A stretch of DNA of 64,000 nt from a virus, in the IMG/VR virus record IMGVR_UViG_3300036770_007547, positions 1 through 64,000 of that record. One strand, 5' to 3'. This document shows, one piece after another, positions 1-64,000 of the stretch. Each line of letters begins with the position of its first letter. Position 1 is the first letter of the stretch. The position numbers were made by a program, and so were the translations under genes. The notes beneath the pieces are model-generated. The model was not told where the DNA came from and did no database searches. It was given only the letters and a program-made list of their open reading frames with translations.

Positions 1-407
1 TCCATGGTCAAAGGGTCACCGTCATTGAAGTCGGTCCACAAGGTACCGCCAATGAACAGATAGTCTCCGATGGTCCGGGTCTGTTTCTCCAGGAGGTACA
101 CATTGTGAAGATCTTGTTGATCCAGCATGCCCTGGATGCGGTCACGGCTCTTGCTGAAGTCGCCGTGATAGTGTTCGTGATTGCCCATGACCATGACCAC
201 GTGCGGGAACCGATCGCTGGCTCTGGCAAAGAAATCCCGGATGCGTTGGCTGCGAGCACCTTCAAACATGTTGTCAGCGTCAGGACTACCAACATCGGCA
301 GCCACGCAAATGTCACCGCTGAGGATCAACACATCCGCATCGTCGGGGTTTTCGATATAGAGATCTCCAAACTCGAGATGGAGATCACTGGTCACATACA
401 GTTTCAT
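1..407 (-). CDS. Calcineurin-like metallophosphoesterase (3' end outside window)
   Basis: The gene runs off the left edge, so only about the first 135 residues are visible. They carry the signature metal-binding motifs of the calcineurin-like phosphoesterase fold in order: SDLHLEF near residue 8, SGD near residue 30, and MGNHEHY near residue 75. Family members hydrolyse phosphomono- or phosphodiesters with a two-metal centre; the substrate cannot be told. The start codon ATG overlaps the stop of the upstream gene (ATGA), indicating translational coupling. A second, degenerate relative lies at 23370. Confidence 0.85.
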   Translation of the reverse strand, partial: MKLYVTSDLHLEFGDLYIENPDDADVLILSGDICVAADVGSPDADNMFEGARSQRIRDFFARASDRFPHVVMVMGNHEHYHGDFSKSRDRIQGMLDQQDLHNVYLLEKQTRTIGDYLFIGGTLWTDFNDGDPLTM

Positions 408-754
408 TTCTGTGTCTGTTGCTGATAAAGTTGGTCAACGAGATCCGGTTCGCCAGATGCCAACACTGCTTGGCGTCCGGGGTAGCGATGTTGGAAACGC
501 TGTTCTATTTCACGCATGTCCTGCCCCTGGCATACAAAATCACCTGTGACAGCATTGTAGCACAAAACTTGTTGGTCGATCTTCTCCACATTCAACGCAA
601 TGAGATCGCCGCGTTTCAGAGCCGCACGGATCTGATCCTCTCGTAGCTGATCGGGGTCGTGAGCAGTCAAGGTTCGGCGATAGATCGCGGTCATGATCCA
701 ATTGGCCAGTACAGCCGAAGCCAGAGTATTAAAGATGAATGCCAACATGTCCAT
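404..754 (-). CDS. Small membrane-anchored protein of unknown function
   Basis: About 116 residues. The N-terminus (roughly residues 3-25, FIFNTLASAVLANWIM and flanks) is a single hydrophobic segment, followed by a soluble domain rich in charged residues. I do not recognise the family. The start chosen here lies exactly 5 nt downstream of a TTAAATA late-promoter box, which would make the mRNA leaderless; an in-frame ATG two codons further in is an alternative that would have AGGG as ribosome binding site. The stop overlaps the metallophosphoesterase start. Confidence 0.75.
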   Translation of the reverse strand: MDMLAFIFNTLASAVLANWIMTAIYRRTLTAHDPDQLREDQIRAALKRGDLIALNVEKIDQQVLCYNAVTGDFVCQGQDMREIEQRFQHRYPGRQAVLASGEPDLVDQLYQQQTQK

Positions 755-758
755 GCCC

Positions 759-1571
759 TTATTTAATCGCGGCTCTGAGGCCGTAACTGTGATACAAGTC
801 CTGTGTATGCGTCCAATATTGGTCGATGGCCAAAGGATCCACATTATACCTGTGCTGTAGCCAGTGATCGATATAACCTTGCTGGAGCCAGTTCAGGGCC
901 GGTACTGGCACAGATTCGCCAGCTTCAATGCATTGTAGCATATCTTCCACGGGTTTGTCAATGGAAAAATAGCGATTGTTGGCGCGGAAATGAATCATAA
1001 ATGGTTCGGCTGCCGACGGATCTGAATCGAGTCCAAGATCCGTTAACACATGGTCACACCAGTCGACCACAGATCCATCATAGAAACTTTCAAAGTCCAT
1101 CTCATAGCGCGGTATGATTTGTGTGCTATTTTTTACCCATGACTGGATCGTGGCCCCATCGCGATCAAAAAAGCACAACCGAGCCCAATCACGCAAGGCT
1201 CGATCATTGATTTCTCCGTCGGCGATCCTGCACAAATCGGGCCAGAAAAAACTCATTATGGGATGTGAACCCAGTTTATCTTGTGTGTCCTTGGCCAAAT
1301 CTTCGAGCACGAGATCGCCGCCATTGGTCCTAGAAATGCACATGGCCACATATTTGAGATAACTGCGAGGTGCCACGTTTATCCTGATACAGTCAGCATT
1401 GGTGCCTGTGGAATGATGGATGTCCACAAAAGGTGCCTGGCCCGAATCTACGCTGTCATAGATGGCACCTCGTGGTTGCTGCACTGTATAACCGGCCATG
1501 ACCGATAGCAAACAGCGCAAAAGATTTCCATGAGCACCGCTGGGATAGGTGATATAGATAGGAGCAGTCAC
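759..1571 (-). CDS. Conserved phage protein with sulfotransferase-like N-terminus
   Basis: 270 residues. The N-terminal YITYPSGAHGNLLRCLL stretch has the shape of a nucleotide-sulfate (PAPS) binding loop as found in sulfotransferase-like proteins, and the rest is alpha/beta with a Trp-rich C-terminus. This resemblance is weak and family assignment is an inference. The start is GTG, overlapping the stop of the upstream gene as GTGA. If it is a sulfotransferase it would fit the many surface-sugar enzymes elsewhere in the window. Confidence 0.7.
   Translation of the reverse strand: MTAPIYITYPSGAHGNLLRCLLSVMAGYTVQQPRGAIYDSVDSGQAPFVDIHHSTGTNADCIRINVAPRSYLKYVAMCISRTNGGDLVLEDLAKDTQDKLGSHPIMSFFWPDLCRIADGEINDRALRDWARLCFFDRDGATIQSWVKNSTQIIPRYEMDFESFYDGSVVDWCDHVLTDLGLDSDPSAAEPFMIHFRANNRYFSIDKPVEDMLQCIEAGESVPVPALNWLQQGYIDHWLQHRYNVDPLAIDQYWTHTQDLYHSYGLRAAIK
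760..766 (-). promoter_or_regulatory. Late promoter box TTAAATA (leaderless candidate)
   Basis: On the minus strand TTAAATA is followed by 5 nt and then the ATG at 754. This resembles the T4 late promoter TATAAATA, where transcription begins about six nucleotides after the box, so the predicted transcript starts at the start codon. Confidence 0.5.
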
Positions 1572-1846
1572 GTCTGCCGCATGGATTCCATGGTTATCAT
1601 CTTGCCCAGTTCGCGATCAAAGTCCTGGTCATCAGTGATGATGTAGTGGCGCTCGTTGCTCTCGTCTCGACGTCGGTCATAGGTACGGAAGCTGACCACG
1701 CTGCCACCTATCACCCGTTTCACCGTGACTCGCAGGCCGTCGCTCCAGGCGGGTGATTCTTCGCAGGTTGTCAGAATCTGAGCCTTTTCTTCTTCGTTGC
1801 GCACGTCTTGTACCCAACGATAGATCCGTCGTTTAAGCCATTTCAT
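1568..1846 (-). CDS. Small basic phage protein, unknown function
   Basis: 92 residues beginning MKWLKRRIYRW, with a strongly basic N-terminus followed by a mixed beta-rich region. The ATG at 1846 has GGAGA as ribosome binding site; a longer reading frame upstream lacks one. No recognised domain. It is the first gene of a minus-strand unit running down to the window start, and faces the divergent radical SAM gene at 1911 across about 65 bp. Confidence 0.7.
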   Translation of the reverse strand: MKWLKRRIYRWVQDVRNEEEKAQILTTCEESPAWSDGLRVTVKRVIGGSVVSFRTYDRRRDESNERHYIITDDQDFDRELGKMITMESMRQT

Positions 1847-1865
1847 CGCTGTCTCCGTGATATAT

Positions 1866-1888
1866 ACCTTGTGTAATGTTAACACAAA
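1866..1888. promoter_or_regulatory. Inverted repeat in divergent intergenic region
   Basis: TTGTGT and ACACAA flank a 7 nt centre between the divergent starts at 1846 and 1911. The position suits an operator controlling both directions, but no regulator is identified and the flanking -10 elements are weak. Confidence 0.3.
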
Positions 1889-1910
1889 TCAATATGCCAG
1901 TCAACTGATT

Positions 1911-3077
1911 ATGAGCTACGATCCCCGAACCTACTGTTGGTACGCATTCTCGGCCTATGACAGCAATCACAAATACTGCTGCTGTGTGGGTCGCGGCAAT
2001 TACCAAAACTGGACCCAACTCACCCAATCACCAAAGATACTGGAAATACGACAAAGCATCCAGCAGGGCCAACAGCATCCCGATTGCGAGCCGTGCTGGC
2101 GAGCTGAATCACTGGGGGCTGTGAGCACTCGGCAAGGCAGTTTGCAATGGGTGGATCGAACCATGCCCGAGGGTAACTATTATGATCCGCGCCTCAGGGC
2201 TATTTGGTTGGATACCGGCACTGCCTGCAATCTGTCTTGTCGTACTTGTAATGCTGAATGGAGCTCATCACTGGTGCGTGAATTTCGTGATCGATGGCCA
2301 GGCGCCACCCCGCCGCCGGTGCAGCAAGCCGATCTTGACTATTTGTTGGTCGAAGATTTTTCGGATCTACACTCAGTGATTGTCATCGGTGGGGAGCCTT
2401 TCCTGAACATCAAATATGCCGCAGTGTTAGAACGCATGGTTCAGCAGGGGCATGCAGGTCATATCAAAATCACCTCCTTTACCAATGGCACCCATGCCAT
2501 ACCTGCTCGATTGTTGGCACTAGCACCCAATTTTGAAAATTTCAATATTTTGGTCAGCGTGGACGGCGTAGGTCCTGCGTTTGATTACATACGCACCGGT
2601 GGTCGCTGGTCAGAGGTGGACCGAAACATCGGCCAGTTTTTTGATCTCAGAGACCACAACATCCTGGTAATGTTTACCACTGTGATCAGTGCGCTCAATG
2701 TGCTGACACTGCCACGCATCTATGACTATTTCTTGAGTCGTTTCCGAGTGCCCGACATTGGTGGCCCCGCGGAATGGCTGGAAGGTCGGGCCCTCTATCA
2801 AGAGGTTTTGGAGCGCGGGTGGATGGTCAACACTGTGTTACAGCAACCCAGTCATTATACCTTTGAGATGTTCACAGAATCACAGAAACAACAGATACGT
2901 CAGGCCTTGGTGCATCCTTACTATGATTTTGCTCCGGTACTGGCGGCCTTGGACCAGAGTCAACATCGTCCCGAACTGCTGGAGAAATTCTGGCAAGAAG
3001 CAGCTTGGACCCGTCACTATCACGGTCTTCATATCCGAGATCACTTGCCCGAATTGATGGCACTGTTGGAGTCATAA
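1911..3077 (+). CDS. Radical SAM protein with twitch (SPASM-like) architecture
   Basis: 388 residues from the ATG at 1911. TACNLSCRTCNAEW supplies the CxxxCxxC cluster that binds the SAM-cleaving 4Fe-4S centre, followed by the IVIGGEPF glycine/GGE motif that contacts SAM. A second Cys-rich N-terminal region (CWYAFSAY...CCCVGRG, then CEPCW near residue 60) is typical of twitch-domain radical SAM proteins. Such enzymes catalyse radical chemistry on peptides or small molecules; the substrate is unknown. It is one of the few plus-strand genes. A 425-residue relative lies at 8932. A ribosome binding site is not obvious, so the start is moderately secure. Confidence 0.85.
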   Translation: MSYDPRTYCWYAFSAYDSNHKYCCCVGRGNYQNWTQLTQSPKILEIRQSIQQGQQHPDCEPCWRAESLGAVSTRQGSLQWVDRTMPEGNYYDPRLRAIWLDTGTACNLSCRTCNAEWSSSLVREFRDRWPGATPPPVQQADLDYLLVEDFSDLHSVIVIGGEPFLNIKYAAVLERMVQQGHAGHIKITSFTNGTHAIPARLLALAPNFENFNILVSVDGVGPAFDYIRTGGRWSEVDRNIGQFFDLRDHNILVMFTTVISALNVLTLPRIYDYFLSRFRVPDIGGPAEWLEGRALYQEVLERGWMVNTVLQQPSHYTFEMFTESQKQQIRQALVHPYYDFAPVLAALDQSQHRPELLEKFWQEAAWTRHYHGLHIRDHLPELMALLES

Positions 3078-3079
3078 AA

Positions 3080-3100
3080 AAGCCTCCATTGCGGAGGCTT
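3080..3100. terminator. Bidirectional intrinsic terminator
   Basis: AAGCCTCC and GGAGGCTT form an 8 bp stem around a 5 nt loop between two convergent genes. On the minus strand the stem is followed by six Ts, giving a canonical terminator for the HTH gene; on the plus strand the T-run is short (TTTG), so termination of the radical SAM transcript is probably weaker. Confidence 0.85.
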
Positions 3101-3136
3101 TGTGCGAGTGCCCTGGGGGACAGGGCAGCGAATCGC

Positions 3137-3403
3137 TTAGACCAGGCCCATGGCGATGGCCTTGTAGCCAGCAGCCACGAGGCGCCGACTGGGCTTGCCG
3201 ATCACATACTCGGTGACCTGTACGCCATTACCGGCCTTGCGGTTGTTGGCATACACAGCGTAGCCAGCGTGACGGATACGGCTGACCTCGGCTGAGAGGT
3301 TCTTGACACCAAACCGCTTGCTGGCGGCTGCGGGAGTCAGTGCTTCACCGTTGTAGAGAGCTTGGAAAACCTTGAAGGTCTTGGTTTCGGGATTGAATCG
3401 CAT
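3137..3403 (-). CDS. Helix-turn-helix DNA-binding protein, probable early regulator
   Basis: 88 residues starting MRFNPETKTFKV. A central segment (LTPAAASKRFGVKNLSAEV) has the spacing of a helix-turn-helix, followed by a wing-like RHAGYAVYANN segment. The ATG at 3403 has AAGGA as ribosome binding site. The upstream promoter is an almost perfect sigma70 sequence and a strong terminator follows, so this is a monocistronic, highly transcribed early gene. A regulatory role is inferred from fold and context. Confidence 0.8.
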   Translation of the reverse strand: MRFNPETKTFKVFQALYNGEALTPAAASKRFGVKNLSAEVSRIRHAGYAVYANNRKAGNGVQVTEYVIGKPSRRLVAAGYKAIAMGLV

Positions 3404-3452
3404 GTGAGTCCTTTCTTGATCAAAGTTGGCTGTTGTGTAACAGCGTGTGTTA

Positions 3453-3481
3453 AGTATATGACACCTAGCACTGTGTGTCAA
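3453..3481 (-). promoter_or_regulatory. Consensus sigma70 promoter
   Basis: TTGACA, a 17 bp spacer and TATACT on the minus strand, about 50 nt upstream of the HTH gene. This is the best consensus match in the window. Confidence 0.85.
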
Positions 3482-3493
3482 ACTTTGTTTTGC

Positions 3494-4156
3494 CTAACTC
3501 TGCGATTTAGGCACAGTGCTCCAGACGATGATGGCTCGTTTTTTGTCAAGGCCATGCCCGGGAAAATCATCGCTGACATGGAAGCACCTACGATCTGCCG
3601 CAAAAAGACTGCCAGCGCGCCAGGCAAAAACCGCTGCGGGCGTGAGCCAGCGCAGGTCCAAACGATCTACATGGGTGAGATAGCGTTGATGAAACTCATC
3701 ATCGATGTCATGTGGTTTGGGATCAGTGGCTCGCACCCAATCGCCCACGGTTTTGATGTGATCATGTGCCTGCTCAAAAACGATGGTGTGGCTATCATAG
3801 TCTTCCAAGGGAATGATAAAGGTCCAGGCAGCATCTCGACTGCCATTTGGATCAAATCCGGCACTCATGACATCGGTGTGAATACCATATGGTGCCCGTG
3901 CATCCAGTACATGGGCCACATCCAATGTTAGATCTTGCCTAAATTCCCGGCGCAATCGAGTCTGCAAGACATCGAACAAGGCCGAATGGCGAGGATGACT
4001 GGACAAAAACGGATAGATTATGGCACTGTGCCCGGCACTGGAACCCCGATCATAGACTATGCTGTTGGGGTCTGCTTGATCTACTATCTGTGTTCTTGCA
4101 AGAGACAGCTCTTGCTCTGACAGGAATCCAGGTATGACACGATGTGGGAAGCGCAT
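3494..4156 (-). CDS. 2-oxoglutarate/Fe(II)-dependent oxygenase
   Basis: 220 residues. A double-stranded beta-helix is suggested by the GIHTDVM motif near residue 92 (HxD iron ligands), a distal His in CFHVSDDFPGHG near residue 192, and the following basic residue in KRAIIVW that would bind 2-oxoglutarate. Family members hydroxylate amino acids, nucleic acids or small molecules. Phage 2OG oxygenases often act on DNA bases or virion proteins, but the substrate here is unknown. The start codon lies exactly 5 nt after a TTAAATA box, so the transcript is probably leaderless. Confidence 0.8.
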   Translation of the reverse strand: MRFPHRVIPGFLSEQELSLARTQIVDQADPNSIVYDRGSSAGHSAIIYPFLSSHPRHSALFDVLQTRLRREFRQDLTLDVAHVLDARAPYGIHTDVMSAGFDPNGSRDAAWTFIIPLEDYDSHTIVFEQAHDHIKTVGDWVRATDPKPHDIDDEFHQRYLTHVDRLDLRWLTPAAVFAWRAGSLFAADRRCFHVSDDFPGHGLDKKRAIIVWSTVPKSQS

Positions 4157-4161
4157 GCAGG

Positions 4162-4168
4162 TATTTAA
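4162..4168 (-). promoter_or_regulatory. Late promoter box TTAAATA (leaderless candidate)
   Basis: TTAAATA, then CCTGC, then the ATG of the oxygenase at 4156. The 5 nt gap matches the late boxes before 754 and 28327. Confidence 0.55.
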
Positions 4169-4560
4169 CCGGCACGCTCAGTGACATGCCGACAATTACG
4201 ACGGAACTGCCAACCTGCACAGGTACAGGACCAGCCGGCAGCGTTTTTAGTAACGGTATAGACATTGCCACGGCTGCCCGGCACTTGCCAAGTTTGCACA
4301 GCGGTGTTGATGGTGCGGCCCTGCCCGGTCACGAATCGCAGGCCACGCACCAGGCTCATGTTGATCACTCGCACCGGCCAGGTCGAGTCACCGGTCATGC
4401 AGAACTCGCGATCAGTGAGCCAGCGGTGCGGCGCCAGTACTTCTCCACGCCAGACCGTCAGGCCTGGTCCCGGGGGTATCTGGCCCGATGCTTGAGGATT
4501 GGCCACAGTGACTTCGATGTGAGCACCCACTTCGGGCACGATCATGCTGGTCTGGCTCAT
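4165..4560 (-). CDS. SWIM zinc-finger protein
   Basis: 131 residues from the ATG at 4560. The C-terminus contains WSCTCAGWQFRRNCRHV, a CxCx(n)CxH pattern diagnostic of the SWIM zinc finger, which binds DNA or protein. The N-terminal part has no recognised domain. The start overlaps the stop of the upstream 40-residue membrane protein (ATGA). Confidence 0.8.
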   Translation of the reverse strand: MSQTSMIVPEVGAHIEVTVANPQASGQIPPGPGLTVWRGEVLAPHRWLTDREFCMTGDSTWPVRVINMSLVRGLRFVTGQGRTINTAVQTWQVPGSRGNVYTVTKNAAGWSCTCAGWQFRRNCRHVTERAG

Positions 4561-4679
4561 GCTACCAAGATCCAGTACAGGCTCAGTGGAACAGCATAGT
4601 AGGCCACGGCACGGGTAGCCGTGCTGAGCGCTTCTTGAATCCATCCAGCTACAATGAGTTGATGTTCCATGTCGGTCAT
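4557..4679 (-). CDS. 40-residue membrane protein
   Basis: A short frame encodes MTDMEHQLIVAGWIQEAL followed by a hydrophobic segment ending YWILVA. It has a good ribosome binding site (AAGGAG, 6 nt before ATG) and is coupled to the SWIM-domain gene by an ATGA overlap, which supports its being real. Function unknown. Confidence 0.65.
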   Translation of the reverse strand: MTDMEHQLIVAGWIQEALSTATRAVAYYAVPLSLYWILVA

Positions 4680-4680
4680 G

Positions 4681-5055
4681 CTAGGCTCCTTGATATCCGT
4701 AGTGTTGGGCATCGAGATCTGCGGCCGTGTTCATCCAAGCTCGTGGGTCCTGGATGCCGGCATCGGGGTAGAGCACTCGAGCCGGGTAGCGGATCTCGCC
4801 TTCGTATTCCAGTTGATCGCGCTCGTAGTCGGTGATGTGGTCGTCCTCAACCAGGCTCCAATCCACGATGTACTCCTCGGTCATGGCATCGGAGTACTCG
4901 ATCTGGTCACGCACTTGATCAACCAGCCGACCAGGTGCCACCTTTAATGGATCCACGCTCAGGATGAAGTAGTCCTCGCTGCCCTTGAATTTCCAGTAGG
5001 GCTCTTCGGGTGTGCCATAGTTCTCTCGATATTGTGTGGTGATCAGGATCTTCAT
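4681..5055 (-). CDS. Conserved phage protein MKILITTQYRENYG family
   Basis: 124 residues with the N-terminal signature MKILITTQYRENYGT, which I recall from hypothetical proteins in several large tailed phages. The body is acidic with YxWKFKGSEDY-like aromatic spacing. No enzymatic motif is evident. AAGGAG precedes the ATG. It belongs to the early cassette cluster and is probably cotranscribed with the gene at 5065 from the promoter at 5323. Confidence 0.75.
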   Translation of the reverse strand: MKILITTQYRENYGTPEEPYWKFKGSEDYFILSVDPLKVAPGRLVDQVRDQIEYSDAMTEEYIVDWSLVEDDHITDYERDQLEYEGEIRYPARVLYPDAGIQDPRAWMNTAADLDAQHYGYQGA

Positions 5056-5064
5056 GAGTGCTCC

Positions 5065-5292
5065 TTAGGCGACAAAATCGTAGACAAAAGTGTAGTCGGT
5101 TTGGTAGGATCCAGCCACGCTCATCCGTACGCGATGACCAGCAGACTTGAGCAGAGCCCGGATCTCTCGTCCTTCATCGGGCATGGCACCGGTCACAAAC
5201 AAGGTACCGTTGTCGAACTCGGCACGCATGCCCGAATCCAGACGGCCGGCTATGATTTTGAGCACTTGGGTTTCGAACTTTGCTGGGGTCAT
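5065..5292 (-). CDS. Small early protein, unknown function
   Basis: 75 residues starting MTPAKFETQVLKII. The ATG at 5292 has GGAG at proper distance, while the longer frame upstream would run through the promoter. Predicted alpha/beta with no recognised motif. First gene after the near-consensus promoter at 5323-5351. Confidence 0.7.
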   Translation of the reverse strand: MTPAKFETQVLKIIAGRLDSGMRAEFDNGTLFVTGAMPDEGREIRALLKSAGHRVRMSVAGSYQTDYTFVYDFVA

Positions 5293-5322
5293 GGTTGGCT
5301 CCATATCGTTTACTATACCTAT

Positions 5323-5351
5323 ATTATACGAAATAGCCAATTTCTGGTCAA
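5323..5351 (-). promoter_or_regulatory. Early promoter (GGTTGACCA family)
   Basis: TTGACC, 17 bp, TATAAT, with the conserved GGTTGACCAGAAAT context. It drives the gene at 5292 and probably 4681. Confidence 0.8.
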
Positions 5352-5360
5352 CCGGCGTTT

Positions 5361-5639
5361 TTACACGGTTTGATCAGCTGGTTTTTTGAGCTGATGCCAG
5401 GTGAGATTTCGTTGGGCTTCGGCGGTGCCGTCGCGGAACTGGGCTAGATAGCGTTCACGCTGGCCGCGGGGTAGGTCCTGCAACATGCCCTTGATCATGC
5501 TCTGCAGGTATCCGGCTATGTAAGGCCAGGCCGAGGTCCGGTCTCCCCAGCTCGCGGCCTCGGCCTGTCGCACTGACTCGGACCAGGCATCCACGGTTTC
5601 TGATATTTCCTGGTACTGTTTGACGAAGTCGCGTGGCAT
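5361..5639 (-). CDS. Small helical early protein, unknown function
   Basis: 92 residues from MPRDFVKQYQEI, mostly amphipathic helix with several Trp and Gln/Arg-rich segments. AAGGGA lies 5 nt before the ATG. No known domain. Its upstream neighbour at 5642 ends 2 bp away, so it is the last gene of a compact operon. Confidence 0.65.
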   Translation of the reverse strand: MPRDFVKQYQEISETVDAWSESVRQAEAASWGDRTSAWPYIAGYLQSMIKGMLQDLPRGQRERYLAQFRDGTAEAQRNLTWHQLKKPADQTV

Positions 5640-5641
5640 GA

Positions 5642-5842
5642 CTATCCCTTGAAGGCCACCAAGGCCTGCAGGCACTCCCACTGCCCCCAGGTAAATGATG
5701 TCACACGGTCGTTGACAGTGACATCGAAGCCTTCACCGTTGTGCCACTCCGCGACTTCCATGAAGTCATGCTCACCAGCGGTATGGTCATAGGCACGCAG
5801 TTCGGTGAATCGGGCCTGGCGTTGGTATGTTTCCATGATCAT
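5642..5842 (-). CDS. Small early protein, unknown function
   Basis: 66 residues, MIMETYQRQARFTELRAYDH at the start, with a beta-rich Trp-containing C-terminal half. The start overlaps the upstream stop as ATGA, and the ribosome binding site GGAG lies inside the last codons of the upstream gene. A second in-frame ATG at 5836 is possible. Confidence 0.65.
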   Translation of the reverse strand: MIMETYQRQARFTELRAYDHTAGEHDFMEVAEWHNGEGFDVTVNDRVTSFTWGQWECLQALVAFKG

Positions 5843-6054
5843 TCAACTCCAAAATGTTCTTTGACATAACGATCGACCTGCTTGGTGATATCTTCTTCAC
5901 TCTCCAGATCAAGATAACGCCTGTAGAAATCTACGATAGATTCTCTTACGATCAACTCGGCGAACTTTTCAATATCCATCATTGCTGGCACAGCAGAATC
6001 ACCCCATTCACCCGCGCCCGCCTGTATAGCAAGTTCTCGGATTCGTTGGTTCAT
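5839..6054 (-). CDS. EKFAELIVRE family small protein, copy A
   Basis: 71 residues: MNQRIRELAIQAGA, then MDIEKFAELIVRESI, ending EHFGVE. It is a clear paralogue of the gene at 6284 (same N-terminus, same EKFAELIVRE core, same HFGVE end). I recall multi-copy relatives in large marine phages. Function unknown. The GGAGTTGA encoding the final residues doubles as ribosome binding site for the next gene. Confidence 0.75.
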   Translation of the reverse strand: MNQRIRELAIQAGAGEWGDSAVPAMMDIEKFAELIVRESIVDFYRRYLDLESEEDITKQVDRYVKEHFGVE

Positions 6055-6194
6055 CGGTAATCACTCCATCGCAGCCGTTTGATCCGCCAATCCATCCACA
6101 CTCCTTGAACGACCTTACTTTCACACAGCCACCAGGAACTATGATCAAGACCCATACCACCTGGGATATAACACACTCGGAAATGATCCATCAT
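6051..6194 (-). CDS. 47-residue Trp-rich protein
   Basis: The frame encodes MMDHFRVCYIPGGMG and a Trp-rich body (SSWWLCESK, VWMDWRIKRLRW). AAGGAG lies upstream of the tandem ATGATG start, and its stop overlaps the next start (ATGA). Function unknown; coupling on both sides argues that it is translated. Confidence 0.6.
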   Translation of the reverse strand: MMDHFRVCYIPGGMGLDHSSWWLCESKVVQGVWMDWRIKRLRWSDYR

Positions 6195-6197
6195 TCT

Positions 6198-6287
6198 TCA
6201 ACTCCTTTTTCTTCCAAAATAAACACCCCAAGTAAAAACAACAAAGGTATAAGTTAATAGAATGAAAATTTTATACCATTCCATCAT
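6198..6287 (-). CDS. 29-residue single-span membrane peptide
   Basis: MMEWYK followed by a hydrophobic helix (IFILLTYTFVVFTWGVYF) and a basic GRKRS tail. The ATG overlaps the stop of the upstream paralogue gene, whose end supplies GGAG as ribosome binding site. Very short, but position, coupling and topology are those of a real microprotein. Confidence 0.5.
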   Translation of the reverse strand: MMEWYKIFILLTYTFVVFTWGVYFGRKRS

Positions 6288-6502
6288 TCAACTCCGAAAT
6301 GATTTCTAATATGTTGAGCCGGGTCCCAATGGAGTTCGTTATGCTTTTGATACCACTCATCAGCGGCACTACAACATTCTCGAACAATCAACTCGGCGAA
6401 CTTTTCAACATCTAAATCTAATGTTCCATAGTCAATCCAATCAGAGCGTTGCATAGTGGTTGCTCCGGCCTGTTCAGCAAGTAGTCGAATTCGTTCGTTC
6501 AT
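6284..6502 (-). CDS. EKFAELIVRE family small protein, copy B
   Basis: 72 residues: MNERIRLLAEQAGA, DVEKFAELIVRECC, ending NHFGVE. Paralogue of the gene at 5839. The ATG at 6502 has AAGGA 6 nt upstream. The two copies flank two microprotein genes, so this segment arose by duplication of a gene plus its translational-coupling tail. Confidence 0.75.
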   Translation of the reverse strand: MNERIRLLAEQAGATTMQRSDWIDYGTLDLDVEKFAELIVRECCSAADEWYQKHNELHWDPAQHIRNHFGVE

Positions 6503-6565
6503 CATGATTCCTTCCCGGCTCGATCTTGGCACTCTTGCCAGGTCCGGGCCAGACACTCTTGCCAT

Positions 6566-6769
6566 TCAAGTGCGGTCATGGTCTTGGTCCTCGCACTCTT
6601 CGGTGATGTAGTCATTGCGGCGAGCAAACTCGGCCACATCAGCCTCGCTCATCCAGCCCAGAGCATCACGGGCCAGGCTTTCCCAATCGATCACGCCCTG
6701 CTCTGCAAGATCCAGGAGAGCCACAGTGGCCCTGCGGCTCTGGCGCGCATGTTTGGCACTCCAGGTCAT
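6566..6769 (-). CDS. Small early protein, unknown function
   Basis: 67 residues from MTWSAKHARQSRRA, helical, with an acidic C-terminus (EECEDQDHD). The start sits in ATGATGA overlapping the stop of the upstream gene, with GGAGG encoded in that gene's last codons. Some HTH-like helical character (WESLARDALGWMSEADVAEF) but not enough to assign. Confidence 0.65.
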   Translation of the reverse strand: MTWSAKHARQSRRATVALLDLAEQGVIDWESLARDALGWMSEADVAEFARRNDYITEECEDQDHDRT

Positions 6770-7035
6770 CATACCTCCAGCATGTTGCAAGGCACTCGAT
6801 AACGACCACTGGCAGTACGCACCACGGCGTTCTTGATCTTGATGGACTCCACAGTGCCGGTAACCCGGTGTCCCACGCGGTCCCGGAAGTACACAGTGAG
6901 ACCTGGTGTCAGTTCCCGGCGCACTTCACGTCCCAGCTGGGCCCGGGCAGATTGGATGGCCATGAACATGTTGTCGATGTCGGCATTGGTGAATGTGCCG
7001 GTGCGGATCTCACGGATGATGTCTTGGGCTGTCAT
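6769..7035 (-). CDS. Conserved small phage protein, probable beta-barrel
   Basis: 88 residues. An N-terminal helix pair (FTNADIDNMFMAIQSARAQL) is followed by a small beta-barrel-like region, VYFRDRVGHRVTGTVESIKI, ending YRVPCNMLEV. The pattern FTNAD, ARAQLG and RVPxNMLE is one I recall from conserved hypothetical proteins in T4-like phages. AAGGAG lies 7 nt before the ATG. An SH3/KOW-like role is possible but unproven. Confidence 0.75.
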   Translation of the reverse strand: MTAQDIIREIRTGTFTNADIDNMFMAIQSARAQLGREVRRELTPGLTVYFRDRVGHRVTGTVESIKIKNAVVRTASGRYRVPCNMLEV

Positions 7036-7036
7036 C

Positions 7037-7270
7037 TTACCACTCCTTCTGATCAAACGGTGTGTCGCGATAGCCCGCGGTGTAGGCTATGATCTCGTCG
7101 GCGGTCATGTCAGCCAGGCCTACTCGCTCACTGGCATAGGTGTCGCCGCGGAAGAGGTGTGGGTCAAACGCACGACCATACCAAGCATCGGCACTGCCGC
7201 GGTCATAGGCACCGCCATGTCGCCGGTCGTAGAGTTCAGTGGTGTCAATGGTCTCAATTGTGTCAGTCAT
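7037..7270 (-). CDS. Conserved phage protein (DRGSADAWYGR family)
   Basis: 77 residues with YDRGSADAWYGR, DPHLFRG and the terminal DMTADEIIAYTAGYRD signature, which I recall as a widespread small phage protein of unknown function. AAGGAG precedes the ATG. It is the first gene behind the early promoter at 7301. Confidence 0.75.
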   Translation of the reverse strand: MTDTIETIDTTELYDRRHGGAYDRGSADAWYGRAFDPHLFRGDTYASERVGLADMTADEIIAYTAGYRDTPFDQKEW

Positions 7271-7300
7271 TGCCAGCTCCTTTTGCTTACTGTATATCTT

Positions 7301-7329
7301 ATTATATCAAAAACACCATTTCTGGTCAA
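7301..7329 (-). promoter_or_regulatory. Early promoter (GGTTGACCA family)
   Basis: TTGACC, 17 bp, TATAAT. The TGA inside the -35 is also the stop codon of the upstream gene at 7326. Confidence 0.8.
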
Positions 7330-7577
7330 CCAAAAGTCTTCCAGGTGATCTCTTGATAGACCTTGTAGCCAGCGCTCTCCAGGAGGTTCACTGCTCTCTG
7401 AATTTCGCGCCGATGGTCTGCTGCCAGCTCAAGGCCCTCACGGGCCTCTTTCAGCGTAGGGGCCAGACCCATACGATTCTCTCCATTGGCCTTGAAGAAG
7501 TAGCCGCTCTCGCCGCCAGTCTCTGCTTTGGTGGCTTTGCGGATGGTGCCCAAGTCTTTGTAATTCTCTCCACGCAT
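7326..7577 (-). CDS. Small early protein, unknown function
   Basis: 83 residues starting MRGENYKDLGTIRKATK, basic and helical toward the C-terminus (REIQRAVNLLESAGYKVY). The ATG at 7577 follows AAGGAG. Its TGA stop lies within the -35 hexamer of the next promoter. Confidence 0.7.
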   Translation of the reverse strand: MRGENYKDLGTIRKATKAETGGESGYFFKANGENRMGLAPTLKEAREGLELAADHRREIQRAVNLLESAGYKVYQEITWKTFG

Positions 7578-7607
7578 TTCTCGCTCCTTTTGCTTACTGT
7601 ATGCGTT

Positions 7608-7637
7608 ATTATATGAAAAAGATCCATTTCTGGTCAA
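7608..7637 (-). promoter_or_regulatory. Early promoter (GGTTGACCA family)
   Basis: TTGACC, 18 bp, TATAAT; drives the gene starting at 7577. Confidence 0.75.
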
Positions 7638-7640
7638 CCG

Positions 7641-7916
7641 CTAGAGTTCGTAGATCCGAACAGTGGGATCTACAGCCATGAGCTGTCGGGCGGCCTGGGC
7701 CAGGAACTGATACTTGCGTCGGGCTTCGGCCGCCGAGATCTCACCATCGCAGTGCAGATTCTCGGGACTGAGTCTGCTGTCGATCAGTTCAGCGATGGTC
7801 TGGCGATCTTGGGCGTTCCGGATGCTGAGTTTTGGGTGTCCAAAGATGTCAGCGAACTGGTTTTCGCGCTCGACGAATGCTTCTAGACTGGTGGTGCGTT
7901 TGCCTCGGTATGCCAT
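7641..7916 (-). CDS. Small early protein, unknown function
   Basis: 91 residues starting MAYRGKRTTSLEAFVERENQ. Helical, with ISAAEARRKYQFLAQAARQL in the second half. AAGGAG sits 6 nt before the ATG at 7916. First and only gene behind its own promoter. Confidence 0.7.
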   Translation of the reverse strand: MAYRGKRTTSLEAFVERENQFADIFGHPKLSIRNAQDRQTIAELIDSRLSPENLHCDGEISAAEARRKYQFLAQAARQLMAVDPTVRIYEL

Positions 7917-7946
7917 GTCTTGCTCCTTGTTGTTCACTATACTCGT

Positions 7947-7975
7947 ATTATATGAAAATGGCCTTTTCTGGTCAA
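7947..7975 (-). promoter_or_regulatory. Early promoter (GGTTGACCA family)
   Basis: TTGACC, 17 bp, TATAAT, upstream of the gene at 7916. A near-palindromic element lies 7 bp upstream of the -35. Confidence 0.8.
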
Positions 7976-7981
7976 CCGCGA

Positions 7982-8002
7982 GGTTAGTGCGCACTAACTC
8001 AG
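7982..8002. promoter_or_regulatory. Operator-like near-palindrome
   Basis: Contains the perfect palindrome TTAGTGCGCACTAA. Related sequences lie upstream of the early promoters at 32335 and 32822, suggesting a shared regulator-binding site. Confidence 0.5.
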
Positions 8003-8018
8003 TAGAAACCATGACATT

Positions 8019-8034
8019 ATGTGCGTTCGCACAT
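8019..8034. promoter_or_regulatory. Perfect inverted repeat ATGTGCG/CGCACAT
   Basis: A 7 bp inverted repeat with a TT centre that overlaps the first bases of the plus-strand late box CATAAATA. It could be an operator or an RNA hairpin. Confidence 0.35.
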
Positions 8035-8039
8035 AAATA
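8032..8039 (+). promoter_or_regulatory. Late promoter box CATAAATA
   Basis: T4-type late box, seven of eight bases matching TATAAATA, 47 nt upstream of the gene at 8087. Confidence 0.55.
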
Positions 8040-8086
8040 CCCATGCGAACACCCCTCGCATTCATATCACTCACAAGGAGATTCTA

Positions 8087-8230
8087 ATGACTGCTGTACT
8101 CAAACGATTTTGTTGTTTTCTGGAAAGCATAGGACGAGCTCGAGCTGCCACGGCCCTGAGCAATGCAGGTCTGCACAAAGAGGCCCGGGAACTGATGTTG
8201 GAACCTTGCACATGTGGTTGTCAAAAATAA
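8087..8230 (+). CDS. 47-residue Cys-tailed small protein
   Basis: MTAVLKRFCCFLESIGRARA at the start, then a helix with LHKEARELM and a terminal CTCGCQK. The core GRARAATALSNAG...EARELM resembles a small conserved phage or plasmid protein I recall, function unknown. AAGGAG lies 7 nt upstream. The terminal CxCxC could bind metal; that is inference. Confidence 0.7.
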   Translation: MTAVLKRFCCFLESIGRARAATALSNAGLHKEARELMLEPCTCGCQK

Positions 8231-8361
8231 TCGGTTGGTTGGGCAACAATTATGCCCGTAGCCTAGACCAATATCTGGCCCAACATCAACCCAAGAATCT
8301 CTATGACATCGAGCGTCTCACACGCGAACATGATCGAAGACTGTGCAACGGATATAGGTAG
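8212..8361 (+). CDS. 49-residue small protein, unknown function
   Basis: MWLSKIIGWLGNNYARSLDQ, then NLYDIERLTREHDRR. A hydrophobic N-terminus precedes an amphipathic helix. The gene overlaps the preceding one by 19 bp in another frame. Similar small proteins with a YDIExLxREfdR end are known to me from phages as hypotheticals. Confidence 0.6.
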   Translation: MWLSKIIGWLGNNYARSLDQYLAQHQPKNLYDIERLTREHDRRLCNGYR

Positions 8362-8368
8362 CCACAGC

Positions 8369-8524
8369 ATGCTCGGTCATCTTCCTGCGATTCGTTTTGC
8401 CGTTTCTGATGTGGTGCAAGAGTGGTATGCGCCCTGGGTCAAGCTCTACTATCAGCTCAGATACCAAGAACACTGGAGATGGTATTATCTCAATTGGGAA
8501 CAGAACCAGGAATTTTTGCCCTGA
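8369..8524 (+). CDS. 51-residue Trp/Tyr-rich small protein
   Basis: MLGHLPAIRFAVSDVVQEWY, then an extremely aromatic C-terminus (HWRWYYLNWEQNQEF). An upstream in-frame ATG at 8330 exists but has no ribosome binding site. It converges with and overlaps the minus-strand gene ending at 8490 by 35 bp. Function unknown. Confidence 0.5.
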   Translation: MLGHLPAIRFAVSDVVQEWYAPWVKLYYQLRYQEHWRWYYLNWEQNQEFLP

Positions 8525-8963
8525 CCGGAGTCAGCAACCATCCTTGGCCCTGGCATCGGTGCAACCATTGATAGAAACAAGGTGTGATCTCCAGTCTCCA
8601 ATCACCGTTCACACCCAAATAAGTGGTAGGACCAGGCTCTCCACCGTGCTCGTGTTCGTACACACTGAGATGTGAAAATTCAGACAACACATCTATGCCA
8701 TCCACTTCCACACGTCGCAACAGTATGGCGGTTTCTCGATCGCTGTGATAGATCTTGTGGCGCATGGAGATTTCTACAACAACCGGCTGATCGATGTGTA
8801 CCCGAGTGCTCAACTCCAAGGGTCCTTGGATCCAGTCGTCGTACAAAACGTCTCCGCTCACTGCCACTCGAGTCCAAGGTTCACCATTGTCGACCCGGAC
8901 ATCAAGTTCGATGTTTACAGGAAGCCAGATCTCAGTAGCCAGCAGTTGTGAGAAATTGTTCAT
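8490..8963 (-). CDS. Beta-rich protein of unknown function next to radical SAM gene
   Basis: 157 residues with alternating hydrophobic strands (VNIELDVRVDNGEP, VVVEISMRHKIYH, ILLRRVEVDGIDV), suggesting a beta-sandwich. Some carbohydrate-binding modules share a VEVDG edge strand, but this is only suggestive. The start overlaps the end of the radical SAM gene by 32 bp, so it may be its substrate or partner. Confidence 0.7.
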   Translation of the reverse strand: MNNFSQLLATEIWLPVNIELDVRVDNGEPWTRVAVSGDVLYDDWIQGPLELSTRVHIDQPVVVEISMRHKIYHSDRETAILLRRVEVDGIDVLSEFSHLSVYEHEHGGEPGPTTYLGVNGDWRLEITPCFYQWLHRCQGQGWLLTPVRAKIPGSVPN

Positions 8964-10209
8964 ATTCAGGCAAGTAATCTAGTATGCGGTTGCCACGACG
9001 TGACTCCAACAGCTTGATGTAATGCACTAGATCTCGAACGCGATGCGATTCGTCTGGTGCCGATTCGAGATATTTTATATAGCTCTGGCAATCCTGATGG
9101 ATCTGGGAGCGCACCCAGTCCGGATGTCGTGTGTTCAAGATCTGTGGCTGGGTCGAGGTTGATTCCACCAGGGTCGACAAACGATCTTGGGCCATCCGTC
9201 GTAGATCCTGTGGCAGTACACTGATTCGCATCATGGCCGGTTCGTTGAGGAAATCACAGCTTTCCACGGCGATGCTGTTGTCCAAGGCGTAGCGATAAAC
9301 AGTGTCAAGGTGCAGTATGGAAAACAACGTGGGCGTGATGCGTATCTGCATGAGCCAGCCATGTGATTGGCTGACCAGGCGCCACCGTTCCAACAATGCT
9401 CGGACATCATTGATGTGGCTGGGCCAACGCAGATAGTCGTTGAGATCATGCAGGCACTCGATGCTGACCCCCACATTGACTTGATGGAATCTCTCGAGCT
9501 GGGTTATCAAGTCGTCGTCCCAGACCGTGAGATTGGTGGTGAAACCAATGGTGACTTTGTGGGAGAGATCCGAGTCTATCAGCGCCTGCAAGATGCGTTG
9601 GAAGGCCGGAGTTATCATGGTCTCGCCGCCAATGAAATGCAGATATGCCAGGTTGGGAGTCTGCGACAGCATGTCAACAAATTGAGACAGCAAGGTGTCA
9701 TCGTCACACCAGGCCGGTGGCGGCATGCTGTTTATGATGCCCAATTGCAAATGTTCGCGGGCCAGTCGAGAACTGCTGTGCGGTGTGCAGAATACACAGG
9801 CCGAATTGCAGTAGTTGCCTAGATCTATTTGCCAGTCCTGCGGCAACAATTCGGTGTCGCCGTGATGGTCCATGCTGTGCTTGAACTCGTGTCGCCAGGG
9901 CGAACTCACCACAGTTTTGTCAAAGGGATCACGTATCCCAGTTTTCAAGAGTTGTTTCTGCCGACCACTGGGCTTGCCGTGTGACTCCATGATCCGGCAA
10001 GGTTGGCAACCCGAGACTTCGTTGCCTTCCAGCAGATCCAAGCGCAACGGCGACAATTTTTTCTGGAACCAAGTCACTGGGCTAACATCTTGTATGCGAT
10101 ACTGGCCCACTCTCTGTGTTTTGTCGCACCAACGGCAGTATTCGAAACTGCCGTTGTTGTTGATCCTGGCATGAAACCAGGGACTGCTACAAAAAGTCTT
10201 GTCAAGCAT
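8932..10209 (-). CDS. Radical SAM protein with twitch (SPASM-like) architecture
   Basis: 425 residues. N-terminal Cys region ([26 protein letters not shown]) precedes the core CxxxCxxC in [17 protein letters not shown] and the FIGGETMI glycine motif. This matches the other radical SAM gene at 1911 and twitch-domain proteins I recall from marine myophages. Reaction unknown. It overlaps clpP by 8 bp upstream and the beta-rich gene at 8963 downstream. Confidence 0.85.
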
Positions 10210-10792
10210 CCCGATTCACAATGACCCGATCTGCCAGACCATAATCCACGCTCTGCTGGGCTGTCATGAAGTTGTCGCGTTCCATGTCGGACTTCAATTC
10301 ATCAAAACTCTTGCCAGTGTGACGGACATAGATCGTGGTCAGCACTTCTTTCCAACGCAACAGTTCTCTGGCTTGGATTTCCACGTCTGTGGCTTGCCCT
10401 GATGCGCCGCCAAGGGGTTGATGGATCATGTGGCGAGCATTGGGCAGGATCGATCGATGTCCTTTCTCACCGGCTGCAGCCAACAACGAACCCATGCTTG
10501 CGGCCTGTCCCATGACAATGGTATGCACCGGACAACGGATAAACTGCATGGTATCATAGATGCTCATACCTGCGGTGACGCTACCGCCTGGGCTGTTGAT
10601 GTAGAAATTGATGGAACGCGCCGGGTCCTCGCTCTCCAGGAACAGCATCTGTGCCACGATGAGACTGGCTGAATGGCTGGAGACTTCGGTGTCCAGCATG
10701 ATGATGCGATCTCGGAGGAGACGGCTGTAGATATCGTAACTTCGCTCGCCCTTGGATGTGTGTTCCAGGACGATGGGTACTAGATTGGGCAT
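10202..10792 (-). CDS. clpP: ATP-dependent Clp protease proteolytic subunit ClpP
   Basis: 196 residues, the normal ClpP length. The Ser-His-Asp triad is complete: Ser99 in GQAASMG, His124 in HMIHQPLGG, Asp173 in [22 protein letters not shown] provides the oxyanion-forming glycine loop. ClpP forms the heptameric peptidase chamber fed by ClpX or ClpA. It follows a second ClpP-type gene (18 bp apart), and a ClpX and a ClpS are encoded at 24-27 kb, so the phage can supply a nearly whole proteolytic system. Confidence 0.95.
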
Positions 10793-10810
10793 GTTGTTTC
10801 CCTTAAAAGA

Positions 10811-11371
10811 TCAACTGATGTGGTCGCAGATGTTGTATTTCAATGCTTCTTCGGCCGAAAGATACACATCCTGGGCCGGCAACAAAATTTGTCGGATAAC
10901 ATCGTCCTCGAGGCCGGTGCATTTTTTATAGAGACTGATCATGCGCAGTTGCGTGAGTTCGAATTCTTTCACTGTGGCAAACAGCTCATGGGCCTTGCCC
11001 GAATTGTGCCACGAAAATTGGTGGCTGAGGATCGAAGTGTTTGGTGTCAACACCCGGCGGCCTGGGGAACCTGAAATGAATATGCAAAGACCGGCCGATG
11101 CGATCGATCCCAGACCCACGGTCTTGATAGGGATGGTACTGCTGTTCATGACATCGATCAAGGCAAATGCGTCTGACAAATTACCGCCATCGCTGTTGAT
11201 CATCAACAGCAATTCTTTCTTTTTGCGTTTCCTGACATGATTTTCGTGCAGGATCCACTCGATTATGGGCTTGATGTTGTCTTCGTCCACGACCCCCATC
11301 AACACCATGATACCATGGTCTTGCAGGGCTTCGCCTGGACTTTCGTATTGTAGATCTTTGTCGGTAGTCAT
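10811..11371 (-). CDS. Divergent ClpP-type peptidase
   Basis: 186 residues from MTTDKDLQYES, with AAGGA before the ATG. The fold follows ClpP, and all three catalytic residues are present: Ser92 in GSIASAG, His117 in SILSHQFS, Asp168 in AQDVYLS. The N-terminal axial region and the handle helix differ strongly from the neighbouring ClpP. It may form hetero-oligomers with that ClpP, as paired ClpP rings do in some bacteria, or work alone; this is inference. Confidence 0.88.
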   Translation of the reverse strand: MTTDKDLQYESPGEALQDHGIMVLMGVVDEDNIKPIIEWILHENHVRKRKKKELLLMINSDGGNLSDAFALIDVMNSSTIPIKTVGLGSIASAGLCIFISGSPGRRVLTPNTSILSHQFSWHNSGKAHELFATVKEFELTQLRMISLYKKCTGLEDDVIRQILLPAQDVYLSAEEALKYNICDHIS

Positions 11372-11387
11372 AGCGTCCTTGAAAGAA

Positions 11388-11422
11388 ATAGCGGGCGTCA
11401 CCATTGGGCAACGGCCCGCTAT
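11388..11422 (-). terminator. Hairpin between lipoprotein gene and clpP-like gene
   Basis: ATAGCGGGC and GCCCGCTAT form a perfect 9 bp stem with a 17 nt loop, followed on the minus strand by TTTCTTTC. It probably attenuates transcription after the lipoprotein gene ending at 11435; the interrupted U-tract makes this moderate. Confidence 0.55.
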
Positions 11423-11434
11423 ACTTAGCCTAGG

Positions 11435-12049
11435 CTACTGGGCGGTATCAGGTTTGTTTGGCTGGCTCACACCCTGATCTTGCATGCGATCCAGTTCGCG
11501 GAAAGCCTCCTGTGCCCGGCGCTCGGCTCGCACAGTCTCTTCTCGACGATCCCGTTCGCGTGCCAAGGGATTGGCATCGCCAGTGGGCAAGGCCACCAGA
11601 ACAAAGGTGCGGAATCTCGAACCCTCGGCGATCATCTTGCTCTCGACCACTTCTACCCCAGTGATGTCAACATTGGGGCAAAAACTCTTGATGGCCATTT
11701 CGCTGAACTCGCTGTCAGTGTTCTGAGCGCCTTCTCTACGGAACAATCGGCTGTGCTGATTGACTCGTCCACCAGCGGCCATACAGATCTTGCCAAATGC
11801 CACGGTCTTGGCTTTGTCAGTGCTCATGGCCATGTCGGAACTGGTAGAGGTACCATTGGCATAGATGGCCGAAGTGCTCTTGGGCAGTTTGGTCATCCAC
11901 TCCGGAGCCTTGTCGATGGCATTTTCTGCCAGGCGCTCTTGGTACTTGCGCTCTTGGTAGGCGCGGTTTTCAAAGTTGTCCTTGGGCGCACTAGAACATG
12001 CGGCCAAAACCGATGCAACCAAAGGTACTAGCAGTAGTTTCTTGTTCAT
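11435..12049 (-). CDS. Outer-membrane-type lipoprotein, LPP20-like
   Basis: 204 residues with a lipoprotein signal: MNKKLLLVPLVASVLAAC, lipobox LAAC, Cys18. The mature part has PEWMTKLP followed by an alpha/beta core, like LPP20-family lipoproteins, then a long charged coiled-coil tail (RERDRREETVRAERRAQEAF). Expected to be exported and lipid-anchored in the host envelope. Phage lipoproteins often block superinfection; that role is inference. Confidence 0.8.
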   Translation of the reverse strand: MNKKLLLVPLVASVLAACSSAPKDNFENRAYQERKYQERLAENAIDKAPEWMTKLPKSTSAIYANGTSTSSDMAMSTDKAKTVAFGKICMAAGGRVNQHSRLFRREGAQNTDSEFSEMAIKSFCPNVDITGVEVVESKMIAEGSRFRTFVLVALPTGDANPLARERDRREETVRAERRAQEAFRELDRMQDQGVSQPNKPDTAQ

Positions 12050-12058
12050 TTGCTTTCC

Positions 12059-12196
12059 TTATCTTCCTACACTACGGACATAATCACCTGCGGCTTTGAG
12101 ATCCTCGCCAGCACCACTCATGGCGCCCCCGAGAGTCCCACACGCGGTGACCGAAATGGCCATTGCCAGCGCCAAAACAGATCTCAACAGTTTCAT
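12059..12196 (-). CDS. Entericidin-like small lipoprotein
   Basis: 45 residues: MKLLRSVLALAMAISVTAC, lipobox VTAC, then GTLGGAMSGAGEDLKAAGDY. The short Gly-rich mature peptide with GxDLKAAG resembles entericidin A/B membrane lipoproteins. GGAGG precedes the ATG at 12196. It has its own sigma70-type promoter. Envelope function inferred. Confidence 0.8.
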   Translation of the reverse strand: MKLLRSVLALAMAISVTACGTLGGAMSGAGEDLKAAGDYVRSVGR

Positions 12197-12225
12197 GGGT
12201 GCCTCCTTGGCTAAGTTTACAAACA

Positions 12226-12255
12226 ATTTTACAACAATCACGATTTACATGTCAA
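12226..12255 (-). promoter_or_regulatory. Sigma70-type promoter
   Basis: TTGACA, 18 bp, TAAAAT, upstream of the entericidin-like gene; it overlaps the stop of the upstream gene ending at 12257 closely. Confidence 0.65.
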
Positions 12256-12256
12256 T

Positions 12257-12832
12257 CTAGAACTTGTCCACCACCACCCATTTCTGGGGGCGCACCTCAC
12301 AGATGATGCCCTGATGCTGTCGTATGTCATTTTGGTCAAAAGTGGGTTCCACGAACCATTTACACACAGTGCCGTTGTGCCAGAATCGGTTTGGATAATT
12401 GGGATGTGGGCGGAACTGAGCCACGTCGCCGATCTCGCCCGGTCTCGTGGTTTTGATTGTTTTCAGTTCGGGACGATCCTTGCACACCAGTATCTGTTCG
12501 GAGGCCACAGCCGCACCGCCCAGTCGAGTCTTGACATCGGTCTCGGCGCGATACACTGCTATGGTACAAGCATCATGCTCGGTGCGATTACCACCTTTCC
12601 AGCTGTATTCGCCCATGGCCGTGTACCATCGGCTGCCCACTCGTACCCGGAAATCCACCACGCACTTTTTGGCGCCTGAAGGCAGTACGACTATGTCGCG
12701 CCGCACAGGGCTACGCTCGCTGATCACTGCTCGATTCTGGGTCACAGTCTTGTTCTGCAACACACATTGTTCGTTTTCTTGCGCCAGGGCCAACATCGGC
12801 AGCGCCATCAGCATCAACACAGCGGGTTTCAT
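12257..12832 (-). CDS. Secreted protein with signal peptide, unknown function
   Basis: 191 residues. MKPAVLMLMALPMLALAQEN is a signal peptide with probable cleavage after ALA. The mature protein has at least six Cys, suggesting periplasmic disulphides, and strand-rich segments (VVDFRVRVGSRWYTAMGEYS). No known domain. Start overlaps the upstream stop as ATGA. Confidence 0.75.
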   Translation of the reverse strand: MKPAVLMLMALPMLALAQENEQCVLQNKTVTQNRAVISERSPVRRDIVVLPSGAKKCVVDFRVRVGSRWYTAMGEYSWKGGNRTEHDACTIAVYRAETDVKTRLGGAAVASEQILVCKDRPELKTIKTTRPGEIGDVAQFRPHPNYPNRFWHNGTVCKWFVEPTFDQNDIRQHQGIICEVRPQKWVVVDKF

Positions 12833-13161
12833 GGGCAGTTGTTCCTTATATCCAACATGAGTTGATTCACCAACCAGTCCACACGCCCGGATCCAATGTT
12901 GTGACGCTGATGATATGTGGCGGGTTCGGTGATGACTTTCCAGAACTGCAATTGATTGGCGACCCGGGACTGTAGTTCTTGATCAGGCGTGGTTCTCATG
13001 CTTTCTAAAAATGCCATCTGTTGATGTTTGATGCGGCAATCTATCACGAATCTCTCGAGATCGCCCACCCACATCTGGGCCTGTGCATCAACGCATGACA
13101 GGCTGGCAAGCATAACGAATGCTCCAGATACGAGCCTTGATCTGGCTTTGGAGTTGGGCAT
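12829..13161 (-). CDS. Secreted protein, possible paralogue of adjacent lipoprotein
   Basis: 110 residues from MPNSKARSRLVSGAFVML, a signal peptide ending near AQAQM. The mature part includes VIDCRIKHQQMAFLES, which parallels PIDCYNQHSIIRWLES in the overlapping lipoprotein at 13088. The two genes overlap by 74 bp in different frames. Ribosome binding site AGG lies 6 nt before ATG. Function unknown. Confidence 0.7.
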   Translation of the reverse strand: MPNSKARSRLVSGAFVMLASLSCVDAQAQMWVGDLERFVIDCRIKHQQMAFLESMRTTPDQELQSRVANQLQFWKVITEPATYHQRHNIGSGRVDWLVNQLMLDIRNNCP

Positions 13162-13348
13162 ATTCAACCTCGCTTTGATTGGATTGTCTGGGCACCTGTG
13201 CCGTGGACTCCAGCCATCGGATGATGGAGTGCTGATTGTAGCAATCAATCGGCACCGAGTTCACTGCCACTGACGCACGCTGACTGTGATTTACCGCACA
13301 GCCCGATGCCAAAAGGGATATCGCACACAAAAGGAAAATCCTGTTCAT
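13088..13348 (-). CDS. Small lipoprotein, leaderless candidate
   Basis: 86 residues with MNRIFLLCAISLLASGC, lipobox ASGC, Cys17. The start ATG is 6 nt after a TACTAT -10 element, so the predicted transcript begins at the start codon and there is no room for a ribosome binding site. The start lies at the edge of an 11 bp inverted repeat. Envelope location predicted; function unknown. Confidence 0.75.
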   Translation of the reverse strand: MNRIFLLCAISLLASGCAVNHSQRASVAVNSVPIDCYNQHSIIRWLESTAQVPRQSNQSEVEYAQLQSQIKARIWSIRYACQPVMR

Positions 13349-13374
13349 GCACACATAGTACACGAACAGGATTT
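13336..13374. repeat. 11 bp perfect inverted repeat spanning lipoprotein start
   Basis: AAATCCTGTTC and GAACAGGATTT, separated by 17 bp that include the -10 element and the ATG. It may be an operator, or, in readthrough RNA from upstream, a hairpin hiding the start codon. Confidence 0.6.
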
Positions 13375-13383
13375 ATTGGTCAA
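13355..13383 (-). promoter_or_regulatory. Early promoter (GGTTGACCA family), leaderless
   Basis: TTGACC, 17 bp, TACTAT; then 6 nt to the ATG at 13348. Confidence 0.65.
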
Positions 13384-13393
13384 CCAGTCCAGA

Positions 13394-13675
13394 TTACTCG
13401 GATTTGGCTGCGGGTTTGGACATGTAGGCCTTCATGATGCCTTCGCCGAACTTGTTGTAGTCAAATTTGGCAGCATCTTGCACATGCTTGATGGTCTCAC
13501 TCATCACTGTGGTAGTGGCATCAACAGTGGCCTTGGCTGCACGCTTGGTGTAGTCGGTCTGGCTGTCAATGAACTCGTTGAGTGCATCAGCGATCTTCGC
13601 ATCAACAACGAAGGTCTTGACGAATTGCTTTTTGGTGTTTTGTACTTGGTCGATCACGGTGTCTACTGCAAACAT
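13394..13675 (-). CDS. Phasin-like protein
   Basis: 93 residues, MFAVDTVIDQVQNTKKQF at the start, almost wholly amphipathic helix with heptad-like spacing (FIDSQTDYTKRAAKATV, then TVMSETIKHVQDAAKF). This matches phasins, which coat polyhydroxyalkanoate granules in bacteria. GGAG precedes the ATG at 13675. It sits two genes from isocitrate lyase, hinting at a role in storage-polymer use. Other short coiled coils could look similar. Confidence 0.65.
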   Translation of the reverse strand: MFAVDTVIDQVQNTKKQFVKTFVVDAKIADALNEFIDSQTDYTKRAAKATVDATTTVMSETIKHVQDAAKFDYNKFGEGIMKAYMSKPAAKSE

Positions 13676-13746
13676 GGTGTTTCTCCTTTGATTAAGCGAG
13701 CTTGGTTGTTGGACCCGCCCCATGCGGCATCCAACTGCACTTCATG

Positions 13747-13776
13747 ATTATATATGATACTTATTGCACTGCACAA
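13747..13776 (-). promoter_or_regulatory. Sigma70-like promoter
   Basis: TTGTGC, 18 bp, TATAAT, about 70 nt upstream of the phasin-like gene. The -10 is perfect and the -35 weak. Confidence 0.5.
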
Positions 13777-13820
13777 GATTTTATCTGCCCAGATAATGAA
13801 TTTTGGATGACATCCAAACG

Positions 13821-14012
13821 TCACCAGTGTCGTATGGTGTTGGCGATGATGAATCCGCATGTGACCACATGCACCACCACCCAAAAGGTCTTGAGCGCTA
13901 GAGCGACTCGAGCCTCTCGTAATGTGAGTATGGGCACCCGAGGTCGGTCTTGATCGTTGGTGCCCATGAGATGCCCGGTGGCCCGGGCCCAGATGCGTTC
14001 GAAGCTGTTCAA
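13821..14012 (-). CDS. Small membrane protein coupled to isocitrate lyase
   Basis: 63 residues with a C-terminal membrane helix ([18 protein letters not shown]) after a charged N-terminal half containing [13 protein letters not shown]. The TTG start overlaps the aceA stop as TTGA and has GAGGAG upstream. I recall similar small membrane proteins in marine T4-like phages. Function unknown. Confidence 0.65.
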
Positions 14013-15289
14013 TGGAACTGCTCCTCTTCGGTACTGCCCTTGAGAGCTTGTGTGCTGGCATTGGCTTCGATGGTGGTGGTCACGCGATCAAAATAACCGG
14101 TACCTACTTCCCTTTGATGCCGTACAGCTTCAAAACCACGACTCGCATCCGCGAACTCACGCTCTTGTAGCTCCACGAAAGCAGACATGCCGTTCCTAGC
14201 ATAACCATGAGCAAGATCAAACATGCCATGATTAAGAGCATGGAATCCAGCAAGTGTGATGAATTGAAAACGGTAACCCATTGCTCCAAGTTCACGTTGG
14301 AAACGACCAATTGTGTCTGCATCTAGGTTTTTCCTCCAGTTGAATGATGGTGAGCAGTTGTAGGCCAGCATCTTGTTGGGATAATGCCGGTGGATGCCTT
14401 CGGCGAACCTACGGGCAAAATCAAGATCTGGAGTTCCAGTCTCGCACCATATGAGATCGGCGTAGGGCGCATAGGCCAGGCCTCGGGCCAAGGCTTGATC
14501 AAAACCTTTGCGGGTGCGATAGAATCCTTCTACCGTCCTCTCGCCTGTAAGAAAATCTTGATCGCGTGGATCAATATCTGAGGTAACAAGATCAGCAGCC
14601 TCAGCGTCAGTTCTAGCAAGGAGAATGGTAGGCACACCCAAAACATCAGCCGCGAGTCTCGCAGCCGTGAGCTTATTGATGGCTTCTTGTGTTGGTACAA
14701 GGACTTTCCCTCCCATGTGTCCGCATTTCTTGACCGAGGCCAATTGGTCCTCGAAGTGTACTCCCGAAGCTCCGGCTCGGATCATGGCCTTCATGAGTTC
14801 AAAAGCATTGAGCACACCACCAAAGCCAGCTTCGGCGTCGGCCACGATGGGAGCGAAGAAATCGTGATCGTTTTTATCTTCCATCCATTGGATCTGATCC
14901 GCACGTTCGAATGTGTGATTGATGCGGCGCACCACTGCGGGCACTGAATCCGCTGGATACAGGCTTTGATCTGGATACATCTCCCCGGCCAAGTTGGCGT
15001 CCGCAGCCACTTGCCACCCACTCAGATAGATGGCTTGGAGCCCTGCTTTGACTTGTTGCAGGGCCTGCATGCCCGTCAATGCACCCAGAGTGTTGATGTA
15101 ATCGTTTTCATTGAGCAGTCGCCAGAGTTTCTTGGCACCATTCGTGGCTCGAGTATGCACTTCGGGTTCGGATCCGCGCAGTCGTATCACGTCTTCGGCG
15201 CTGTATTCTCGTCTCACGCCTTGCCATCTCGGATCGCTGGACCACTGCTGTTGTAATTCGTATATTTGTGCCTGTTTGGTGTGATGCAT
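14009..15289 (-). CDS. aceA: Isocitrate lyase
   Basis: 426 residues, full length for the bacterial enzyme. The catalytic loop KKCGH is intact with Cys189, and [18 protein letters not shown] reads like a genuine isocitrate lyase rather than methylisocitrate lyase. Other signature stretches include [12 protein letters not shown] and [12 protein letters not shown]. It splits isocitrate to glyoxylate and succinate, the first glyoxylate-shunt step. No malate synthase is visible here. A late box lies 24 nt upstream, with a ribosome binding site near GGGG. As a phage metabolic gene this is unusual. Confidence 0.97.
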
Positions 15290-15311
15290 GTTCGTCCCCT
15301 AAATTTTGCAT

Positions 15312-15319
15312 CTATTTAT
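15312..15319 (-). promoter_or_regulatory. Late promoter box ATAAATAG for aceA
   Basis: TAAATA on the minus strand about 24 nt upstream of the aceA ATG; faces the plus-strand late box at 15347. Confidence 0.5.
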
Positions 15320-15346
15320 TTTTATGCAATGCAAAAAAAATTATTT

Positions 15347-15354
15347 CATAAATA
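15347..15354 (+). promoter_or_regulatory. Late promoter box CATAAATA
   Basis: Seven of eight matches to TATAAATA, 25 nt before the ATG at 15379, with TAGGAG between. Confidence 0.6.
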
Positions 15355-15378
15355 GCTGCACTATAGGAGATACTCAAC

Positions 15379-15708
15379 ATGGAATTAGCTCTGGGACTGA
15401 TTGCTATCATCGCAATAGGAACCATCATTTGGTTCAATCGTGGAACCAAAAATCTTGATGTCAACGCCGACGGCAAGGTCGATCTCGCAGACGCCAAGGC
15501 TGCTGTGACCAACACTGTGCAAGGTGTAAAAGACGCTGCCGATCTCAACAAGGATGGCAAAGTCGATGCCGCTGATGTCAAGGTAGCTACCAAGGCTGTC
15601 AAGAGCACTGCTGCTGGTGCTGCTGGTGCTGCCAAGCGCACCGTGACACGCGCCAAAAAAGCCGTGGTCGCAAAAACCAATAAATCTGCTACGAAAAAAT
15701 CATCCTAG
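15379..15708 (+). CDS. Membrane-anchored protein with two calcium-type loops and basic tail
   Basis: 109 residues in three parts: an N-terminal membrane helix (ALGLIAIIAIGTIIWF), two tandem DxNxDGKVDxxD loops (DVNADGKVDLAD and DLNKDGKVDAAD) of EF-hand or dockerin type, and an Ala/Lys-rich tail like histone H1 (AAKRTVTRAKKAVV). The loops should bind calcium; the tail could bind DNA. GGAG precedes the ATG. A late-promoter box suggests a virion or late role. Confidence 0.75.
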   Translation: MELALGLIAIIAIGTIIWFNRGTKNLDVNADGKVDLADAKAAVTNTVQGVKDAADLNKDGKVDAADVKVATKAVKSTAAGAAGAAKRTVTRAKKAVVAKTNKSATKKSS

Positions 15709-15979
15709 TCAGGCCCACTGAATCGATGCCGGCCAACAGCATGTAGTTGGCCAGCATCCCAAAACTTTGCCGGGTCCAAGCGGCCCAGGCATAGATCGCA
15801 CAACCCAAAATAAAGAACGGATATATCAATATCAGCGGAGGGTTGGGCACGGTGGCCGCCATCCACAAACTGCAACCGATACTCAAGGCCCAGGCCAATG
15901 CTTCTAGCACGAATCTCAATGGATAACTGCGGAAGTCTTGTTTGATCCATGCAAACGTGGGTCGCAACAAATCTATCAC
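15689..15979 (-). CDS. Small multi-span membrane protein
   Basis: 96 residues from a GTG start overlapping the UV endonuclease stop (GTGA), with GGGAG upstream. Two clear membrane helices (LRFVLEALAWALSIGCSLW; LILIYPFFILGCAIYAWAAW) and a third weaker one with MLLAGIDSVGLTRM. Resembles small conserved membrane proteins I recall from T4-like cyanophages. The 3' end overlaps the convergent plus gene by 20 bp. Confidence 0.7.
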   Translation of the reverse strand: MIDLLRPTFAWIKQDFRSYPLRFVLEALAWALSIGCSLWMAATVPNPPLILIYPFFILGCAIYAWAAWTRQSFGMLANYMLLAGIDSVGLTRMIFS

Positions 15980-17001
15980 AACACATACTCCCGAGCAAAC
16001 GAATGGCTGGCTAGGTTCTTGCCTTTGCTTTCGCACATGATGTCAAACTCTGTGGAAAAAGTGGCTGCCCACTCATTGACTGCACGATTCCAGTAGAAAT
16101 CGCTGTGTGCTCGAAGTTTGCCTTTCTTGTAGCCCCGGGCCAACAGATCAGTCAAGTCCGGAGCAACATCTACATCGTGCCCGACCAGTATGTCCTCACG
16201 GCTGACACTGTAATGTATGACCGGGCGACGCAGACCACGCCAACTGTCACGAACTTTTTTGACACGGTCATCCTGGGCACTGATGTATTCCCCGGTCTTG
16301 ATCCAGTGGTGATGTATGTCTAACACCAGAGCGAGATGGTCTGCCAGTTCGAGGCTGGCGTCGAGTCCCCAGGACATTTCGTCGTTTTCGATGGTGATAC
16401 AATTTCGCGCCTCTGGTGAGAGACGCCCAAGTGTGTGGATGATACCGGCTGGACCTTTTCGACCCGAGATGTGGACGTTGATTTTAAAGTCCTGGAAGGT
16501 ACGTCCATAACCCATCCAGCGGGCCATATCTGCATGATATTCAAACTCCTCTATGCTTCTATTTACGATGTCTTCGCTTTCGCTGGCCAGAACACAGAAC
16601 TGTCCGGGATGGAAGCTGAGCCTTACACCCAAGCGACGAGCAGCTTCGCCGATGGGCGCAAATATACGCTCGCAATGGTCCTGGATCTCCCGGCGCTGCC
16701 ACCACTCGCGCCAGCTGGGCTCGGTGTAGCCCTGCAACATCTCTGAACCCAGGCGTACCATCCGCAGTTCCGGCTCCAGAGCGCCCACGGTCTCGACCAT
16801 GCGCAAGGCCGCAGCGGCATTGTGGTTCATGATGTCCCACTGGCGTTGTTCGGCTTCCTCGGGGTGCTCGCGCAGCCAGCGCATGGTGGTTGATCTACCA
16901 TTGAGTTCACGGTTGGAGGCATTCACTTTCATGCCCCCGCATTCCGAGGGATCAGTGAGCCATTTGCATGCGAAACCGATGCGAGAGTGTGTAGTAGTCA
17001 T
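15976..17001 (-). CDS. uvdE: UV damage endonuclease (UvdE/UvsE family)
   Basis: 341 residues with the TIM-barrel signature of UVDE: RIGFACKWL at the N-terminus, LSFHPGQFCVLAS, and later ENDEMSWG, DIHHHW and AHSDFYW metal-binding motifs. It nicks DNA 5' to UV photoproducts. Its promoter (TTGCAA, 17 bp, TACAAT) places the start site exactly on the ATG, so translation is probably leaderless. Confidence 0.93.
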   Translation of the reverse strand: MTTTHSRIGFACKWLTDPSECGGMKVNASNRELNGRSTTMRWLREHPEEAEQRQWDIMNHNAAAALRMVETVGALEPELRMVRLGSEMLQGYTEPSWREWWQRREIQDHCERIFAPIGEAARRLGVRLSFHPGQFCVLASESEDIVNRSIEEFEYHADMARWMGYGRTFQDFKINVHISGRKGPAGIIHTLGRLSPEARNCITIENDEMSWGLDASLELADHLALVLDIHHHWIKTGEYISAQDDRVKKVRDSWRGLRRPVIHYSVSREDILVGHDVDVAPDLTDLLARGYKKGKLRAHSDFYWNRAVNEWAATFSTEFDIMCESKGKNLASHSFAREYVL

Positions 17002-17007
17002 ACCAGT

Positions 17008-17036
17008 ATTGTAACACGGGCATGATTATGTTGCAA
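17008..17036 (-). promoter_or_regulatory. Sigma70-type promoter, leaderless
   Basis: TTGCAA, 17 bp, TACAAT, then 6 nt to the uvdE ATG at 17001. Confidence 0.55.
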
Positions 17037-17046
17037 CAGCAAACGG

Positions 17047-17391
17047 TCAGCGATTGAATCCGGCCGTTTCCCGTTCTATGTCGTTGTGATCAAACTCGGC
17101 CCAGTAAAGCTCGAAAGCAATGGTATCCTCTAGTGCTTCGAACTGATGGTACTCTCCGGGTGCCACTTTGGTATACTGCCCCGGATGCAAAATGGTTTCA
17201 TCCACGAGATCATAGTCCTTTTTCCAGACTCGCACCAACAAGCGACCAGATTCTACGAAAAATCCGTTCCATTTATGGCGATGGCAGTGCTTGCTACACA
17301 CACCGCCTTGTCGAGCTTCGATCCTATGGAATTCCAATACTCCATTGGCTTCCAAGAGTTCGGTATTTCCCCATACTTTTCCTGCCAGCAT
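17047..17391 (-). CDS. Cupin-domain protein
   Basis: 114 residues, a single cupin barrel. Motif 1 is HCHRHKWNGFFVESG (metal-binding His pair) and motif 2 is YTKVAPGEYHQFEAL. Small cupins act as sugar isomerases, epimerases or dioxygenases; the sugar-enzyme neighbourhood makes a sugar role plausible. GGAG precedes the ATG. Confidence 0.8.
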   Translation of the reverse strand: MLAGKVWGNTELLEANGVLEFHRIEARQGGVCSKHCHRHKWNGFFVESGRLLVRVWKKDYDLVDETILHPGQYTKVAPGEYHQFEALEDTIAFELYWAEFDHNDIERETAGFNR

Positions 17392-17392
17392 T

Positions 17393-17962
17393 TTATTCTC
17401 CAGTTGATGATGACAAGAGACTCAGTACATTGTTCATGTTGTCACAGGTCACATTTGGTAAATCGGTATAGCTCTTGTCGGGTGTTTTGACAGCATCGAT
17501 GATGACCCACTGTACATCGGGATAGTCAACCATGACACGTCGTATCAGCCCCAGGCGATTCCTGAGACGATGTGCTTCAAATCTATCTTCCATGGGTGGT
17601 GGTAAACTGAGATCCCAGCCCAACATCAGTATCAGATCCGAAGATGGAGCCGCTAGATGCAAGCTCACTATGTCTTCGATGCCCAACACATATTCTTGAT
17701 AATCACCCTCGTAGAGACTGACACCACTGGGCCTTCCCAGGCTTTGAAAATGCTTGCGAGGCATGTAAAAATTGCACTGATCCTGGAAGCGTCGCTTCAA
17801 CAGTTCTTGACAGCGTGACATCTCGTAACAGATCACGTTGTCGGTGCCACAGGCACGCCAACTTTGCCAACTGCCCCAGAAAGGTCCGATGTCGTGCAGG
17901 GGCTTGAGATCCGTGCCCAGTCCTGGATCATAGTCGGCGGTGACCACCCAGTTCACTCTCAT
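17393..17962 (-). CDS. Conserved T4-like phage protein, unknown function
   Basis: 189 residues from MRVNWVVTADYDPG. The pattern of WGSWQSWRACGTDNVICYE, then a basic segment ending CNFYMPRKH, is one I recall from a conserved cyanophage protein beside tail-fibre genes. A central LILMLGWDLS segment is hydrophobic. Start overlaps the fibre gene stop (ATGA). Possibly a fibre accessory. Confidence 0.75.
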   Translation of the reverse strand: MRVNWVVTADYDPGLGTDLKPLHDIGPFWGSWQSWRACGTDNVICYEMSRCQELLKRRFQDQCNFYMPRKHFQSLGRPSGVSLYEGDYQEYVLGIEDIVSLHLAAPSSDLILMLGWDLSLPPPMEDRFEAHRLRNRLGLIRRVMVDYPDVQWVIIDAVKTPDKSYTDLPNVTCDNMNNVLSLLSSSTGE

Positions 17963-19038
17963 GATTGGGGTACCGCCATCAGTGCTTGCCATCTCGCGGC
18001 TCCCAAACACACCCATGCAAACGGTGTGTTTGGTTTGGGATCGCTGTTGAACATGATGTCACCACGTGTGCCGCTGTGTCCGGGCACTGTGGAACTGTGT
18101 CCCACTTTCCAGCGATCGATCCTGAGCGCCGGCATCGAAACCAAGTTGTTTTCATCGATCACGATCACTGGCTGTCGGTTCACTCCCAGGGCCAGTCGCT
18201 GTCGACGGCTGGTGCCAACAAACGCTGTCTCTTTGTCGTGTTTGCCGATGGACAACGATATTTCTTCGTCCCAGACACTGAGCGCTGAATCAGGATCGCT
18301 GGTGTTGACACCTATGCGTTTTTGTCTCACTGATAGAGTGTCAAAAAAGTCTCCGCGTCCCGACACTGTGATGTTCTGCAACACTCCCAGTTTTTGTATA
18401 TTGGTGACAGTGACATCGGGATTGAGACGATTGCCCATGATCAACGGAAACCCATTGATGTCCACGTTGCCAAATTCGATGCCCTGCGTCTTGGCCAGAT
18501 CCAAGACTTGTTGCACCAATGTGTCACGCCACTCTTGGGTGATACGTGACATGGTGGCATCCGCCATCTGTTCGCGCAACTGTTGCCAGGCCGGCGCATC
18601 AGTGTTGATGGTGTTTTTTACCACGAGATCTTGTACAGTGGTGGTGCCTTGTAACTCGGTGTCGTGTTCCACGGCCAGGGAGTGCGCCATGAGTGGATTG
18701 TTGACCAAAGTCACTTCATCGGTGACAGTGATCTGATTGGCCGTGGATTGATCGTGTATGCCGTTGGTGCGGAATCCTTCAAGGATGCGGGCATGATAAC
18801 GATCGATGGCCGCATCTAGATTGTTGAGCACCAATTGATTGACATCTACAGTGTTCAAGAGATCGGTGATTTTCTGGGAAAAATTCTGGGACACCAAGGT
18901 CTCGATTTTTTCCATCCACTCAGGATCCATGGCAAGATCGTTGATGAAATCGATCACGTGTTGCTGTACCATGGAATCCACGGCACGGGTTATCTGTTGC
19001 TGCAACAGTGCCGTGAGTTGATCGGGTTGTTTATCCAT
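17959..19038 (-). CDS. Tail fibre-like structural protein
   Basis: 359 residues. The first 90 are helical and could trimerise (LLQQQITRAVDSMVQQHV). The rest is beta-repetitive, with VTDEVTLVNNPLMAHSL and the RIGVNTSDPDSALSVWDE repeat that typifies the distal part of phage fibres, ending in a Trp-rich cap. Role inferred from sequence style and neighbours; the exact fibre gene equivalent is unclear. Confidence 0.75.
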   Translation of the reverse strand: MDKQPDQLTALLQQQITRAVDSMVQQHVIDFINDLAMDPEWMEKIETLVSQNFSQKITDLLNTVDVNQLVLNNLDAAIDRYHARILEGFRTNGIHDQSTANQITVTDEVTLVNNPLMAHSLAVEHDTELQGTTTVQDLVVKNTINTDAPAWQQLREQMADATMSRITQEWRDTLVQQVLDLAKTQGIEFGNVDINGFPLIMGNRLNPDVTVTNIQKLGVLQNITVSGRGDFFDTLSVRQKRIGVNTSDPDSALSVWDEEISLSIGKHDKETAFVGTSRRQRLALGVNRQPVIVIDENNLVSMPALRIDRWKVGHSSTVPGHSGTRGDIMFNSDPKPNTPFAWVCLGAARWQALMAVPQS

Positions 19039-19945
19039 GTTCTCTCCAAAGATCCAAGGTCACACAGTGGGGGCCACCGCCCAAAGTGCGGCAATGTCGC
19101 ATGGGTGTAAGGATCACATCAAACCCATGGGCTTCGAGTTGCCGTGCCAGCGGCACCTGTATGCTGTCCATGATCACTGTGCGGGCATCGATGCTGAACA
19201 CGTTCATGCCCACCCAAGCACTGCAATAAGGATAGTGGTGGAATTCTCTTGATTGGATGTCATCGACCCAGATCTTGTCCCAGTTTTTCAACACCGATGG
19301 TAGATTGTGTTCGTTGACGCGACTGGCATTGAGCATGACCACGCCCTCGCGCAAGGCCAGTATGGTGCTGTCGATGTGTACACCTTGATAGAAGTCACAC
19401 GCATGTATTCGTTTGTGCGGAAAGGTTTCCTGCAACCAAGTTATGGCAGCATCGTTGCCACTGCGGCTGCGGAGCACCAACCAATCATCGTTGAGACGGC
19501 ACACATTGGCAGCATCTAAACAAAGACCTTGATCTCGGGGCATGGTGATCAATGGTGCTGTAAGGAGAAATCTGTGTAGATTGTGTATTTCTTGATCACG
19601 GCAAGGATACATCATGGCCACATCTACCACGGTGGTATCGGCCACCAGTACTCGATCTCGCGGACAATAGTTGTACATGCCATCGGTGAGAGAAAAATCT
19701 TGGGGTTCGGGGCGATGCACTCGCACACCAGCATCGATCAACAACTTACAAAAAACCTCTAGATCTTGATTGGCTTCGTCTACGATCCAAGACGGTACCG
19801 GTCCCGATGGCACCGGGGCGTCGATCCATGATGTGAGTTCGGATTCACGAGAAAAAACTGGATCATGCTTGGGCCAATGGCTGCCCCAGGCCGAACCCAC
19901 TATGACTTCTCGCAGTTTGTCCCATTCGTTGCTGCTGGATATCAT
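19031..19945 (-). CDS. Amidinotransferase (glycine/inosamine amidinotransferase-like)
   Basis: 304 residues from MISSSNEWDKLREVIVGSA, the characteristic opening of the L-arginine amidinotransferase family. The catalytic His lies in GVHIDSTILAL and the catalytic Cys in LGGGPHCVT. It would move an amidino group from arginine to an amine such as glycine or an aminosugar. Start is coupled to the upstream oxygenase (ATGA), so the two probably act together on a metabolite or glycan. Confidence 0.88.
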   Translation of the reverse strand: MISSSNEWDKLREVIVGSAWGSHWPKHDPVFSRESELTSWIDAPVPSGPVPSWIVDEANQDLEVFCKLLIDAGVRVHRPEPQDFSLTDGMYNYCPRDRVLVADTTVVDVAMMYPCRDQEIHNLHRFLLTAPLITMPRDQGLCLDAANVCRLNDDWLVLRSRSGNDAAITWLQETFPHKRIHACDFYQGVHIDSTILALREGVVMLNASRVNEHNLPSVLKNWDKIWVDDIQSREFHHYPYCSAWVGMNVFSIDARTVIMDSIQVPLARQLEAHGFDVILTPMRHCRTLGGGPHCVTLDLWREHG

Positions 19946-20475
19946 ACATTCTCCCGTGATATCACACCGGTGATCTGGAGGGTATAACGATGTGTGCGCC
20001 CCAGGTTGGCTGCGAGATGCGGTGTGCTTCCGTGCCAGTACACCCCATCTCCGGCCTGCCAACCAGTGATGGGAGTGCCGTCTATTTCAAAATAATGACC
20101 GCTCTGCCAGGGTTCCATGAACAACACATATCTCCGTATGGTGTTTGTGTCTGACACATCATAGATGTTGCGAAACTTGCTGTAGGTGTCGCTGTGTTCG
20201 GGCAGAACATCTCCAGATCTCATGCGATACAGAGACCAGCTCCAGTGTCGCATGGGTATCTGTTCCCGTATCTGTTGCATCCAGCTTGGTTCACTGCGGC
20301 GCATGTCGTAGAGATCTCCAGTGAACCGGGTCTGGGTGAACCCCAGCCCCCGCCATTCGAGTGTGTCACTGGGGTTGTTGAATTCTTCGTGATCATACTC
20401 AAGCTCGCGATGGCTCAGTGCCCAGACCGGATCTAGATAGATCCTACCAAACTCAGCTTGCTCGGGTATTACCAT
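19942..20475 (-). CDS. Aspartyl/asparaginyl beta-hydroxylase-like 2OG oxygenase
   Basis: 177 residues. HxD in LPEHSDTY near residue 94, a distal His in STPHLAANLGRTHRYTLQI, and Arg for 2-oxoglutarate following it. The family hydroxylates Asp/Asn side chains or small molecules. It overlaps the sugar dehydrogenase upstream by 23 bp and the amidinotransferase downstream by 4. Confidence 0.78.
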   Translation of the reverse strand: MVIPEQAEFGRIYLDPVWALSHRELEYDHEEFNNPSDTLEWRGLGFTQTRFTGDLYDMRRSEPSWMQQIREQIPMRHWSWSLYRMRSGDVLPEHSDTYSKFRNIYDVSDTNTIRRYVLFMEPWQSGHYFEIDGTPITGWQAGDGVYWHGSTPHLAANLGRTHRYTLQITGVISRENV

Positions 20476-21694
20476 AATGGATCACTGTCATGCCCGGCAT
20501 GTCGGGCATCTGGCGCCAGGGATCAACGATCACCGAGCCTGGCAAAAATTCAAAGTAGTTGCGATCTTCGCCTTGCTCGCCGGTATAACCATATGTGATG
20601 TTGCGATTGTGCGCCATCAGGATCACTGCGGGTTTGGTAAATGTGGACATCACGCCAGTGTCATCGTCGGCCAAGGGATCTACATAGAACACCCCACGCC
20701 CGTGACGCTCTACATAATGTCCCACCAAAGTGGAATATGATCCGATGCAATAGGGAACATCGGGCTTGTAGGCCTTGCCATGTATCACGATGGGCAGATT
20801 GCCGTTTTCTTCGCTGGTGCGCACCAAGAAGTTGGCAAGATTCTGGGCTTGTATCTCTCGGGCATGCATGATGGTGTCAAACATGTCATAACCGAGATCG
20901 TATTCTTTGGCCAGCCAGCGCAGAGCGATGTTGTCCCGGGGATGGCATGCACCAGCATCACCCATGCCTGCGGTCATGTACTTGGGTCCCATGATACGCA
21001 TGGTGCTCTGGGCCAAGGCGTCTGTGACAACATCTACATTGATGTTGCCGATCCTCATGGCAAAGTCCTGGATCATGTTGACGATGCCCACCTTGGCCGA
21101 AATGAATGTGTTGTAGAAGATCTTGATGGCTTCGCACTCGTCCCAGGTTCCTGTCACGTATCTAGGATCGTTTTGCATGAGCGGCTGATAGATGTCGATG
21201 AGTTCCTGCATTTCGGCAGGGTCACCGCTTTCGCTGCCGATCATCACCATCTCAGGGTTGACCATGTCCCACTTCACTGATCCCATGGCGATGAGATAGG
21301 GATTGTACAGGAACTGATGCTTTTTGTTCAACAACGATGCAAAATGCCGGCGTGTGGTGCCAGGTAGCACCGTGGAAATCAACACCACTCGCTTGGGCGA
21401 GTCTGCGTATTGATTCACTGCCACCAGACTGTCTTTCACGGCCTGATGGCCAAAATCTCTTGGTTCCATGTGGCTACTGGGCACACTGCCATCATAGCCT
21501 TGTTCGTGTGGAGTGGGCACAGCGATGAAGATCCAATCACTTTCTCTCACAGTTTCTTCGATGCTACAAACCTTGACCGATTCGCTGCTGCGTGGGTAAA
21601 TATCGTACCCGCGCACAGTATACTGTTCTGCGAACACTTCGGCGCAATCCAGGCCAAGTTTACCAAGACCGATAAATCCAATATTTTTAGACAT
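20453..21694 (-). CDS. ugd: UDP-glucose/GDP-mannose 6-dehydrogenase family protein
   Basis: 413 residues. NAD-binding GFIGLGKLGLD at the N-terminus, the STVLPGTTRRH segment, and the catalytic Cys in GDAGACHPRDN. Family enzymes oxidise a nucleotide sugar to the uronic acid. This implies a role in modifying host surface glycans or a virion glycan. AAGGA precedes the ATG; the start overlaps that of the divergent plus gene (CATG). Confidence 0.9.
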   Translation of the reverse strand: MSKNIGFIGLGKLGLDCAEVFAEQYTVRGYDIYPRSSESVKVCSIEETVRESDWIFIAVPTPHEQGYDGSVPSSHMEPRDFGHQAVKDSLVAVNQYADSPKRVVLISTVLPGTTRRHFASLLNKKHQFLYNPYLIAMGSVKWDMVNPEMVMIGSESGDPAEMQELIDIYQPLMQNDPRYVTGTWDECEAIKIFYNTFISAKVGIVNMIQDFAMRIGNINVDVVTDALAQSTMRIMGPKYMTAGMGDAGACHPRDNIALRWLAKEYDLGYDMFDTIMHAREIQAQNLANFLVRTSEENGNLPIVIHGKAYKPDVPYCIGSYSTLVGHYVERHGRGVFYVDPLADDDTGVMSTFTKPAVILMAHNRNITYGYTGEQGEDRNYFEFLPGSVIVDPWRQMPDMPGMTVIHYGNTRAS

Positions 21695-23003
21695 GAATAT
21701 TCCTTTTGATGAAATCTATAACTTTCTCAATCGTATCACACATGATGACACAATAATTTATCGCTTTTTTCCGCATGGCAGCAAAAAACTACTGGACCTG
21801 GGAGAGCTGTGTGACAGCGGGCGAGATTGGACCGATTGGAACGACAGCCGATTCATGATCATGCACGATCAAGAGCCCTTGGATTTCGATGCTCATGCAC
21901 CCGACCACATCATCTCGGTGTTGCCCCAGTGGTTGCATCGACATGTGCCGGCCCTGGGATGGTACGGCGAAAATCAAAGATTCATCAGCGAGATCGCGCA
22001 ATACAATCTCGCCGCACTGTGCTTTTTGGTCACCAGCGATGTCAATTTGATCTGTCACAGCGAAAAGAACAGCCAGCATGTGCGACGGTATCGAAACATT
22101 GGACTCGAACCAGTGTACTATTGGAGCCATGCCATGATCGCTAGAGACTGGTATCGCTATGCCTGGCACGATCCTGCACTGCAATATCACGAACCGTATC
22201 AGCGCGATTTCTTGATCTACAATCGTGCTTGGTCGGGTAGCCGAGAATATCGCCTCAAGTTCGCAGATCTCGTGATAGAGTCGGGCTTGGTCAGCACCTC
22301 GCACATGGGATTCGCGCCCACTGATCAAGGTGGCAGCTATCTCGATCACCGATTCCACAATCATGATTTCAAGCCCACCAATGATCTCACAGTGTTGCCG
22401 TTGAATACCAGCACCCCGGATCACAGTGCCACATATGACTGGCGCGACTATCAACGCTGTTGGTGGGAGGTGGTGTTGGAAACTTTGTTTGATGATCCTC
22501 GTCATCATCTCACCGAAAAGATCTTGCGACCCATAGCCTGTGGCAAACCATTTATACTGGCTGCCACCCCGGGCAGTCTCGGATATCTAAGAGAGTATGG
22601 GTTCAAGACCTTTGACGGAATCATCGACGAGGGCTATGACAGCATCGTTGATCCTTTGTCGAGACTGCATGCCATCATCAAAACCATGAAAAGCATACAG
22701 AGCTGGGATCAACAGCAACGCAGCTACTATCATGGACGCCTGCAAGAAATATGCGCCCACAACAAAGAACTGTTTTTCAGTGATCGATTTTATCAGCATG
22801 TGTTGGGCGAATTCAAGCACAACTATGATGTTGCCGTTACAGTCAGCCGGCAACATCACCGAGGTCAGCGTTGGAAGATGGCGAGACGGTGGCTTTCAAG
22901 CCACCACCAGCACCGTCTTCGATTGGTCAGCGACAACGAACGCCGCACGCGAGACGACATCAAGAATTTGTTGCTGCGGTGCCATCACCGCGGCGATCAA
23001 TGA
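21693..23003 (+). CDS. Glycosyltransferase-like protein (TEK family), copy 1
   Basis: 436 residues. The C-terminal domain has HHLTEKILRPIACGKPFILAA, then GSLGYLREYGFKTFDG and DEGYDSI, the same layout as genes at 48631 and 51154. The TEK motif with following Ala/Pro-rich helix resembles fucosyltransferase-type GT-B domains. The last 60 or so residues are unusually His/Arg-rich and may be an extension or a reading-frame artefact. A GATAAAT box lies 16 nt upstream. Sugar donor unknown. Confidence 0.75.
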   Translation: MNIPFDEIYNFLNRITHDDTIIYRFFPHGSKKLLDLGELCDSGRDWTDWNDSRFMIMHDQEPLDFDAHAPDHIISVLPQWLHRHVPALGWYGENQRFISEIAQYNLAALCFLVTSDVNLICHSEKNSQHVRRYRNIGLEPVYYWSHAMIARDWYRYAWHDPALQYHEPYQRDFLIYNRAWSGSREYRLKFADLVIESGLVSTSHMGFAPTDQGGSYLDHRFHNHDFKPTNDLTVLPLNTSTPDHSATYDWRDYQRCWWEVVLETLFDDPRHHLTEKILRPIACGKPFILAATPGSLGYLREYGFKTFDGIIDEGYDSIVDPLSRLHAIIKTMKSIQSWDQQQRSYYHGRLQEICAHNKELFFSDRFYQHVLGEFKHNYDVAVTVSRQHHRGQRWKMARRWLSSHHQHRLRLVSDNERRTRDDIKNLLLRCHHRGDQ

Positions 23004-23343
23004 TACCATCCCAGCCATCACCGGGTGGTTCTTGCTTGAATTGTTCGATCCTGCGTGCCAGTTCCTGATAAAATGAAGCCAGTTCTCCACGCCACTTGGG
23101 AGTGAGATGCTCCAAGGCTTGCTCGCAAAAATTCCAGTTCTGTGAACGATAGTTCTTGAGCAGGTTGCTGTGCAGCTCTCGGAAATGATTGACCATGGGT
23201 ATTTCGTCCAGGTCCAGGCTGTCGACCACGCAGTATGCAGTGGTTGGTTGGTCAGCGTTGGGCAGCAGAAATGTGTCAAGTTCCAATACCACGTAGCGCT
23301 CGTCCACGTCTTCGAGTTTGTCTTTACCAAATATTATGTTCAT
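22960..23343 (-). CDS. Conserved T4-like phage protein, unknown function
   Basis: 127 residues. MNIIFGKDKLEDVDERYVVL, then LKNYRSQNWNFCEQALEHL and WRGELASFYQELARRI, a pattern I recall as highly conserved among marine T4-like phages. No enzymatic motif. It converges on and overlaps the glycosyltransferase-like gene by 44 bp. Confidence 0.8.
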   Translation of the reverse strand: MNIIFGKDKLEDVDERYVVLELDTFLLPNADQPTTAYCVVDSLDLDEIPMVNHFRELHSNLLKNYRSQNWNFCEQALEHLTPKWRGELASFYQELARRIEQFKQEPPGDGWDGIIDRRGDGTAATNS

Positions 23344-23354
23344 GTGTTTGACCT

Positions 23355-23361
23355 TTTAAAT
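23355..23361 (+). promoter_or_regulatory. Late promoter box TTAAATA
   Basis: TTAAATA, 8 nt before the ATG at 23370; the leader would be at most two or three nucleotides. Confidence 0.45.
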
Positions 23362-23369
23362 ATGTACCT

Positions 23370-24161
23370 ATGCAATTTGCCTTTGATCTAATTTCAGACC
23401 TACATGTGGACAGCTGGCGCCAGAGCCTGGACTGGGAACACCAAGCCACGAGTCCTGTGTGCATTATAGCAGGAAATGTCACGGGAGATCAAGCCGAGCT
23501 ACACCGTACACTCACCGACATATCCAAATGCTACAAAGCCACTATCTACATCGACGGCGAAGGCGAGCACATCAACGATTGCAGCGACATCGGCCGCAAC
23601 TATCACGACATAGATCGGTTGTGCCAATCCATAAACAATCTCGTGTATCTACAGGACAACTGTGTGATCATGAACGGGGTGGCGGTGATCGGAACCAATG
23701 GTTGGTGGACCTGGGACTTTGATCCCGACATCGATGTCGATCAAGCTCAGGCCTGGTTTTGTCATACCACGCATCATCACACCAACGTCACTGAAGTGAT
23801 ATCCAATCTGGCCAACAGCGAGGCCAAGTATCTCTCCAGCTCGGTGTTGAAACTGCAAAGACATCCCGAGGTGCGCAAGATCGTGGTGGTCACGAATTGT
23901 GTGCCCTATCATTGCTTGATCGAACACGACCAAGACCTACGATCGAAATATGATGTGGGAGTGATCGGCAACAAATGGATGCGGCAGGTGATTGGCAACG
24001 ATCTCGAGAGCAAGATCAGTCATTGGTGCGTGGGACGATATCCTGGCATGTTTGACAAGGTCATCGATGGTGTGAGATTTGTCAGCAACCCCCGAGGACA
24101 TGCACAAGCATCGTGGAACCAAACAGTTTATTTTCCACGACGCTTTGAGATTGATATCTAG
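23370..24161 (+). CDS. Degenerate metallophosphoesterase-like protein
   Basis: 263 residues with the calcineurin-like layout but altered motifs. ISDLHVD (metal 1) is intact; the GD motif reads AGNVTGD; the expected GNHE position reads DGEGEH; the GHxPxH end reads TNCVPYH. Several metal ligands are replaced, so activity may be lost or changed. The short leader after TTAAATA suggests leaderless or near-leaderless translation. Confidence 0.75.
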   Translation: MQFAFDLISDLHVDSWRQSLDWEHQATSPVCIIAGNVTGDQAELHRTLTDISKCYKATIYIDGEGEHINDCSDIGRNYHDIDRLCQSINNLVYLQDNCVIMNGVAVIGTNGWWTWDFDPDIDVDQAQAWFCHTTHHHTNVTEVISNLANSEAKYLSSSVLKLQRHPEVRKIVVVTNCVPYHCLIEHDQDLRSKYDVGVIGNKWMRQVIGNDLESKISHWCVGRYPGMFDKVIDGVRFVSNPRGHAQASWNQTVYFPRRFEIDI

Positions 24162-24472
24162 ACTTCTTCGGGCTCGAGTTTGATTTGCAAGGGATGGCCT
24201 TGGTTCCGAGCAGCATGAGTGATCTCGATGCCTTTTTGTTCGGCCACTTCGTAGGGCAACACTGCCACCACTGCTGAACCAGACTGATGTATGTCATGCG
24301 TGATCTGGGTGGCTGTGTCCAAGGTATATTCGAAATGCTCGATAAGGCTTTCGATTACAAATTCTATCGTGGTCTGATTGTCATTCATGTAGATGACCTT
24401 GAACATCGACGGCTCTTTGACGCCAAGCACAGCACGGGTTTTGATTTTTGTATTCGCGTCCAATTGTGACAT
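24158..24472 (-). CDS. clpS: ClpS adaptor (N-end rule)
   Basis: 104 residues. The substrate-pocket residues are present: Asn30-Asp31 in YMNDNQT and His62 in DIHQSG, and the VVAVLPYEVAEQKGIE segment is typical ClpS. ClpS delivers N-degron proteins to ClpA in bacteria, yet the phage encodes ClpX, not ClpA, in this window. A late box overlaps the end of hsp20 39 nt upstream. Confidence 0.9.
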   Translation of the reverse strand: MSQLDANTKIKTRAVLGVKEPSMFKVIYMNDNQTTIEFVIESLIEHFEYTLDTATQITHDIHQSGSAVVAVLPYEVAEQKGIEITHAARNQGHPLQIKLEPEEV

Positions 24473-24486
24473 ATGGATTCCTCAGA

Positions 24487-24508
24487 AGTGGGCCCGAGTG
24501 GGCCCACT
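24487..24508 (-). other. GC-rich hairpin in clpS leader
   Basis: AGTGGGCCC and GGGCCCACT form a perfect 9 bp stem with a 4 nt loop between the clpS late box and its ATG. No U-tract follows, so it is more likely an mRNA-stabilising or regulatory hairpin than a terminator. Confidence 0.55.
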
Positions 24509-24510
24509 GT

Positions 24511-24517
24511 TATTTAA
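24511..24517 (-). promoter_or_regulatory. Late promoter box TTAAATA for clpS
   Basis: TTAAATA overlapping the hsp20 stop codon, 39 nt upstream of the clpS ATG. Confidence 0.45.
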
Positions 24518-24963
24518 GCCTTGTTGTTTTCGGATTGATACGCGATGGAGATCTTGCGTGGTTTCATCGCTTCGGGTACCACTCGTTCCAGCTTGATCCT
24601 CAAAATACCTTCCTGCATTTCCGCCGATTGCACTTCTACATAATCGGCAAGAGTGAACGTGCGGGTGAAGCTGCGACTGGAAATACCATGATGCAGATAC
24701 TCCACGTTTTCTTCCACACCAGCACCGTTGCCTTGGATGGTGAGGCGTCCTTCATGGAATTCTACCTCGATGTCGCCTTGACGGAATCCGGCTGCGGCCA
24801 CTCGGATCTCATAGCTGTCATCCCCGGTCTTGACGATGTCATAGGGAGGGTAGTTGTTGCCGGCAGCAGAATCGATCTGATTGGTGATGCGATCAAACAA
24901 TCGATCCACACCGATGGTGTTGCGATAAAACGGGGAAAGGTCAAACGCTGTGATTTTAGTCAT
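24514..24963 (-). CDS. hsp20: Small heat-shock protein Hsp20 family
   Basis: 149 residues with a complete alpha-crystallin domain: YDIVKTGDDSYEIRVAAAGF, GVEENVEYLHHGIS, RSFTRTFTLADYV, and the EGILRIKLER end. Opening TAFDLSPFYRNTIGVDRLFD is the IbpA-like N-terminus. It holds unfolded proteins. GGAG precedes the ATG, and the upstream TATAAATA box is a perfect T4 late consensus, implying strong late expression. Hsp20 genes are common in T4-like cyanophages. Confidence 0.95.
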   Translation of the reverse strand: MTKITAFDLSPFYRNTIGVDRLFDRITNQIDSAAGNNYPPYDIVKTGDDSYEIRVAAAGFRQGDIEVEFHEGRLTIQGNGAGVEENVEYLHHGISSRSFTRTFTLADYVEVQSAEMQEGILRIKLERVVPEAMKPRKISIAYQSENNKA

Positions 24964-25026
24964 GATGTCTTCTCCTTTGTTAAGCAAGTTGACTAATGTG
25001 TAGCCCGACTATCGGCACTACAATGT

Positions 25027-25034
25027 TATTTATA
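25027..25034 (-). promoter_or_regulatory. Late promoter TATAAATA for hsp20
   Basis: Exact match to the T4 late consensus, 63 nt upstream of the hsp20 ATG. Confidence 0.75.
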
Positions 25035-25053
25035 CAGCAGATATCGCGAACTG

Positions 25054-25272
25054 TCAAGATTTTCCGGCATTCCTGACTCGGTAATCACAACCAGCCCAGG
25101 TCATAAAAAACAAAGTGAAATGCTCGGGGTAGTTCAGTCCCAGACGGTATTTCAATCCGCGGGCCACTTTGGTGGTAAAAGGCACATGATGTATCCGGGC
25201 CCATTCGCGGACCTGATATTCCAACGTGTCAAAATCGACATCCACATCAAGGATGTCAAACTCAATGTACAC
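25054..25272 (-). CDS. Small conserved phage protein
   Basis: 72 residues from a GTG start 1 bp beyond the bS21 stop. DILDVDVDFDTLEYQVREW then HFTLFFMTWAGCDYRV. No recognised domain; it is cotranscribed with bS21. Confidence 0.65.
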   Translation of the reverse strand: MYIEFDILDVDVDFDTLEYQVREWARIHHVPFTTKVARGLKYRLGLNYPEHFTLFFMTWAGCDYRVRNAGKS

Positions 25273-25273
25273 T

Positions 25274-25495
25274 CTAGTACATTCTTGGGGGCAGTTGCTG
25301 ACCTTTGATGTAACGCTCCCAGCGTTTTTTGGCCAGGCTTTTGGCGGTCTTGCGACGTGTGGTGGGTTTGACGTAGGTCTCTCGCTCGCGTAGATCCATG
25401 AGCAGACCCGAATTCTGTATCTTCTTCTTGAACTTGCGCAGAGCCTTTTCGACGTTGCCGTCGGTGACTATAACACTTCTTCCATGTAGAGCCAT
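25274..25495 (-). CDS. rpsU: Ribosomal protein bS21
   Basis: 73 residues. VTDGNVEKALRKFKKKIQNS, LRERETYVKPTTRRKTA and the terminal PPRMY match bS21, including the basic C-terminus that reaches the anti-Shine-Dalgarno end of 16S rRNA. AAGGAG precedes the ATG and a TAAATA box lies 27 nt upstream. Phage bS21 genes are known from some marine and giant phages and are thought to bias host ribosomes. Confidence 0.92.
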   Translation of the reverse strand: MALHGRSVIVTDGNVEKALRKFKKKIQNSGLLMDLRERETYVKPTTRRKTAKSLAKKRWERYIKGQQLPPRMY

Positions 25496-25505
25496 GATTC
25501 TCCTT

Positions 25506-26702
25506 TTACAATGATGATGGGGTATTTACCAACTCGGTGTCGATATCTACACACTTTATTCCTCGATCGTGATAGTCGCGCAGATGATACATGTGCGGCA
25601 TCAACACTCGCTCGAGCTCGCTGTGCAAGGCACGAGCTCCGGTGCCCGAACCACGAGATCGATCCACCAAGGCTTCCAGCGCCGGCCTTGACAAGTTGAG
25701 ATCCACCCCATCTTGCTGGAAGATCCAACGATACTGATCCACTAGATTGTTGCGCACGTCAGTGAGTATGCGCATCATGTCTTCGCGATCCAAGAGATCG
25801 AGATTTATCACTGTGGGAAATCTTCCCACGAACTCGGGTATCATGCCAAACTTGACCAGGTCGTCGGGTGTCACTGCACTGAGAGACACCGACTTTTTCT
25901 CGGGCAAAGGATTCTGGAATCCCATGCTTGAGCCAATCAATCGACGTTGTATGATGCTTTCCAGCCCCACGAAGGCTCCACCGGCTATGAACAGTATGTT
26001 GGTGGTGTCGATCTCTAGATTCTCTCCGTTGGGATGTTTGCGTCCGGGCTGTGTGGGAACTCGGCATTCGGTGCCCTCTACCAGTTTCAGCAAGGCCTGT
26101 TGCACGCCTTCGCCACTCACGTCTCGGGTGATCGAAGAGCTTTCGCTTTTTCGAGCGATCTTGTCGATCTCGTCCACGAACACGATTCCTCGTTCGGCAC
26201 GTTCGATGTTGTAGTCAGCAGCCGCATACAATCTACTGATCAGACTTTCCACGTCATCGCCCACATATCCGGCTTCGGTGATGGAAGTGGCATCGGCGAT
26301 CACAAAAGGCACATCCAGATACCGAGCCACAGTGCGTGCCAACAGAGTTTTTCCCGAGCCCGTGGGACCCAGCATGAGTATGTTGGCTTTTTGTATTTCC
26401 GGCGATGACTTGTCGCGATTGATACGCTTGTAGTGATTGATCACGCTCACGGCCAACACTATCTTGGCACTGTCTTGACCGATCACATAGTCGTCCAAGA
26501 ACGTCTTGAGCTGTCTGGGATCATGGTTTCTTTGTTCAACCGAATCGTGTGCTTCGGAAGCTTCGGGGTCGGTCAGTAGTTCCTGGCACAATGACACACA
26601 TTCATTGCAGATGGCCGAATTTTCACTGACTATGAGTTTTTGTACTGCGTCCTTGTGCTTGCCGCAGAATGCACAAGAATCAAGTGCTTGCTGTTCTTTC
26701 AC
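25506..26702 (-). CDS. clpX: ATP-dependent unfoldase ClpX
   Basis: 398 residues. C4 zinc-binding domain (Cys10, 13, 32, 35), Walker A GPTGSGKT at 112-119, pore loop GYVG at 145-148, Walker B IVFVDEID around 173-180, RKH loop at 221-223, sensor region GSGTGARAL. The ClpP-docking tripeptide, normally IGF, reads MGF at 260-262. It unfolds tagged proteins into ClpP. The altered docking tripeptide may tune it to the phage ClpP. Confidence 0.96.
   Translation of the reverse strand: MKEQQALDSCAFCGKHKDAVQKLIVSENSAICNECVSLCQELLTDPEASEAHDSVEQRNHDPRQLKTFLDDYVIGQDSAKIVLAVSVINHYKRINRDKSSPEIQKANILMLGPTGSGKTLLARTVARYLDVPFVIADATSITEAGYVGDDVESLISRLYAAADYNIERAERGIVFVDEIDKIARKSESSSITRDVSGEGVQQALLKLVEGTECRVPTQPGRKHPNGENLEIDTTNILFIAGGAFVGLESIIQRRLIGSSMGFQNPLPEKKSVSLSAVTPDDLVKFGMIPEFVGRFPTVINLDLLDREDMMRILTDVRNNLVDQYRWIFQQDGVDLNLSRPALEALVDRSRGSGTGARALHSELERVLMPHMYHLRDYHDRGIKCVDIDTELVNTPSSL
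25523..25528 (-). promoter_or_regulatory. Late promoter box TAAATA for bS21
   Basis: GGTAAATACC on the minus strand 27 nt upstream of rpsU, within the 3' end of clpX. Confidence 0.45.
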
Positions 26703-28327
26703 TGATTCTCCTGATCAAGCCTTTTTTCTATCTGTTGACGTTCGGCATCGGTGAGCAATTCGGGGTCGTATTCACCGGTACTGATCTTGTTGATGAGATG
26801 TTCGATGTAGGCATTGTTGTAACTATAGCTGTCTGTTTGTGATTTGTCAACTTCGATCCATTTCGTACCGTTGAATTTGTAGAGCAAACTCGGCATCTGA
26901 TCGATGCGCACATACATGTCGCCCTTGACGGGGGTTTCGGGCCAAGCTGGACCAAATCCAACATCGCGACGTATGCGTGGATCGTCGAGATATTCCATCC
27001 AGCCTGGCTCGGGTATGCGACCCATGATCACCAGGCGTCGTTGCTCTTTGAGAGTTTTTCCGGGATTGTCGTTTTTCCAAAGATGTTGTGCTTGCTTGAT
27101 CACTGGATCTTCGCTGACCGGATCTTCTTCGGCGATGAAATCAGGCACTGGCGCCAACTCTTGTTGTAGCTGTGCCATGTGTTCGTCGCTCAACGATGCA
27201 GCCTCCGTGGACTCGGTGGGTTTGCTCCAATCGATGTCGGGATTCTGATAAAAGTATTTGCCATTTTCAGGCATCGCTGTGTGTGCTGGTTGTTTTGGCA
27301 CATAAGGTTCGGGTTCTTCGTCCGACACGTCATCCAGCACTTGATAGTCCACTAGACGTGGGGCCACATCTTCTCGAGATTGGTCTCGGGTATCTTGATC
27401 GACCACGGGTGTAGCGTCCAATTCATGAGATCCTTGGTCATCATGTACGGCATCCACATCCAAATCTTTGTCAACACTGGTATCATTAGCGGGTGCATCT
27501 GGAGTCTCCGGTTCGGTAACGATGGCTGCTTTTCTTTCCCGGTGCCATTTCAGGCTTTCGGTGGCGGCCAGCAACATCATGATGGCCAGTGGATCAAACA
27601 CTGCCACCAATAATACAATCATCCATCTCACTGCACGTTCCAGGAGATTCTCATCGGGATTGTCGCCGTAAAGCAAAGCGGCCACATAACGTATGGGACC
27701 GACTTCGGCCTCGATCTTTCTCAGATCTCGTGCCATGGGCGCTTTCTCTTCCTGGAGTTTTACTATGCGAGCCTGTGCGGCTTCGATGGTGCGAGTGAGA
27801 TTGTCTCGGTCTCGGGCCTGGCTGCGGCGCACAGCAAGAGCACGCTCAGCCGAACTTTGGGTATAGGTGCTTCCATCTCGACGAGTTATCTCTCGATCAT
27901 TGCCGGCCGATTGGATTCCGATCACTGCGTCATCCAATTGCTTGATCAGCGATCGTGCGTTTTCGATGGTGTCTCGCTCGTTTTTTATTTTCTCATCTAT
28001 CAGCGCGACCTGTGCGGCCACATCACCGGTGGGCACAGCTTGATCTAGGTGTGCTTTTGACAAAAATCCAAAAATTCCCATGCTGGTGATCAGCATGAGT
28101 GCTGCCACTGCGGGCACCAAATACAACTTCATGGCCAACTTGCACTGGCCCCAATGTTCGTGCAGCCAAACCGTGACCACCAGTTTGGCAGCTTCCAGCA
28201 CACCACCCATGATGATGATGGGCAACACCGAGGCCGAAAATATAGCCGTCAAGCCCACTATGCTGTAAAATGCGGCGATGACGCTCAAGGCCAGCGCCAC
28301 CAAGAACATGAGTGCAGTCAGGATCAT
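26699..28327 (-). CDS. Large membrane protein with coiled coil and acidic tail
   Basis: 542 residues. Membrane helices near 1-25, 28-50 and 68-92, a coiled coil about 105-215 (ARSLIKQLDDAVIGIQS, QARIVKLQEEKAPM), another helix pair about 232-260 (MIVLLVAVFDPLAIMMLL), then a long acidic region and a conserved end with MYVRIDQMPSLLYKFNG. I recall equivalents in marine T4-like phages. Role unknown. The ATG lies exactly 5 nt after a GATAAATA box, so the mRNA is predicted to be leaderless. Confidence 0.8.
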   Translation of the reverse strand: MILTALMFLVALALSVIAAFYSIVGLTAIFSASVLPIIIMGGVLEAAKLVVTVWLHEHWGQCKLAMKLYLVPAVAALMLITSMGIFGFLSKAHLDQAVPTGDVAAQVALIDEKIKNERDTIENARSLIKQLDDAVIGIQSAGNDREITRRDGSTYTQSSAERALAVRRSQARDRDNLTRTIEAAQARIVKLQEEKAPMARDLRKIEAEVGPIRYVAALLYGDNPDENLLERAVRWMIVLLVAVFDPLAIMMLLAATESLKWHRERKAAIVTEPETPDAPANDTSVDKDLDVDAVHDDQGSHELDATPVVDQDTRDQSREDVAPRLVDYQVLDDVSDEEPEPYVPKQPAHTAMPENGKYFYQNPDIDWSKPTESTEAASLSDEHMAQLQQELAPVPDFIAEEDPVSEDPVIKQAQHLWKNDNPGKTLKEQRRLVIMGRIPEPGWMEYLDDPRIRRDVGFGPAWPETPVKGDMYVRIDQMPSLLYKFNGTKWIEVDKSQTDSYSYNNAYIEHLINKISTGEYDPELLTDAERQQIEKRLDQENQ

Positions 28328-28331
28328 AAGA

Positions 28332-28613
28332 TTATTTATCGCTTCTTGGGTGGTTATCACTGCTTACAATAACCGCTAGCTTGGTGGCCACCCAAGTGGC
28401 CCAGCGCTCATCGGGCACGTCGAACCATACCGGTATCACCCCATGATTGTGAACGAGTTTGCGGCGCACTCGGGGCTGTGTGTGCCACTGGCTGCCGAAC
28501 CAATCCCGGCACTCGCGCATCACAGCATACCACTGTTCGATGGTATGTACCCACACATAGAATCGGTGCAGATCCGGGGTCGTTTTTTTAAGTGAGCTAG
28601 ATTCCATCGACAT
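28332..28613 (-). CDS. Conserved small phage protein, Trp-rich
   Basis: 93 residues from MSMESSSLKKTTPDLHRFYV. FYVWVHTIEQWYAVMRECRD and VWFDVPDERWATWVATKLAV. No ribosome binding site is clear; the leader upstream is the hairpin-dense region. Function unknown. Confidence 0.65.
   Translation of the reverse strand: MSMESSSLKKTTPDLHRFYVWVHTIEQWYAVMRECRDWFGSQWHTQPRVRRKLVHNHGVIPVWFDVPDERWATWVATKLAVIVSSDNHPRSDK
28333..28340 (-). promoter_or_regulatory. Late promoter box GATAAATA (leaderless candidate)
   Basis: GATAAATA, ATCTT, ATG (28327). It overlaps the 3' end of the gene at 28332. Same 5 nt gap as the boxes before 754 and 4156. Confidence 0.55.
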
Positions 28614-28639
28614 GACAATCAGAGATCTCTGTAACAAGC

Positions 28640-28860
28640 ACCATAAGGCTTTTCACCGTGGGCCACTCATTGGCTTACCCCCCAAGGAGTGGTGCTTTCC
28701 AGGCACATCACTTGAGTTTTGTACCTACCTCGATCGGGCCCTTGGTAGGTACTGAGCGGTGTCACACCCGCGATAGGAATTAAGTGGCTGAGCCATGGAC
28801 CAAGGCGCCTTTGTCCGCCAACCCCTATCTATCGTGCCCCATCACTGCCAGTAGATGTTA
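28640..28860. other. Hairpin-dense noncoding region, candidate structured RNA
   Basis: About 220 bp without a plausible coding frame but with successive stems: 28663-28692 (CCACTC/GAGTGG plus TTGG/CCAA), 28692-28706 (GTGC/GCAC), 28721-28752 (GTACCTACC/GGTAGGTAC, 9 bp perfect), 28756-28771, and 28772-28829 (GATAGG/CCTATC enclosing TGGC/GCCA and GGAC..GTCC). It lies between coding genes on the minus strand. It could be a small RNA, a leader regulating the gene at 28613, or a packaging or replication site. No tRNA or known ribozyme core is recognised. Confidence 0.5.
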
Positions 28861-28879
28861 CTAGATATCTCGTGATTGA

Positions 28880-28990
28880 TCAAGACGGTCTGGCCAAACG
28901 ATCAGGTAGATATTTCTTTGATTGGATCTGTTTCCACATGCGTTTCAATCGCCATACCAAATAATGCAACCACTCGCGACGGTCAATCAT
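28880..28990 (-). CDS. 36-residue basic peptide
   Basis: MIDRREWLHYLVWRLKRMWK then QIQSKKYLPDRLARPS. Amphipathic, strongly basic. AAGGAG lies 7 nt before the ATG and the start overlaps the upstream stop, so translation is likely. Function unknown. Confidence 0.55.
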   Translation of the reverse strand: MIDRREWLHYLVWRLKRMWKQIQSKKYLPDRLARPS

Positions 28991-29120
28991 TGTGTTCTCC
29001 TTTTTCAGATATGATTCCAAGGAATGCCATCATCAATCCCAGTCCCAACCACACCGGGTCCCGGTCCAGGAATGACACTATACAAAACATCAGAGATGAT
29101 GTATACAAAAGTCCGCTCAT
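28983..29120 (-). CDS. 45-residue membrane protein
   Basis: MSGLLYTSSLMFCIVSFLDR, then a second hydrophobic stretch PVWLGLGLMMAFLGII. The ATG at 29120 overlaps the stop of the SGNH gene (ATGA) and has GGGAG upstream. Function unknown. Confidence 0.6.
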   Translation of the reverse strand: MSGLLYTSSLMFCIVSFLDRDPVWLGLGLMMAFLGIISEKGEHND

Positions 29121-29797
29121 GTGTTTGGAACTCCCAGATGTTTTTTTACCAATTGCGATATCACACCATGTCCCTGGATGCTGGGATGCCAGTTGTCTTG
29201 ATCGGTCACGAGATTGTTGGATCGGCAATACTCCATCATGCCGCCGTGACCTTCGAGGTCCACTCTCCGGTGTGCTCGTGTGTTCATGAAGTCCTGGAAC
29301 CAGGGCGACAGATTACGGGCAGTGTGCTCCAACATGTACATGAAATGATAATCAAATCCACGAAGTTCTAGATAGCTGATCATTCCCATCAAAGCCAGTT
29401 CATTGGTCCACTCTGCGGGCGGTATGCCCATGCGTTTGAGATGTTTGACTGGCCTGCATCCGTGTGTGCGCCAGTTCACCCCCAACACCGAAGACCAAGG
29501 AAAATTGGCACTGCCAGTGACGTCGTCGGCCTCGCACATCACATCCACTCGAGCCATGTCACTGATGTTGAACAATACCCGGGTATGTTCGGGACGAAAA
29601 TGTGGTTGCCGTTGCAGAAACATCATGACATTGTTGGCAACGGCGAAATTGCCACCGCCTGACAGGCCCAAATTGGCGTACATGTCAATGCCATCCAGCA
29701 AAAAATGCGACCAAACCTGGGGATCACGTCGAGCGGTATCTAGATCACTGCTACCAGCAGTGAAACTGCAACCAGCCACCAACAATGTGTTTATCAA
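29117..29797 (-). CDS. SGNH/GDSL hydrolase-like protein
   Basis: 226 residues. Block I GCSFTAGS carries the nucleophile Ser; GLSGGGNFAVAN gives the Gly and Asn oxyanion blocks; NWHPSIQGHGV gives the terminal Asp/His pair. Family members are esterases acting on lipids or acetylated sugars. A relative lies at 53186. Either could trim O-acetyl groups from host or virion glycans; inferred. Confidence 0.75.
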   Translation of the reverse strand: MINTLLVAGCSFTAGSSDLDTARRDPQVWSHFLLDGIDMYANLGLSGGGNFAVANNVMMFLQRQPHFRPEHTRVLFNISDMARVDVMCEADDVTGSANFPWSSVLGVNWRTHGCRPVKHLKRMGIPPAEWTNELALMGMISYLELRGFDYHFMYMLEHTARNLSPWFQDFMNTRAHRRVDLEGHGGMMEYCRSNNLVTDQDNWHPSIQGHGVISQLVKKHLGVPNT

Positions 29798-31176
29798 ACC
29801 TTTTCACCTGATTCGAAACCGCGGAATCTCACGAATCTCGGGAATCGGAGGCTGTAACTTCCGTCTTGGTTTTGTGTGATGGCATCAGCTTCGACTTCAA
29901 CCACATGACCAAGAAGCGCCAATCGATCCAGCCAATACTGATCACGATCACTGTCACTGAAGCCACTGCCAACATTGACCCGGATGTCACGTCCATTGTC
30001 TTTCCCTTCGCAAATCATGGCGCCGAGGCGGCCGGCATTGCGACCGGTACCTTCCTCGAAACCCGTGATGTTGAGATCCACTGTGATGGTGGGCTTCCAT
30101 TTCATCCAAAAGCTGGTGCGTTTGCACTCGTAGGGAGCGTCCACGGCCTTGATCATGATGCCTTCGAATCCCTCTTTCACAGCATCCTCGGCGAATCTGC
30201 GCATGATGTCATGTCCCTCGGCTGTGTCGAGATCCACTTCCAGGCCCGGCATGATGCGCAGGCAATCGGTCTGTTCTTCGAGACGCTCACGAGCCTGGTC
30301 CAGGATGGCCAGTCGTTTGTGTTGCTGTGCGTTCCAATATCCGCGCTCGAAGTCGTCCAAGGGAATGATGTCAAAGATATGATAGATCATGCCATCTGTT
30401 CGAGCATCGCTCTTGCGATGTGCCTGGCGCATGAGCTTTTGGAAACTCTCGCCCACCACTTCTCCGTCTAACACGAATCGGCCATTTGAATTCAAGCCAT
30501 GCCGGAACAATGATCTTGCGTTTTCGATGGCTTCTGCGATCTGCGGAAAGTTTTCAAACGCCTTGCCGTTGCGACTGTACAATGTGGCAGAATTGCCATT
30601 GACAACTGCCAGCACACGAACGCCATCCAATTTGCACTCCAGACGCTTGCGGCCTTTCAGCTTGCGGGGTTGATCTGTGCTGTCCTGTGCCAGCTGGCAA
30701 GTGAACACTGGGATGGCCCACTCGGTGTTCTTGCACACCTTGTTGATGGTTTTTTCGCTGACGCCGCAACGGAGATCCTTGATCAACACTCGGCGAGCCA
30801 AGCCGTTCCACTCATCGCTGTCAAACTCCTGCATGATTTCCTCGATGGCTGCTCGAGCGTTGCCGCCTGTGACACTTCGTGTGCGCAGGCTTTCACACAA
30901 GGCCCAGAATCGCACCCAAGGATTGGGTCGGCCTTCAAGGCCCGAGCTTTCGGGCACCTTCTTGACGTTGTAAGCGAAGTAGGGATTGTAGGCCAGATAC
31001 GCACAGTACAAAAAACACTGGGCATTGGCCGATCCCAGTTTGGCGGCCATGACAGCCTTTTCGATCACACTTTCTTTGTGCAACCGGCTGTCTGAACTTT
31101 CGAGATCTCTAATCCAGTCACATGCCACTTTTAAGCCATTGAACTCCGTGGACGACCAGGGTCTTGATGTTTTCAT
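29794..31176 (-). CDS. ATP-dependent DNA ligase (T4 gp30-like)
   Basis: 460 residues from MKTSRPWSST. Motif I CKLDGVRV with the adenylated Lys, motif III RFVLDGEVVG, motif IV EGFEGIMIK, motif V FWMKWKP. Length matches T4 DNA ligase. It seals nicks in replication and repair. A ribosome binding site GGAG lies 7 nt upstream. The 5' end overlaps a small membrane protein gene by 59 bp. Confidence 0.93.
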   Translation of the reverse strand: MKTSRPWSSTEFNGLKVACDWIRDLESSDSRLHKESVIEKAVMAAKLGSANAQCFLYCAYLAYNPYFAYNVKKVPESSGLEGRPNPWVRFWALCESLRTRSVTGGNARAAIEEIMQEFDSDEWNGLARRVLIKDLRCGVSEKTINKVCKNTEWAIPVFTCQLAQDSTDQPRKLKGRKRLECKLDGVRVLAVVNGNSATLYSRNGKAFENFPQIAEAIENARSLFRHGLNSNGRFVLDGEVVGESFQKLMRQAHRKSDARTDGMIYHIFDIIPLDDFERGYWNAQQHKRLAILDQARERLEEQTDCLRIMPGLEVDLDTAEGHDIMRRFAEDAVKEGFEGIMIKAVDAPYECKRTSFWMKWKPTITVDLNITGFEEGTGRNAGRLGAMICEGKDNGRDIRVNVGSGFSDSDRDQYWLDRLALLGHVVEVEADAITQNQDGSYSLRFPRFVRFRGFESGEKV

Positions 31177-31270
31177 AGAGATTCTCCAATTCAAAAAATG
31201 CATTGTCGGGGTCTTGCCATAACAGCATCAAGAACGCGCCCAAAGCCAAGTACACGAGTATTCGTATCAT
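31118..31270 (-). CDS. 50-residue membrane protein overlapping ligase start
   Basis: MIRILVYLALGAFLMLLWQD forms an N-terminal membrane helix, followed by a helical tail (ELENLYENIKTLVVHGV). It starts in an ATGA overlap with the upstream gene and spans the ligase start in another frame. The overlap lowers confidence. Confidence 0.5.
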   Translation of the reverse strand: MIRILVYLALGAFLMLLWQDPDNAFFELENLYENIKTLVVHGVQWLKSGM

Positions 31271-31701
31271 GATCCGGTCACCAAATGCAGTTCGTTGCCG
31301 TTCCGTAACTCAAACGCTTCGATAAAGATGTGATGATCATCGCCGCTGTTGCGGATGGCCCAGTCAGCGGCACGATACACATCGCCCCAAGTAAAGCCGA
31401 AAACTGGCACACGCTCACCTTGATAGACCACTGTCGCATCACCAGGATAGGGATGGTCTTTGAGGAATCCATGCTCGGGTAGTTCGTACATGCTCCAGAT
31501 GGATTCGAGCTTGTGATCGGCCTTGAATCGACCATAGTAGTCCATCTTGCGATCAAAGTCTTGCTCTTCTTGCTGATAAGCACCAGCCAGTGCCTCGCGG
31601 ATGATCTCGACGGTCTTTTGGATCCCATCGGCGTGGGCAAAGCAAAGAGCGTTATGGATCCGGGTGAACTCTTCTGCGGTAAGGGTAACTGCGGTATTCA
31701 T
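31267..31701 (-). CDS. Early protein, unknown function
   Basis: 144 residues. MNTAVTLTAEEFTRIHNALC, a helical N-terminal third, then aromatic and beta-rich (VVYQGERVPVFGFTWGDVY). AGGAG lies before the ATG. First gene after the early promoter at 31731. Confidence 0.7.
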   Translation of the reverse strand: MNTAVTLTAEEFTRIHNALCFAHADGIQKTVEIIREALAGAYQQEEQDFDRKMDYYGRFKADHKLESIWSMYELPEHGFLKDHPYPGDATVVYQGERVPVFGFTWGDVYRAADWAIRNSGDDHHIFIEAFELRNGNELHLVTGS

Positions 31702-31730
31702 GTCTGGCTCCTAATTTCTAACTATGCTAT

Positions 31731-31760
31731 ATTATAGCCGAAATCACCATTATTGGTCAA
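31731..31760 (-). promoter_or_regulatory. Early promoter (GGTTGACCA family)
   Basis: TTGACC, 18 bp, TATAAT; the -35 also encodes the last residues (VDQ, stop) of the upstream gene. Confidence 0.75.
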
Positions 31761-31911
31761 CCGGGGTTTCCAGGTCTTGTAGCCGCAAATATTCGGCGTT
31801 GAGTTCCGCGATACGCTGTTCGGTGCGGGCATTGCCTTCAAGGTCCAGCTCGCCACGGATTTCCGAAAGGTAGATCAGTTGTTCGACCACTTCGTTGAGA
31901 GTGTTAGACAC
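31750..31911 (-). CDS. 53-residue helical early protein
   Basis: Start GTG at 31911 with AAGGAG 9 nt upstream, inside the end of the previous gene. The protein is one charged helix with EVVEQLIYLSEIRGELD and RIAELNAEYLRLQDLE, coiled-coil-like. Function unknown. Confidence 0.6.
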   Translation of the reverse strand: MSNTLNEVVEQLIYLSEIRGELDLEGNARTEQRIAELNAEYLRLQDLETPVDQ

Positions 31912-32302
31912 GGATGTTGTCTCCTTTTTCAATGAATTGAACTGCTTCGTCGATGCACATCTTGGCTCGCACGATGTCGTCGTACCCCATGAGCTCTTGG
32001 GCGTCACTGAGGATCGAGAAGGCCTGACCAGCAGGATCAAAAAAGAAGCCACGCTCGTCGCCGCGGTAGAACCGCTGGATGGTGATCTTCACACGGTTCA
32101 GGGTCTGGCGTGCATCTTCCACTTCGCCCCAGTTCAGTTCGCGCCAGGCCGACATCATCATGCGAGTGATGATTTGCACAGCCGAGTCGCCTTCACGGAC
32201 GTAACTGGCAACGGCTTCTTCTACTTGCTCACGGGTGGCACCAAACATGCGGAGTTCGCGCAATTCTTGCTGGTCGAGTTCTTGGTAGATTGCTGTAGTC
32301 AT
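31904..32302 (-). CDS. Early helical protein, unknown function
   Basis: 132 residues, all helical in character (ELRELRMFGATREQVEEAV, SILSDAQELMGYDDIVRA). AAGGAG lies before the ATG. Driven by the promoter at 32335. No domain recognised. Confidence 0.7.
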   Translation of the reverse strand: MTTAIYQELDQQELRELRMFGATREQVEEAVASYVREGDSAVQIITRMMMSAWRELNWGEVEDARQTLNRVKITIQRFYRGDERGFFFDPAGQAFSILSDAQELMGYDDIVRAKMCIDEAVQFIEKGDNIRV

Positions 32303-32334
32303 CGTCTGCTCCTTGTTGTTTACTGTATGTCTAT

Positions 32335-32363
32335 ATTATATGAAATTGGTAATTTCTGGTCAA
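32335..32363 (-). promoter_or_regulatory. Early promoter (GGTTGACCA family)
   Basis: TTGACC, 17 bp, TATAAT; operator-like repeats start 18 bp upstream. Confidence 0.8.
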
Positions 32364-32380
32364 CCTGAGAAAACCCAGCT

Positions 32381-32418
32381 GGTAAGTGCCCGCTAACTTA
32401 GGTCAGTGAGCACTTACC
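32381..32418. promoter_or_regulatory. Tandem operator-like near-palindromes
   Basis: Two related elements (GGTAAGTGCCCGCTAACTTA and GGTCAGTGAGCACTTACC) whose outer halves GGTAAGTGC and GCACTTACC form a perfect 9 bp inverted repeat. Confidence 0.5.
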
Positions 32419-32533
32419 AACTCTGGACCAAGTGATTCGTTGGCGCATCCAGTGGCACCATGAAGGAGTGGGTGAGCAGTTCAAAATCTTGGATATCGGG
32501 CTGCTCGGGACCATCGGTCTTGACCCTCAACAT
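32414..32533 (-). CDS. 39-residue early peptide
   Basis: MLRVKTDGPEQPDIQDFELL, then THSFMVPLDAPTNHLVQSW. It follows the promoter at 32579 directly, and no other coding frame fits this promoter. There is no strong ribosome binding site (GTGAG only). Supported by context only. Confidence 0.45.
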   Translation of the reverse strand: MLRVKTDGPEQPDIQDFELLTHSFMVPLDAPTNHLVQSW

Positions 32534-32578
32534 CACTCACGCTGTAAAAATGAATCCCGATATCGCAGTGTTGAAACA

Positions 32579-32608
32579 AGTATACCAGAAATGGCCTTTA
32601 TTGGTCAA
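32579..32608 (-). promoter_or_regulatory. Early promoter (GGTTGACCA family)
   Basis: TTGACC, 18 bp, TATACT, upstream of the 39-residue frame. Confidence 0.65.
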
Positions 32609-32617
32609 CCGCCCTTG

Positions 32618-32788
32618 TCATTGGGGTTCGGGACCAACGCCACAGGCGTAAAAGAAGAGATCCTGATCAAAGCGGCTGTTGGCTTCTTTGCAGGCTGACG
32701 CCACAGCGATGGCCGCTTGGAGACGGGCATGGGGGTCAAGGATCGAGTCGATGTATTTGGCGAGCAGTTCAAAGTGTTTCTTAGACAT
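32618..32788 (-). CDS. 56-residue early protein (MSKKHFELLA family)
   Basis: MSKKHFELLAKYIDSILDPH, a helical middle, then NSRFDQDLFFYACGVGPEP. The NxRFDxxxFxxACG ending is one I recall in small phage and prophage proteins of unknown function. GAGCC lies before ATG; own promoter at 32822. Confidence 0.65.
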   Translation of the reverse strand: MSKKHFELLAKYIDSILDPHARLQAAIAVASACKEANSRFDQDLFFYACGVGPEPQ

Positions 32789-32821
32789 GCTGTGGCTCCT
32801 GGTTGTTTACTGTATGCCTAC

Positions 32822-32850
32822 ATTGTATGAAAATGGGATTTATTGGTCAA
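32822..32850 (-). promoter_or_regulatory. Early promoter (GGTTGACCA family)
   Basis: TTGACC, 17 bp, TACAAT, for the gene at 32788. Confidence 0.75.
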
Positions 32851-32856
32851 CCACCA

Positions 32857-32877
32857 GGTTGGTGGGCACTGACTTAG
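32857..32877. promoter_or_regulatory. Operator-like near-palindrome
   Basis: GGTTGGTGGGCACTGACTTA, 7 bp upstream of the -35, related to the elements at 7982 and 32381. Confidence 0.45.
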
Positions 32878-35090
32878 TTGAGCTGGGTGTCTAGCTGGAT
32901 ACCGGCTTGGTTGAGGCGCTGGATGTTGCGTCCTTCGCGGAGACTGGCCAGCACGCTCTGCCCGCTGAGTGTGGCTGTGTTGGCCAAGGCAGTGACGATT
33001 TCGTTGGCACCGCCTGGCGAGATGTCAACCCCGTATTCGTGCAGGGCTTCGGCCCAGATCATGGTACTGCTCTGGCTGTTGTTGCCCAACTGATTGAAGT
33101 CAACTTCGGCCAGGGCAAGATTACCGACATTGCGTTTCACATAGTCGGCCACCGCGATCCAAGTCTGGTTCAGTGCGTCACACTGGGTGGGATACTGTGA
33201 GACGATGTTTGCAATGGCTGTGGCCGCCGCTGGTATCAGTCCCGCAGTCATGGCATCCTCGCGAGCAGCCGCCAACGAAGCAGCCGGCGACGCTGGATAT
33301 GTGCCAGCACCGGGAAGACCCGATGGTATCACGATCTGATAACCGGTGTCTCCGGGCATGGGGTAATCCGGTGTTTCCAACACATAAGAAGTGGTGGTCA
33401 GAGCATAGTCCATCACGGTGTACACGCCGTTGCTGGTGCTTGATGCGCTGCCTCCGTCGGTGATCAAGGCAGCGAAGGCATTCAGCTGTTGCATCTGTCC
33501 CAGTACCGATACTGTAGAATCTATGTCAGCATTGAGTCCTATGCCACTGGGCACTCCGATCACATCACTGAGCAGTACACGACCGTTGGCGCCAGTTCCT
33601 TCACCCAGGCTCTGTTCATAGAAGTTGCGCACCGAATTGGGGATTGGCACTGACAGCGTGGATATGGCCGAAAGATCATCGTTGGTTTCCACTGTGATCA
33701 TGGCTCGGGCCAAGGCCGCGAGATTGGTGCTGGCGATTTGTTTGACTTGCTGTAGACTGCGTGCCAGGCATTTGTTGGCCAGGGCTTGATCTGATGGTAT
33801 GATCTTGCTCAATGTTTCCAGCCCGGTTTGATCATTGGCGCCAACATAGGCTTGTACCGGATCGGTGGCAAACACCGACACGAGATTGGTGTTCACGCTC
33901 CAGTTTGATCCCGATCCTAGATAGATGTTGTACAGTCCGTTCACAGTGGGACACAACAAGGTGTAATAGCTCTTGGGAAATATGCGCCGAGGGTCCAGCA
34001 GCTGGGCCATGTTGGTGATGCCCGAAGCGGTCACACCCAGCACTGTCAGTATCTGATCGAGATCTTCGCCGGTCACTGACAGCATGACTTGATAGGCCAA
34101 TTTTTCTTGTTCGTTGGTGAGAGCATTGGTACCAAAACTGAGTTCCCGGATGGCCGATTCATCGATGCCGGCTTCCAGCAAGAGATCTGCCACGTTGGGC
34201 AGTGTACCCCCAGTGATCAATCCAATCTGCGCCAACAGCGCACCAGGAAATCCCAGCTCGTCGAGATTGGCTAGATTTATCAGCTGGCCCAGGGCCGACA
34301 TGTCCGTGGACAACGACAATAGATTGTTGCTGACTTGATTGAGTCCACCAGTGGTCAAGGTATTCATGCCACCTTGGCTGGTGCTGAATGTGCGTGCTAG
34401 AACTGTGCTGGCCTCGCCGGCTTCGATCACCGAGTTGCTTTGGAAAACATAGCCCTGGGCTGTGCCAAAAATCTGGCAGAATCGACTGAGATCACCGTTG
34501 CCTAGTATGCGTTCTCCGGTGGCTGTGATCACAGAGGAGAATGCCGGGTACACAGTCAGTGTCACGGTCCATGTTGGATCTCCCACCAGGCTCCAGTATG
34601 TGGGATCGGTGGGAAGATTGCCAGTGGTCGAGCCCAGTGCTTTGTAGATCTTGCTGTTGTACAACACTCGGTCATCGGTGTCGTAGGTGGTTTCATCCGA
34701 GTACGGCAACGACGGTGCTTGGCCTTGTGTGTCTGTGGTGGCCGAAAAAACACGTCCTTGGTAAATGACTTGGCTGCCAGTGCTGTAAAAGATCTGGCTG
34801 TTGTAGTTGGGCGCCGGATAAAGTTGCGACAGAGTGTAGGTACTGGGCGCATTGTTGGTCAATGCCGGCAAGTTGGTGCTGCCCAGAGCTCGCAATTCAT
34901 CCAATGCTGCTGGTGCATTGGTGGTGCATTGTGTGACGATGTTGTCGTAGTCATCGATCACTGGTTCATTGATGTAGGCATCAAGAGCAGTGCCCAATCC
35001 AGCACTGATCACCAGCGCCACCCCGATGTCAGCGGGTGGATTGGCCAGCAGTCCAGCACCGGCTATGGTTTGTACACTAGACAGCGACAT
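32874..35090 (-). CDS. Large tail/baseplate structural protein with carbohydrate-binding repeats
   Basis: 738 residues. Near residues 95-165 two tandem modules (YSTGSQVIYQGRVFSAT and YDTDDRVLYNSKIYKAL, each with downstream Trp/Pro) have the CBM5/12 chitin-binding-like pattern. The remaining sequence is Ala/Leu/Ser-rich and helical, as in T4-like tail structural proteins. PAAR and baseplate-type genes are immediately upstream. It probably belongs to the tail; the exact role is not assignable. Confidence 0.75.
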   Translation of the reverse strand: MSLSSVQTIAGAGLLANPPADIGVALVISAGLGTALDAYINEPVIDDYDNIVTQCTTNAPAALDELRALGSTNLPALTNNAPSTYTLSQLYPAPNYNSQIFYSTGSQVIYQGRVFSATTDTQGQAPSLPYSDETTYDTDDRVLYNSKIYKALGSTTGNLPTDPTYWSLVGDPTWTVTLTVYPAFSSVITATGERILGNGDLSRFCQIFGTAQGYVFQSNSVIEAGEASTVLARTFSTSQGGMNTLTTGGLNQVSNNLLSLSTDMSALGQLINLANLDELGFPGALLAQIGLITGGTLPNVADLLLEAGIDESAIRELSFGTNALTNEQEKLAYQVMLSVTGEDLDQILTVLGVTASGITNMAQLLDPRRIFPKSYYTLLCPTVNGLYNIYLGSGSNWSVNTNLVSVFATDPVQAYVGANDQTGLETLSKIIPSDQALANKCLARSLQQVKQIASTNLAALARAMITVETNDDLSAISTLSVPIPNSVRNFYEQSLGEGTGANGRVLLSDVIGVPSGIGLNADIDSTVSVLGQMQQLNAFAALITDGGSASSTSNGVYTVMDYALTTTSYVLETPDYPMPGDTGYQIVIPSGLPGAGTYPASPAASLAAAREDAMTAGLIPAAATAIANIVSQYPTQCDALNQTWIAVADYVKRNVGNLALAEVDFNQLGNNSQSSTMIWAEALHEYGVDISPGGANEIVTALANTATLSGQSVLASLREGRNIQRLNQAGIQLDTQLN

Positions 35091-35092
35091 GT

Positions 35093-35380
35093 TTATCCCA
35101 CAAACACATCACCGCTGCCCGAAGCGATGCGGGTACATCCACCATAGGAATCACCCACTCGGGCAAAGGGGCGTCCGTTCACAAACACAGTGCCACTGCC
35201 ATTGGATATTGATGCCGAATGTGACGGACATTTTTTTCCTGGACGTTTGTGTACCGTGCTTTTGTCACCTTGACGGGCTGCACCACGTCCGTTCACAAAC
35301 ACATCACCGCTGGCAGAAGCGATGTTGTGTCCACTGCAATGTACCACGTTGCTGTCACCCTTCCTTGCGGCTGCGGGCAT
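35093..35380 (-). CDS. PAAR-domain tail spike tip protein
   Basis: 95 residues from MPAAARKGDS, with GGAG upstream. Repeats of GDVFVNGRGAARQGD, GTVFVNGRPFARVGD and GDVFVG, with spaced His/Cys residues, are the PAAR fold that caps the membrane-piercing spike of contractile tails (T4 gp5.4-like). It is the first gene of a tail pair with the protein at 32874. Confidence 0.9.
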   Translation of the reverse strand: MPAAARKGDSNVVHCSGHNIASASGDVFVNGRGAARQGDKSTVHKRPGKKCPSHSASISNGSGTVFVNGRPFARVGDSYGGCTRIASGSGDVFVG

Positions 35381-35570
35381 GTTCTCTCTCCATGAGTTCA
35401 TCAAACTTCGTACCCCAAGATTCCAGGTCCTGGTGCTCGGCATCGGTGTGTGGTGGGGGAGGTACTTGGGGATCGAACTCGATCACATGCTCGATGTCTT
35501 CGGGTATGTCTTCGAATCGATGATATGTACGCACCTCGCCGTCTACCATCACCACGAATCGGTGGGGCAT
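35355..35570 (-). CDS. Small acidic conserved phage protein
   Basis: 71 residues. MPHRFVVMVDGEVRTYHRFE, an acidic middle (EDIPEDIEHVIEFDPQ) and a basic end. It overlaps the PAAR gene start by 26 bp. Function unknown; the position suggests baseplate assembly. Confidence 0.65.
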   Translation of the reverse strand: MPHRFVVMVDGEVRTYHRFEDIPEDIEHVIEFDPQVPPPPHTDAEHQDLESWGTKFDELMEREHARSRKEG

Positions 35571-35571
35571 G

Positions 35572-35871
35572 CTATCCAGTGATGATCTGGCGGCTCACTG
35601 GTGCGATACCAGTGGTGGCTTGGATATAGCTGTTACGCACATCTTCGCGCACAGTGGCCACCATCACCAATGCCGCAGTATTTAGTTGCACGTTTTTTTC
35701 AAGATTGGCGGAAAACAGGCTGGGCATCATCTGCAGACCTTGGGGAGAGATCACGGTGCTGATGGGTTGATTGATCTCCAGCACCGAATCTTCGGATGCA
35801 GTGACTTTGCCCACGAACTCTTCGCCGGTGGTGAGTTTGAATGTGTAAATTTCGTTGGTTTCGATTTTCAT
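35572..35871 (-). CDS. Conserved T4-like phage protein, Sm-like fold suspected
   Basis: 99 residues. IYTFKLTTGEEFVGKVTASE resembles the bent strands of an Sm/LSM barrel; GLQMMPSLFSANLEKNVQLN and the terminal ATTGIAPV are conserved in the cyanophage proteins I recall. RNA or virion binding is inferred only. Confidence 0.7.
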   Translation of the reverse strand: MKIETNEIYTFKLTTGEEFVGKVTASEDSVLEINQPISTVISPQGLQMMPSLFSANLEKNVQLNTAALVMVATVREDVRNSYIQATTGIAPVSRQIITG

Positions 35872-36143
35872 AAGGTTCCTGAATCAAGTGATTCCCGTAG
35901 TTCGATCTCGTCGCGTATCTGCTCGGGGGTCATGCTACTTAAACCTTGCCAACCGCCGGGCACGAATAACTTGCCGTTGAGATAGATCTGGGGCACAGTG
36001 CGATGATTCTGGGAGCGTATGAATTCCAGTGCTTCGGGCTGTTTCTCGACATCGACTTCGGTAAAGGGTATGTTGTTTTGCTTGAGGTAATTTTTTGCAT
36101 TCACACAGAACGGACACACTTGTTTGCTATAAACTATCAACAT
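35868..36143 (-). CDS. Glutaredoxin
   Basis: 91 residues from MLIVYSKQVCPFCVNAK, with the redox CPFC pair, cis-Pro in TVPQIYLNG, and GGWQGL before the C-terminal helix. It reduces disulphides, most plausibly recharging the adjacent ribonucleotide reductase. GGAGA lies 8 nt before the ATG. Confidence 0.92.
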   Translation of the reverse strand: MLIVYSKQVCPFCVNAKNYLKQNNIPFTEVDVEKQPEALEFIRSQNHRTVPQIYLNGKLFVPGGWQGLSSMTPEQIRDEIELRESLDSGTL

Positions 36144-36158
36144 TGTTTCTATCTCCAA

Positions 36159-37283
36159 TCAAAGGCTGAGACCAGCCAGTGTGTTTTCGGTGACATCTTG
36201 TTTGGTGCCACCCACCACATAGCTCACGATCTCGGTTTCTTGCGGTGCCACTTGCACTTCGGCACCGGCGATCCATTTCTGCGTCCAAGGCAAAGGGTTG
36301 CTGCCGCCCTTGAAAATGCCCGACAATCCAATGGCAGTCATGCGCTTGTTGGCGATCCATTCGATGTAGTCGCACAACAGTTGCTCGTTGAGTCCGATCA
36401 TGCTGCCATCACGGAACAGATAATGTGCCCAGGCTTTTTCTTGTGCCACGGCATCGCGGAACATGCTGATCATTTCCTCTTCGGTCTCGACACGGATGCG
36501 CTGGTAATCGGCATCATCTGTGGGAAGAATCTTCAGTAATTGTTGGGTGCTGGCCAGGTGCACGTTTTCATCACGTGCGATAAACTTAATGATCTTAGCG
36601 TTGCCCTCCATCTTCTTGAGCTCTGCAAACGCCCACGAGCACGCGAAAGACACATAGAACCTGATGCCCTCGAGAACATTGACCGAGGCCAAGCACAACC
36701 ACAATTTTTTCTTGAGTTCATATTCGCTCACTGAGAATTTGACACCGTTGCATTCGTGATCACCGGCACCCAGCAGTTGATACCATTGGCTGTAACGGAT
36801 GAGATCATCGTAGTATTTCGAAATGTCGTTGCCGCAAGTGATGATGTCTTCTATGTCCAGCATGCCATCAAACACGCTGGCTGGATCTGAATAGATGTTG
36901 CGGATGATGTGTGTGTAACTGCGACTATGGATTGTCTCTGAAAACGCCCAAGTCTCGATCCATGTCTCGAGTTCGGGAAGGCTCACCAATGGCAAGAGAG
37001 CCAGGTTGGGGCTCCTGCCCTGCACCGAATCTAGTAGGATCTGGCGCTTGAGATTGGCTGTGAAGATGTGCTGTTCGTTGGCTGTGAGGTCTTTGAAGTC
37101 CTTGGCATCACGCAACACATCCACTTCTTCGGGTCGCCAGAAGAATCCCAACTGCTTGTCAGTGAGTTTGTCAAACTGTCGATATTTCAGTGTGTCATAT
37201 CTCTGCATGCCCACGCCACCCTCGGGATCAAGGAAGGCCAGGCTCTTGGTATGATCTTTGTGTTTTAAGTTGAGCACAGTCAT
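36159..37283 (-). CDS. nrdB: Class Ia ribonucleotide reductase small subunit
   Basis: 374 residues. SETIHSRSYTHIIRNIY carries metal ligands Glu116 and His119 and radical Tyr123, and RDENVHLAS carries the later Glu/His pair. It makes the tyrosyl radical that NrdA uses to reduce ribonucleotides. It lies between nrdA and the glutaredoxin in one minus-strand operon. Confidence 0.96.
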   Translation of the reverse strand: MTVLNLKHKDHTKSLAFLDPEGGVGMQRYDTLKYRQFDKLTDKQLGFFWRPEEVDVLRDAKDFKDLTANEQHIFTANLKRQILLDSVQGRSPNLALLPLVSLPELETWIETWAFSETIHSRSYTHIIRNIYSDPASVFDGMLDIEDIITCGNDISKYYDDLIRYSQWYQLLGAGDHECNGVKFSVSEYELKKKLWLCLASVNVLEGIRFYVSFACSWAFAELKKMEGNAKIIKFIARDENVHLASTQQLLKILPTDDADYQRIRVETEEEMISMFRDAVAQEKAWAHYLFRDGSMIGLNEQLLCDYIEWIANKRMTAIGLSGIFKGGSNPLPWTQKWIAGAEVQVAPQETEIVSYVVGGTKQDVTENTLAGLSL

Positions 37284-37302
37284 TTTGAATTCTTTCTTGT
37301 TG

Positions 37303-39612
37303 TCAAATCACACAGCTTTCACACTGTTCTTGGGCCTGGAGATCGGTGCTTTGGCTCTCCATTAGAGTCTGCTTGTTGGAGAGTCGATCCAGGTCAATCT
37401 CGCCCGAACCATCATAGGTGTTGAAATAGTACAGTTGCTTGATGCCCCATTTGTAACACAGAACCAAATGCTTGACCATTTCGCTCATGGGAATCTTTTC
37501 ATCTTCATAGTGTTGGGGATTGTAAGAAGTGTTCACAGATATGCCTTGATCCACGTACTTCTGCAGTATGGCCATGATCTTGAGGTAGCCTTCGGGGCTG
37601 GTCTGATCCCACAGCAGCTCGTATTTGTTTTTGAGGCGGCGATATTCGGGCACCACTTGTTTGAGCACTCCGTCCTTGCTTTGCTTGACGCTGACGTAAC
37701 TCCTGGGAGGTTCTACACCGTTGGTGGCATTGGATATCTGTGCCGATGTTTCTGCCGGCATCAAGGCCATCAGTGTGCTGTTTCGGATGCCGTGTTCGCG
37801 CAGGCTGTGTCGCAGAGATTCCCAGTCCACGGCATCACGATGCGGCAGCAGTTCGTCCACGTCTCGTTTGTAAGTGTCCACCGGCAACACACCCGAGTGA
37901 TATCGAGTTTCGTGGCTGCGAGGACAAGCACCCAATTCGCGGGCCAAATCTGCGGATGCCTTGATGAGATAATAACTCCAGTGTTGTGCCCATCGATCTA
38001 TCAAGGCAAGATCGGGCTCACTGTAGGTCATGTCATTCTTGGCCATCCAGTAAGCGAGATTGATGATGCCCACGCCCAGGGGTCTGCGTCCTTCGGTGGC
38101 CAGCTGAGCGGCCAAGATGGGATAGTTCTGATAACTCAATAGAGCATCAAGTCCACGCACGGCCAAAGTACAAGCACGTTCCATGTCTTCAGGGTCGCGA
38201 AACACACCCCAGTTGATGGCGCTCAACGTACACAACGCGATCTCACCTTCGGGGTCGTTGACATCGGACAAGGGACGAGTCGGCAAATCAATCTCACAAC
38301 AGAGATTGCTCATTTTGATGGGAGCCACTTCGGGACGGAAGCTACCATGTGTGTTGGCATGATCCACGTTCATGAGATACACACGTCCAGTGTCCTTGCG
38401 TTCTTGCATGAAGCGTGTGAACAGGTCCAGTGCCTTGATCTTCTTCTTGCGAAGTCGAGTGTTCTTTTCCGCGGCTTCGTAGAGTTCACGGAAACGATCC
38501 ACATCAGTGAAAAATGCTTCGTACATTTCGGGAACGTCGTGTGGCGAGAACAGCGTGATGTCACCGTTGGTGAGCAGGCGCTCGTACATGACTTTGTTGA
38601 ATTGTACGCCATAGTCCATATGGCGTACTCGGTTGTCTTCGGTGCCTTTGTTGTTTTTCAATACCAGGAGATCTTCTACTTCATAGTGCCACAACGGATA
38701 ATAAAGAGTGGCAGCACCATTGCGCACACCGCCTTGGCTGCACGAGCGGGTAGCTGCCTGGAAAAGTTTGTAAAATGGTATGACACCGGTGTGATAGGCA
38801 TCGCCGTTACGGATGGGCGATCCAAGAGCACGAATCCGGCCTGCGCCTATTCCAATGCCTGCCTTCTGGCTCACGTATTTTACTATCGAACTTGCAGTGG
38901 CATTGATGGAGTCCAGGCTGTCATCGGCCTCGATCAGAACACAACTGCTGAATTGTCGTATGGGCGTGCGCACACCAGCCATAACAGGAGTGGGCAGAGA
39001 TATCTGATGCTGACTGATGGCATCATAGTAATCTTTGATCCACATCATGCGGCTCTCTCGAGCATAATGGCTGAACAAAGTGGCGGCGATAAGCACATAA
39101 GCCACTTGTGGCGTCTCCATGATTTCTCGGGTCACGCGATTTTGCACCAGATATTTGCCACGGAACTGTTCCATGGCAGCATAGGTGAGGTGCTCGTCAC
39201 GTTCGTGTCGTATGAATGAGTTGATGCGATCCCACTCTTCCTGTGAATACGAAGACAAGAGATCGGCATCATAGAAACCACTGGCCACGTTGCGCTTGAC
39301 AAGATCTATGATGTGGCAGGGTTCAAACTGACCGTACACTTGTTTGCGGAGATGATAACAGATCAACCTACCAGCCACGTACTGATAGTTGGGCGAGTCC
39401 TCGCTGATGAGATCGGCCGCACTCTTGATCAGGGTTTCCTGGATGTCTTTTGTGGGGATGCCATTGTAAAACTGCAGGTGGCTTTTGATTTCTACTTCGC
39501 TTGCGCTGACGCCGGTTATGTTTTCTGTGGCCCAAAACACGACTCGGTGCATTTTTTCTAGGTCCAACGGTTCTCTACTACCATCGCGTTTTTGTACTTG
39601 AATCTGTGACAT
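37303..39612 (-). CDS. nrdA: Class Ia ribonucleotide reductase large subunit
   Basis: 769 residues. N-terminal ATP-cone (QVQKRDGSREPLDLEKMHR), active-site Cys in SSCVLIE, NLCCEIDLP and ALCTLSA, and terminal redox pair CESCVI. All key residues for reduction and allosteric control are present. AGGAT precedes the ATG. The gene gives the phage its own deoxynucleotide supply. Confidence 0.97.
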   Translation of the reverse strand: MSQIQVQKRDGSREPLDLEKMHRVVFWATENITGVSASEVEIKSHLQFYNGIPTKDIQETLIKSAADLISEDSPNYQYVAGRLICYHLRKQVYGQFEPCHIIDLVKRNVASGFYDADLLSSYSQEEWDRINSFIRHERDEHLTYAAMEQFRGKYLVQNRVTREIMETPQVAYVLIAATLFSHYARESRMMWIKDYYDAISQHQISLPTPVMAGVRTPIRQFSSCVLIEADDSLDSINATASSIVKYVSQKAGIGIGAGRIRALGSPIRNGDAYHTGVIPFYKLFQAATRSCSQGGVRNGAATLYYPLWHYEVEDLLVLKNNKGTEDNRVRHMDYGVQFNKVMYERLLTNGDITLFSPHDVPEMYEAFFTDVDRFRELYEAAEKNTRLRKKKIKALDLFTRFMQERKDTGRVYLMNVDHANTHGSFRPEVAPIKMSNLCCEIDLPTRPLSDVNDPEGEIALCTLSAINWGVFRDPEDMERACTLAVRGLDALLSYQNYPILAAQLATEGRRPLGVGIINLAYWMAKNDMTYSEPDLALIDRWAQHWSYYLIKASADLARELGACPRSHETRYHSGVLPVDTYKRDVDELLPHRDAVDWESLRHSLREHGIRNSTLMALMPAETSAQISNATNGVEPPRSYVSVKQSKDGVLKQVVPEYRRLKNKYELLWDQTSPEGYLKIMAILQKYVDQGISVNTSYNPQHYEDEKIPMSEMVKHLVLCYKWGIKQLYYFNTYDGSGEIDLDRLSNKQTLMESQSTDLQAQEQCESCVI

Positions 39613-39616
39613 TTTT

Positions 39617-40042
39617 TTATCCTAACAAATGGCGAACGACTTCGCTGCTGATTTTCTTACCGGGTTTGTTTTCTAGTGATTGGATATTTAACAACTGCCT
39701 GGGACACCAATTCAGTATATATTTTCCTTGGTTCACCAGGACTAAATTGCTGTCATTGCATTGAGCCAATTCGATATCGCTTATGTCGGGCCGTTCTAAC
39801 ATGATTACAGTATACATGATGCCCACGCCGCGAGCAAGATCACAATACATGTCATCGGCCAGAAGATCCCAGGGACCAGGCCAATCCCGATGATCGTCCC
39901 AGTGTAGATAGTGATTGACCATGGGAGCCTGCCACCACCAATCGTTGATGGCCAACAGCGATCTTTCCAGATCGCCGTCATGACATGACTGCCTTAGGGC
40001 ATACCACTCCTTGAGGCGCTCTTCGAATCGATTATTCCACAT
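39617..40042 (-). CDS. Conserved T4-like phage protein, Trp-rich
   Basis: 141 residues from MWNNRFEERLKEWYALRQSC. NDWWWQAPMVNHYLHWDDH and LVLVNQGKYILNWCP are strongly conserved in equivalents I recall from marine T4-like phages. Function unknown; the start overlaps the fibre gene stop (TGATG). Confidence 0.8.
   Translation of the reverse strand: MWNNRFEERLKEWYALRQSCHDGDLERSLLAINDWWWQAPMVNHYLHWDDHRDWPGPWDLLADDMYCDLARGVGIMYTVIMLERPDISDIELAQCNDSNLVLVNQGKYILNWCPRQLLNIQSLENKPGKKISSEVVRHLLG
39685..39691 (-). promoter_or_regulatory. Possible late box TTAAATA upstream of nrdA
   Basis: TTAAATA on the minus strand about 70 nt before the nrdA ATG. RNR genes are usually early, so this match may be fortuitous. 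Confidence 0.25.
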
Positions 40043-41634
40043 CAATCGAGATTGGATATAGAATAGCTGATAGAGGCAGAAACACCAGTGGCTGTGGTGG
40101 TGTAATCAACTGTGAGTTGATTGCTGACTTGTGTGACGCTGAGGGCCACACCGATATCGGCGTTTTGTGTATATTCATCACTCCAAGTCAAAGGTGCTGA
40201 GCTGTCATCGGGTCCGGCCGTGATTGACAGTTTACCGTAACGCACATCGGTGCCGCGTCGGATACGATAATTGATTTCCAGGCTCTGTATCTCTTCGCTG
40301 TTGAGCTCGATGACCGGAGTCGCTGTGAACGTGGCATTTTCCAAGATGGCAGATATGCCTGCGGTTCGTTGATAACTGCCCATCTGTTGCAAGGTGCTGC
40401 CAACAAATGTTTCACCGGTGGTGACTCGTATATTGGGGATGAGTCGAGCATTGGCCGGCGATCGAGCGAACATGTCATTGATACTGACACTGGATTCATT
40501 GGTGAAAGATATGGCTGGAAAGGTGGGAGCTGTGGATCCCACACTGTTGCCCACGTTGTAAAAAGTGTTGTAGGCCGAAATGTTCAAGCTCACGTTCTGG
40601 AAGATCAAGGCCTCGGCGAAGATGATGTCAAACATGTTGTGCAACACGCGGAATCCCGTGGGACCTTCTCCGCCTTCGGCGTTGGCCTCGAGGTACACGG
40701 CCTGATACAGCGTGCTGAATCTGCTGTCGTTGACAGTGACACCGCGTATGTTTTGATCGGTCTTCATGGCGTAGGTACAATTGGTGAACGAGCACTGGGA
40801 AAAGTTTACCTGTATCACTGGCGTGGCGTAGCTGCTGAAACGCACGCATGCCACATCGTCGGGCACTTCGCTGCCCGAGTCTTCCAGCGCCAGCTGTGTG
40901 AGATTGCCCACAAAGCCCACTTGATTGAACTGGCACTGCGTGGCCGATTCAATCAGGAACACATCAGTGGCTCCCTGGCTTTCAAAACTCATGCCCGATA
41001 TCTCGATGTAGCGTGGTGCTGTGGCACCGTTGGTGCCCACGTTGATACCGCTTTGCTGTTTGCTGTCTACATATCGAGCCGTGTAAGCGGCATAGGTGTC
41101 GTCGCCGCGTTTTTGCAGCTGGATGATGGTACAGTTGGCACCTTCGCCCACCAACTTGGCATAGGTGGGTATGTTGATGGTGTCAGTGACTCGATAGGTA
41201 CCGGCTGGAAAATATAGGGTACGGCGTATCTGTGTGTTGGTTTCACGACAGTAGAGTTGGAACAAGGCACGATTGATGGCCGCAGTGTCGTCGGTGAGAC
41301 CATCTCCGGTGGCACCAAAGTCACGCACTGATGCGAAATCATCCAATTTGGCTTGCACTGTACGCACCACTGGATCACTGGCACTGGGACCGGTCTGGGC
41401 TGAATAGCCCACAGTGATGTCTTCATAGGTGTAAAAACTGTAGGCCGTGATATCACTGAATTCGGTGAGGATTTCGGTGTTACCGATCACCGGTGCGCCC
41501 TCGTCCAGGGTTCCGTTACCTATAAACAGTCGGCGACTGTCCAGACACCACCCAAACTCGCCGCCCGAAAGCTGCGGCAAATTTTCAGTGAGTCCTTTGC
41601 GATTGGTGATCCGCGATATCTGTACTATAGCCAC
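40042..41634 (-). CDS. Tail fibre/spike with pectate-lyase-like beta-helix
   Basis: 530 residues, GTG start. An N-terminal attachment part (ISRITNRKGLTENLPQL, LFIGNG) is followed near residue 95 by VRDFGATGDGLTDDTAAIN, the entry motif of pectate-lyase-superfamily beta-helices, then a long Asn/Thr/Ser-rich helix and a beta-sandwich end. Such spikes bind or cleave surface polysaccharide. A late box lies 25 nt upstream. Confidence 0.85.
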   Translation of the reverse strand: MAIVQISRITNRKGLTENLPQLSGGEFGWCLDSRRLFIGNGTLDEGAPVIGNTEILTEFSDITAYSFYTYEDITVGYSAQTGPSASDPVVRTVQAKLDDFASVRDFGATGDGLTDDTAAINRALFQLYCRETNTQIRRTLYFPAGTYRVTDTINIPTYAKLVGEGANCTIIQLQKRGDDTYAAYTARYVDSKQQSGINVGTNGATAPRYIEISGMSFESQGATDVFLIESATQCQFNQVGFVGNLTQLALEDSGSEVPDDVACVRFSSYATPVIQVNFSQCSFTNCTYAMKTDQNIRGVTVNDSRFSTLYQAVYLEANAEGGEGPTGFRVLHNMFDIIFAEALIFQNVSLNISAYNTFYNVGNSVGSTAPTFPAISFTNESSVSINDMFARSPANARLIPNIRVTTGETFVGSTLQQMGSYQRTAGISAILENATFTATPVIELNSEEIQSLEINYRIRRGTDVRYGKLSITAGPDDSSAPLTWSDEYTQNADIGVALSVTQVSNQLTVDYTTTATGVSASISYSISNLD

Positions 41635-41658
41635 TTGATGGTTCCTCGTCTGACTGGG

Positions 41659-41665
41659 TATTTAG
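41659..41665 (-). promoter_or_regulatory. Late promoter box CTAAATA
   Basis: CTAAATA on the minus strand, 24 nt before the GTG start of the fibre gene, with GAGGA between. Confidence 0.5.
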
Positions 41666-42408
41666 CCCTGCTGGAGGTAGTACTTTTCAACCCTTTGCCA
41701 CCAAAGCTGCCGGTACATTTCAAACGCACTGCCTTCCAGCACGAATTCTTGATATTCGGGGGGTTTGATGATGTTGAACTGATCATCAACATCGGGTCGC
41801 ACACACATCAAGATCACGCCCTTGCGTATGTCGGTTCCGTGTATTTCATTGTGCGCCTCGGCATAGGCACAGAGCTGTAAAAAGTAGTCCTCGATCCACT
41901 CGCGCTTTTTGGGCTTGTTGGTTTGCTTGTAGTCCAAGATCGCAGCCGAACCTTGGTGCAGGCCCGCGCCATCGGTGGTACCGGCATAGATGCCGGGAAA
42001 ATACAGGGGCACTTCCACACCCCAAAATTCGGTCACTTGTTGTAGACCTTGTTCGATGATGACATCGGCCATGGCATGACTGGCCCAGGCAAAAGGATTC
42101 GAGGGACGTTCTTTTTTGGTTCCTGATCGAACATAGTGTTCGAGGTAAGTGTGCATGCGTGTTCCGCGATTAGCAGCTTCGGTAGTGATCTTTTGGGCTT
42201 GTTCATGTCCAACTCTTCGTTTCCATTCGTTGAGTGCTTGTCGGCTTTCTTCGGATTTGGTGGCATCTAGGATGGTGGTCACAGATGGCAATTTCTCACC
42301 ACCGGGTGTGACATACAAGCGACGACCATCCACGGTCTCGCGCGGTATTGGATGATACTTGAATTTTTCTACTAGCAAATTAGACCCGGAAACTTTCTCC
42401 GCAACCAC
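41662..42408 (-). CDS. PD-(D/E)XK family nuclease (RecB-like)
   Basis: 248 residues. RGTRMHTYLEHY (the GTxxH of RecB-type exonucleases), GTTDGAGLHQGSAAILDYKQ (Asp and D-x-K active site), and the C-terminal QLCAYAEAH helix. Probably a DNA exonuclease in replication or recombination. No ATG start exists; GTG at 42408 or TTG at 42378 are candidates, both poorly supported by ribosome binding sites. Confidence 0.8.
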   Translation of the reverse strand: MVAEKVSGSNLLVEKFKYHPIPRETVDGRRLYVTPGGEKLPSVTTILDATKSEESRQALNEWKRRVGHEQAQKITTEAANRGTRMHTYLEHYVRSGTKKERPSNPFAWASHAMADVIIEQGLQQVTEFWGVEVPLYFPGIYAGTTDGAGLHQGSAAILDYKQTNKPKKREWIEDYFLQLCAYAEAHNEIHGTDIRKGVILMCVRPDVDDQFNIIKPPEYQEFVLEGSAFEMYRQLWWQRVEKYYLQQG

Positions 42409-42709
42409 ATCGGTCGCGTTCGTTGGGGTTGATGAATTCGAAGCCCTCGTTGAGGCCTCGGCGTTGATAGTCGATGGTCATCCCATCAACATAAGACAAG
42501 TGTTCGGGATTGACATAAACCCTCACGCCCTTGTCGTCAAAATGCGCCACACAGTGTTGCAGCCCTTGTTCTTGGTCCACATACTCTAGAGCATAGGCCA
42601 GTCCCGAGCACCCGGTGGTGCGCACTCCTACCTTGATGCCAAGACCACGACCTCGTCGTTGTATGGCTTCTTGTATTTTTCTAGCAGCTAGATCAGTTAC
42701 TGAGATCAT
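42380..42709 (-). CDS. iscA: A-type Fe-S carrier protein (IscA/ErpA-like)
   Basis: 109 residues from MISVTDLAARKIQEA. The three cluster-binding Cys are Cys34 in TTGCSGLAY and Cys101/Cys103 in RCGCGESF. The protein transfers Fe-S clusters to apo-enzymes. It overlaps iscU by 17 bp, so the two form a minimal assembly unit. Clients could include the phage radical SAM enzymes. Confidence 0.93.
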   Translation of the reverse strand: MISVTDLAARKIQEAIQRRGRGLGIKVGVRTTGCSGLAYALEYVDQEQGLQHCVAHFDDKGVRVYVNPEHLSYVDGMTIDYQRRGLNEGFEFINPNERDRCGCGESFRV

Positions 42710-43079
42710 GTTTCTTGCGATAGTCTTCGATGGCGGCTTTGATGGCATCTTCGGCCAGGATCGAACAGTGTATCTTCACTGGCGGGAGAGCCAGTTCCTG
42801 AGCGATGTCGGTATTCTTGAGTTGGCCAGCTTCTTCGAGAGTACGGCCTTTGACCCATTCAGTAACCAGCGAACTACTAGCGATCGCACTGCCGCAACCA
42901 TAAGTTTTGAAACGAGCGTCGGTAATAACACCATCTTCCACCTTGATCTGTAGCTTCATGACATCTCCGCAGGCCGGGGCGCCCACCATGCCGGTGCCCA
43001 CGGCAGGATCGGCTTTGTCAAGGCTACCTACATTTCGGGGATTTTCATAATGATCTAAGACTTTTTGTGAGTAAGCCAT
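42693..43079 (-). CDS. iscU: Fe-S cluster scaffold IscU
   Basis: 128 residues from MAYSQKVLDHYENPRNVG. Ligands Cys37 and Asp39 in PACGDV, Cys62 in YGCGSA, Cys105 with His104 in KIHCSILAEDA. The host LPPVK chaperone-recognition motif is present as LPPVK. It builds Fe-S clusters with host IscS and HscA. Complete and probably functional. Confidence 0.95.
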   Translation of the reverse strand: MAYSQKVLDHYENPRNVGSLDKADPAVGTGMVGAPACGDVMKLQIKVEDGVITDARFKTYGCGSAIASSSLVTEWVKGRTLEEAGQLKNTDIAQELALPPVKIHCSILAEDAIKAAIEDYRKKHDLSN

Positions 43080-43339
43080 ATCTTTTTTGCCTCCACGAAG
43101 ATGGGAATCAATATCAAGGCCATCAAACATCCCAGTAAAGCACCCCAGGCAAAACTCTGACTCACAGCCCAACCCCCCATCCAGTCACTGACACCATTTG
43201 CGATACCGGCACCAAACACAGTACCGACACCACGGTGGAAATAGGCGGGCAAATATTTTTCGATGCCGAGGCCAAACAAAGCGCCCAGTATCATGACACC
43301 ATTGTCGATGATACCAAATATGATTCCTTCTATCAGCAT
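43055..43339 (-). CDS. Small multi-span membrane protein
   Basis: 94 residues with three hydrophobic segments (LIEGIIFGIIDNGVMILGAL, a middle GAGIANGVSDWMGGW and GALLGCLMALILIPIFV). Ends with basic KKIWLTHKKS. Overlaps the iscU start by 25 bp. I recall relatives in marine T4-like phages; function unknown. Confidence 0.7.
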   Translation of the reverse strand: MLIEGIIFGIIDNGVMILGALFGLGIEKYLPAYFHRGVGTVFGAGIANGVSDWMGGWAVSQSFAWGALLGCLMALILIPIFVEAKKIWLTHKKS

Positions 43340-43340
43340 T

Positions 43341-43457
43341 TTATGATTTTTTAGCGAACATGTCTACGATTTTGGCCTGCACGATCTTGGCCCAAAACGG
43401 TTGCGGGAAGTTCCAACCCACAAATGCACCCACGGCTACCCAGAACAAAGTTTCCAT
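43341..43457 (-). CDS. 38-residue membrane protein
   Basis: METLFWVAVGAFVGWNFPQP then FWAKIVQAKIVDMFAKKS. AAAGGAG lies upstream. The WNFPQPxWAK core is one I recall as conserved across T4-like marine phages. Function unknown. Confidence 0.7.
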   Translation of the reverse strand: METLFWVAVGAFVGWNFPQPFWAKIVQAKIVDMFAKKS

Positions 43458-43469
43458 GTCAAGCTCCTT

Positions 43470-43832
43470 TTAAATATTGGGTTTCTTCAGCCCTTGTTGT
43501 GCAGCACGCTTGGCCATGCTGTCCACGGTGTTGCGGGCTTGATCCACGGACATCTGCGCCGATCCTTCGTCGTCGCTGCCCTTGAACAACACTTTGCCAG
43601 TGACAGCATCGCCTTCTACGTTGGCTATCACATTCTTCAATGGCAACTGTTGGCTGAGATCCTTGAGTTGATCGACTGTGAGAGATATGCCCATGTTGCT
43701 GGCCAAGTTTAAAAAACTACCAGTGCTGATGCTCATGGCAGCATCGGTGTCCGCGGCACGGCCTATCAGAAATTGGCTCAGCGCGAGCAATCGGGCCGCA
43801 TTTGGATCTGTGGCCAGCTCGTTGATCATCAT
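43470..43832 (-). CDS. Conserved T4-like phage protein near prohead genes
   Basis: 120 residues. SFLNLASNMGISLTVDQLKD then MSVDQARNTVDSMAKRAA, a pattern I recall from cyanophages. Helical, no enzymatic motif. Start is 3 bp beyond the stop of the acidic coiled-coil gene. Virion-assembly role inferred from neighbours. Confidence 0.75.
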   Translation of the reverse strand: MMINELATDPNAARLLALSQFLIGRAADTDAAMSISTGSFLNLASNMGISLTVDQLKDLSQQLPLKNVIANVEGDAVTGKVLFKGSDDEGSAQMSVDQARNTVDSMAKRAAQQGLKKPNI

Positions 43833-43835
43833 GGC

Positions 43836-44678
43836 TTAGCGCCTTTCGCGGCCCAGTGTTTCTTCGCCGCCTTCGGTGTCTTCTTCGTCGTCGGTTGCAA
43901 GATTGGCATCGAGATCGAGATCCGCGCCAAGGTCATCGGCTGCAGGTCCAGCATCGAGATCGGCTCCTAGATCATCTCCATCGGCTGCAGGTTCGGCGCC
44001 GGGTACCACAGGTGCTTGACCAGTCAATACTCCCTGGGCCGATTCCATTTCAGTTTTTCCGCTCTGCACAGCCTGCAGCAGATTGGTGAGTGCAGCCGAT
44101 GCCGAACTCTGGAACTGAGTGGCTTGATCAGCGCCCATGTCATTCTTGATGGAGTCTGACAGCGCAGGAAGATCTTTGAACTGCATCTCTGAAATTTCTT
44201 CCATCATCTTCTGTATGCGATCGATCATGTCTTGTGCGGCCAGCACCACTTGTGCTTGTTGCAGCTCGCTCTCTTTGACCATGCGCTTCATTTTGCGGCC
44301 CTCTTTCTTCATGAGAGCTATAGCGGTCATGGTTTTTTGCTCATCGGGATTGAGATTCTGTCCCTTTTCGGCCTTTTGCATGATCTGCTTGGTCTTGGGA
44401 TCATTGACATCTATGGCCATGGGAGCATCAAGCTCGTCGATGCGTGCCGACAGCGCCTGTTCCATGATCATCAACTGTAGATAAGCAGGATTCTTTTCGC
44501 TGACATGGAATCTAGGATCTCTGCGATGCTCGGACAAGAGTCCGCGCACGCGATTCAGCATGCCTGCGGCACGACGCGGTCCCACGTTAGAAAGATCAAT
44601 CTCTCGTCCGGATTGACTTTCTAGAATTTTGGTAAATTGTTCGGTTTGGCGCTGGGCGCCGAGTTCGTGCAATTTCAT
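43836..44678 (-). CDS. Conserved coiled-coil protein with acidic repeat tail
   Basis: 280 residues. Helical body with RRAAGMLNRVRGLLSEHRRD and YLQLMIMEQALSARI, a long coiled coil, and an acidic C-terminus of DLGADLD-type repeats. The architecture fits a prohead-core or internal scaffold protein, which is inferred. Late box and AAGGAT ribosome binding site upstream. Confidence 0.75.
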   Translation of the reverse strand: MKLHELGAQRQTEQFTKILESQSGREIDLSNVGPRRAAGMLNRVRGLLSEHRRDPRFHVSEKNPAYLQLMIMEQALSARIDELDAPMAIDVNDPKTKQIMQKAEKGQNLNPDEQKTMTAIALMKKEGRKMKRMVKESELQQAQVVLAAQDMIDRIQKMMEEISEMQFKDLPALSDSIKNDMGADQATQFQSSASAALTNLLQAVQSGKTEMESAQGVLTGQAPVVPGAEPAADGDDLGADLDAGPAADDLGADLDLDANLATDDEEDTEGGEETLGRERR

Positions 44679-45135
44679 CGTTGAATCCTTTTATTTGCCA
44701 GTATTTAGCACGCCACACACATTTTTCCAGCTGTGTTTTGATGTGCTTGAGCTTGATACGCCGATCCTCTAGTTTGCTGAGCACTGTGAGACGGCGTTGT
44801 CGGTCCTTGAATCCCGGTAACATGCTGGTGCGTGTCTGTATGTCACAATCCATCCTACCGTATTCCTGGTCCAAGAATTTTATTTCCTGTGACAGTTTGA
44901 ATTGTCCGTATTTCTCAGCGATGCAATAGCTGACCGCTGATCTTGACGAGTAAAATCTACCCTGCAAAACATCGGCCTTGAACACCGATATCATGCCGTC
45001 ATCGCGCTTGAGCGACCATTTTCCAAACAGTTCAAATCCATCTTCGGTGGCCAAGATCATGTTTTCCACCGCCAAGTCAAGCTCGGGCGACAGCACACGT
45101 TCTAATTTTTTTGCGAGCTCGGCGTCTTGCATCAT
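44596..45135 (-). CDS. Conserved T4-like phage protein, unknown function
   Basis: 179 residues. SAVSYCIAEKYGQFKLSQEI, then a long basic coiled coil and CVWRAKYWQIKGFNDEIART near the end. Closely resembles a conserved cyanophage hypothetical I recall. Start overlaps the upstream stop (ATGATG); end overlaps the next gene by 83 bp in another frame. Confidence 0.75.
   Translation of the reverse strand: MMQDAELAKKLERVLSPELDLAVENMILATEDGFELFGKWSLKRDDGMISVFKADVLQGRFYSSRSAVSYCIAEKYGQFKLSQEIKFLDQEYGRMDCDIQTRTSMLPGFKDRQRRLTVLSKLEDRRIKLKHIKTQLEKCVWRAKYWQIKGFNDEIARTRRPAPNRTIYQNSRKSIRTRD
44702..44708 (-). promoter_or_regulatory. Late promoter box CTAAATA
   Basis: CTAAATA, 23 nt before the ATG at 44678, with AAGGAT between. 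Confidence 0.55.
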
Positions 45136-45395
45136 TTCACCACAAAGGTGGCCAATAGATATCCAATCACTGCCACCAAAGCCACTAGTATAGAACCTCC
45201 CCAGGTCAAAAGCTGATCTTGCCTTTTGCTGGACATGGTTTCTACCTTGTCATGCACTTCGCGGATCACTGTGGCGGTTTGATCTATCTTGGAGTCCATG
45301 GTTTCCAGCTTGTTTTCCAAGAATCGATAGCGTTCGGCACACAGCTCCACGTGCGCTTCCAAACTCTTTTTTTCGATATCTGATGTTTCCGACAT
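45132..45395 (-). CDS. Coiled-coil protein with C-terminal membrane anchor
   Basis: 87 residues. EKKSLEAHVELCAERYRFLE and a coiled coil, then a single membrane helix at the end (GGSILVALVAVIGYLLATFV). Tail-anchored topology of this kind is typical of conserved T4-like phage proteins and of some holins. Function unknown. Confidence 0.75.
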   Translation of the reverse strand: MSETSDIEKKSLEAHVELCAERYRFLENKLETMDSKIDQTATVIREVHDKVETMSSKRQDQLLTWGGSILVALVAVIGYLLATFVVK

Positions 45396-45416
45396 TGTCT
45401 GGTCCTCTCAACTTGT

Positions 45417-45423
45417 TATTTAG
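45417..45423 (-). promoter_or_regulatory. Late promoter box CTAAATA
   Basis: CTAAATA, 21 nt before the ATG at 45395; shares bases with the stop codon of the upstream gene. Confidence 0.5.
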
Positions 45424-45839
45424 CTGGTAACAAGTTCGAACACTGTGTTGGCCGATTCCAGCACAGCGATGCGCGAAGGCAATTCTTGAAGTTCGTCGAG
45501 CCCAACGATCATGGGCACGCCTTCGGCATCCTGATGTAGATAGTAGAGTGGTTCGGTGTCATGGCCCAGAGTGGCCAGGTCTGTGACATCAAATTCAAAA
45601 TCCCACCATCCATCGCGATGACAAGGCACAGAGATGTTTTCAGGCAAGCATCTCAGGCTTATGATTTGATTGATGGTGTCCCAGTTGCGCTGTTGATTGC
45701 GAGCACGCTGCCAGGCAGCTTCATCATTGATTTTTTCGCCGGAGCGTGTTGTAAACGGTAGTTGTGCATGCTTGACCGGGCCACGCACTCCAGTCGCCGT
45801 TATATCAAACTGCGTCCGGCATCTCACACGATGCATCAT
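45420..45839 (-). CDS. Conserved T4-like phage protein, unknown function
   Basis: 139 residues. FDITATGVRGPVKHAQLPF, RARNQQRNWDTINQIISLR and WWDFEFDV, all features I recall from a conserved cyanophage protein. The ATG at 45839 is 8 nt after a TTAAATA box. Structural or assembly role inferred from neighbours. Confidence 0.75.
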   Translation of the reverse strand: MMHRVRCRTQFDITATGVRGPVKHAQLPFTTRSGEKINDEAAWQRARNQQRNWDTINQIISLRCLPENISVPCHRDGWWDFEFDVTDLATLGHDTEPLYYLHQDAEGVPMIVGLDELQELPSRIAVLESANTVFELVTS

Positions 45840-45847
45840 AGTCGCGT

Positions 45848-45854
45848 TATTTAA
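45848..45854 (-). promoter_or_regulatory. Late promoter box TTAAATA
   Basis: TTAAATA, 8 nt before ATG 45839; near-leaderless. Confidence 0.45.
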
Positions 45855-45865
45855 CGGCAAAGAAA

Positions 45866-45888
45866 AACCCCGGAATGATTCCGGGGTT
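45866..45888 (-). terminator. Strong intrinsic terminator
   Basis: AACCCCGGAA and TTCCGGGGTT form a perfect 10 bp stem with a 3 nt loop, followed by five Ts on the minus strand. It ends the transcript of the gene at 45909. Confidence 0.9.
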
Positions 45889-45908
45889 GTTGGTCACGCT
45901 GGTGACTG

Positions 45909-46373
45909 TTAAGCGAGCTGGAAGCCAGGCTCAGTGACAGTGGTGCCAGAAACATCAACACCGCGCACAGTGCCCGAGCTGTCAGTGATTTGCACGTTGC
46001 CCAGAGCTTGCAGAGCCGACTGCAGAGTTGCAGCGGTCCATGCGTCTTGGGGATACACAGCAACACTGATCTGTCCGGTCGTAGCACCTTCGACTTGATA
46101 CATGGCGATGGTGGCAGTCTCTTGGATAGCCTGATTGATGTTCTTGACAACACCGGGATCAAACACACCAGAGGTGTATGTTCCAAGCTCGGCGCGCAGA
46201 TCGATCGCAGTAGCGCCAGTATCCTTGACCAGCACTTTGAAGAAGTCCAGCTTGGGGCCGGCCATCTGTACCAAAGCGTCGGTAGAACCGATGTTGCCGG
46301 TCTGGCTACCGTTGTTGATGTCCAGTGCAAATACTGGTTGCGAGTCACCGTTAAAGGGATTGAAAACAGCCAT
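45909..46373 (-). CDS. Conserved structural protein, likely abundant virion component
   Basis: 154 residues. FNGDSQPVFALDINNGSQTG, GPKLDFFKVLVKDTGA, NQAIQETATIAMYQV and the terminal VSGTTVTEPGFQL recall a conserved marine T4-like virion protein. It has a perfect TATAAATA late promoter, AGGAG ribosome binding site and a strong terminator, so it is a monocistronic, highly expressed late gene. Decoration or tail role is inferred. Confidence 0.8.
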   Translation of the reverse strand: MAVFNPFNGDSQPVFALDINNGSQTGNIGSTDALVQMAGPKLDFFKVLVKDTGATAIDLRAELGTYTSGVFDPGVVKNINQAIQETATIAMYQVEGATTGQISVAVYPQDAWTAATLQSALQALGNVQITDSSGTVRGVDVSGTTVTEPGFQLA

Positions 46374-46410
46374 TTTATTTCTCCTAGTTTGTGGGCTTTT
46401 GCCCTACACT

Positions 46411-46418
46411 TATTTATA
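46411..46418 (-). promoter_or_regulatory. Late promoter TATAAATA
   Basis: Exact T4 late consensus, 37 nt upstream of the gene at 46373. Confidence 0.8.
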
Positions 46419-46426
46419 CCTTTGAT

Positions 46427-48370
46427 TTAATTCTGGGCTGTTGAGGTGTTTTTGGACTGGGATTTCCGTGCCCCAAAACCGCCTGCCATCCTGCTCACCA
46501 GCTTGGCGCGACCAGCCGGCGTGGCCAACACCCACCCTTCTTGACCGGGCTGTTGTTGATCCAGCTGGCGTTGTAGATCGATTTTGAGACGATGCACTAG
46601 ATTCCATGTGTCAAACGCTGCTTGCATGCCCTGCAAGTTGGCGCCTGTGAGATACTCGGCTATGTTGCGATATTTTTGTGGGGTCACGTTGGCCTCGAGC
46701 CATTTACCAAAGTCGGCCGGAGTGGCACGACTGTAATCTGTGCCTTTGAGGCTGTTGATGAATCGTTCCATCAATGCCGGGAGATCTGTGATTCGTTGAT
46801 CCCTCAGCGCAGTGGGATTGAAAAGACTGTTCATGGCCTGGGCACTGGTGCCCGAGCTCAATGCCTTGATCTGTTGCACCAACTGTTGATTGGGTTCTAG
46901 GTTTTTCAATCCCGGAACAGTGGCGCCGGCCACCATGAGTCCAGGCACCGACTTCAGCATGGCACCGGGATCGGTCACAGGTTGTTCGGCGCCCGCAGGA
47001 TCATCCATGCGTGTGTGTATGGCCAATCCTATGCGGCTGTTGCGTATGCGGCGACCCAACTCGCTGTCACGTGGAATACGATACACTATGCCGTCGTGTT
47101 TGTTGGGCTGGAAAACCAAGCGTCCATCTTCATCGCGCACCGGATCCGACGAGCTGTACAACAAGTCACCTTTGAGATAACCACGAAAGTCCCGGGGTGT
47201 GGCAGCTTCGAGATAGGGCCAAAGCTCGCGGTACACCGGCACCAGTTTTTCCACGCGATCAGCGGCTTTGCCTTGTGCGGCTGCTCGCTCATCTCGCTGT
47301 GCCATGATGGATGCTATTTCATCGGGACTTTTTGCCAGGCCCGATCCGCCAGCGGCTGCTGCACCACCTTTGTCGGTGAGCATGAATTGGCCACGGTCGT
47401 CACGACCAAATATCACAGCCGGGCTGCCATCCCACTTGATGGTGGCATGCTGTTCGCTGTTTTTGGCCGTGTCATTCACGATGGCCAAGGCTTCTTGTGC
47501 GCCTGCTGCACCTTTCTGGAACACTAGATCTTCTATGTAGGGTATGCGTGGACTTTTGGATTCCTGGAGACGTTGATTTTCCACCAGGGGCTGCATGCCT
47601 TGATTCACGATCCTGTCACGCAAACGCGCCATGATGTTGACTTCGTTGTATTCGGTGTAGACGTCTGTGGTCTCTGCTATGGGAGTTCCAGCCCGTTCCA
47701 TGTGATCTCGAAAGTCAGCCAACTTGGCATCTCGCTGGGCATCGTTTTTGAGCGCGGCCATGATGGTCTCCACGGATCGAAGATCTTTGGCCGTGGCCTG
47801 TGGATTCAACAGCATCTTGGCTATCTTATCGGGATCGTCGGTGATCAATTCATTGGTGGATCTATCCATCAACCCGGTGTTTTGATTGAGTTTGTAGCCC
47901 AGGGCCTTGCCCACGCTGTTGATGAGTATGTTGCGGCTGGCACCTTTGAAATCACTGTCGGGCGGTGATCCTGCCAGCATAAACTTGGCCCATTCCATCT
48001 TGGGCACAAACATAAAGTCGGTTTGGACGAATCCCGAATCAGCGCGGCCACGTATGGGTGTGAGGAAATGCACTGATATGCCGGACTTTTTGACCCAATC
48101 TCGCGGATCCTGGCCGTGCTGGGTCACATAGTCCGACAGCAGTCGTGCCAATTCGTCTTTTGACATCTGATTGGAATCCACGCCCAGGTCAAGGTCGCCT
48201 GAGGTGGGCTTCTGCCCGGTACTGCCCAGCATGTTTGCCTGCAAGGGAAGACCAGTCACAGTCTCCAACCAACTCACTGTGGGCTTGATGTCTGCTAGAT
48301 TGATGCGTTGGGTGCGAGCATTTCCCTGGGCATCACGGAATACATTTCCACCTTCATTCAGATTCTGCAC
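46427..48370 (-). CDS. Large nucleotidyltransferase-like protein (two putative NTase signatures)
   Basis: 647 residues. Near residue 58 GDLDLGVDSNQMSKDEL looks like the G-x-DxD active site of a pol-beta-type nucleotidyltransferase. Near residue 310 TIKWDGSPAVIFGRDD has the KxDG motif I of ligase/capping-type covalent nucleotidyltransferases. I recall a conserved protein with the latter motif in marine T4-like phages (possibly DUF6267), function unknown. C-terminal third is helical. RNA ligation or tRNA repair is a testable idea only. Confidence 0.75.
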   Translation of the reverse strand: MQNLNEGGNVFRDAQGNARTQRINLADIKPTVSWLETVTGLPLQANMLGSTGQKPTSGDLDLGVDSNQMSKDELARLLSDYVTQHGQDPRDWVKKSGISVHFLTPIRGRADSGFVQTDFMFVPKMEWAKFMLAGSPPDSDFKGASRNILINSVGKALGYKLNQNTGLMDRSTNELITDDPDKIAKMLLNPQATAKDLRSVETIMAALKNDAQRDAKLADFRDHMERAGTPIAETTDVYTEYNEVNIMARLRDRIVNQGMQPLVENQRLQESKSPRIPYIEDLVFQKGAAGAQEALAIVNDTAKNSEQHATIKWDGSPAVIFGRDDRGQFMLTDKGGAAAAGGSGLAKSPDEIASIMAQRDERAAAQGKAADRVEKLVPVYRELWPYLEAATPRDFRGYLKGDLLYSSSDPVRDEDGRLVFQPNKHDGIVYRIPRDSELGRRIRNSRIGLAIHTRMDDPAGAEQPVTDPGAMLKSVPGLMVAGATVPGLKNLEPNQQLVQQIKALSSGTSAQAMNSLFNPTALRDQRITDLPALMERFINSLKGTDYSRATPADFGKWLEANVTPQKYRNIAEYLTGANLQGMQAAFDTWNLVHRLKIDLQRQLDQQQPGQEGWVLATPAGRAKLVSRMAGGFGARKSQSKNTSTAQN

Positions 48371-48611
48371 GTCGAACGGTCCTTACAAATTTGGTGGGAT
48401 CTCGGTCACGTATGGCATTCAATAATTTACGAGCGAGGTTTTCGGCTTGATCGGGCGGAAAGCTGGTTTCGATTTGTTCGATCAATCTAATGGCCGATGC
48501 GATGATGTTGCTGGCCCGGCTCTCGATGATGTAACGGCGATCTCGATCTGCGTATTTGTTTTCGTAGATCGTGTCCAGTTCTTCGAGGATGCTCCGTGTC
48601 TTTTTTTGCAT
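48354..48611 (-). CDS. Conserved T4-like phage protein
   Basis: 85 residues. KKTRSILEELDTIYENKYAD, YIIESRASNIIASAIRLIEQ and LARKLLNAIRDRDPTKF match a small conserved cyanophage protein I recall. Helical. It overlaps the large NTase-like gene start by 17 bp and may be its partner. Confidence 0.75.
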   Translation of the reverse strand: MQKKTRSILEELDTIYENKYADRDRRYIIESRASNIIASAIRLIEQIETSFPPDQAENLARKLLNAIRDRDPTKFVRTVRRAESE

Positions 48612-48627
48612 GATTTTGGCCCCGATA

Positions 48628-48634
48628 TATTTAT
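48628..48634 (-). promoter_or_regulatory. Late promoter box ATAAATA
   Basis: ATAAATA, 16 nt before the ATG at 48611. Confidence 0.5.
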
Positions 48635-49716
48635 TGATTCTCGGGCGCCAAATAAACTGCCTTTATTAACGCACCACCGGTGTCGCGTATTTCCTGTGGC
48701 CAGCTTTCGACCATGTCCCAGCAACGATCGCGAACATGGTCAGACATGAGCAGGTCACGATTGGCCAGCAGTCGCGGCATCATGCTTGATCTCAGCTGGG
48801 CCGCACGCTCTCGATCCCGCAACAGATCTAGATTGGATTTCACGGCCCACCAACAGCGTTCAAACAGCGTGTCACGATACTGATAGCTGTGATCTATCAC
48901 ATCATCAAAGATGTCAAATCCCAGTTTCTCCCATTCAGCGGCTTGACCATAACCACCCACCCATATAGGAAGCGTGAGCCCCATCACGGAGAACGCGGTT
49001 TTTTCTGTGAATACTGCACCTCGATCATAGGCCACCGATTCGGTGATGAGAGATATCGCAGATTTTTCAAAAATGTCATGCAGGCCATTCACCCAACTCC
49101 AGGTATTGCCACCATAGTATTTCCAGCTGAGCGGGTCATCTTTGTCTTTGTCGGGATTTTCCGGGGGCATTTCGCCGGTGTATTCGATCCAACGCTGGGG
49201 CAATTCCACTGGTGCCAACAAAAATCCCCGCTGTCGTTGTGTCATCATGTCTTGCCAATCCAATGACTCCAGTTCTTGTATGATGGTGCTCATGTCGTAG
49301 CCACGGAACTTGCCGCTGTACGAATATGTGCAGTCCAGATCAAACATTTCCTGCAGTTTGAGCATGAGATAACGATTCACTTGCTTTTTGTTGATCATGA
49401 AATTGCAGGCGTATTCGGTCGTGACCGAATCGATCAAAGGGATGCGATCTTGTCGGAACATGCGTATCTGCTGTACCAACCAAGCCGGACAGGTATACAC
49501 AGGAGGACCACCTGGCCACTCAATGGCGCTCCAGAGATCGTTGACCACGTAACCAGCTCGCCCACGCTGGGGCCAGAATCGATCCAGGGCCGCGGTCTGG
49601 AACGCATCATAGACATGGAAAACATCGTTGCTGTCTATCACATCTACATCATGCAATGTTTCGTGGGGAATAGATGTTTCCCAACCTATGAATGTGGTGA
49701 TGAGTCTAAGTGTCAT
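48631..49716 (-). CDS. Glycosyltransferase-like protein (TEK family), copy 2
   Basis: 361 residues from MTLRLITTFIGWE. VFTEKTAFSVMGLTLPIWVG, then WEKLGFDIFDDVIDHSY, matches the C-terminal layout of the copies at 21693 and 51154. N-terminal half differs. The ATG is 8 nt after a late box. Acceptor and donor unknown. Confidence 0.7.
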   Translation of the reverse strand: MTLRLITTFIGWETSIPHETLHDVDVIDSNDVFHVYDAFQTAALDRFWPQRGRAGYVVNDLWSAIEWPGGPPVYTCPAWLVQQIRMFRQDRIPLIDSVTTEYACNFMINKKQVNRYLMLKLQEMFDLDCTYSYSGKFRGYDMSTIIQELESLDWQDMMTQRQRGFLLAPVELPQRWIEYTGEMPPENPDKDKDDPLSWKYYGGNTWSWVNGLHDIFEKSAISLITESVAYDRGAVFTEKTAFSVMGLTLPIWVGGYGQAAEWEKLGFDIFDDVIDHSYQYRDTLFERCWWAVKSNLDLLRDRERAAQLRSSMMPRLLANRDLLMSDHVRDRCWDMVESWPQEIRDTGGALIKAVYLAPENQ

Positions 49717-49724
49717 AATGTTTG

Positions 49725-49731
49725 TATTTAT
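49725..49731 (-). promoter_or_regulatory. Late promoter box ATAAATA
   Basis: ATAAATA, 8 nt before ATG 49716. Confidence 0.45.
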
Positions 49732-49739
49732 TGACAGTG

Positions 49740-51146
49740 TCAACCAGCTTTGATCTTGCCCAAAAGCTGCTTGAGTTTGGCGCTCTGCACTTCGGCAGTG
49801 ACCTTGCCAGTGTCGGGGTTGTCATCATTATCACCGCTGTCGTTGACACGACTGGTGCTCTTGATACTGTCAAGTATGTTGGGTTTACGCACCATCCCGG
49901 TGCTGCCACTCGAATCCTCTTCGCCTAGGTCGCGTATGCGCAAACTGTCGATGTCAAATTCAAGCTCGACTTTCTGCCCCACGCCCGAACTCGATCGTGT
50001 TTTCATGAGCTGTAGCTGATAGCGCCCGCGTTCGCGCATGGCCCGGCTGGTAAAGATACCAAACACATTGTCTGCGGTGTTGATCTTGGAGATACCCCCG
50101 GAAATGTGACTGTGATCAAACTCGATCTCTTCCACGGCTGCTCGATTCAACTGCGATGCTGTGACAAACAGCACATTGAGTTCTTTGGCTAGATTTCTCA
50201 GTTCTTCGCTCACATACTTGTCTTTGACGAACAAGTCGTTGGGCGATACCTTGGCGCTCACGGGCATCAAGAGATCTAGATAATCGATGCACAAGAAATC
50301 CACGCGCATGCCGGTCTGTATCTGCAGTTCTTTGAGATAGGCCCGTATGTCATTCACAGTGCTCTGTGCCGGCATGTACTTGATTCTCAGTTTACCGGCT
50401 TTCTTGGCCAGCATCTTGATCTTCATCTCCACGGTGTCGAGATCTTTGAAGATGTCTCGAGCCGCGGTATTGGTCATCATGCTGTCGATGCGATATCCGC
50501 AGAGGCCTTCTGATAGTTCCAGCGTGATGTACACGCCCGAAAGCCCGGCTTGCGTCCAGTTCACTGCGAGATTTTGCATGAACAGGCTCTTGCCCGAACC
50601 CGAACCACCTGCAAAGATCTGCAGCTCGCCACGATTGAACCCGCCATACAACAGTTTGTCTAGCGCAGGCCATCCTGTGCTGTTCTGTCCGTTGTTGCTC
50701 TTCAAGGACATCAGCCTCGCTCGCGGGTCATCAAAGTAGTCTGTGCCCATGTCTCGAGTGAGAGATATCTGCACAGCATCCTTGATCAGCTTTTCCACGG
50801 GACCAAAGTCACCTTTTTCCAAGAGATCCGCGCTCTTGAGGATGGCACGTTCCAGCTCCTGCCTGCGGGTAAAGGCTTCAAACTCTTCCATGAACCAATC
50901 GAAGTGCCCGTCGTTGAGATCGGGCACTTCGCTCAATCTGATGCCAGTGGCCGCCGAGATCTGCATGCGGTCGGGCATGGTTTTGTGATCGTCGCAGTGC
51001 TGTTTTATGAACAGCGCGGCCGGTCGTAGACTGCGATCAAAGTTTTCGGGATTGTAGATGTTTTGAACACGCACATAGCTCTGTGCGTCCATCAACATCA
51101 TTTCAAGGAACAGTCGTTGCACATCCACACTGTAGTCTTTTAACAC
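49740..51146 (-). CDS. 41: Replicative DNA helicase (T4 gp41/DnaB-like)
   Basis: 468 residues. Walker A GGSGSGKSLF, Walker B FLCIDYLDLL, the H4-type SQLNRAAVEE segment, and the RSSSGVGQKVEL arginine-finger end. Hexameric 5'-3' helicase at the replication fork; works with the primase at 52209, three kilobases away in the same orientation. Confidence 0.93.
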   Translation of the reverse strand: MLKDYSVDVQRLFLEMMLMDAQSYVRVQNIYNPENFDRSLRPAALFIKQHCDDHKTMPDRMQISAATGIRLSEVPDLNDGHFDWFMEEFEAFTRRQELERAILKSADLLEKGDFGPVEKLIKDAVQISLTRDMGTDYFDDPRARLMSLKSNNGQNSTGWPALDKLLYGGFNRGELQIFAGGSGSGKSLFMQNLAVNWTQAGLSGVYITLELSEGLCGYRIDSMMTNTAARDIFKDLDTVEMKIKMLAKKAGKLRIKYMPAQSTVNDIRAYLKELQIQTGMRVDFLCIDYLDLLMPVSAKVSPNDLFVKDKYVSEELRNLAKELNVLFVTASQLNRAAVEEIEFDHSHISGGISKINTADNVFGIFTSRAMRERGRYQLQLMKTRSSSGVGQKVELEFDIDSLRIRDLGEEDSSGSTGMVRKPNILDSIKSTSRVNDSGDNDDNPDTGKVTAEVQSAKLKQLLGKIKAG

Positions 51147-51153
51147 AAAGGCC

Positions 51154-52212
51154 TCACTGATAAAGGAATTCTAGGCACCTCTCACCAAATCTCGCTAGAG
51201 CCTGGTTGGTGCGATCTCGATCGAAAAACCACTGTTGATTGTGCCGACATCGGGCATCAATCTCTTCTGGATACTTATATACCGCTTCTGCCAGCTGTCG
51301 CACAGCTTCGGCGGCTGCTTCGGCCCGGCGACGCGTTTTTCGTATACTGTCATAGCCTTCGTCGCAGAAATCATGCCAGGTCTGGAATCCAAGATCTCGC
51401 AATTTCTGCAGGCAGCCTTGATCCCCGAATATCACGAAAGGTCGTGCTTGTGCCAAGGCCTTCCAGGTCTTTTCGGTGAGATAGGGAGTGACTCCATCGA
51501 AGGCCGTGCTTTCCATGACACAGTACACACGGCTCTGTGCAAACATGTCATGATGCGGTAGATGATCCAGGGCCACGTTTTCGTTGCAGTCATAGAACAA
51601 AGGCAGTGCCCGATAGTTTTCAAAACGATCTATGCCCGCTTTGTTGAACCAAACTTCCAGGCCCAGGTCACCGAATCTTAGATTGGTTTCTAAAACATCC
51701 TGGCGATCATCGGTGACCATGCGTAGATCTCGATAGTGTGACAGTATCTCCAGCATCATCTCCCGATGCGGGTGCAAGTTCCCCACTGGGATCACCACAT
51801 CATAGCGGGCCTGGGACACCGAGGTACGATTGACTTCGTTCCACAACACTGCCGACGAGTATCTCTGCTGTGTGATCAAGTCCCAAAAGTCAAAGCCCAG
51901 GCTGCGGTTTCCATTCTCGTGATGCTCGGCATGTTCTTTTCCAGTGATGATCACAGTGTCTCGAGCCTGGTGCAAAGGGAAACAGTGGAAAGCATGACCT
52001 TCAAACACATTGCCCCACTGTTTCCAGGCAGTAGGATCTTGTCCGCGCCAATCTCTAAACACCGGGCCCCCGGGCTGATCAGAAATCGCTAGATCAGCGA
52101 ATCGTTGCTGTCGGCTGTGCATGGCAGCGATGCCGGCATAGATCCAGCTCTGTGTGTAAAGCCCCCAGTCGGGATTCTGTTGTTTGAGATAGGTCAGCGA
52201 CGTCAGTTTCAT
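51154..52212 (-). CDS. Glycosyltransferase-like protein (TEK family), copy 3
   Basis: 352 residues from MKLTSLTYLKQQNP, ATGA-coupled to the primase. YLTEKTWKALAQARPFVIFG, QKLRDLGFQTWHDFCDEGYD shared with copy 1. It sits unexpectedly between primase and helicase genes. Putative sugar transferase acting on DNA, protein or surface glycan. Confidence 0.72.
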   Translation of the reverse strand: MKLTSLTYLKQQNPDWGLYTQSWIYAGIAAMHSRQQRFADLAISDQPGGPVFRDWRGQDPTAWKQWGNVFEGHAFHCFPLHQARDTVIITGKEHAEHHENGNRSLGFDFWDLITQQRYSSAVLWNEVNRTSVSQARYDVVIPVGNLHPHREMMLEILSHYRDLRMVTDDRQDVLETNLRFGDLGLEVWFNKAGIDRFENYRALPLFYDCNENVALDHLPHHDMFAQSRVYCVMESTAFDGVTPYLTEKTWKALAQARPFVIFGDQGCLQKLRDLGFQTWHDFCDEGYDSIRKTRRRAEAAAEAVRQLAEAVYKYPEEIDARCRHNQQWFFDRDRTNQALARFGERCLEFLYQ

Positions 52213-53189
52213 TGGCGCATCCATTTTTTGCGCGATATTTCGATGCGTATGCGCGAAGTCTGTCGATGTTGCATGATCATCATCACTGTGGCCAAGCGAC
52301 CCATGACCTTGACAGCATCGTTGACATCTTTGCAACCCTCGGGCCATTCAGGCATGCTCACAGCCCAGCCCAGTTCCAGGGCGCGGTCCACCAACTTCAT
52401 ACCAGCTTCGTCCTGATCGGGAACCACAGTGATCTCGCGCCCCAGGCTGCGTATCAGTCGCGCCTGCGCATCATTGATCTCGGCATGCAACACAGCCAAA
52501 CCAGAAATGCTGAGTGCATCAAACACTCCTTCCATCACGATCGCATGTTGCCAGTCGGGTCGTTGCAGGTCCGTGCCAAACACATAGCCTGACTGCATGT
52601 CATGGATGTAGCGAGGATTGTGATCATCGAAGAATCTGCGAGTGTGTCCCACTATGCGTCCATCATAGGTAAAAGGTATGATCACTCCTTGCCTGCGCCT
52701 AAATTTGTCACCGGGTTCACCAGTGATCATGCCACAGGGGTAATCCTCGGGCACATGCCTGTCGCGGAGATACTGCCAGTGTATGGGCATGTTCTCATCA
52801 ACGAGAGAAAAGTCTGGTGGTAAATCGCGATCTTCAAACTCTATGCCTTGCAAGATGTTGGCTGTGCGTTGACGGTCATCCAGGATACCCATCACGCTTT
52901 TGTGGCGCAGGCTTTCGAGATTGATGCGTTCGATCTCTTCTTGGGGCACGTTCAACCATGTCAGTAGTCGTCGTGCTTTGAAACTGAGATTCCTGCCCAG
53001 GATGAACGACGCAGTGAAGCCACAGTTGAAACAGTGATAGCTCCAACCTTGGTCTGTGGTCTTGACACCGCCGCGCTGACGTCGATCAGCGCTTTCGCCG
53101 TTGTGTACGCAACAGGGTGCGTTGAAGCTCACCCAACCTGATGCTGTGGATTTTTTCTTGCCAACGATGTATGGGAGTAAATCAATCAC
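52209..53189 (-). CDS. 61: DNA primase (T4 gp61-like)
   Basis: 326 residues. Zinc-binding domain near 25-60 (APCCVHNG, HCFNCGF), TOPRIM catalytic centre with VMEGVFDALS and VVPDQDEAG. Synthesises RNA primers for lagging-strand replication with the gp41-like helicase. Confidence 0.92.
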   Translation of the reverse strand: MIDLLPYIVGKKKSTASGWVSFNAPCCVHNGESADRRQRGGVKTTDQGWSYHCFNCGFTASFILGRNLSFKARRLLTWLNVPQEEIERINLESLRHKSVMGILDDRQRTANILQGIEFEDRDLPPDFSLVDENMPIHWQYLRDRHVPEDYPCGMITGEPGDKFRRRQGVIIPFTYDGRIVGHTRRFFDDHNPRYIHDMQSGYVFGTDLQRPDWQHAIVMEGVFDALSISGLAVLHAEINDAQARLIRSLGREITVVPDQDEAGMKLVDRALELGWAVSMPEWPEGCKDVNDAVKVMGRLATVMMIMQHRQTSRIRIEISRKKWMRQ

Positions 53190-53929
53190 TTGGATAGTGT
53201 AGCATGATCGATCTCTTTGATCAATAGATCACGGATAAGTTGGTGACCTTTTTCATTGGGATGGCCATTTTTGCACCACAGTCCCCGTTTGCCATTGCTG
53301 TTTTCTGGATGTCGGAAAAAGTCGGTCATGAGATCACGATCGTTCCATATCATGGTGTCTAGATCGATCGACGATCTTTGCGGAGAAACGCGAAATTGCA
53401 ACATAGGAATATTGTTGCGAGCCGCCACACCATCAAACAAAAGCACGGTTTGTAGATAGTTCAGTCTTGCTTGTTCGGTTCCCGTGGCCATGGTCAAGTA
53501 TCTTTTGTTGAGTTCTTTCCAATCACGGGGTACCACGTCGTCGGATGCTTCGGTCCAGGCCGAATGTATGAACTTGTTCCAGGGCGGATCATCGGGGTAG
53601 GATCTATGGGCATGATTGTACCAGCTCATGCGATCGGGTTCGGTGTGTGCTGCCAACACCAGGCACTGCGAGGGATCTGATTCGTGTTCCAACCACCACA
53701 AAAACGTCCAAATCTCGCTCTGCAGGCTGCCGCCGGGTATGCCAAAATTTTCCACCGGGACCTGATAGTGTTTTCCCAACAGGCCCAGGAAACAGTGATT
53801 GTTGCGATAGTGGTCGTTTTCAGACCAACAAGAATGTGCTGCGGGTTGTGTTTTTCGCAGTTCGGGATCCAGTAGTTCATCGCCGTACATCCACGAATCA
53901 CCAAACCCCACTATTTTTGTAAACTTCAT
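53186..53929 (-). CDS. SGNH/GDSL hydrolase-like protein
   Basis: 247 residues. GFGDSWMYGDEL gives the nucleophile Ser block, GIPGGSLQSEIW the Gly block, AAHTEPDRM the third, and WCKNGHPNEKGHQLI the catalytic His. Relative of the gene at 29117. Coupled by ATGA to the upstream virion protein gene. Confidence 0.75.
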   Translation of the reverse strand: MKFTKIVGFGDSWMYGDELLDPELRKTQPAAHSCWSENDHYRNNHCFLGLLGKHYQVPVENFGIPGGSLQSEIWTFLWWLEHESDPSQCLVLAAHTEPDRMSWYNHAHRSYPDDPPWNKFIHSAWTEASDDVVPRDWKELNKRYLTMATGTEQARLNYLQTVLLFDGVAARNNIPMLQFRVSPQRSSIDLDTMIWNDRDLMTDFFRHPENSNGKRGLWCKNGHPNEKGHQLIRDLLIKEIDHATLSK

Positions 53930-54702
53930 CGATAAGTGATGAGATCTATGTTGCCATCGGTGATATCAAGCTCTAGCCTCAGCAAGGGATGGAATCCAGA
54001 TACATTGATGCCACGGCGTTGCGTGTTTGAATCCAAGGACAGTTGTTCCACAGTGTTGCCCGACTCTAGGTCTTGGAACGGGATGGTGTACCATTCACCA
54101 TCGGTGGTGGTGGCGCCTTGTACCTGCAAGCTGCCAGTGAATGTGTTGGTGTCGATCTGGAACGTGGTCAGGCGTGTGCCATCGGTGTTCAGTGTGCTGG
54201 AATAGTAGATGCTGGAGTCGGGGGCTTGATCCGGTATGGTGAGCACACGGCTGGCCACGAACGAGGGGAACACCGAATCCACGATGTTTACCACACCACG
54301 AGCTCCGCTGTTGTCGTCTACAAACACCGGTCGATCCAACACGCCCGATGCCATGGAGATGCTGTAACTGGCTAGATCAGGTTCGAGATTCAAGGTCTCG
54401 GCTGCGGTCACAGTGACCTTGGCCCGACCTGCAGTGGCACTGAGGACGTCTAGATCTTTGGCCAACAACAGTTGTTCACCATTTTGACTGATCACGCGGA
54501 AGGTGAACGTGGCTCCCGAGATGTTGACCGGCTTTTGATCTTGATTCAAGAACTGGAACAACAGTACATTGTCCACACCTCGGTTTATGGTTAAATTTTT
54601 GGCATACACAGGATTCCACCTCCGGTCAAAATAGCTGCCCGACACGTCAACCAAAAGTACAGTCTGGATTTGTTGATATAAATAGGCAGGGGTCGAGTAC
54701 AT
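53926..54702 (-). CDS. Conserved virion structural protein
   Basis: 258 residues from MYSTPAYLYQQIQTVLLVD. VYAKNLTINRGVDNVLLFQF and NQDQKPVNISGATFTFRV look like the Ig-like N-terminal domain of baseplate-associated proteins, conserved in the cyanophage proteins I recall. A CATAAATA late box and GGAG precede the ATG. Confidence 0.78.
   Translation of the reverse strand: MYSTPAYLYQQIQTVLLVDVSGSYFDRRWNPVYAKNLTINRGVDNVLLFQFLNQDQKPVNISGATFTFRVISQNGEQLLLAKDLDVLSATAGRAKVTVTAAETLNLEPDLASYSISMASGVLDRPVFVDDNSGARGVVNIVDSVFPSFVASRVLTIPDQAPDSSIYYSSTLNTDGTRLTTFQIDTNTFTGSLQVQGATTTDGEWYTIPFQDLESGNTVEQLSLDSNTQRRGINVSGFHPLLRLELDITDGNIDLITYR
54677..54684 (+). promoter_or_regulatory. Late promoter TATAAATA (plus strand)
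   Basis: Exact consensus 40 nt upstream of the gene at 54724. It lies inside the 5' coding region of the divergent minus gene. Confidence 0.7.
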
Positions 54703-54718
54703 AGGGATCTCCAACTGA

Positions 54719-54726
54719 TATTTATG
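54719..54726 (-). promoter_or_regulatory. Late promoter CATAAATA (minus strand)
   Basis: 16 nt before the ATG at 54702, overlapping the plus-strand start codon at 54724. Confidence 0.6.
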
Positions 54727-55101
54727 GGCGAAAACATTTTAAAAACATTGAGCGAACGCTACCCCTTCATGACCATATGTGTTCATGCTGGAAACGAATA
54801 CATCGGGATCATACAAAACCGAGACGAAACAGTGACCACCTTGTATGACTTTGGTGCCATAACCAGCGAGCCTTTGAAGGAAGCCTATCTCGAACTGGCC
54901 TCGGATTGGTGGTGGGAAAGCAATCACAGCATACCCATAAACATTTTCCTCAAAACAGAATGGGACCCTTTCCGTTTCTGTCTGCGCACATTCAGCAACA
55001 AGGACCTAGAAATAATACACGGGCCTGTTTGCAGCATCAATGACATCAGTCGCCGGCGCAGTAAACGTCGCAGCATCACGCTGGTGCGTTATTCAGACTG
55101 A
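54724..55101 (+). CDS. Conserved T4-like phage protein
   Basis: 125 residues. LSERYPFMTICVHAGNEYIG, IQNRDETVTTLYDFG, DWWWESNHSIPINIFLK and RSKRRSITLVRYSD form one of the most conserved small proteins I recall among marine T4-like phages. No enzymatic motif. Transcribed against its neighbours from its own late box. Confidence 0.82.
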   Translation: MGENILKTLSERYPFMTICVHAGNEYIGIIQNRDETVTTLYDFGAITSEPLKEAYLELASDWWWESNHSIPINIFLKTEWDPFRFCLRTFSNKDLEIIHGPVCSINDISRRRSKRRSITLVRYSD

Positions 55102-55652
55102 TCCAACAAGTTCATGTGCAGGGCCACCAAATGGGCATAGCCCAGGGCATGGCTTTTCTTGAACACGAAACCGCGACTGTGATCACCGTCCCATACCGAA
55201 GCAAACACTTGGTCCCAGGGCTGATTCTGTAGATGTGCCTTGCCCGGGCGTATCACGGATATAAAAGCCGCCATGCGTGGTATAGAATCTGGTCGCATGG
55301 ATGCCAAGAGAGCATCATAATTTCCAATGTGTGCGATTTTCTCGGCCCAGACCGGATCTTTCCATAACCTCTGCCAGTTTGGTTCGCGATCCATCATGGC
55401 TTGATAGTGTTCGGCATCTCGCACCAGCTGATACACGCTCATGTTCAAGAGATCGATCTTGAAGTACCCGCGGCGATCGGCTTCGTCATAGGTGATGCTG
55501 GCACATCCGTTCACAGCATCATAGGGTATCCCGGTCACATACACACCGCTGTTGTGGTGTCGTCCGCTGGCGTCCAGCCTCGCAGGTATGCACCTCACAA
55601 GGTCAATCACTTGTTGTCGATCTGCTAGATCGATGTCAATGTCTGCGCTCAT
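55089..55652 (-). CDS. Conserved phage protein with DnaE-like sequence pattern
   Basis: 187 residues from MSADIDIDLADRQQVIDL. DIDIDLADR, the HHNSGVYVT segment and GYFKIDLLNMSVYQL resemble successive motifs of bacterial replicative DNA polymerase III alpha (DIDIDF..R, HAAGVVI, KFDFLGL). Much shorter than any polymerase, so activity is doubtful. Could be a fragment adapted to another role. Confidence 0.7.
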   Translation of the reverse strand: MSADIDIDLADRQQVIDLVRCIPARLDASGRHHNSGVYVTGIPYDAVNGCASITYDEADRRGYFKIDLLNMSVYQLVRDAEHYQAMMDREPNWQRLWKDPVWAEKIAHIGNYDALLASMRPDSIPRMAAFISVIRPGKAHLQNQPWDQVFASVWDGDHSRGFVFKKSHALGYAHLVALHMNLLDQSE

Positions 55653-56350
55653 TACCAACCGGCCTTGGACAAAATTTCTCGAGCATATTCACGATCAGCG
55701 GGATATTCACGGAATCTGCGATCCCAGTAGTCAGCATCGATCCAGGGCCATATCATGGTCAGTTGCTCGGGATTGATGCGATTGAGATATCCTTGCCCGC
55801 TTTCACAATTATACAGCACCCAGGCACTGATGCGACCAGTGGTGATGGCAAAGGCGATGGCGTTGTCGTTGCCAAATCTCAGATAGTCGTGTGCGGGATT
55901 TTCAGTGTCATCTTGCCAACACATGCCATGCTCCACGGCTCGGGACAAGGCATCGTTGACATGCTCGGTTCGCAGATACTGGTACAACCACTCGCTGTAA
56001 ATGCTGTCTCGGCACCAATGATCGAGTTTTTTGTTTTCGCGTATCAACCAGTCAGTGAATCTGGGCACATTGATGGCTCGTATTTTCTGACAGTGACGGC
56101 CAAACTTCACGAAGGCACGATAATACGACGAGGCCGCGAAGTCTTCCCAGTTGCGGCTGCGACAACTACCTTGCGTGATTTCATAGAATCTCTGATAGGC
56201 CTTGAGCCCGATGTTTACCCCCACTTCGTCGCGTTCTTGATGTCGACGTTTGGGTTCGCACATGTGAACCAGCAGACTGCCTTCGCGCCGGAAACTGCGC
56301 TGGCAATGCTGGCACTGATACTCAGTCGTTGGCGCCGTGATCGCGTTCAT
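55652..56350 (-). CDS. C2H2 zinc-finger conserved phage protein
   Basis: 232 residues from MNAITAPTTEYQCQHC. N-terminal CQHCQRSFRREGSLLVHMC gives a C2H2/C2HC-type finger, followed by a conserved helical domain with YQRFYEITQ and CRDSIYSEWLYQYLR. I recall close equivalents in marine T4-like phages, unassigned. DNA or RNA binding inferred. Confidence 0.75.
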   Translation of the reverse strand: MNAITAPTTEYQCQHCQRSFRREGSLLVHMCEPKRRHQERDEVGVNIGLKAYQRFYEITQGSCRSRNWEDFAASSYYRAFVKFGRHCQKIRAINVPRFTDWLIRENKKLDHWCRDSIYSEWLYQYLRTEHVNDALSRAVEHGMCWQDDTENPAHDYLRFGNDNAIAFAITTGRISAWVLYNCESGQGYLNRINPEQLTMIWPWIDADYWDRRFREYPADREYAREILSKAGW

Positions 56351-56768
56351 ATTCTCGCAGTTCTCGGGCATCGATCATGGAAGCAAGAGTCTCGATGTCA
56401 TTGATCTTCCAGGCCGGGAACAAGTTCATCAATCTTTTTTTGACATCGTTGGCCGACTTCTTGTCGTCGCGACCTCGCAGCTTGATGTACTGATGATCAA
56501 ACGCTCCCAGGCCGGGACTCACTGCCGTGGCCGACAACCATTGCAGTTTTGGATGTCGATTTATGGCAAAAAAGTTTCGATTGAGATGATAGTTGGTGCT
56601 TTGTACATAGTACTCCTGCATGTCTTGGCTGGCAGAAACTGTGCTGCCCCAGCGTATCATTAGATAGTTGGAGAATCGCTTGCGTTCTTCGTCGGTGAGT
56701 TCGTCGTAGAATCCGCGATTCTTGCGATCCAACTGCGTCATCTCGTTGCGTATGTGTAGTTTATCCAT
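56322..56768 (-). CDS. Conserved T4-like phage protein, possible replication accessory
   Basis: 148 residues. MTQLDRKNRGFYDELTDEER, RFSNYLMIRWGSTV and HPKLQWLSATAVSPG. Conserved in the cyanophage genomes I recall, near replication genes, without agreed function. Overlaps the zinc-finger gene by 29 bp. Confidence 0.75.
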   Translation of the reverse strand: MDKLHIRNEMTQLDRKNRGFYDELTDEERKRFSNYLMIRWGSTVSASQDMQEYYVQSTNYHLNRNFFAINRHPKLQWLSATAVSPGLGAFDHQYIKLRGRDDKKSANDVKKRLMNLFPAWKINDIETLASMIDARELREYERDHGAND

Positions 56769-56979
56769 TGCGGCGACTCATGCTGTTGATGACCCGGGCA
56801 TGCGCATCCAACTGTCGATGCACCCGGCGCAGATCTTTCTGCAAGGCTTCGATCGTGGCTCGCTGGCTTTCCACGATGTCTTGCAATCTCCGCAAGTCTT
56901 GATCATGCTTGCTGGCATCTAGTTTGGGGTTTGATTTTGCTGTGGGTTCCACTGTGGTGGATGATTGGTATTGTGTCAT
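56761..56979 (-). CDS. Small coiled-coil protein
   Basis: 72 residues: low-complexity Ser/Thr start, then a single heptad-rich helix (LRRLQDIVESQRATIEALQ). Overlaps the next gene by 8 bp. Function unknown. Confidence 0.6.
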   Translation of the reverse strand: MTQYQSSTTVEPTAKSNPKLDASKHDQDLRRLQDIVESQRATIEALQKDLRRVHRQLDAHARVINSMSRRNG

Positions 56980-56981
56980 GT

Positions 56982-57482
56982 CTACCAGGCCTTGCTGTAG
57001 TCAACGATCTCGCAGTTGCGTGATATGTCCCGAACGAAATACACACACTCGGGCTCGGGATCGTCGTTGATAGGCACTGCCAAGATTTGACCGTTCTTGA
57101 GCTTGGGCGCATACCATGTCACTTCGTGATAGATGTCCACGATCTCGATGTCAGGGAAACTGGGCCGGAAACTTGACAATGGATTGAATTGGAAGGCCTT
57201 GAATCCTCGGTCATTGATCGATGTCAAAGGCAGCATTTCTAGATCTCCGAGATCGGGTTCTCCTATCAAGATCTGCCAATCCACGGGCATGCTCACGATG
57301 TCTTGATTGATCCTCAACACCAGTGCCGGAGCATTGAAGCTCTCCAAGAAGATCAAAGGAATGTAGTGATAGTCGGGATTGCCGGGATCGCTGTTGTCCA
57401 GGATGGCAAATCTCATGTCATCGATCTTGTCCGGCAGTGTGTCGAGGTCATAAGCGATGTTGTCTAGGGTCAGTATCTTCAT
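56982..57482 (-). CDS. Conserved T4-like phage protein, unknown function
   Basis: 166 residues from MKILTLDNIAYDLDTLPDKI. YIPLIFLESFNAPALVLRIN, FNPLSSFRPSFPDIEI and LAVPINDDPEPECVYFVRD are highly conserved in equivalents I recall from cyanophages. Beta-rich; unknown role, placed between UvsW and replication genes. Confidence 0.8.
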   Translation of the reverse strand: MKILTLDNIAYDLDTLPDKIDDMRFAILDNSDPGNPDYHYIPLIFLESFNAPALVLRINQDIVSMPVDWQILIGEPDLGDLEMLPLTSINDRGFKAFQFNPLSSFRPSFPDIEIVDIYHEVTWYAPKLKNGQILAVPINDDPEPECVYFVRDISRNCEIVDYSKAW

Positions 57483-57514
57483 TCTAGTTATTGTAGATGG
57501 TGATTGACGAAATG

Positions 57515-58972
57515 TCAATTCCATTCCAACCTTTCTTGTGTGAATGGATATTCGGCTTCACGATAGTAGGCTTTCCTCTTGGTGAGATGTCGTTTCGCAA
57601 ATTTGCATGTACTTGTTATGTCCCAGATCTGCACAAAGTCTTTGTCTTCGGCCTTGCGGATTCCACGTCCGATTGACTGGATGACTCGCACAAAACTCTT
57701 GCCAGGTTCCACCAGCACGAGATTAAAGATCCTGGGGATGTTGATGCCCACAGCGGCCACGCCATAGGTTGCGACAATGATTTTATCTGTTGCCTCCGCC
57801 ACCGAGTCATAATGATCCTGCCTTTCCCCGGCCTTGGTACCGCCGGATATGAATACCGCATTTGTGAGACGTGACACCAGCTCTTGTCCGGCCGCGATAC
57901 GATCCACCAACACCAGAGTGTTGCCAGTTTCGTTGACACGCTGTATGAGTTCGGCCATGGTGTCCAATCTACCAGGTTCTTCTAACAGGTACTTGAGCTC
58001 GCTCTGATAGTTGTTGTACTCCACATGATCCACCAACTGCACCACATTGACATGGCACTGGGCCAACACACCTTGCTCTTGCAGTTCCACTGCGGCCAGT
58101 CGGTTGATGACTGGCCCGATACTGACTTCAAGGGCACGGCTTTCAAACTGTTCTTTGGGTATGGTTCCGGTCAAACCCCACCTGATCGGCACTTGCGACA
58201 TCACGCCCGTGAGCAAGGTCTTGAGCGCATCGGCCTTGGCCATGTGTACCTCGTCCACGATCACACAGATCACACCTTCCAGGAATTCTCCGATGGTGAT
58301 GTCGGCCACTTGGTTGCGTGTGTTTTTTAACAGCACATTGAGGCTCTGCCAAGTGCAGATGGTATGCTGGTGTCCAAACTCTTTCCTGTCACCAAAGAAC
58401 ACGCCCACATCTAACTGCATGTTGCGATAGTCTTTCTCGGTCTGTGTGACAAGACTCTTGTTGGGCACGATCACGATGCTACGACCATGGCGCTCTACTC
58501 GCTGGCTCAGGGCCGCGGTCATGATGGTCTTGCCAGCACCTGTGGCCACCTCTTGCAGGCACTGCGGCGTGGACAAAAACGAGTTGATGATCTTGACTTG
58601 ATAGTCTCTGAGTCGTATGGGCTCACCGGCCGCGGGATGATTGGCGGGCCATGATATGTGAGCGAAGCTGTCTTCGTTGACACTGTCAAATTCAAAAAAG
58701 GTGGGATAATCTCGACGATCATCGAGCTCGATATCGTAGTCAAGGCTTTCCAATATTGGAAGTATCTCCGGCAAGAGATTGACATAGGTGCTACCGCCCA
58801 TCTGGAAATAGCTGACCTTGCCGTCCCAACGGCCCAGTCTCACAGCCGGGAGATATCGAGCATAAGGCACATCGTATTTGAACTGGTTGACCAGTCGTCG
58901 ACGTGCGTCGAGATCCAGTCCTTCGATTTTGACGTTGACTTCGTCGTGTATGATTAGAGTGGCCTGGCGCAT
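57515..58972 (-). CDS. uvsW: UvsW-like DNA/RNA helicase
   Basis: 485 residues. N-terminal DNA-binding region, Walker A EVATGAGKTIMT, Walker B VIVDEVHMAK, motif III GLTGTIPK, motif VI QSIGRGIRKAE. T4 UvsW unwinds R-loops and remodels forks. The promoter (TTGACT, 17 bp, TATACT) places the start site on the ATG, so translation is predicted to be leaderless. Confidence 0.93.
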   Translation of the reverse strand: MRQATLIIHDEVNVKIEGLDLDARRRLVNQFKYDVPYARYLPAVRLGRWDGKVSYFQMGGSTYVNLLPEILPILESLDYDIELDDRRDYPTFFEFDSVNEDSFAHISWPANHPAAGEPIRLRDYQVKIINSFLSTPQCLQEVATGAGKTIMTAALSQRVERHGRSIVIVPNKSLVTQTEKDYRNMQLDVGVFFGDRKEFGHQHTICTWQSLNVLLKNTRNQVADITIGEFLEGVICVIVDEVHMAKADALKTLLTGVMSQVPIRWGLTGTIPKEQFESRALEVSIGPVINRLAAVELQEQGVLAQCHVNVVQLVDHVEYNNYQSELKYLLEEPGRLDTMAELIQRVNETGNTLVLVDRIAAGQELVSRLTNAVFISGGTKAGERQDHYDSVAEATDKIIVATYGVAAVGINIPRIFNLVLVEPGKSFVRVIQSIGRGIRKAEDKDFVQIWDITSTCKFAKRHLTKRKAYYREAEYPFTQERLEWN

Positions 58973-58978
58973 GTTGCA

Positions 58979-59007
58979 AGTATACAGGCTTTATTTACAC
59001 AAGTCAA
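58979..59007 (-). promoter_or_regulatory. Sigma70-type promoter for uvsW, leaderless
   Basis: TTGACT, 17 bp, TATACT, then 6 nt to the ATG at 58972. The -35 overlaps the T-run of the preceding terminator. Confidence 0.7.
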
Positions 59008-59036
59008 AAAAAGAGGATGATATCTCTATCATCCTC
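59006..59036 (-). terminator. Strong intrinsic terminator
   Basis: GAGGATGATA and TATCATCCTC form a perfect 10 bp stem with a 4 nt loop, followed by seven Ts on the minus strand; it ends the AAA+ gene transcript. Confidence 0.92.
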
Positions 59037-59089
59037 AAAACCAGTCGCCTAGGAGCTAGACTGTGTTGGCGGCTGGGGTACTGCTGTCT

Positions 59090-60127
59090 TTAACCACCCA
59101 TCTTCATGCAAGTGGTCTCTGCCAGGCGTGTCCAGCGCTCGGCACTGAGCTTGCGCAAGTCTGCGATCTTCAGCGCCATACGCAGGCTCATCTCACGCAA
59201 ACGGGTCTGATTCTTCTCCATGAATGCCACCACTTCTTCTTGCTCGGCATCAGTGAAATCGTAGTTCTGGAACAGCATGCCGTCTTGTGCGATCTGGCGT
59301 ATGCGCAGGATCTTGTCGCGCATGGTGTCAAGTGTGAGATCGAGATAGTGACAGCGACTCTGGAGTGCGTCCAAGTGATCTCTCAGTTTCTGCGATTTCA
59401 TCTGGTCAAACTTGAGGTTGGTGATGAAAATCACCGAGCCTTTGAACTCGAACCGATCGGGGATGCCTTCACGACGCAGGGCCGAACTCTCCGAAAGCCA
59501 TGAAATGGTACGCTTCTTGCCCGAGTCTAAAGCACCTTTCAGCAAGTTCAAGCTCACATCATCGAGCAGAATGCTGTCACAGTCATCAAACACCAAGAGA
59601 CAGTTCTCGTCACTGTGATGGAACAGAGTCTGGTACAAGCCGATGGGAGTGGCACTGCCCTTTACCACTTGGGTTCTCAGTCGCTTGTTCGAGATGGTGT
59701 CAAACAATTGAGCCTTTTCCACTTCTTGCTCGATGCCAAATGATTTGCCAACTCCGGGCGGGCCCGACACGATCATGGCGCGAATGTCACCGCTGATACA
59801 GGCTTTGGTCATCTCGGTGAGGATGTCAAAACGCTCGCGGATGCGAGTCATCACTGCTTCGTCGGTTTCTTGGGTTTCGGCCACTGCCGCTGATTTGAAT
59901 GCCACGGTGTTGTCTGAGCTCACGCTGTCTCCATTAACGAATTCGATGTCATGCAGGCTGTCCACCCGCACCCGGATGTTGTCGGCGTAACCGGGAAAAG
60001 TTCCGCCATTGGCCACTACCACATTTCCACCCTTGGCATCGGTAACAAAATCACGCACCAGCGTGAAGCGCAGTCCCGACACATCTTGATTACGGTATGT
60101 ACCTTTTCGGATAACGACTTGGGTCAT
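59090..60127 (-). CDS. AAA+ ATPase, early gene
   Basis: 345 residues. Walker A SGPPGVGKSFG near 121, Walker B LLVFDDCDS near 172, sensor-1 FITNLKFDQ, plus a beta-rich N-terminal domain and a helical end. It resembles phage AAA+ proteins with RuvB-like or helicase-loader roles, unassigned. Transcribed alone from an early promoter and ended by a strong terminator. Confidence 0.85.
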   Translation of the reverse strand: MTQVVIRKGTYRNQDVSGLRFTLVRDFVTDAKGGNVVVANGGTFPGYADNIRVRVDSLHDIEFVNGDSVSSDNTVAFKSAAVAETQETDEAVMTRIRERFDILTEMTKACISGDIRAMIVSGPPGVGKSFGIEQEVEKAQLFDTISNKRLRTQVVKGSATPIGLYQTLFHHSDENCLLVFDDCDSILLDDVSLNLLKGALDSGKKRTISWLSESSALRREGIPDRFEFKGSVIFITNLKFDQMKSQKLRDHLDALQSRCHYLDLTLDTMRDKILRIRQIAQDGMLFQNYDFTDAEQEEVVAFMEKNQTRLREMSLRMALKIADLRKLSAERWTRLAETTCMKMGG

Positions 60128-60157
60128 TTACTAGCTCCTTTGTTGTATTGTTCTATT

Positions 60158-60186
60158 ATTATATGCAAAATGGAATTATTGGTCAA
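60158..60186 (-). promoter_or_regulatory. Early promoter (GGTTGACCA family)
   Basis: TTGACC, 17 bp, TATAAT, upstream of the AAA+ gene; the TGA of the -35 is the stop codon of the gene at 60183. Confidence 0.8.
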
Positions 60187-60383
60187 CCGCTGATCTTGTC
60201 AAAGATCTGCTGTTGTAAATATGCCACATCTTCGCGGTTGACATAAAAATCTGTGCGCGGATCCCAGTACTCGCCCGCTTTGGGGTCGTAGTACAGGACC
60301 TGCCCGTTGGGGTAATGGAACGGGCCTTCAAGTCCCGGGCGTTCGCTGTAGTTTTGATTGTGCTTGAAAACCGTGTAGCCCAT
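60183..60383 (-). CDS. 66-residue early protein, unknown function
   Basis: MGYTVFKHNQNYSERPGLEG then YDPKAGEYWDPRTDFYVNRE. Tyr/Asp-rich; unknown. GGAG lies 7 nt before ATG. Own promoter at 60412. Confidence 0.65.
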   Translation of the reverse strand: MGYTVFKHNQNYSERPGLEGPFHYPNGQVLYYDPKAGEYWDPRTDFYVNREDVAYLQQQIFDKISG

Positions 60384-60411
60384 GGTCAACTCCAAAATTC
60401 AGTATGTTCAC

Positions 60412-60440
60412 ATTGTACCAGATCGGGAATTATTGGTCAA
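60412..60440 (-). promoter_or_regulatory. Early promoter (GGTTGACCA family)
   Basis: TTGACC, 17 bp, TACAAT, for the gene at 60383; lies directly after the terminator at 60446. Confidence 0.75.
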
Positions 60441-60445
60441 CCATG

Positions 60446-60472
60446 AAAAACCCTGCTCGGGGCAGGGTTTTT
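60446..60472. terminator. Bidirectional intrinsic terminator
   Basis: AAAAACCCTGC and GCAGGGTTTTT form an 11 bp stem around a 5 nt loop with T-runs on both strands; ends the minus-strand gene at 60491. Confidence 0.9.
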
Positions 60473-60490
60473 GGCGGCGCAACAAAAATA

Positions 60491-61297
60491 TCAGGGGTTG
60501 AGACTGCGCAGATACTCTTCGCCCTCGTCGTCTACCATGTCCAACCAATAGTCGCCATTGGTGATGTCGATGTTTCCGGGCACGGCCTTGAGGGCCCGAT
60601 ACCATTGTCCTTGATAACGCACCGTGTCATTTTCGTTGTAGAATTGCCAACGGCTCCACACCGGCAAGGGCAGAGTGCGCCACGAACTCATGGTGCTGGT
60701 GGGCACATTTGCCTCTACATCACGAATGGCCATGACCATGACACCACGTGCGTCCCTGACCACAGTACCTGCGATGTAACTGGTGGTTGAGTTCCACTCG
60801 GGCATGTCAACACCGGGTTGCCAGCGCATGTCACATGTGAACACATCACCGTCTTGCAGAGTGTACACCCATTGTCCCAGGGTCTCGGATGTACGGATCA
60901 GCGACACTGGTGTTCCATTGATGGCAGCGTTTGCCCGCGGATCCGCACAGAATCCCTGGGGGGTCATCTCAGCATAAAAAGCACTGTAGGTGCCGTCGCC
61001 GCCGCTGACCATGGAAGGTATTTCGTGTTCGTAGTTGATGTGGATATAATTGGCCACGCTGCCGTACAACGTGAGCATGCCGCCGGTGACAGTGATCTCG
61101 TAGGGCTCGCTGCCCTGGCTAGCGATGTCTTTGGTCCAGGACCAGAGAACGCTGTTGTATTGCGTGCCCGGTGCCGGGGTCGAATTTACCGTGGGCACTG
61201 TGCCATCAAAAATAACGGTGCCACCCAGTTTTACAGTGCATCTCACCGGGTTTGAGCCGTGTCCGGTGCCTAGTTCACGGAATGTTCGTGTTGTCAT
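60491..61297 (-). CDS. Adhesin/virion-surface protein with carbohydrate-binding-like modules
   Basis: 268 residues. The first 100 are beta-rich. From about residue 165 two modules (WNSTTSYIAGTVVRDARG and YNENDTVRYQGQWYRAL) follow the CBM5/12 pattern seen in the tail protein at 32874. GGAG and a late box precede the ATG. It likely binds surface glycan as part of the virion. Confidence 0.72.
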   Translation of the reverse strand: MTTRTFRELGTGHGSNPVRCTVKLGGTVIFDGTVPTVNSTPAPGTQYNSVLWSWTKDIASQGSEPYEITVTGGMLTLYGSVANYIHINYEHEIPSMVSGGDGTYSAFYAEMTPQGFCADPRANAAINGTPVSLIRTSETLGQWVYTLQDGDVFTCDMRWQPGVDMPEWNSTTSYIAGTVVRDARGVMVMAIRDVEANVPTSTMSSWRTLPLPVWSRWQFYNENDTVRYQGQWYRALKAVPGNIDITNGDYWLDMVDDEGEEYLRSLNP

Positions 61298-61317
61298 TGT
61301 GCGATTCTCCAGTGCTG

Positions 61318-61325
61318 TATTTATG
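61318..61325 (-). promoter_or_regulatory. Late promoter box CATAAATA
   Basis: CATAAATA, 20 nt before the ATG at 61297. Confidence 0.55.
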
Positions 61326-61333
61326 GCTGATTT

Positions 61334-62110
61334 TCAACACCAATATCTAGCCATAAAATCATCGTGGATTTCGTGTGGTTTGGGCTGTCCGTGGAATATC
61401 ACCAATCGTGTGTCGGGAGGAAGTATGCTGCCGCCTCCGGGACGAAGATAGGTGCGGGTTTTCATGTCCATGCCGCCTTCGCGCACTTGCCAGCGCCAGC
61501 TTCGTGCCACGCCATCATCAAAGAATCGCCGGACATCGGGCGTGAGATACGAGGTCATGTAGTCTTGATCACCGGGATATTTGCGCATGATATTGCCGAG
61601 CTGATGCTGCCGAAACGCTTTCCAGATATGCGGGAAGAACTCGGTGTCCCAGTACATCACCGAACTGTTCATACCCTGCCAATTTGGGCGCCAGAGATAG
61701 CGGAAGTCGCGTATGGTCCAGAAATACCGGGGACTCAGAGCCGTGATCCAGTCCAGATTGCCGGTGATGACCACGTCTAGATCCAGATAAAACATGCGTC
61801 CATGGAAATGCCGGGGATCAAACATCTGCATCTTGTACCACCAAGCTCGCTTGGGCCCGCTCACATTGCTCCAGATTTCGAGATCGTGGCGTATCATGTG
61901 TCCGGGCACCGGGCGTTCGGGTTCGGTAAACACATGCATGCGGATGGGATAGGAAAAATTCCGCTCCAGCATGCTGTGTAGTTTTTCCACGTATTCCCAA
62001 CCATACATGTCGCCGTGTATCACACAGGCGCAATCGATGCCATTGTTGGGATCGCGCAGTTCGGTGGGCGTCAATCTTTCGAGAGCTTTCCTGCCAGCCT
62101 TTTTAGCCAT
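61334..62110 (-). CDS. Glycosyltransferase (GT-A, GT8-like)
   Basis: 258 residues. RMFYLDLDVVITGNLD gives the DxD nucleotide-sugar and metal motif, and VIFHGQPKPHEI the C-terminal His motif. It transfers a sugar from a nucleotide donor. It overlaps the next gene upstream by 40 bp and belongs to a glycan block at the right end. Confidence 0.82.
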   Translation of the reverse strand: MAKKAGRKALERLTPTELRDPNNGIDCACVIHGDMYGWEYVEKLHSMLERNFSYPIRMHVFTEPERPVPGHMIRHDLEIWSNVSGPKRAWWYKMQMFDPRHFHGRMFYLDLDVVITGNLDWITALSPRYFWTIRDFRYLWRPNWQGMNSSVMYWDTEFFPHIWKAFRQHQLGNIMRKYPGDQDYMTSYLTPDVRRFFDDGVARSWRWQVREGGMDMKTRTYLRPGGGSILPPDTRLVIFHGQPKPHEIHDDFMARYWC

Positions 62111-62931
62111 AGTCCTTGTCTAATCTCTTCTACTGTGTATTCGGTGTGACTGATCTCGATCAACCATTGATTCCGATCAGGCACTTCGGCATCTTCGATG
62201 TCTGCTATACTTATTGATACCGGATGTGCCAGGCTGGACTGATCCACAACAACGGGTGATCCGCGCAATGCAGCCTGTATGCCCACTCCACTGTTGTAAT
62301 TTATCACGGCGTGATAGTCAAACTTGAGATCGTAGGTGTCATACGTGGTGGGGAGTCTGCGCGGACTTTCGATGCGAACATCTCCTGCATAATTTATGCG
62401 TTTGTGATTGATGCGGCTGCGCGGGTGTGGTCGTATCACCACTGGACGGTCTGTGTATCTTCGCAGCTCTTGTATGGTGGAATTGATCCAGGATTCCTGG
62501 CTGACCATGCTGTCGGTCTGCAGACTCTGTTGATGCTGTGAAGCTATCAATATCGCGGGGTTGGTCTGTGATGTTTCAAACAAGGCCAAGCCCAGTTGTT
62601 CGGGTCTTTTGGCATCGAGATCTTCGGTGTGTCCATAATAACCATCGGCCGTGATGTTGTTGATGGCCACCTTCCAAGTGGTGCCACGATGCAGAGCGCC
62701 CACATCGACCACGATCACAGGACGGCCTTGATCGACATAGTGTTTGTAAACCGATTGATTGGGTTTCATCCTTCCGTGCCACAGCACGCTCCATATCACG
62801 GCAGCATCAGCATCATAAGAACCGTCCACGGTTCTGATACCGGCCGCCCGTGCGCTGTCCAACAGAGCTGACATGGCACTGCCGCTGTTCTGTGCGCATT
62901 GGAAAGGAAAATAGGCTAAGGTTTCGATCAC
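62071..62931 (-). CDS. GT-B-like glycan-biosynthesis protein, copy A
   Basis: 286 residues, GTG start. VIRPHPRSRINHKRINYAGD, the HAVINYNSGVGIQAALRG loop and PVVVDQSSLAHPVS have the character of a GT-B C-terminal domain, as in capsule-type transferases. Divergent plus gene at 62970 is a paralogue. Confidence 0.68.
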   Translation of the reverse strand: MIETLAYFPFQCAQNSGSAMSALLDSARAAGIRTVDGSYDADAAVIWSVLWHGRMKPNQSVYKHYVDQGRPVIVVDVGALHRGTTWKVAINNITADGYYGHTEDLDAKRPEQLGLALFETSQTNPAILIASQHQQSLQTDSMVSQESWINSTIQELRRYTDRPVVIRPHPRSRINHKRINYAGDVRIESPRRLPTTYDTYDLKFDYHAVINYNSGVGIQAALRGSPVVVDQSSLAHPVSISIADIEDAEVPDRNQWLIEISHTEYTVEEIRQGLWLKRLAGKLSKD

Positions 62932-62937
62932 TAAATA
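62931..62937 (+). promoter_or_regulatory. Late promoter box CTAAATA (plus strand)
   Basis: CTAAATA, 32 nt before the ATG at 62970; overlaps the GTG start of the divergent gene. Confidence 0.5.
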
Positions 62938-62969
62938 TCCTCGGTGGTATCGTTTAATTATTCATTGTC

Positions 62970-63824
62970 ATGGCATCTACAGCAATTAACTGGACCTATC
63001 TCAGCAAAAAAGGCGAGGACGAGTACATCAATCGACTGGCGCACAGCGCCGGTGTCGAGCCCACGGCCATCGAAAACTGGAACTATGGTGTCTGTCCCGA
63101 TCACGGATTGGTGTTGCGTGGCATAATGAAACACAAAATCATGAAACAGTGCTGGCATGATCGTAGACCTTTTCGATACATGGACACCGGATATTTTGGC
63201 AATGCCAAGAGCACTCGTAATCCCAGCGGATTCAAGCTGTGGCATCGCATCGTGGACAATGATCTGCAACATGGAAACTTGGTGGTCAAACGTCCGTTGG
63301 ATCGCTGGGAACAGCATGGTATACCTGTACATGCCCGCCGGCATGGCAGTAAAATCTTGGTTGTTGCGCCCGATGAGAAACCATGCTTGTTCTATGACAC
63401 CACCTTGGAAACCTGGTTGGACAACACAGTGTCGCGCATCAAACAACACACCGATCGTCCCATCGAAATCCGACATCGAGCACGCGATGCTGTCAAAAAC
63501 AATCGCACCAAAGACAAGAGCTTTGACGCTGCACTGGAAGATGATGTGGCCGCGGTGGTCACTTTCAATTCCACTGCCGCGGTGCACAGCGTGATCCGCG
63601 GCGTACCAGTGTATGTCACTGCGCCCACCAATGCAGCCGAGCCGGTGGCCAACGGTGATCTGAGCTCGATCGATGCTCCGGGATTTCCCGATCGTGACGA
63701 AATCATGGCCTGGCTGGCGCATCTCGCTTACGGTCAGTTCCATGTACGCGAACTTGAAAATGGCACTGCCATCAGATTGCTGGAAGAAACACAATATCTA
63801 ATCAAAAGAGGACTACAGTCTTGA
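62970..63824 (+). CDS. GT-B-like glycan-biosynthesis protein, copy B
   Basis: 284 residues. IEIRHRARDAVKNNRTKDKS, AAVVTFNSTAAVHSVIRGVP and VYVTAPTNAAEPVANG match the C-terminal layout of copy A at 62071 (NSGVGIQAALRGSP, then SLAHPVS). Function inferred as glycan synthesis or modification. Confidence 0.68.
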   Translation: MASTAINWTYLSKKGEDEYINRLAHSAGVEPTAIENWNYGVCPDHGLVLRGIMKHKIMKQCWHDRRPFRYMDTGYFGNAKSTRNPSGFKLWHRIVDNDLQHGNLVVKRPLDRWEQHGIPVHARRHGSKILVVAPDEKPCLFYDTTLETWLDNTVSRIKQHTDRPIEIRHRARDAVKNNRTKDKSFDAALEDDVAAVVTFNSTAAVHSVIRGVPVYVTAPTNAAEPVANGDLSSIDAPGFPDRDEIMAWLAHLAYGQFHVRELENGTAIRLLEETQYLIKRGLQS

Positions 63825-64000
63825 CCTATACCATCGTTACCACGTTTCATGAACCCGGCTTGCAAAAATACGCACAACGCATGATCGACACCTTTGATCG
63901 ATATTGGCCACAGGATGTGAAACTGCGTGCCTATGCCGAAGACTGCGATCCCATGTCACCCAGTGATCGTATTGAAATTTTTGATTTGCACGAATGCTGT
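63821..64000 (+). CDS. Conserved phage glycosyltransferase-like protein (3' end outside window)
   Basis: 60 residues visible from a TTG start overlapping the previous stop (TTGA). TYTIVTTFHEPGLQKYAQRM then RYWPQDVKLRAYAED matches the opening of a conserved marine T4-like phage protein I recall, thought to be GT-A-like. Confidence 0.65.
   Translation, partial: MTYTIVTTFHEPGLQKYAQRMIDTFDRYWPQDVKLRAYAEDCDPMSPSDRIEIFDLHECC

Follow-up and report, generated by a model that had tools for sequence, protein, structure and literature searches.

Gene organization at the clp loci

The window, which is the whole stretch of DNA that was analysed, comprises bases 1-64000 of the 222,775-base IMG/VR virus record IMGVR_UViG_3300036770_007547. 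Its minus strand encodes two ClpP-type peptidases, the unfoldase ClpX and the adaptor ClpS, all four at or very near the positions given in a first-pass annotation of this DNA and all identified by family searches. The two peptidase genes belong to a minus-strand run in which clpP2 (10811..11371; 186 amino acids; Pfam CLP_protease 1.6e-27, 97 bits), encoding a divergent, phage-type ClpP, is followed after a gap of 18 bases by clpP1 (10202..10792; 196 amino acids; Pfam CLP_protease 4.7e-79), encoding a canonical ClpP peptidase, and then by a radical-SAM gene that begins, with an ATG, 8 bases before clpP1 ends. The longest open reading frame of clpP2 starts at 11404, but the ATG at 11371, also chosen in the first-pass annotation, is preferred because most relatives begin there and an AAGGA lies just upstream. 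Apart from ClpP1 and ClpP2, the record contains no PF00574 protein.

Some 13 kb from this run, likewise on the minus strand, lies clpX (25506..26702; 398 amino acids, full length; NCBIfam ClpX equivalog, 520 bits), followed by two small open reading frames, the gene for the small heat shock protein Hsp20 (24514..24987) and clpS (24158..24472; 104 amino acids, also full length; family search 8e-24). Hsp20 holds this place between ClpX and ClpS across the lineage: the order clpX-hsp20-clpS on one strand is found in all 69 clpX loci for which both other genes fall inside the fetched flank. Between hsp20 and clpS, the minus strand carries a 9-bp hairpin (24487-24508), which keeps its position in 35 of 42 distinct relatives and shows compensatory base changes. 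It usually has TAAATA ahead of it and lacks a T run; a part in RNA processing or stability is possible. At the other end of clpX, also on the minus strand, is a gene (26699..28360) for a 553-amino-acid protein with no Pfam match; in the majority of relatives, this gene and clpX abut or overlap.

Distribution and inheritance

Relatives were collected by scanning viral contigs for ClpP2, which yielded 19 loci, and for ClpX, from which the best 80 of 256 matches were used. Several matches filed as phage were set aside, either for resembling bacterial chromosome, as with Acinetobacter phage MD-2021a, or for stemming from unannotated faecal or Listeria/Staphylococcus records; the Acinetobacter entries display the arrangements tig-clpP-clpX and clpS-clpA, i.e. 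bacterial chromosome. Among the best 80 of 256 ClpX matches, eleven relatives (G018-G028) are at least 200 kb long, and each of these eleven encodes ClpP1, ClpP2, ClpX, ClpS and ClpA, although in one (G027) a frame break or stop interrupts the ClpA gene.

ClpA is the usual partner of ClpS; no clpA lies in the window, where the first-pass annotation could have seen it. A search of the 222,775-base record did not find clpA. In most of the eleven large relatives this gene follows clpP1 at a distance of about 49-72 kb, G018-G020 being rearranged. The present record stops 10 kb downstream of clpP1, so that the missing clpA is uninformative. The Clp_N domain is present in both of the relatives' ClpA proteins that were scanned, and an IGF-type loop in most of those that were read.

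As judged from dN/dS medians of 0.07 for clpP1, 0.09 for clpP2, 0.10 for clpS and 0.03 for clpX (the last from few independent pairs), the four genes are maintained by purifying selection. Trees were built for ClpP and ClpX. The ClpX proteins of the lineage cluster together (SH-aLRT 100), away from the bacterial rows, and ClpP1 groups with other jumbo-phage ClpPs, its identity to the bacterial ClpPs found being about 60% and at most 64%. ClpP2-type proteins likewise cluster with support (96/98, 27 rows) away from bacterial ClpP; within this cluster, Sinorhizobium phage Phosso, Synechococcus phage BUCT-ZZ01 and the relative G016 sit on long branches. The prospect raised in the first-pass annotation, that a phylogeny might expose these genes as recent host fragments, is thus not borne out, and a recent acquisition of the phage clp genes from a host is ruled out by the ClpP and ClpX trees.

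Two types of ClpP

The first-pass annotation described both peptidases as retaining the full Ser-His-Asp triad while differing greatly outside it. Both observations hold: the triad is kept in every relative aligned, and the two proteins share 24% identity over 134 residues. Residues were aligned to E. coli ClpP and are given in E. coli numbering. In ClpP1 of the lineage, the triad S97/H122/D171 and the axial GERS are present in all 21 proteins, as are Y62 and L114 of the docking pocket, with F82 appearing as F or Y and L189 as I, L or V. In the ClpP1 of the window, the axial loop is intact, as is the greater part of the docking pocket, and there is no long propeptide. It is thus, in triad, pocket and axial loop, a regular member of the ClpP family (S14, PF00574).

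ClpP2 shares the fold and the triad of this family, the latter in 26 of 26 ClpP2-type proteins; its AlphaFold model has a pLDDT of 86 and superimposes on solved ClpPs with TM scores of 0.8-0.9 in Foldseek. What it lacks are the features of a ClpP on which an ATPase docks. All four pocket positions are replaced in each of the 26 proteins (Y62 by M or I, F82 by S, A or G, L114 by T, and L189 by S, A, R or K), and the axial loop (GERS) is absent from every one of them. As ClpP2 has neither a docking surface nor a gating axial loop, an unfoldase would probably not feed it through its own face. Other divergent phage proteins of the ClpP fold are also without the pocket; together with the identity of only about 24% to ClpP1, this makes the absence of a docking surface the trait of ClpP2, without establishing a mixed barrel. 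Within the literature and databases that were searched, this subfamily, apparently a phage-type branch in which the cutting site is kept and the motor-docking surface lost, looks new.

The complete genome of the cyanophage BUCT-ZZ01 encodes a ClpP2-type protein (9941-10507 of locus L006) that is annotated as hypothetical, and a search of that genome found no ClpP1, ClpX, ClpS or ClpA. ClpP2 need therefore not pair with a phage ClpP1. In another sequence, JADHSL010000081.1, filed as a Pirellulales MAG, a ClpP2-type and a ClpP1-type gene are 1.2 kb apart, and no clpX was found in the stretch examined; this looks like a mis-binned phage contig.

ClpX and ClpS

The ClpX of the window has the zinc finger, Walker A and B motifs, the GYVG and RKH pore loops and an xGF-type docking loop expected of this unfoldase, and its ATPase, pore and zinc motifs are nearly invariant over 80 phage homologues. 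The docking tripeptide is indeed MGF, as had been noted. The further proposal that MGF could make this ClpX prefer the phage ClpP finds no footing: the tripeptide varies within the lineage and is also found in bacterial ClpX. Counted from an alignment, MGF is present in 14 of the 80 phage homologues and in 5 of the 78 bacterial ones, so that it is not readable as a phage-specific key and was rejected as a mark of specificity. At another site, following EF(V/I), the residue after the GR motif is F in all 80 phage ClpX proteins and L, V, I or M in all 78 bacterial ones.

In ClpS, the residues binding the alpha-amino group of the N-degron (N34/D35/H66, E. coli numbering) and the ClpA-contact residues E79 and K84 are retained in 13 of 13 proteins. 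At the residue level, both the degron site and the ClpA contact are thus those of a ClpS adaptor. M62 is replaced by T in the window protein and in 12 of the 13, a change that may shift specificity.

Comparison with known systems

Searches by tblastn and of whole genomes for Clp sets in other phages demonstrate that the combination of an unfoldase, an adaptor and two peptidases is already known from other giant phages, and the earlier impression that no described phage carries it was mistaken. The closest parallel is Sinorhizobium phage Phosso (PV764938), which has the same two ClpP types (65% and 48% identical), ClpX, ClpS and ClpA, with Hsp20 near ClpS; unlike the present arrangement, its Clp genes are scattered over a 469-kb genome, and the sequences are only 41-65% identical. 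Literature searches on Phosso and on phage-encoded ClpP under that name turned up no paper. The uncultured huge phage LR756504 encodes three ClpP-fold proteins besides ClpX, ClpS and ClpA. For Agrobacterium phage Atu_ph07, ClpX, ClpA, ClpB, ClpS, a ClpP and further Clp-like proteins were described in 2018 (PMC6102473). Here too ClpX, ClpA, ClpS and ClpP occur together in one jumbo phage, but the present search found one PF00574 ClpP in it and no ClpP2 type. Similarly, Pseudomonas phage PA5oct and Salicola phage SCTP-2 have ClpP, ClpX, ClpS and ClpA, but one ClpP each. Six Clp open reading frames were reported in 2024 for AP-J-162 (PMC11242549), and phage ClpP, ClpS, ClpX and ClpA are discussed in a comparative review (PMC7824862).

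Outside phages, mycobacterial ClpP1P2 similarly combines two ClpP types that are both catalytic but whose docking pockets are unequal. Its hetero-assembly and the docking on one face by means of pocket differences have been demonstrated (PMC6889138), whereas for the phage proteins both would be predictions, and the phage ClpP2 differs further in having no axial loop. The ClpP-related head maturation proteases (NF045542, phrog_94) share with ClpP2 a ClpP fold without ClpX docking. ClpP2 nevertheless matches ClpP models better than NF045542, and the ClpPs are not assigned to this class of capsid proteases, given that the phage has a separate S77 prohead protease of the T4 type (PF03420), encoded at 137791-138216 of the record and found also in the relative G006, in Phosso and in BUCT-ZZ01.

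Role of the phage Clp set

Gene content, conservation, phylogeny and the retention or loss of motifs are read directly from the sequences, and from these we infer how the proteins assemble, dock and select substrates. The most probable reading is that of a vertically inherited phage Clp AAA+ set, with a docking-competent ClpP1 at its core and a non-docking ClpP2, carrying out selective proteolysis in infection. ClpX, ClpS, ClpP1 and ClpP2 of the window would be part of a complete set, to which the ClpA seen in relatives also belongs. ClpP1 most likely builds the usual barrel and takes its substrates from the phage ClpX and ClpA, with ClpS handing proteins that expose N-terminal degrons over to ClpA. 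ClpP2 could be the ring without docking in a barrel shared with ClpP1, or else a peptidase that works independently of an unfoldase. In infected cells, the set probably serves, alongside Hsp20, to degrade selected host proteins as well as phage proteins that are damaged or in surplus.

The two roles for ClpP2 seem about equally likely. It may build its own barrel and act as a peptidase without an unfoldase, a distant parallel to the head maturation proteases but with targets other than capsid proteins. Such a role agrees with the missing loop and pocket in 26 of 26 proteins and the existence of other pocket-less phage ClpP-fold proteins, and with BUCT-ZZ01, where a ClpP2 with a similar handle motif occurs in a complete phage without a phage ClpP1. 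It fits less well with the scores of ClpP2, which are higher for ClpP models than for the head-maturation model, with its co-occurrence with ClpP1 in all eleven large relatives (among the best 80 of 256 ClpX matches), and with the position of its gene, often close to and upstream of clpP1, also on a distant phage-like contig. Co-occurrence and frequent linkage instead favour a mixed two-ring barrel, a comparably plausible arrangement, already raised in the first-pass annotation as a mixed ring, in which ClpX or ClpA would dock on the ClpP1 face only and ClpP2 would add a second cleavage preference. As in mycobacterial ClpP1P2, both triads are intact and the docking residues are complementary, kept in ClpP1 and lost in ClpP2. 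Against such a barrel speak the solitary ClpP2 of BUCT-ZZ01, the distance of about 80 kb or more between clpP1 and clpP2 in G018-G020, and the handle (ring-ring) motif, which differs strongly between ClpP1 and ClpP2 and is largely kept in BUCT-ZZ01. A more elaborate proposal is rather doubtful: ClpP2 would represent a phage-specific class with catalysis kept and docking dropped, which together with ClpP1 makes a single-headed protease, ClpX and ClpA/ClpS competing for one face, and the phage thus having an N-degron and a ClpX-substrate pathway of its own.

Alternatively, phage ClpS, ClpX and ClpP1 might act chiefly by reprogramming the Clp machinery of the host, or by competing with it, instead of forming a separate one, as has been suggested for phage ClpS (PMC7824862). 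ClpP1, about 60% identical to bacterial ClpP, and ClpX keep surfaces that host partners could use, and ClpS keeps its ClpA contacts; this option is nonetheless unlikely, in that the relatives encode their own ClpA and a full set, and host partners are not required. Processing of capsid or other virion proteins by one or both ClpPs, a maturation role put forward in the first-pass annotation, is very improbable: head maturation proteases of the ClpP fold are common in phages, but this phage has the separate T4-type prohead protease already noted, and no structural-protein match was found among the clpP neighbours. The presence of the whole set in every large member examined of this jumbo-phage lineage, combined with purifying selection, points to targeted proteolysis as a normal element of its infection. 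Unfoldase-protease sets of phages are usually noted gene by gene. A catalytic ClpP2 without docking surface also offers a clean test of ClpP rings that have no unfoldase face.

Other genes in the window

The window also encodes a full-length isocitrate lyase (14009-15289; 784 bits against the NCBIfam model, KKCGH motif present), which is unusual in a phage and has no PHROG match, and a UV damage endonuclease UvdE (15976-17001).

Follow-up and report, generated by a model that had tools for sequence, protein, structure and literature searches.

The window, a 64,000-nucleotide stretch covering positions 1–64,000 of the virus record IMGVR_UViG_3300036770_007547, carries on its minus strand the gene order clpX, rpsU (encoding ribosomal protein bS21), a 72-aa ORF, hsp20, and clpS. 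The whole record is 222.8 kb long and incomplete, as revealed by a whole-record comparison with the relative G003. The first-pass annotation had placed clpX, bS21, hsp20, and clpS contiguously at 24158–26702. Pfam identified all four genes, the coordinates proved correct, and the genes form a single run; however, the 72-aa ORF (25054–25272, minus strand) lies between rpsU and hsp20, so that the four are not strictly adjacent. The unit also starts further upstream, since the preceding gene for a 553-aa membrane protein (26699–28360, minus strand) overlaps clpX by 4 nt (26699–26702). This gene adjoins or neighbours clpX in nearly all relatives. For its product, Pfam and NCBIfam gave zero matches, and PHROG gave a single weak one (E 1e-4). 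The AF2 model (mean pLDDT 73) contained long helices, and a structure search with it yielded no named match.

The clpX gene (25506–26702, minus strand) encodes a full-length ClpX unfoldase with the Pfam domains zf-C4_ClpX and AAA_2 (NCBIfam ClpX, 519.9 bits; cut-off 359). Alignment showed that the C4 cysteines, Walker A/B, the GYVG and RKH pore loops, and the ClpP-docking loop are all present. The docking loop, MGF in the window, was kept as [IM]GF in 44/44 sequences; [IM]GF of ClpX and IGF/IGL of ClpA are the loops that dock onto ClpP. The rpsU gene (25274–25495, minus strand) scored 58.1 bits with Pfam and 59.8 bits with TIGR00030 (cut-off 28.95). For hsp20 (24514–24963, minus strand), ATG 24963 is the likely start rather than TTG 24987. 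The encoded small heat-shock protein contains the alpha-crystallin domain (Pfam HSP20, 65.8 bits; phrog_432, 131 bits), and its top NCBIfam relatives are IbpB and IbpA, at 128 and 125 bits, under the cut-off. The product of clpS (24158–24472, minus strand; Pfam 83.7 bits, cut-off 23) is an N-degron adaptor, whose AF2 model (pLDDT 79.8) superimposed on Caulobacter ClpS (3g19) with a TM of 0.94 by target and on E. coli ClpS (1mbu) with a TM of 0.93.

The gene order recurs in most of the 44 viral relatives and persists among phages with a ClpS only 51–72% identical to that of the window. Hsp20 adjoins ClpS in all 44, and ClpX and bS21 are present in nearly all loci of sufficient length. A genome scan for ClpS did not place the bacterial origin of the phage protein; it gave five metagenome-assembled contigs, at least four of which (L118–L121) bear other genes of the phage block, with the identical cluster order on L120. 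ClpS and ClpX matches labelled 'Acinetobacter phage MD-2021a' were set aside, because their neighbours (rpiA, argC, aroF, and tig) resemble a bacterial chromosome. The gap between rpsU and hsp20 behaves as an exchangeable slot, which holds GroES-GroEL in eight loci, DnaK in nine, or neither, and several changes of its contents are forced by supported tree branches. In the window, the slot is occupied by the 72-aa ORF. This ORF has weak homologues (27–32%) at the equivalent position in six relatives and found no family match in Pfam, PHROG, or NCBIfam.

TAAATA is the most upstream-enriched hexamer of the record (9.5-fold) and occurs upstream of the baseplate wedge, the baseplate hub, and other tail or virion genes. 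The record thus has a TATAAATA-like −10 element before virion genes, as expected of T4-type late promoters. All three TAAATA boxes that had been reported before rpsU, hsp20, and clpS were located on the minus strand. The rpsU box (25523–25528) lies within the 3' end of clpX, and the clpS box (24511–24516) overlaps the hsp20 stop codon; the hsp20 box (25027–25034) is the only full TATAAATA in the clpX–clpS block. With a TAAATA density of about 0.02 per 120 nt of strand in the record, the probability of finding 3/3 boxes by chance is about 1e-5, which is beyond chance. Among the relatives, which are not mutually independent, TAAATA was found in the 120 nt preceding bS21 in 39/39, ClpS in 43/44, Hsp20 in 34/43, and ClpX in 2/41 cases, against a background of 6.9%. 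The sequence evidence supports late expression of the cluster, and the earlier proposal of a conserved, late-type proteostasis and translation cluster held up on both gene order and boxes. Its description as one single module did not: separate late boxes precede rpsU, hsp20, and clpS, clpX is without one, and the rpsU–hsp20 gap is variable. Since clpX lacks a late box, the genes of the cluster may not all be co-timed. It may need no such box, as it would be carried on the transcript of the overlapping membrane-protein gene.

Two of the boxes are directly followed by hairpins on the minus strand. The one after the hsp20 box (24999–25022) has a folding energy of −10.3 kcal/mol, and the one after the clpS box (24487–24508) has a 9-bp stem with −19.0 kcal/mol (z = −4.1). 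Hairpins were judged leader by leader against shuffles, because the MAFFT alignment of the clpS leaders mis-registers stems of unequal length; pair types in this per-sequence test are standard by construction. The z value fell below −2 in 24/27 distinct hsp20 leaders and in 35/36 distinct clpS leaders, the latter with a mean z of −4.9 and 29 different stem sequences. A general rule of 5' hairpins for late genes was rejected, as the late-box genes of the record having a hairpin are essentially clpS, hsp20, and the gene at 45851–46348 only.

The record itself encodes ClpP. The canonical clpP (10202–10792, minus strand) scored 264.6 bits with Pfam and 305.5 bits with its NCBIfam subfamily (cut-off 249), and the Ser-His-Asp triad is present by alignment. 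Beside it lies a second, divergent ClpP-family gene (10811–11404, minus strand; Pfam 97.3 bits), in which the triad residues are also aligned and whose product is likewise close to PHROG head-maturation proteases. Both genes (10202–11404) fall inside the window and were overlooked by the first-pass annotation. The record further encodes a tmRNA with the tag peptide ANDEVFALAA, and a tmRNA occurs in G003 as well.

That ClpA was not seen, as had been stated, is correct for the record: searches of the 222.8 kb with Clp_N and with the ClpA of four relatives gave weak clpX cross-matches only. The record is a partial genome, and its incompleteness probably explains the absence. ClpA is encoded by 7/8 of the largest relatives, by the cultured Pseudomonas phage PA5oct, and by Vibrio phage 2.275.O; G007 (265 kb) gave no Clp_N match. 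In G003, clpA sits in an arc that is absent from the record, and we infer from the relatives that the missing arc of this phage holds clpA. A family-B DNA polymerase is also absent from the record, which fits incompleteness but does not prove it. The ClpS docking residues E79, E82, and K84 were identical in 49/49 alignment rows, and E23, E28, T81, and R86 of ClpA were identical in 4/4 phage ClpAs; these are the bonding residues in the E. coli complex (PMC12493166). Phage ClpA carries IGF in place of IGL. In the substrate pocket of ClpS, the N-degron contacts N34, D35, T38, H66, and L99 are invariant in the alignment. Other pocket positions are altered (L32Y in 49/49, M62T in 48/49, and the gatekeeper M40 replaced by Ile in the window), and therefore the substrates and specificity of the phage ClpS may differ.

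These data bear on which unfoldase the phage ClpS serves. The first-pass annotation had suggested that it reroutes host ClpA or works with the phage ClpX. Neither is needed, since ClpA is encoded in the relatives and the docking residues are kept on both proteins. A clpA elsewhere in the genome had been named as the finding that would speak against this suggestion; the lineage does have one, but the record of this genome ends before the relevant arc. An adaptor role for the phage ClpX is very improbable. Although clpS and clpX share one conserved cluster, ClpS is established to bind the N-domain of ClpA or ClpC, which ClpX does not have, and the window ClpX possesses an ordinary C4 zinc domain (Pfam). 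Moreover, the residues docking to the ClpA N-domain are kept in the ClpS of every relative, and the lineage encodes ClpA. Redirection of host ClpAP, with the phage supplying the adaptor only, deserves more weight, but we consider it unlikely. It was proposed for phage ClpS generally by Iyer et al. 2021 in their survey of jumbo phages (PMC7824862), and it agrees with the absence of clpA from the record. The docking residues match those of E. coli ClpS, so host ClpA is expected to share their counterparts, and the sequence alone fits either phage or host ClpA as the partner. Against this stand the ClpA genes of PA5oct, Vibrio phage 2.275.O, and the relatives with long records, together with the end of our record before the G003 clpA arc.

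Two further alternatives concern the arrangement of the locus. The genes could be neighbours merely because a late-promoter region tolerates inserted cargo, without any joint function. The individual late boxes and the different cargo accepted between rpsU and hsp20 would suit this explanation. We hold it to be improbable, because the order persists among phages with a ClpS of 51–72% identity and also in PA5oct, the slot repeatedly received another chaperone, and several of its changes are forced by supported branches. The hairpins, in turn, might not be leader elements but intrinsic terminators for transcripts that run the opposite way, on the plus strand; this alternative is plausible enough to be kept in mind, though not the one we favor. 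Read in plus-strand orientation, the clpS hairpin has GTTATTTAAG after it and was reported as terminator-like; in nearly all relatives, the stem starts 0–6 nt from the box, a placement that a terminator would require. Nevertheless, the T-run is short and interrupted, and terminator-like matches are no more frequent in the region than in shuffles (4 vs. a mean of 4.1). The convergent 263-aa gene was not found beside clpS in L012, L013, and L016, of which L012 and L016 retain strong hairpins.

Our preferred reading, to which we assign a probability of roughly 60%, is that the locus is a cluster of proteostasis genes that a T4-like jumbo phage expresses late, and that the lineage of this phage has a Clp proteolytic set of its own. 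The cluster would act during the bulk synthesis of virion proteins. Phage bS21 would enter the ribosomes and favour phage messages; a pelagiphage bS21 is incorporated into 70S ribosomes (PMC6375957). Hsp20 would hold unfolded or aggregating proteins, and ClpX–ClpP would clear products with or without an ssrA tag, among them peptides that the phage tmRNA has tagged. ClpS would dock on the ClpA N-domain, that of the phage ClpA where present and possibly that of the host too, and would direct N-degron proteins to ClpAP, whereas ssrA-tagged substrates would be left for ClpXP. ClpS is known to inhibit the degradation of ssrA substrates by ClpAP (PMC9663308). A more ambitious joint reading is offered tentatively: a late cassette that jumbo phages dedicate to 'folding or degradation'. 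Here, the fixed clpX, rpsU, hsp20, and clpS might flank a slot where GroES-GroEL and DnaK interchange. The hsp20 and clpS mRNAs could bear their own conserved hairpin leaders. ClpS, ClpA, ClpX, ClpP, and tmRNA might constitute a system, owned by the phage, for disposing of N-degron and ssrA substrates, and ClpS, through Y32 and T62, could read a set of N-termini unlike that of the host.

Parts of this picture are already published. The order in PA5oct (NC_071039) is clpX–rpsU–x–queD–hsp20–clpS, as in the window, and the same genome has its own ClpP, a ClpA-like gene, and TAAATA with a hairpin before hsp20. Its ClpS, however, is 32.5% identical to the window ClpS, queD is in the slot, the host is another one, and no TAAATA was found in the 90 nt preceding the rpsU and clpS of PA5oct. 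Agrobacterium phage Atu_ph07 encodes ClpX, ClpA, ClpB, ClpP, and ClpS, with aggregate clearance among the proposed roles, but these genes are scattered by number (gp2, gp292, gp492, gp676, and gp708), and bS21 and Hsp20 are unmentioned (PMC6102473). In the accessible portion of Chen et al. 2022 (PMC9723584), phage bS21 is co-expressed with late structural genes, and, among 900 phages, Hsp20 (n = 127) and Clp protease pVOGs (n = 50 and 47) lie within ten genes of bS21. In contrast to our locus, bS21 is beside capsid or terminase genes in the focal clades there, and that portion does not describe ClpS, late boxes, hairpins, or a chaperone slot. The survey of Iyer et al. regards phage ClpS as an adaptor for host ClpAP and notes ClpA, ClpX, and Hsp20, but, as far as its available text goes, it assumes the host protease and describes no cluster. 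Moraphages (PMC12619734) are large aquatic phages with ClpA, Hsp20, and DnaK/DnaJ; they differ in their Bacteroidota hosts, and their text does not mention S21 or another ribosomal protein. Phage Clp/ClpS sets and Hsp20 or Clp genes near bS21 are known, no paper naming the whole gene set together was found in the open-access literature, and some of the anatomy of the cluster is apparently unreported.

Until now, most accounts have catalogued the Clp, Hsp20, and bS21 genes of phages singly. The conserved late cluster, the reciprocal ClpS–ClpA docking residues, the in-record ClpP, and the tmRNA suggest that certain jumbo phages arrive with a complete quality-control pathway; such phages would not merely borrow the protein quality control of the host. 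The cultured relative PA5oct, with its matching order, makes this idea testable, and the exchangeable GroEL/DnaK slot offers a natural experiment on the kind of folding help that large virions require.

Pfam named all four genes of the block well above cut-off, and all lie on the minus strand at the place given by the first-pass annotation: clpX (26702–25506; NCBIfam 519.9 vs. cut-off 359), rpsU, encoding bS21 (25495–25274; 59.8 vs. 28.95), hsp20 (24963–24514), and clpS (24472–24158). For hsp20, the ORF list gives a TTG start at 24987, while the ATG at 24963 has AAAGGAG ahead of it. The four genes follow the proposed order, but they are not strictly contiguous, as a 72-aa ORF (25272–25054) separates rpsU from hsp20. 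Upstream of clpX, overlapping it by 4 nt, lies the gene of a 553-aa membrane protein of no named family (26699–28360), which is kept near clpX in most relatives. Elsewhere in the window, a UDP-glucose dehydrogenase-like gene (20453–21694; phrog_9148, 289 bits) adjoins a 436-aa gene (21693–23003) that has a number of weak paralogue matches throughout the record.

Scanning IMG/VR with ClpS yielded 44 loci (51–72% identity), against which the block proteins were run by tblastn. The majority order was membrane protein, clpX, rpsU, a variable gap, hsp20, clpS, and a convergent 263-aa gene. Hsp20 adjoined ClpS in all loci and ClpX was absent solely from cut loci; bS21 additionally went undetected in a few others (L047, L051, L053). 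In PA5oct, a cultured Pseudomonas phage, the order is clpX, rpsU, a hypothetical gene, queD, hsp20, and clpS. Two MAG contigs, one labelled Rickettsiales (L120) and the other Pelagibacter (L121), also carry phage versions of the block, with bS21 not detected on the latter. The cluster is real and conserved. Public records labelled 'Acinetobacter phage MD-2021a' (CAKLQF020000005/8, CAKLQH020000005/43) are likely mislabelled assemblies: both neighbourhoods examined, on CAKLQF contigs, resemble bacterial chromosome.

The gap between rpsU and hsp20, filled by the 72-aa ORF in the window, is variable in content. Among relatives' loci showing both flanks, it held GroEL with GroES in 8, DnaK in 9, other cargo in 5, and was short in 17 (GroES–GroEL or DnaK examples include L018:5432–7408, L026:5521–7410, and L031:5535–7433); none of these loci combined GroEL and DnaK. 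On a quick ClpX tree the cargo labels cluster, the starred branches force at least three changes for GroEL and at least two for DnaK, and DnaK-bearing L031 falls within the GroEL clade. GroES–GroEL and DnaK have apparently been exchanged here more than once.

TAAATA was the hexamer most enriched upstream of predicted genes in the record (9.5-fold; 80 occurrences counting both strands, or 0.02 per 120 nt). Among the genes it precedes are those for baseplate wedge, baseplate hub, and further tail or virion proteins, as well as a helicase and ribonucleotide reductase. Within 120 nt upstream in the relatives, which are not independent of one another, it preceded bS21 in 39/39, ClpS in 43/44, Hsp20 in 34/43, and ClpX in 2/41 cases (background 6.9%). 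The pattern is that expected of a T4-type late promoter. The late timing proposed for the block is well supported at the sequence level by the enrichment, the tail and baseplate genes, and the conservation in relatives.

Hairpins directly follow the late boxes of clpS (24487–24508, −19.0 kcal/mol) and hsp20 (24999–25022). Fold z-scores fell below −2 in 35 of 36 distinct clpS leaders (mean −4.9; 29 different stem sequences) and in 24 of 27 distinct hsp20 leaders (mean −3.1). A single further plausible late-box gene in the record (45851–46348) has such a hairpin; PA5oct hsp20 likewise has box and hairpin. T4-type transcription would begin about 5 nt past the late box, leaving part of the stem outside the late transcript; the complete stem would form either when RNA reads through from upstream or on the opposite strand, and there the clpS hairpin resembles a weak terminator. 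These hairpins may act as leader elements, as 3' ends of upstream mRNAs, or as opposite-strand terminators.

The first-pass annotation noted that ClpA was not seen and proposed that ClpS works with host ClpA or phage ClpX. A profile search indeed found no Clp_N match anywhere in the record, but the record is partial. Comparison with the ORFs of a 225-kb relative (G003) showed that record positions 1–55 kb correspond to G003 61–0 kb and 179–222.7 kb to G003 225–178 kb, whereas the 117-kb arc at G003 61–178 kb, which carries clpA at 106.5 kb, has almost no counterpart. The sizes of two relatives (G002, 344 kb; G006, 361 kb) suggest that the complete genome is close to 340 kb. A clpA elsewhere in the genome with standard partnership was regarded in the first-pass annotation as evidence against its proposal; clpA is lacking from the record and present in relatives: Clp_N-bearing frames of about 756–779 aa occur in seven of the eight that reach at least 129 kb, G007 having none. 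Incompleteness of the contig best explains why ClpS appears here without ClpA.

In the E. coli complex, salt bridges join ClpS E82 to ClpA R86 and ClpS K84 to ClpA E23, while ClpS E79 bonds with ClpA E28 and T81 (PMC12493166). The three ClpS residues were invariant in 49/49 aligned rows (44 relatives, the window, and four repeat fetches), and all four ClpA residues were kept, together with KYR, GYVG, and the IGF loop, in the 4/4 full phage ClpA proteins examined. ClpS–ClpX pairing is unlikely; feeding of host ClpAP by phage ClpS was proposed by Iyer et al. (PMC7824862). The phage ClpX retains its ClpP loop, [IM]GF, in 44/44 cases, and the window encodes a canonical clpP (10202–10792) in tandem with a divergent ClpP-family gene (10811–11404), both with aligned Ser-His-Asp. 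From the docking residues, the loop, and the ClpP genes, ClpS–ClpA–ClpP and ClpX–ClpP pairings are expected, the former being the best reading for ClpS. The divergent gene recurs in several relatives. In one (G009, L074) it has one in-frame TAG, and the G003 tRNA array includes a tRNA with a CUA anticodon (L098:12544–12622); amber read-through is possible in some relatives.

The AF2 model of ClpS has the ClpS fold (pLDDT 79.8; TM 0.94 to 3g19, by target). Its pocket retains N34, D35, T38, H66, and L99, with clade marks L32Y (49/49) and M62T (48/49), and the window has I at the gatekeeper position M40 (PMC12493166). Its N-degron preference may have changed.

Phage Clp sets, and Hsp20 and Clp genes close to bS21, are already known. 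Atu_ph07 has its own ClpX, ClpA, ClpB, ClpP, and ClpS (PMC6102473), one phage-encoded bS21 incorporates into ribosomes (PMC6375957), and Chen et al. counted Hsp20 and Clp genes near bS21 across 900 phages and found bS21 expression accompanying late genes (PMC9723584). We found no literature description of this conserved gene order and its late boxes, of the hairpins shared by hsp20 and clpS, of a slot taken by GroEL or DnaK, or of the reciprocal ClpS–ClpA conservation, which appear to be new detail.

The record also encodes a permuted tmRNA of betaproteobacterial type on the minus strand (L010:689–1081, about 215689–216081 of the record; RF04321 123.5 bits, RF01850 116.1 bits), with the tag ANDEVFALAA, which hints at a betaproteobacterial host. 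G003, with about 34 tRNA genes, has a tmRNA with the tag ANDEQFALAA, and phage tmRNAs were reported previously (PMC7162821). Because ClpS diverts ClpAP from ssrA substrates (PMC9663308), the tmRNA may connect this cluster with the disposal of ssrA-tagged products.
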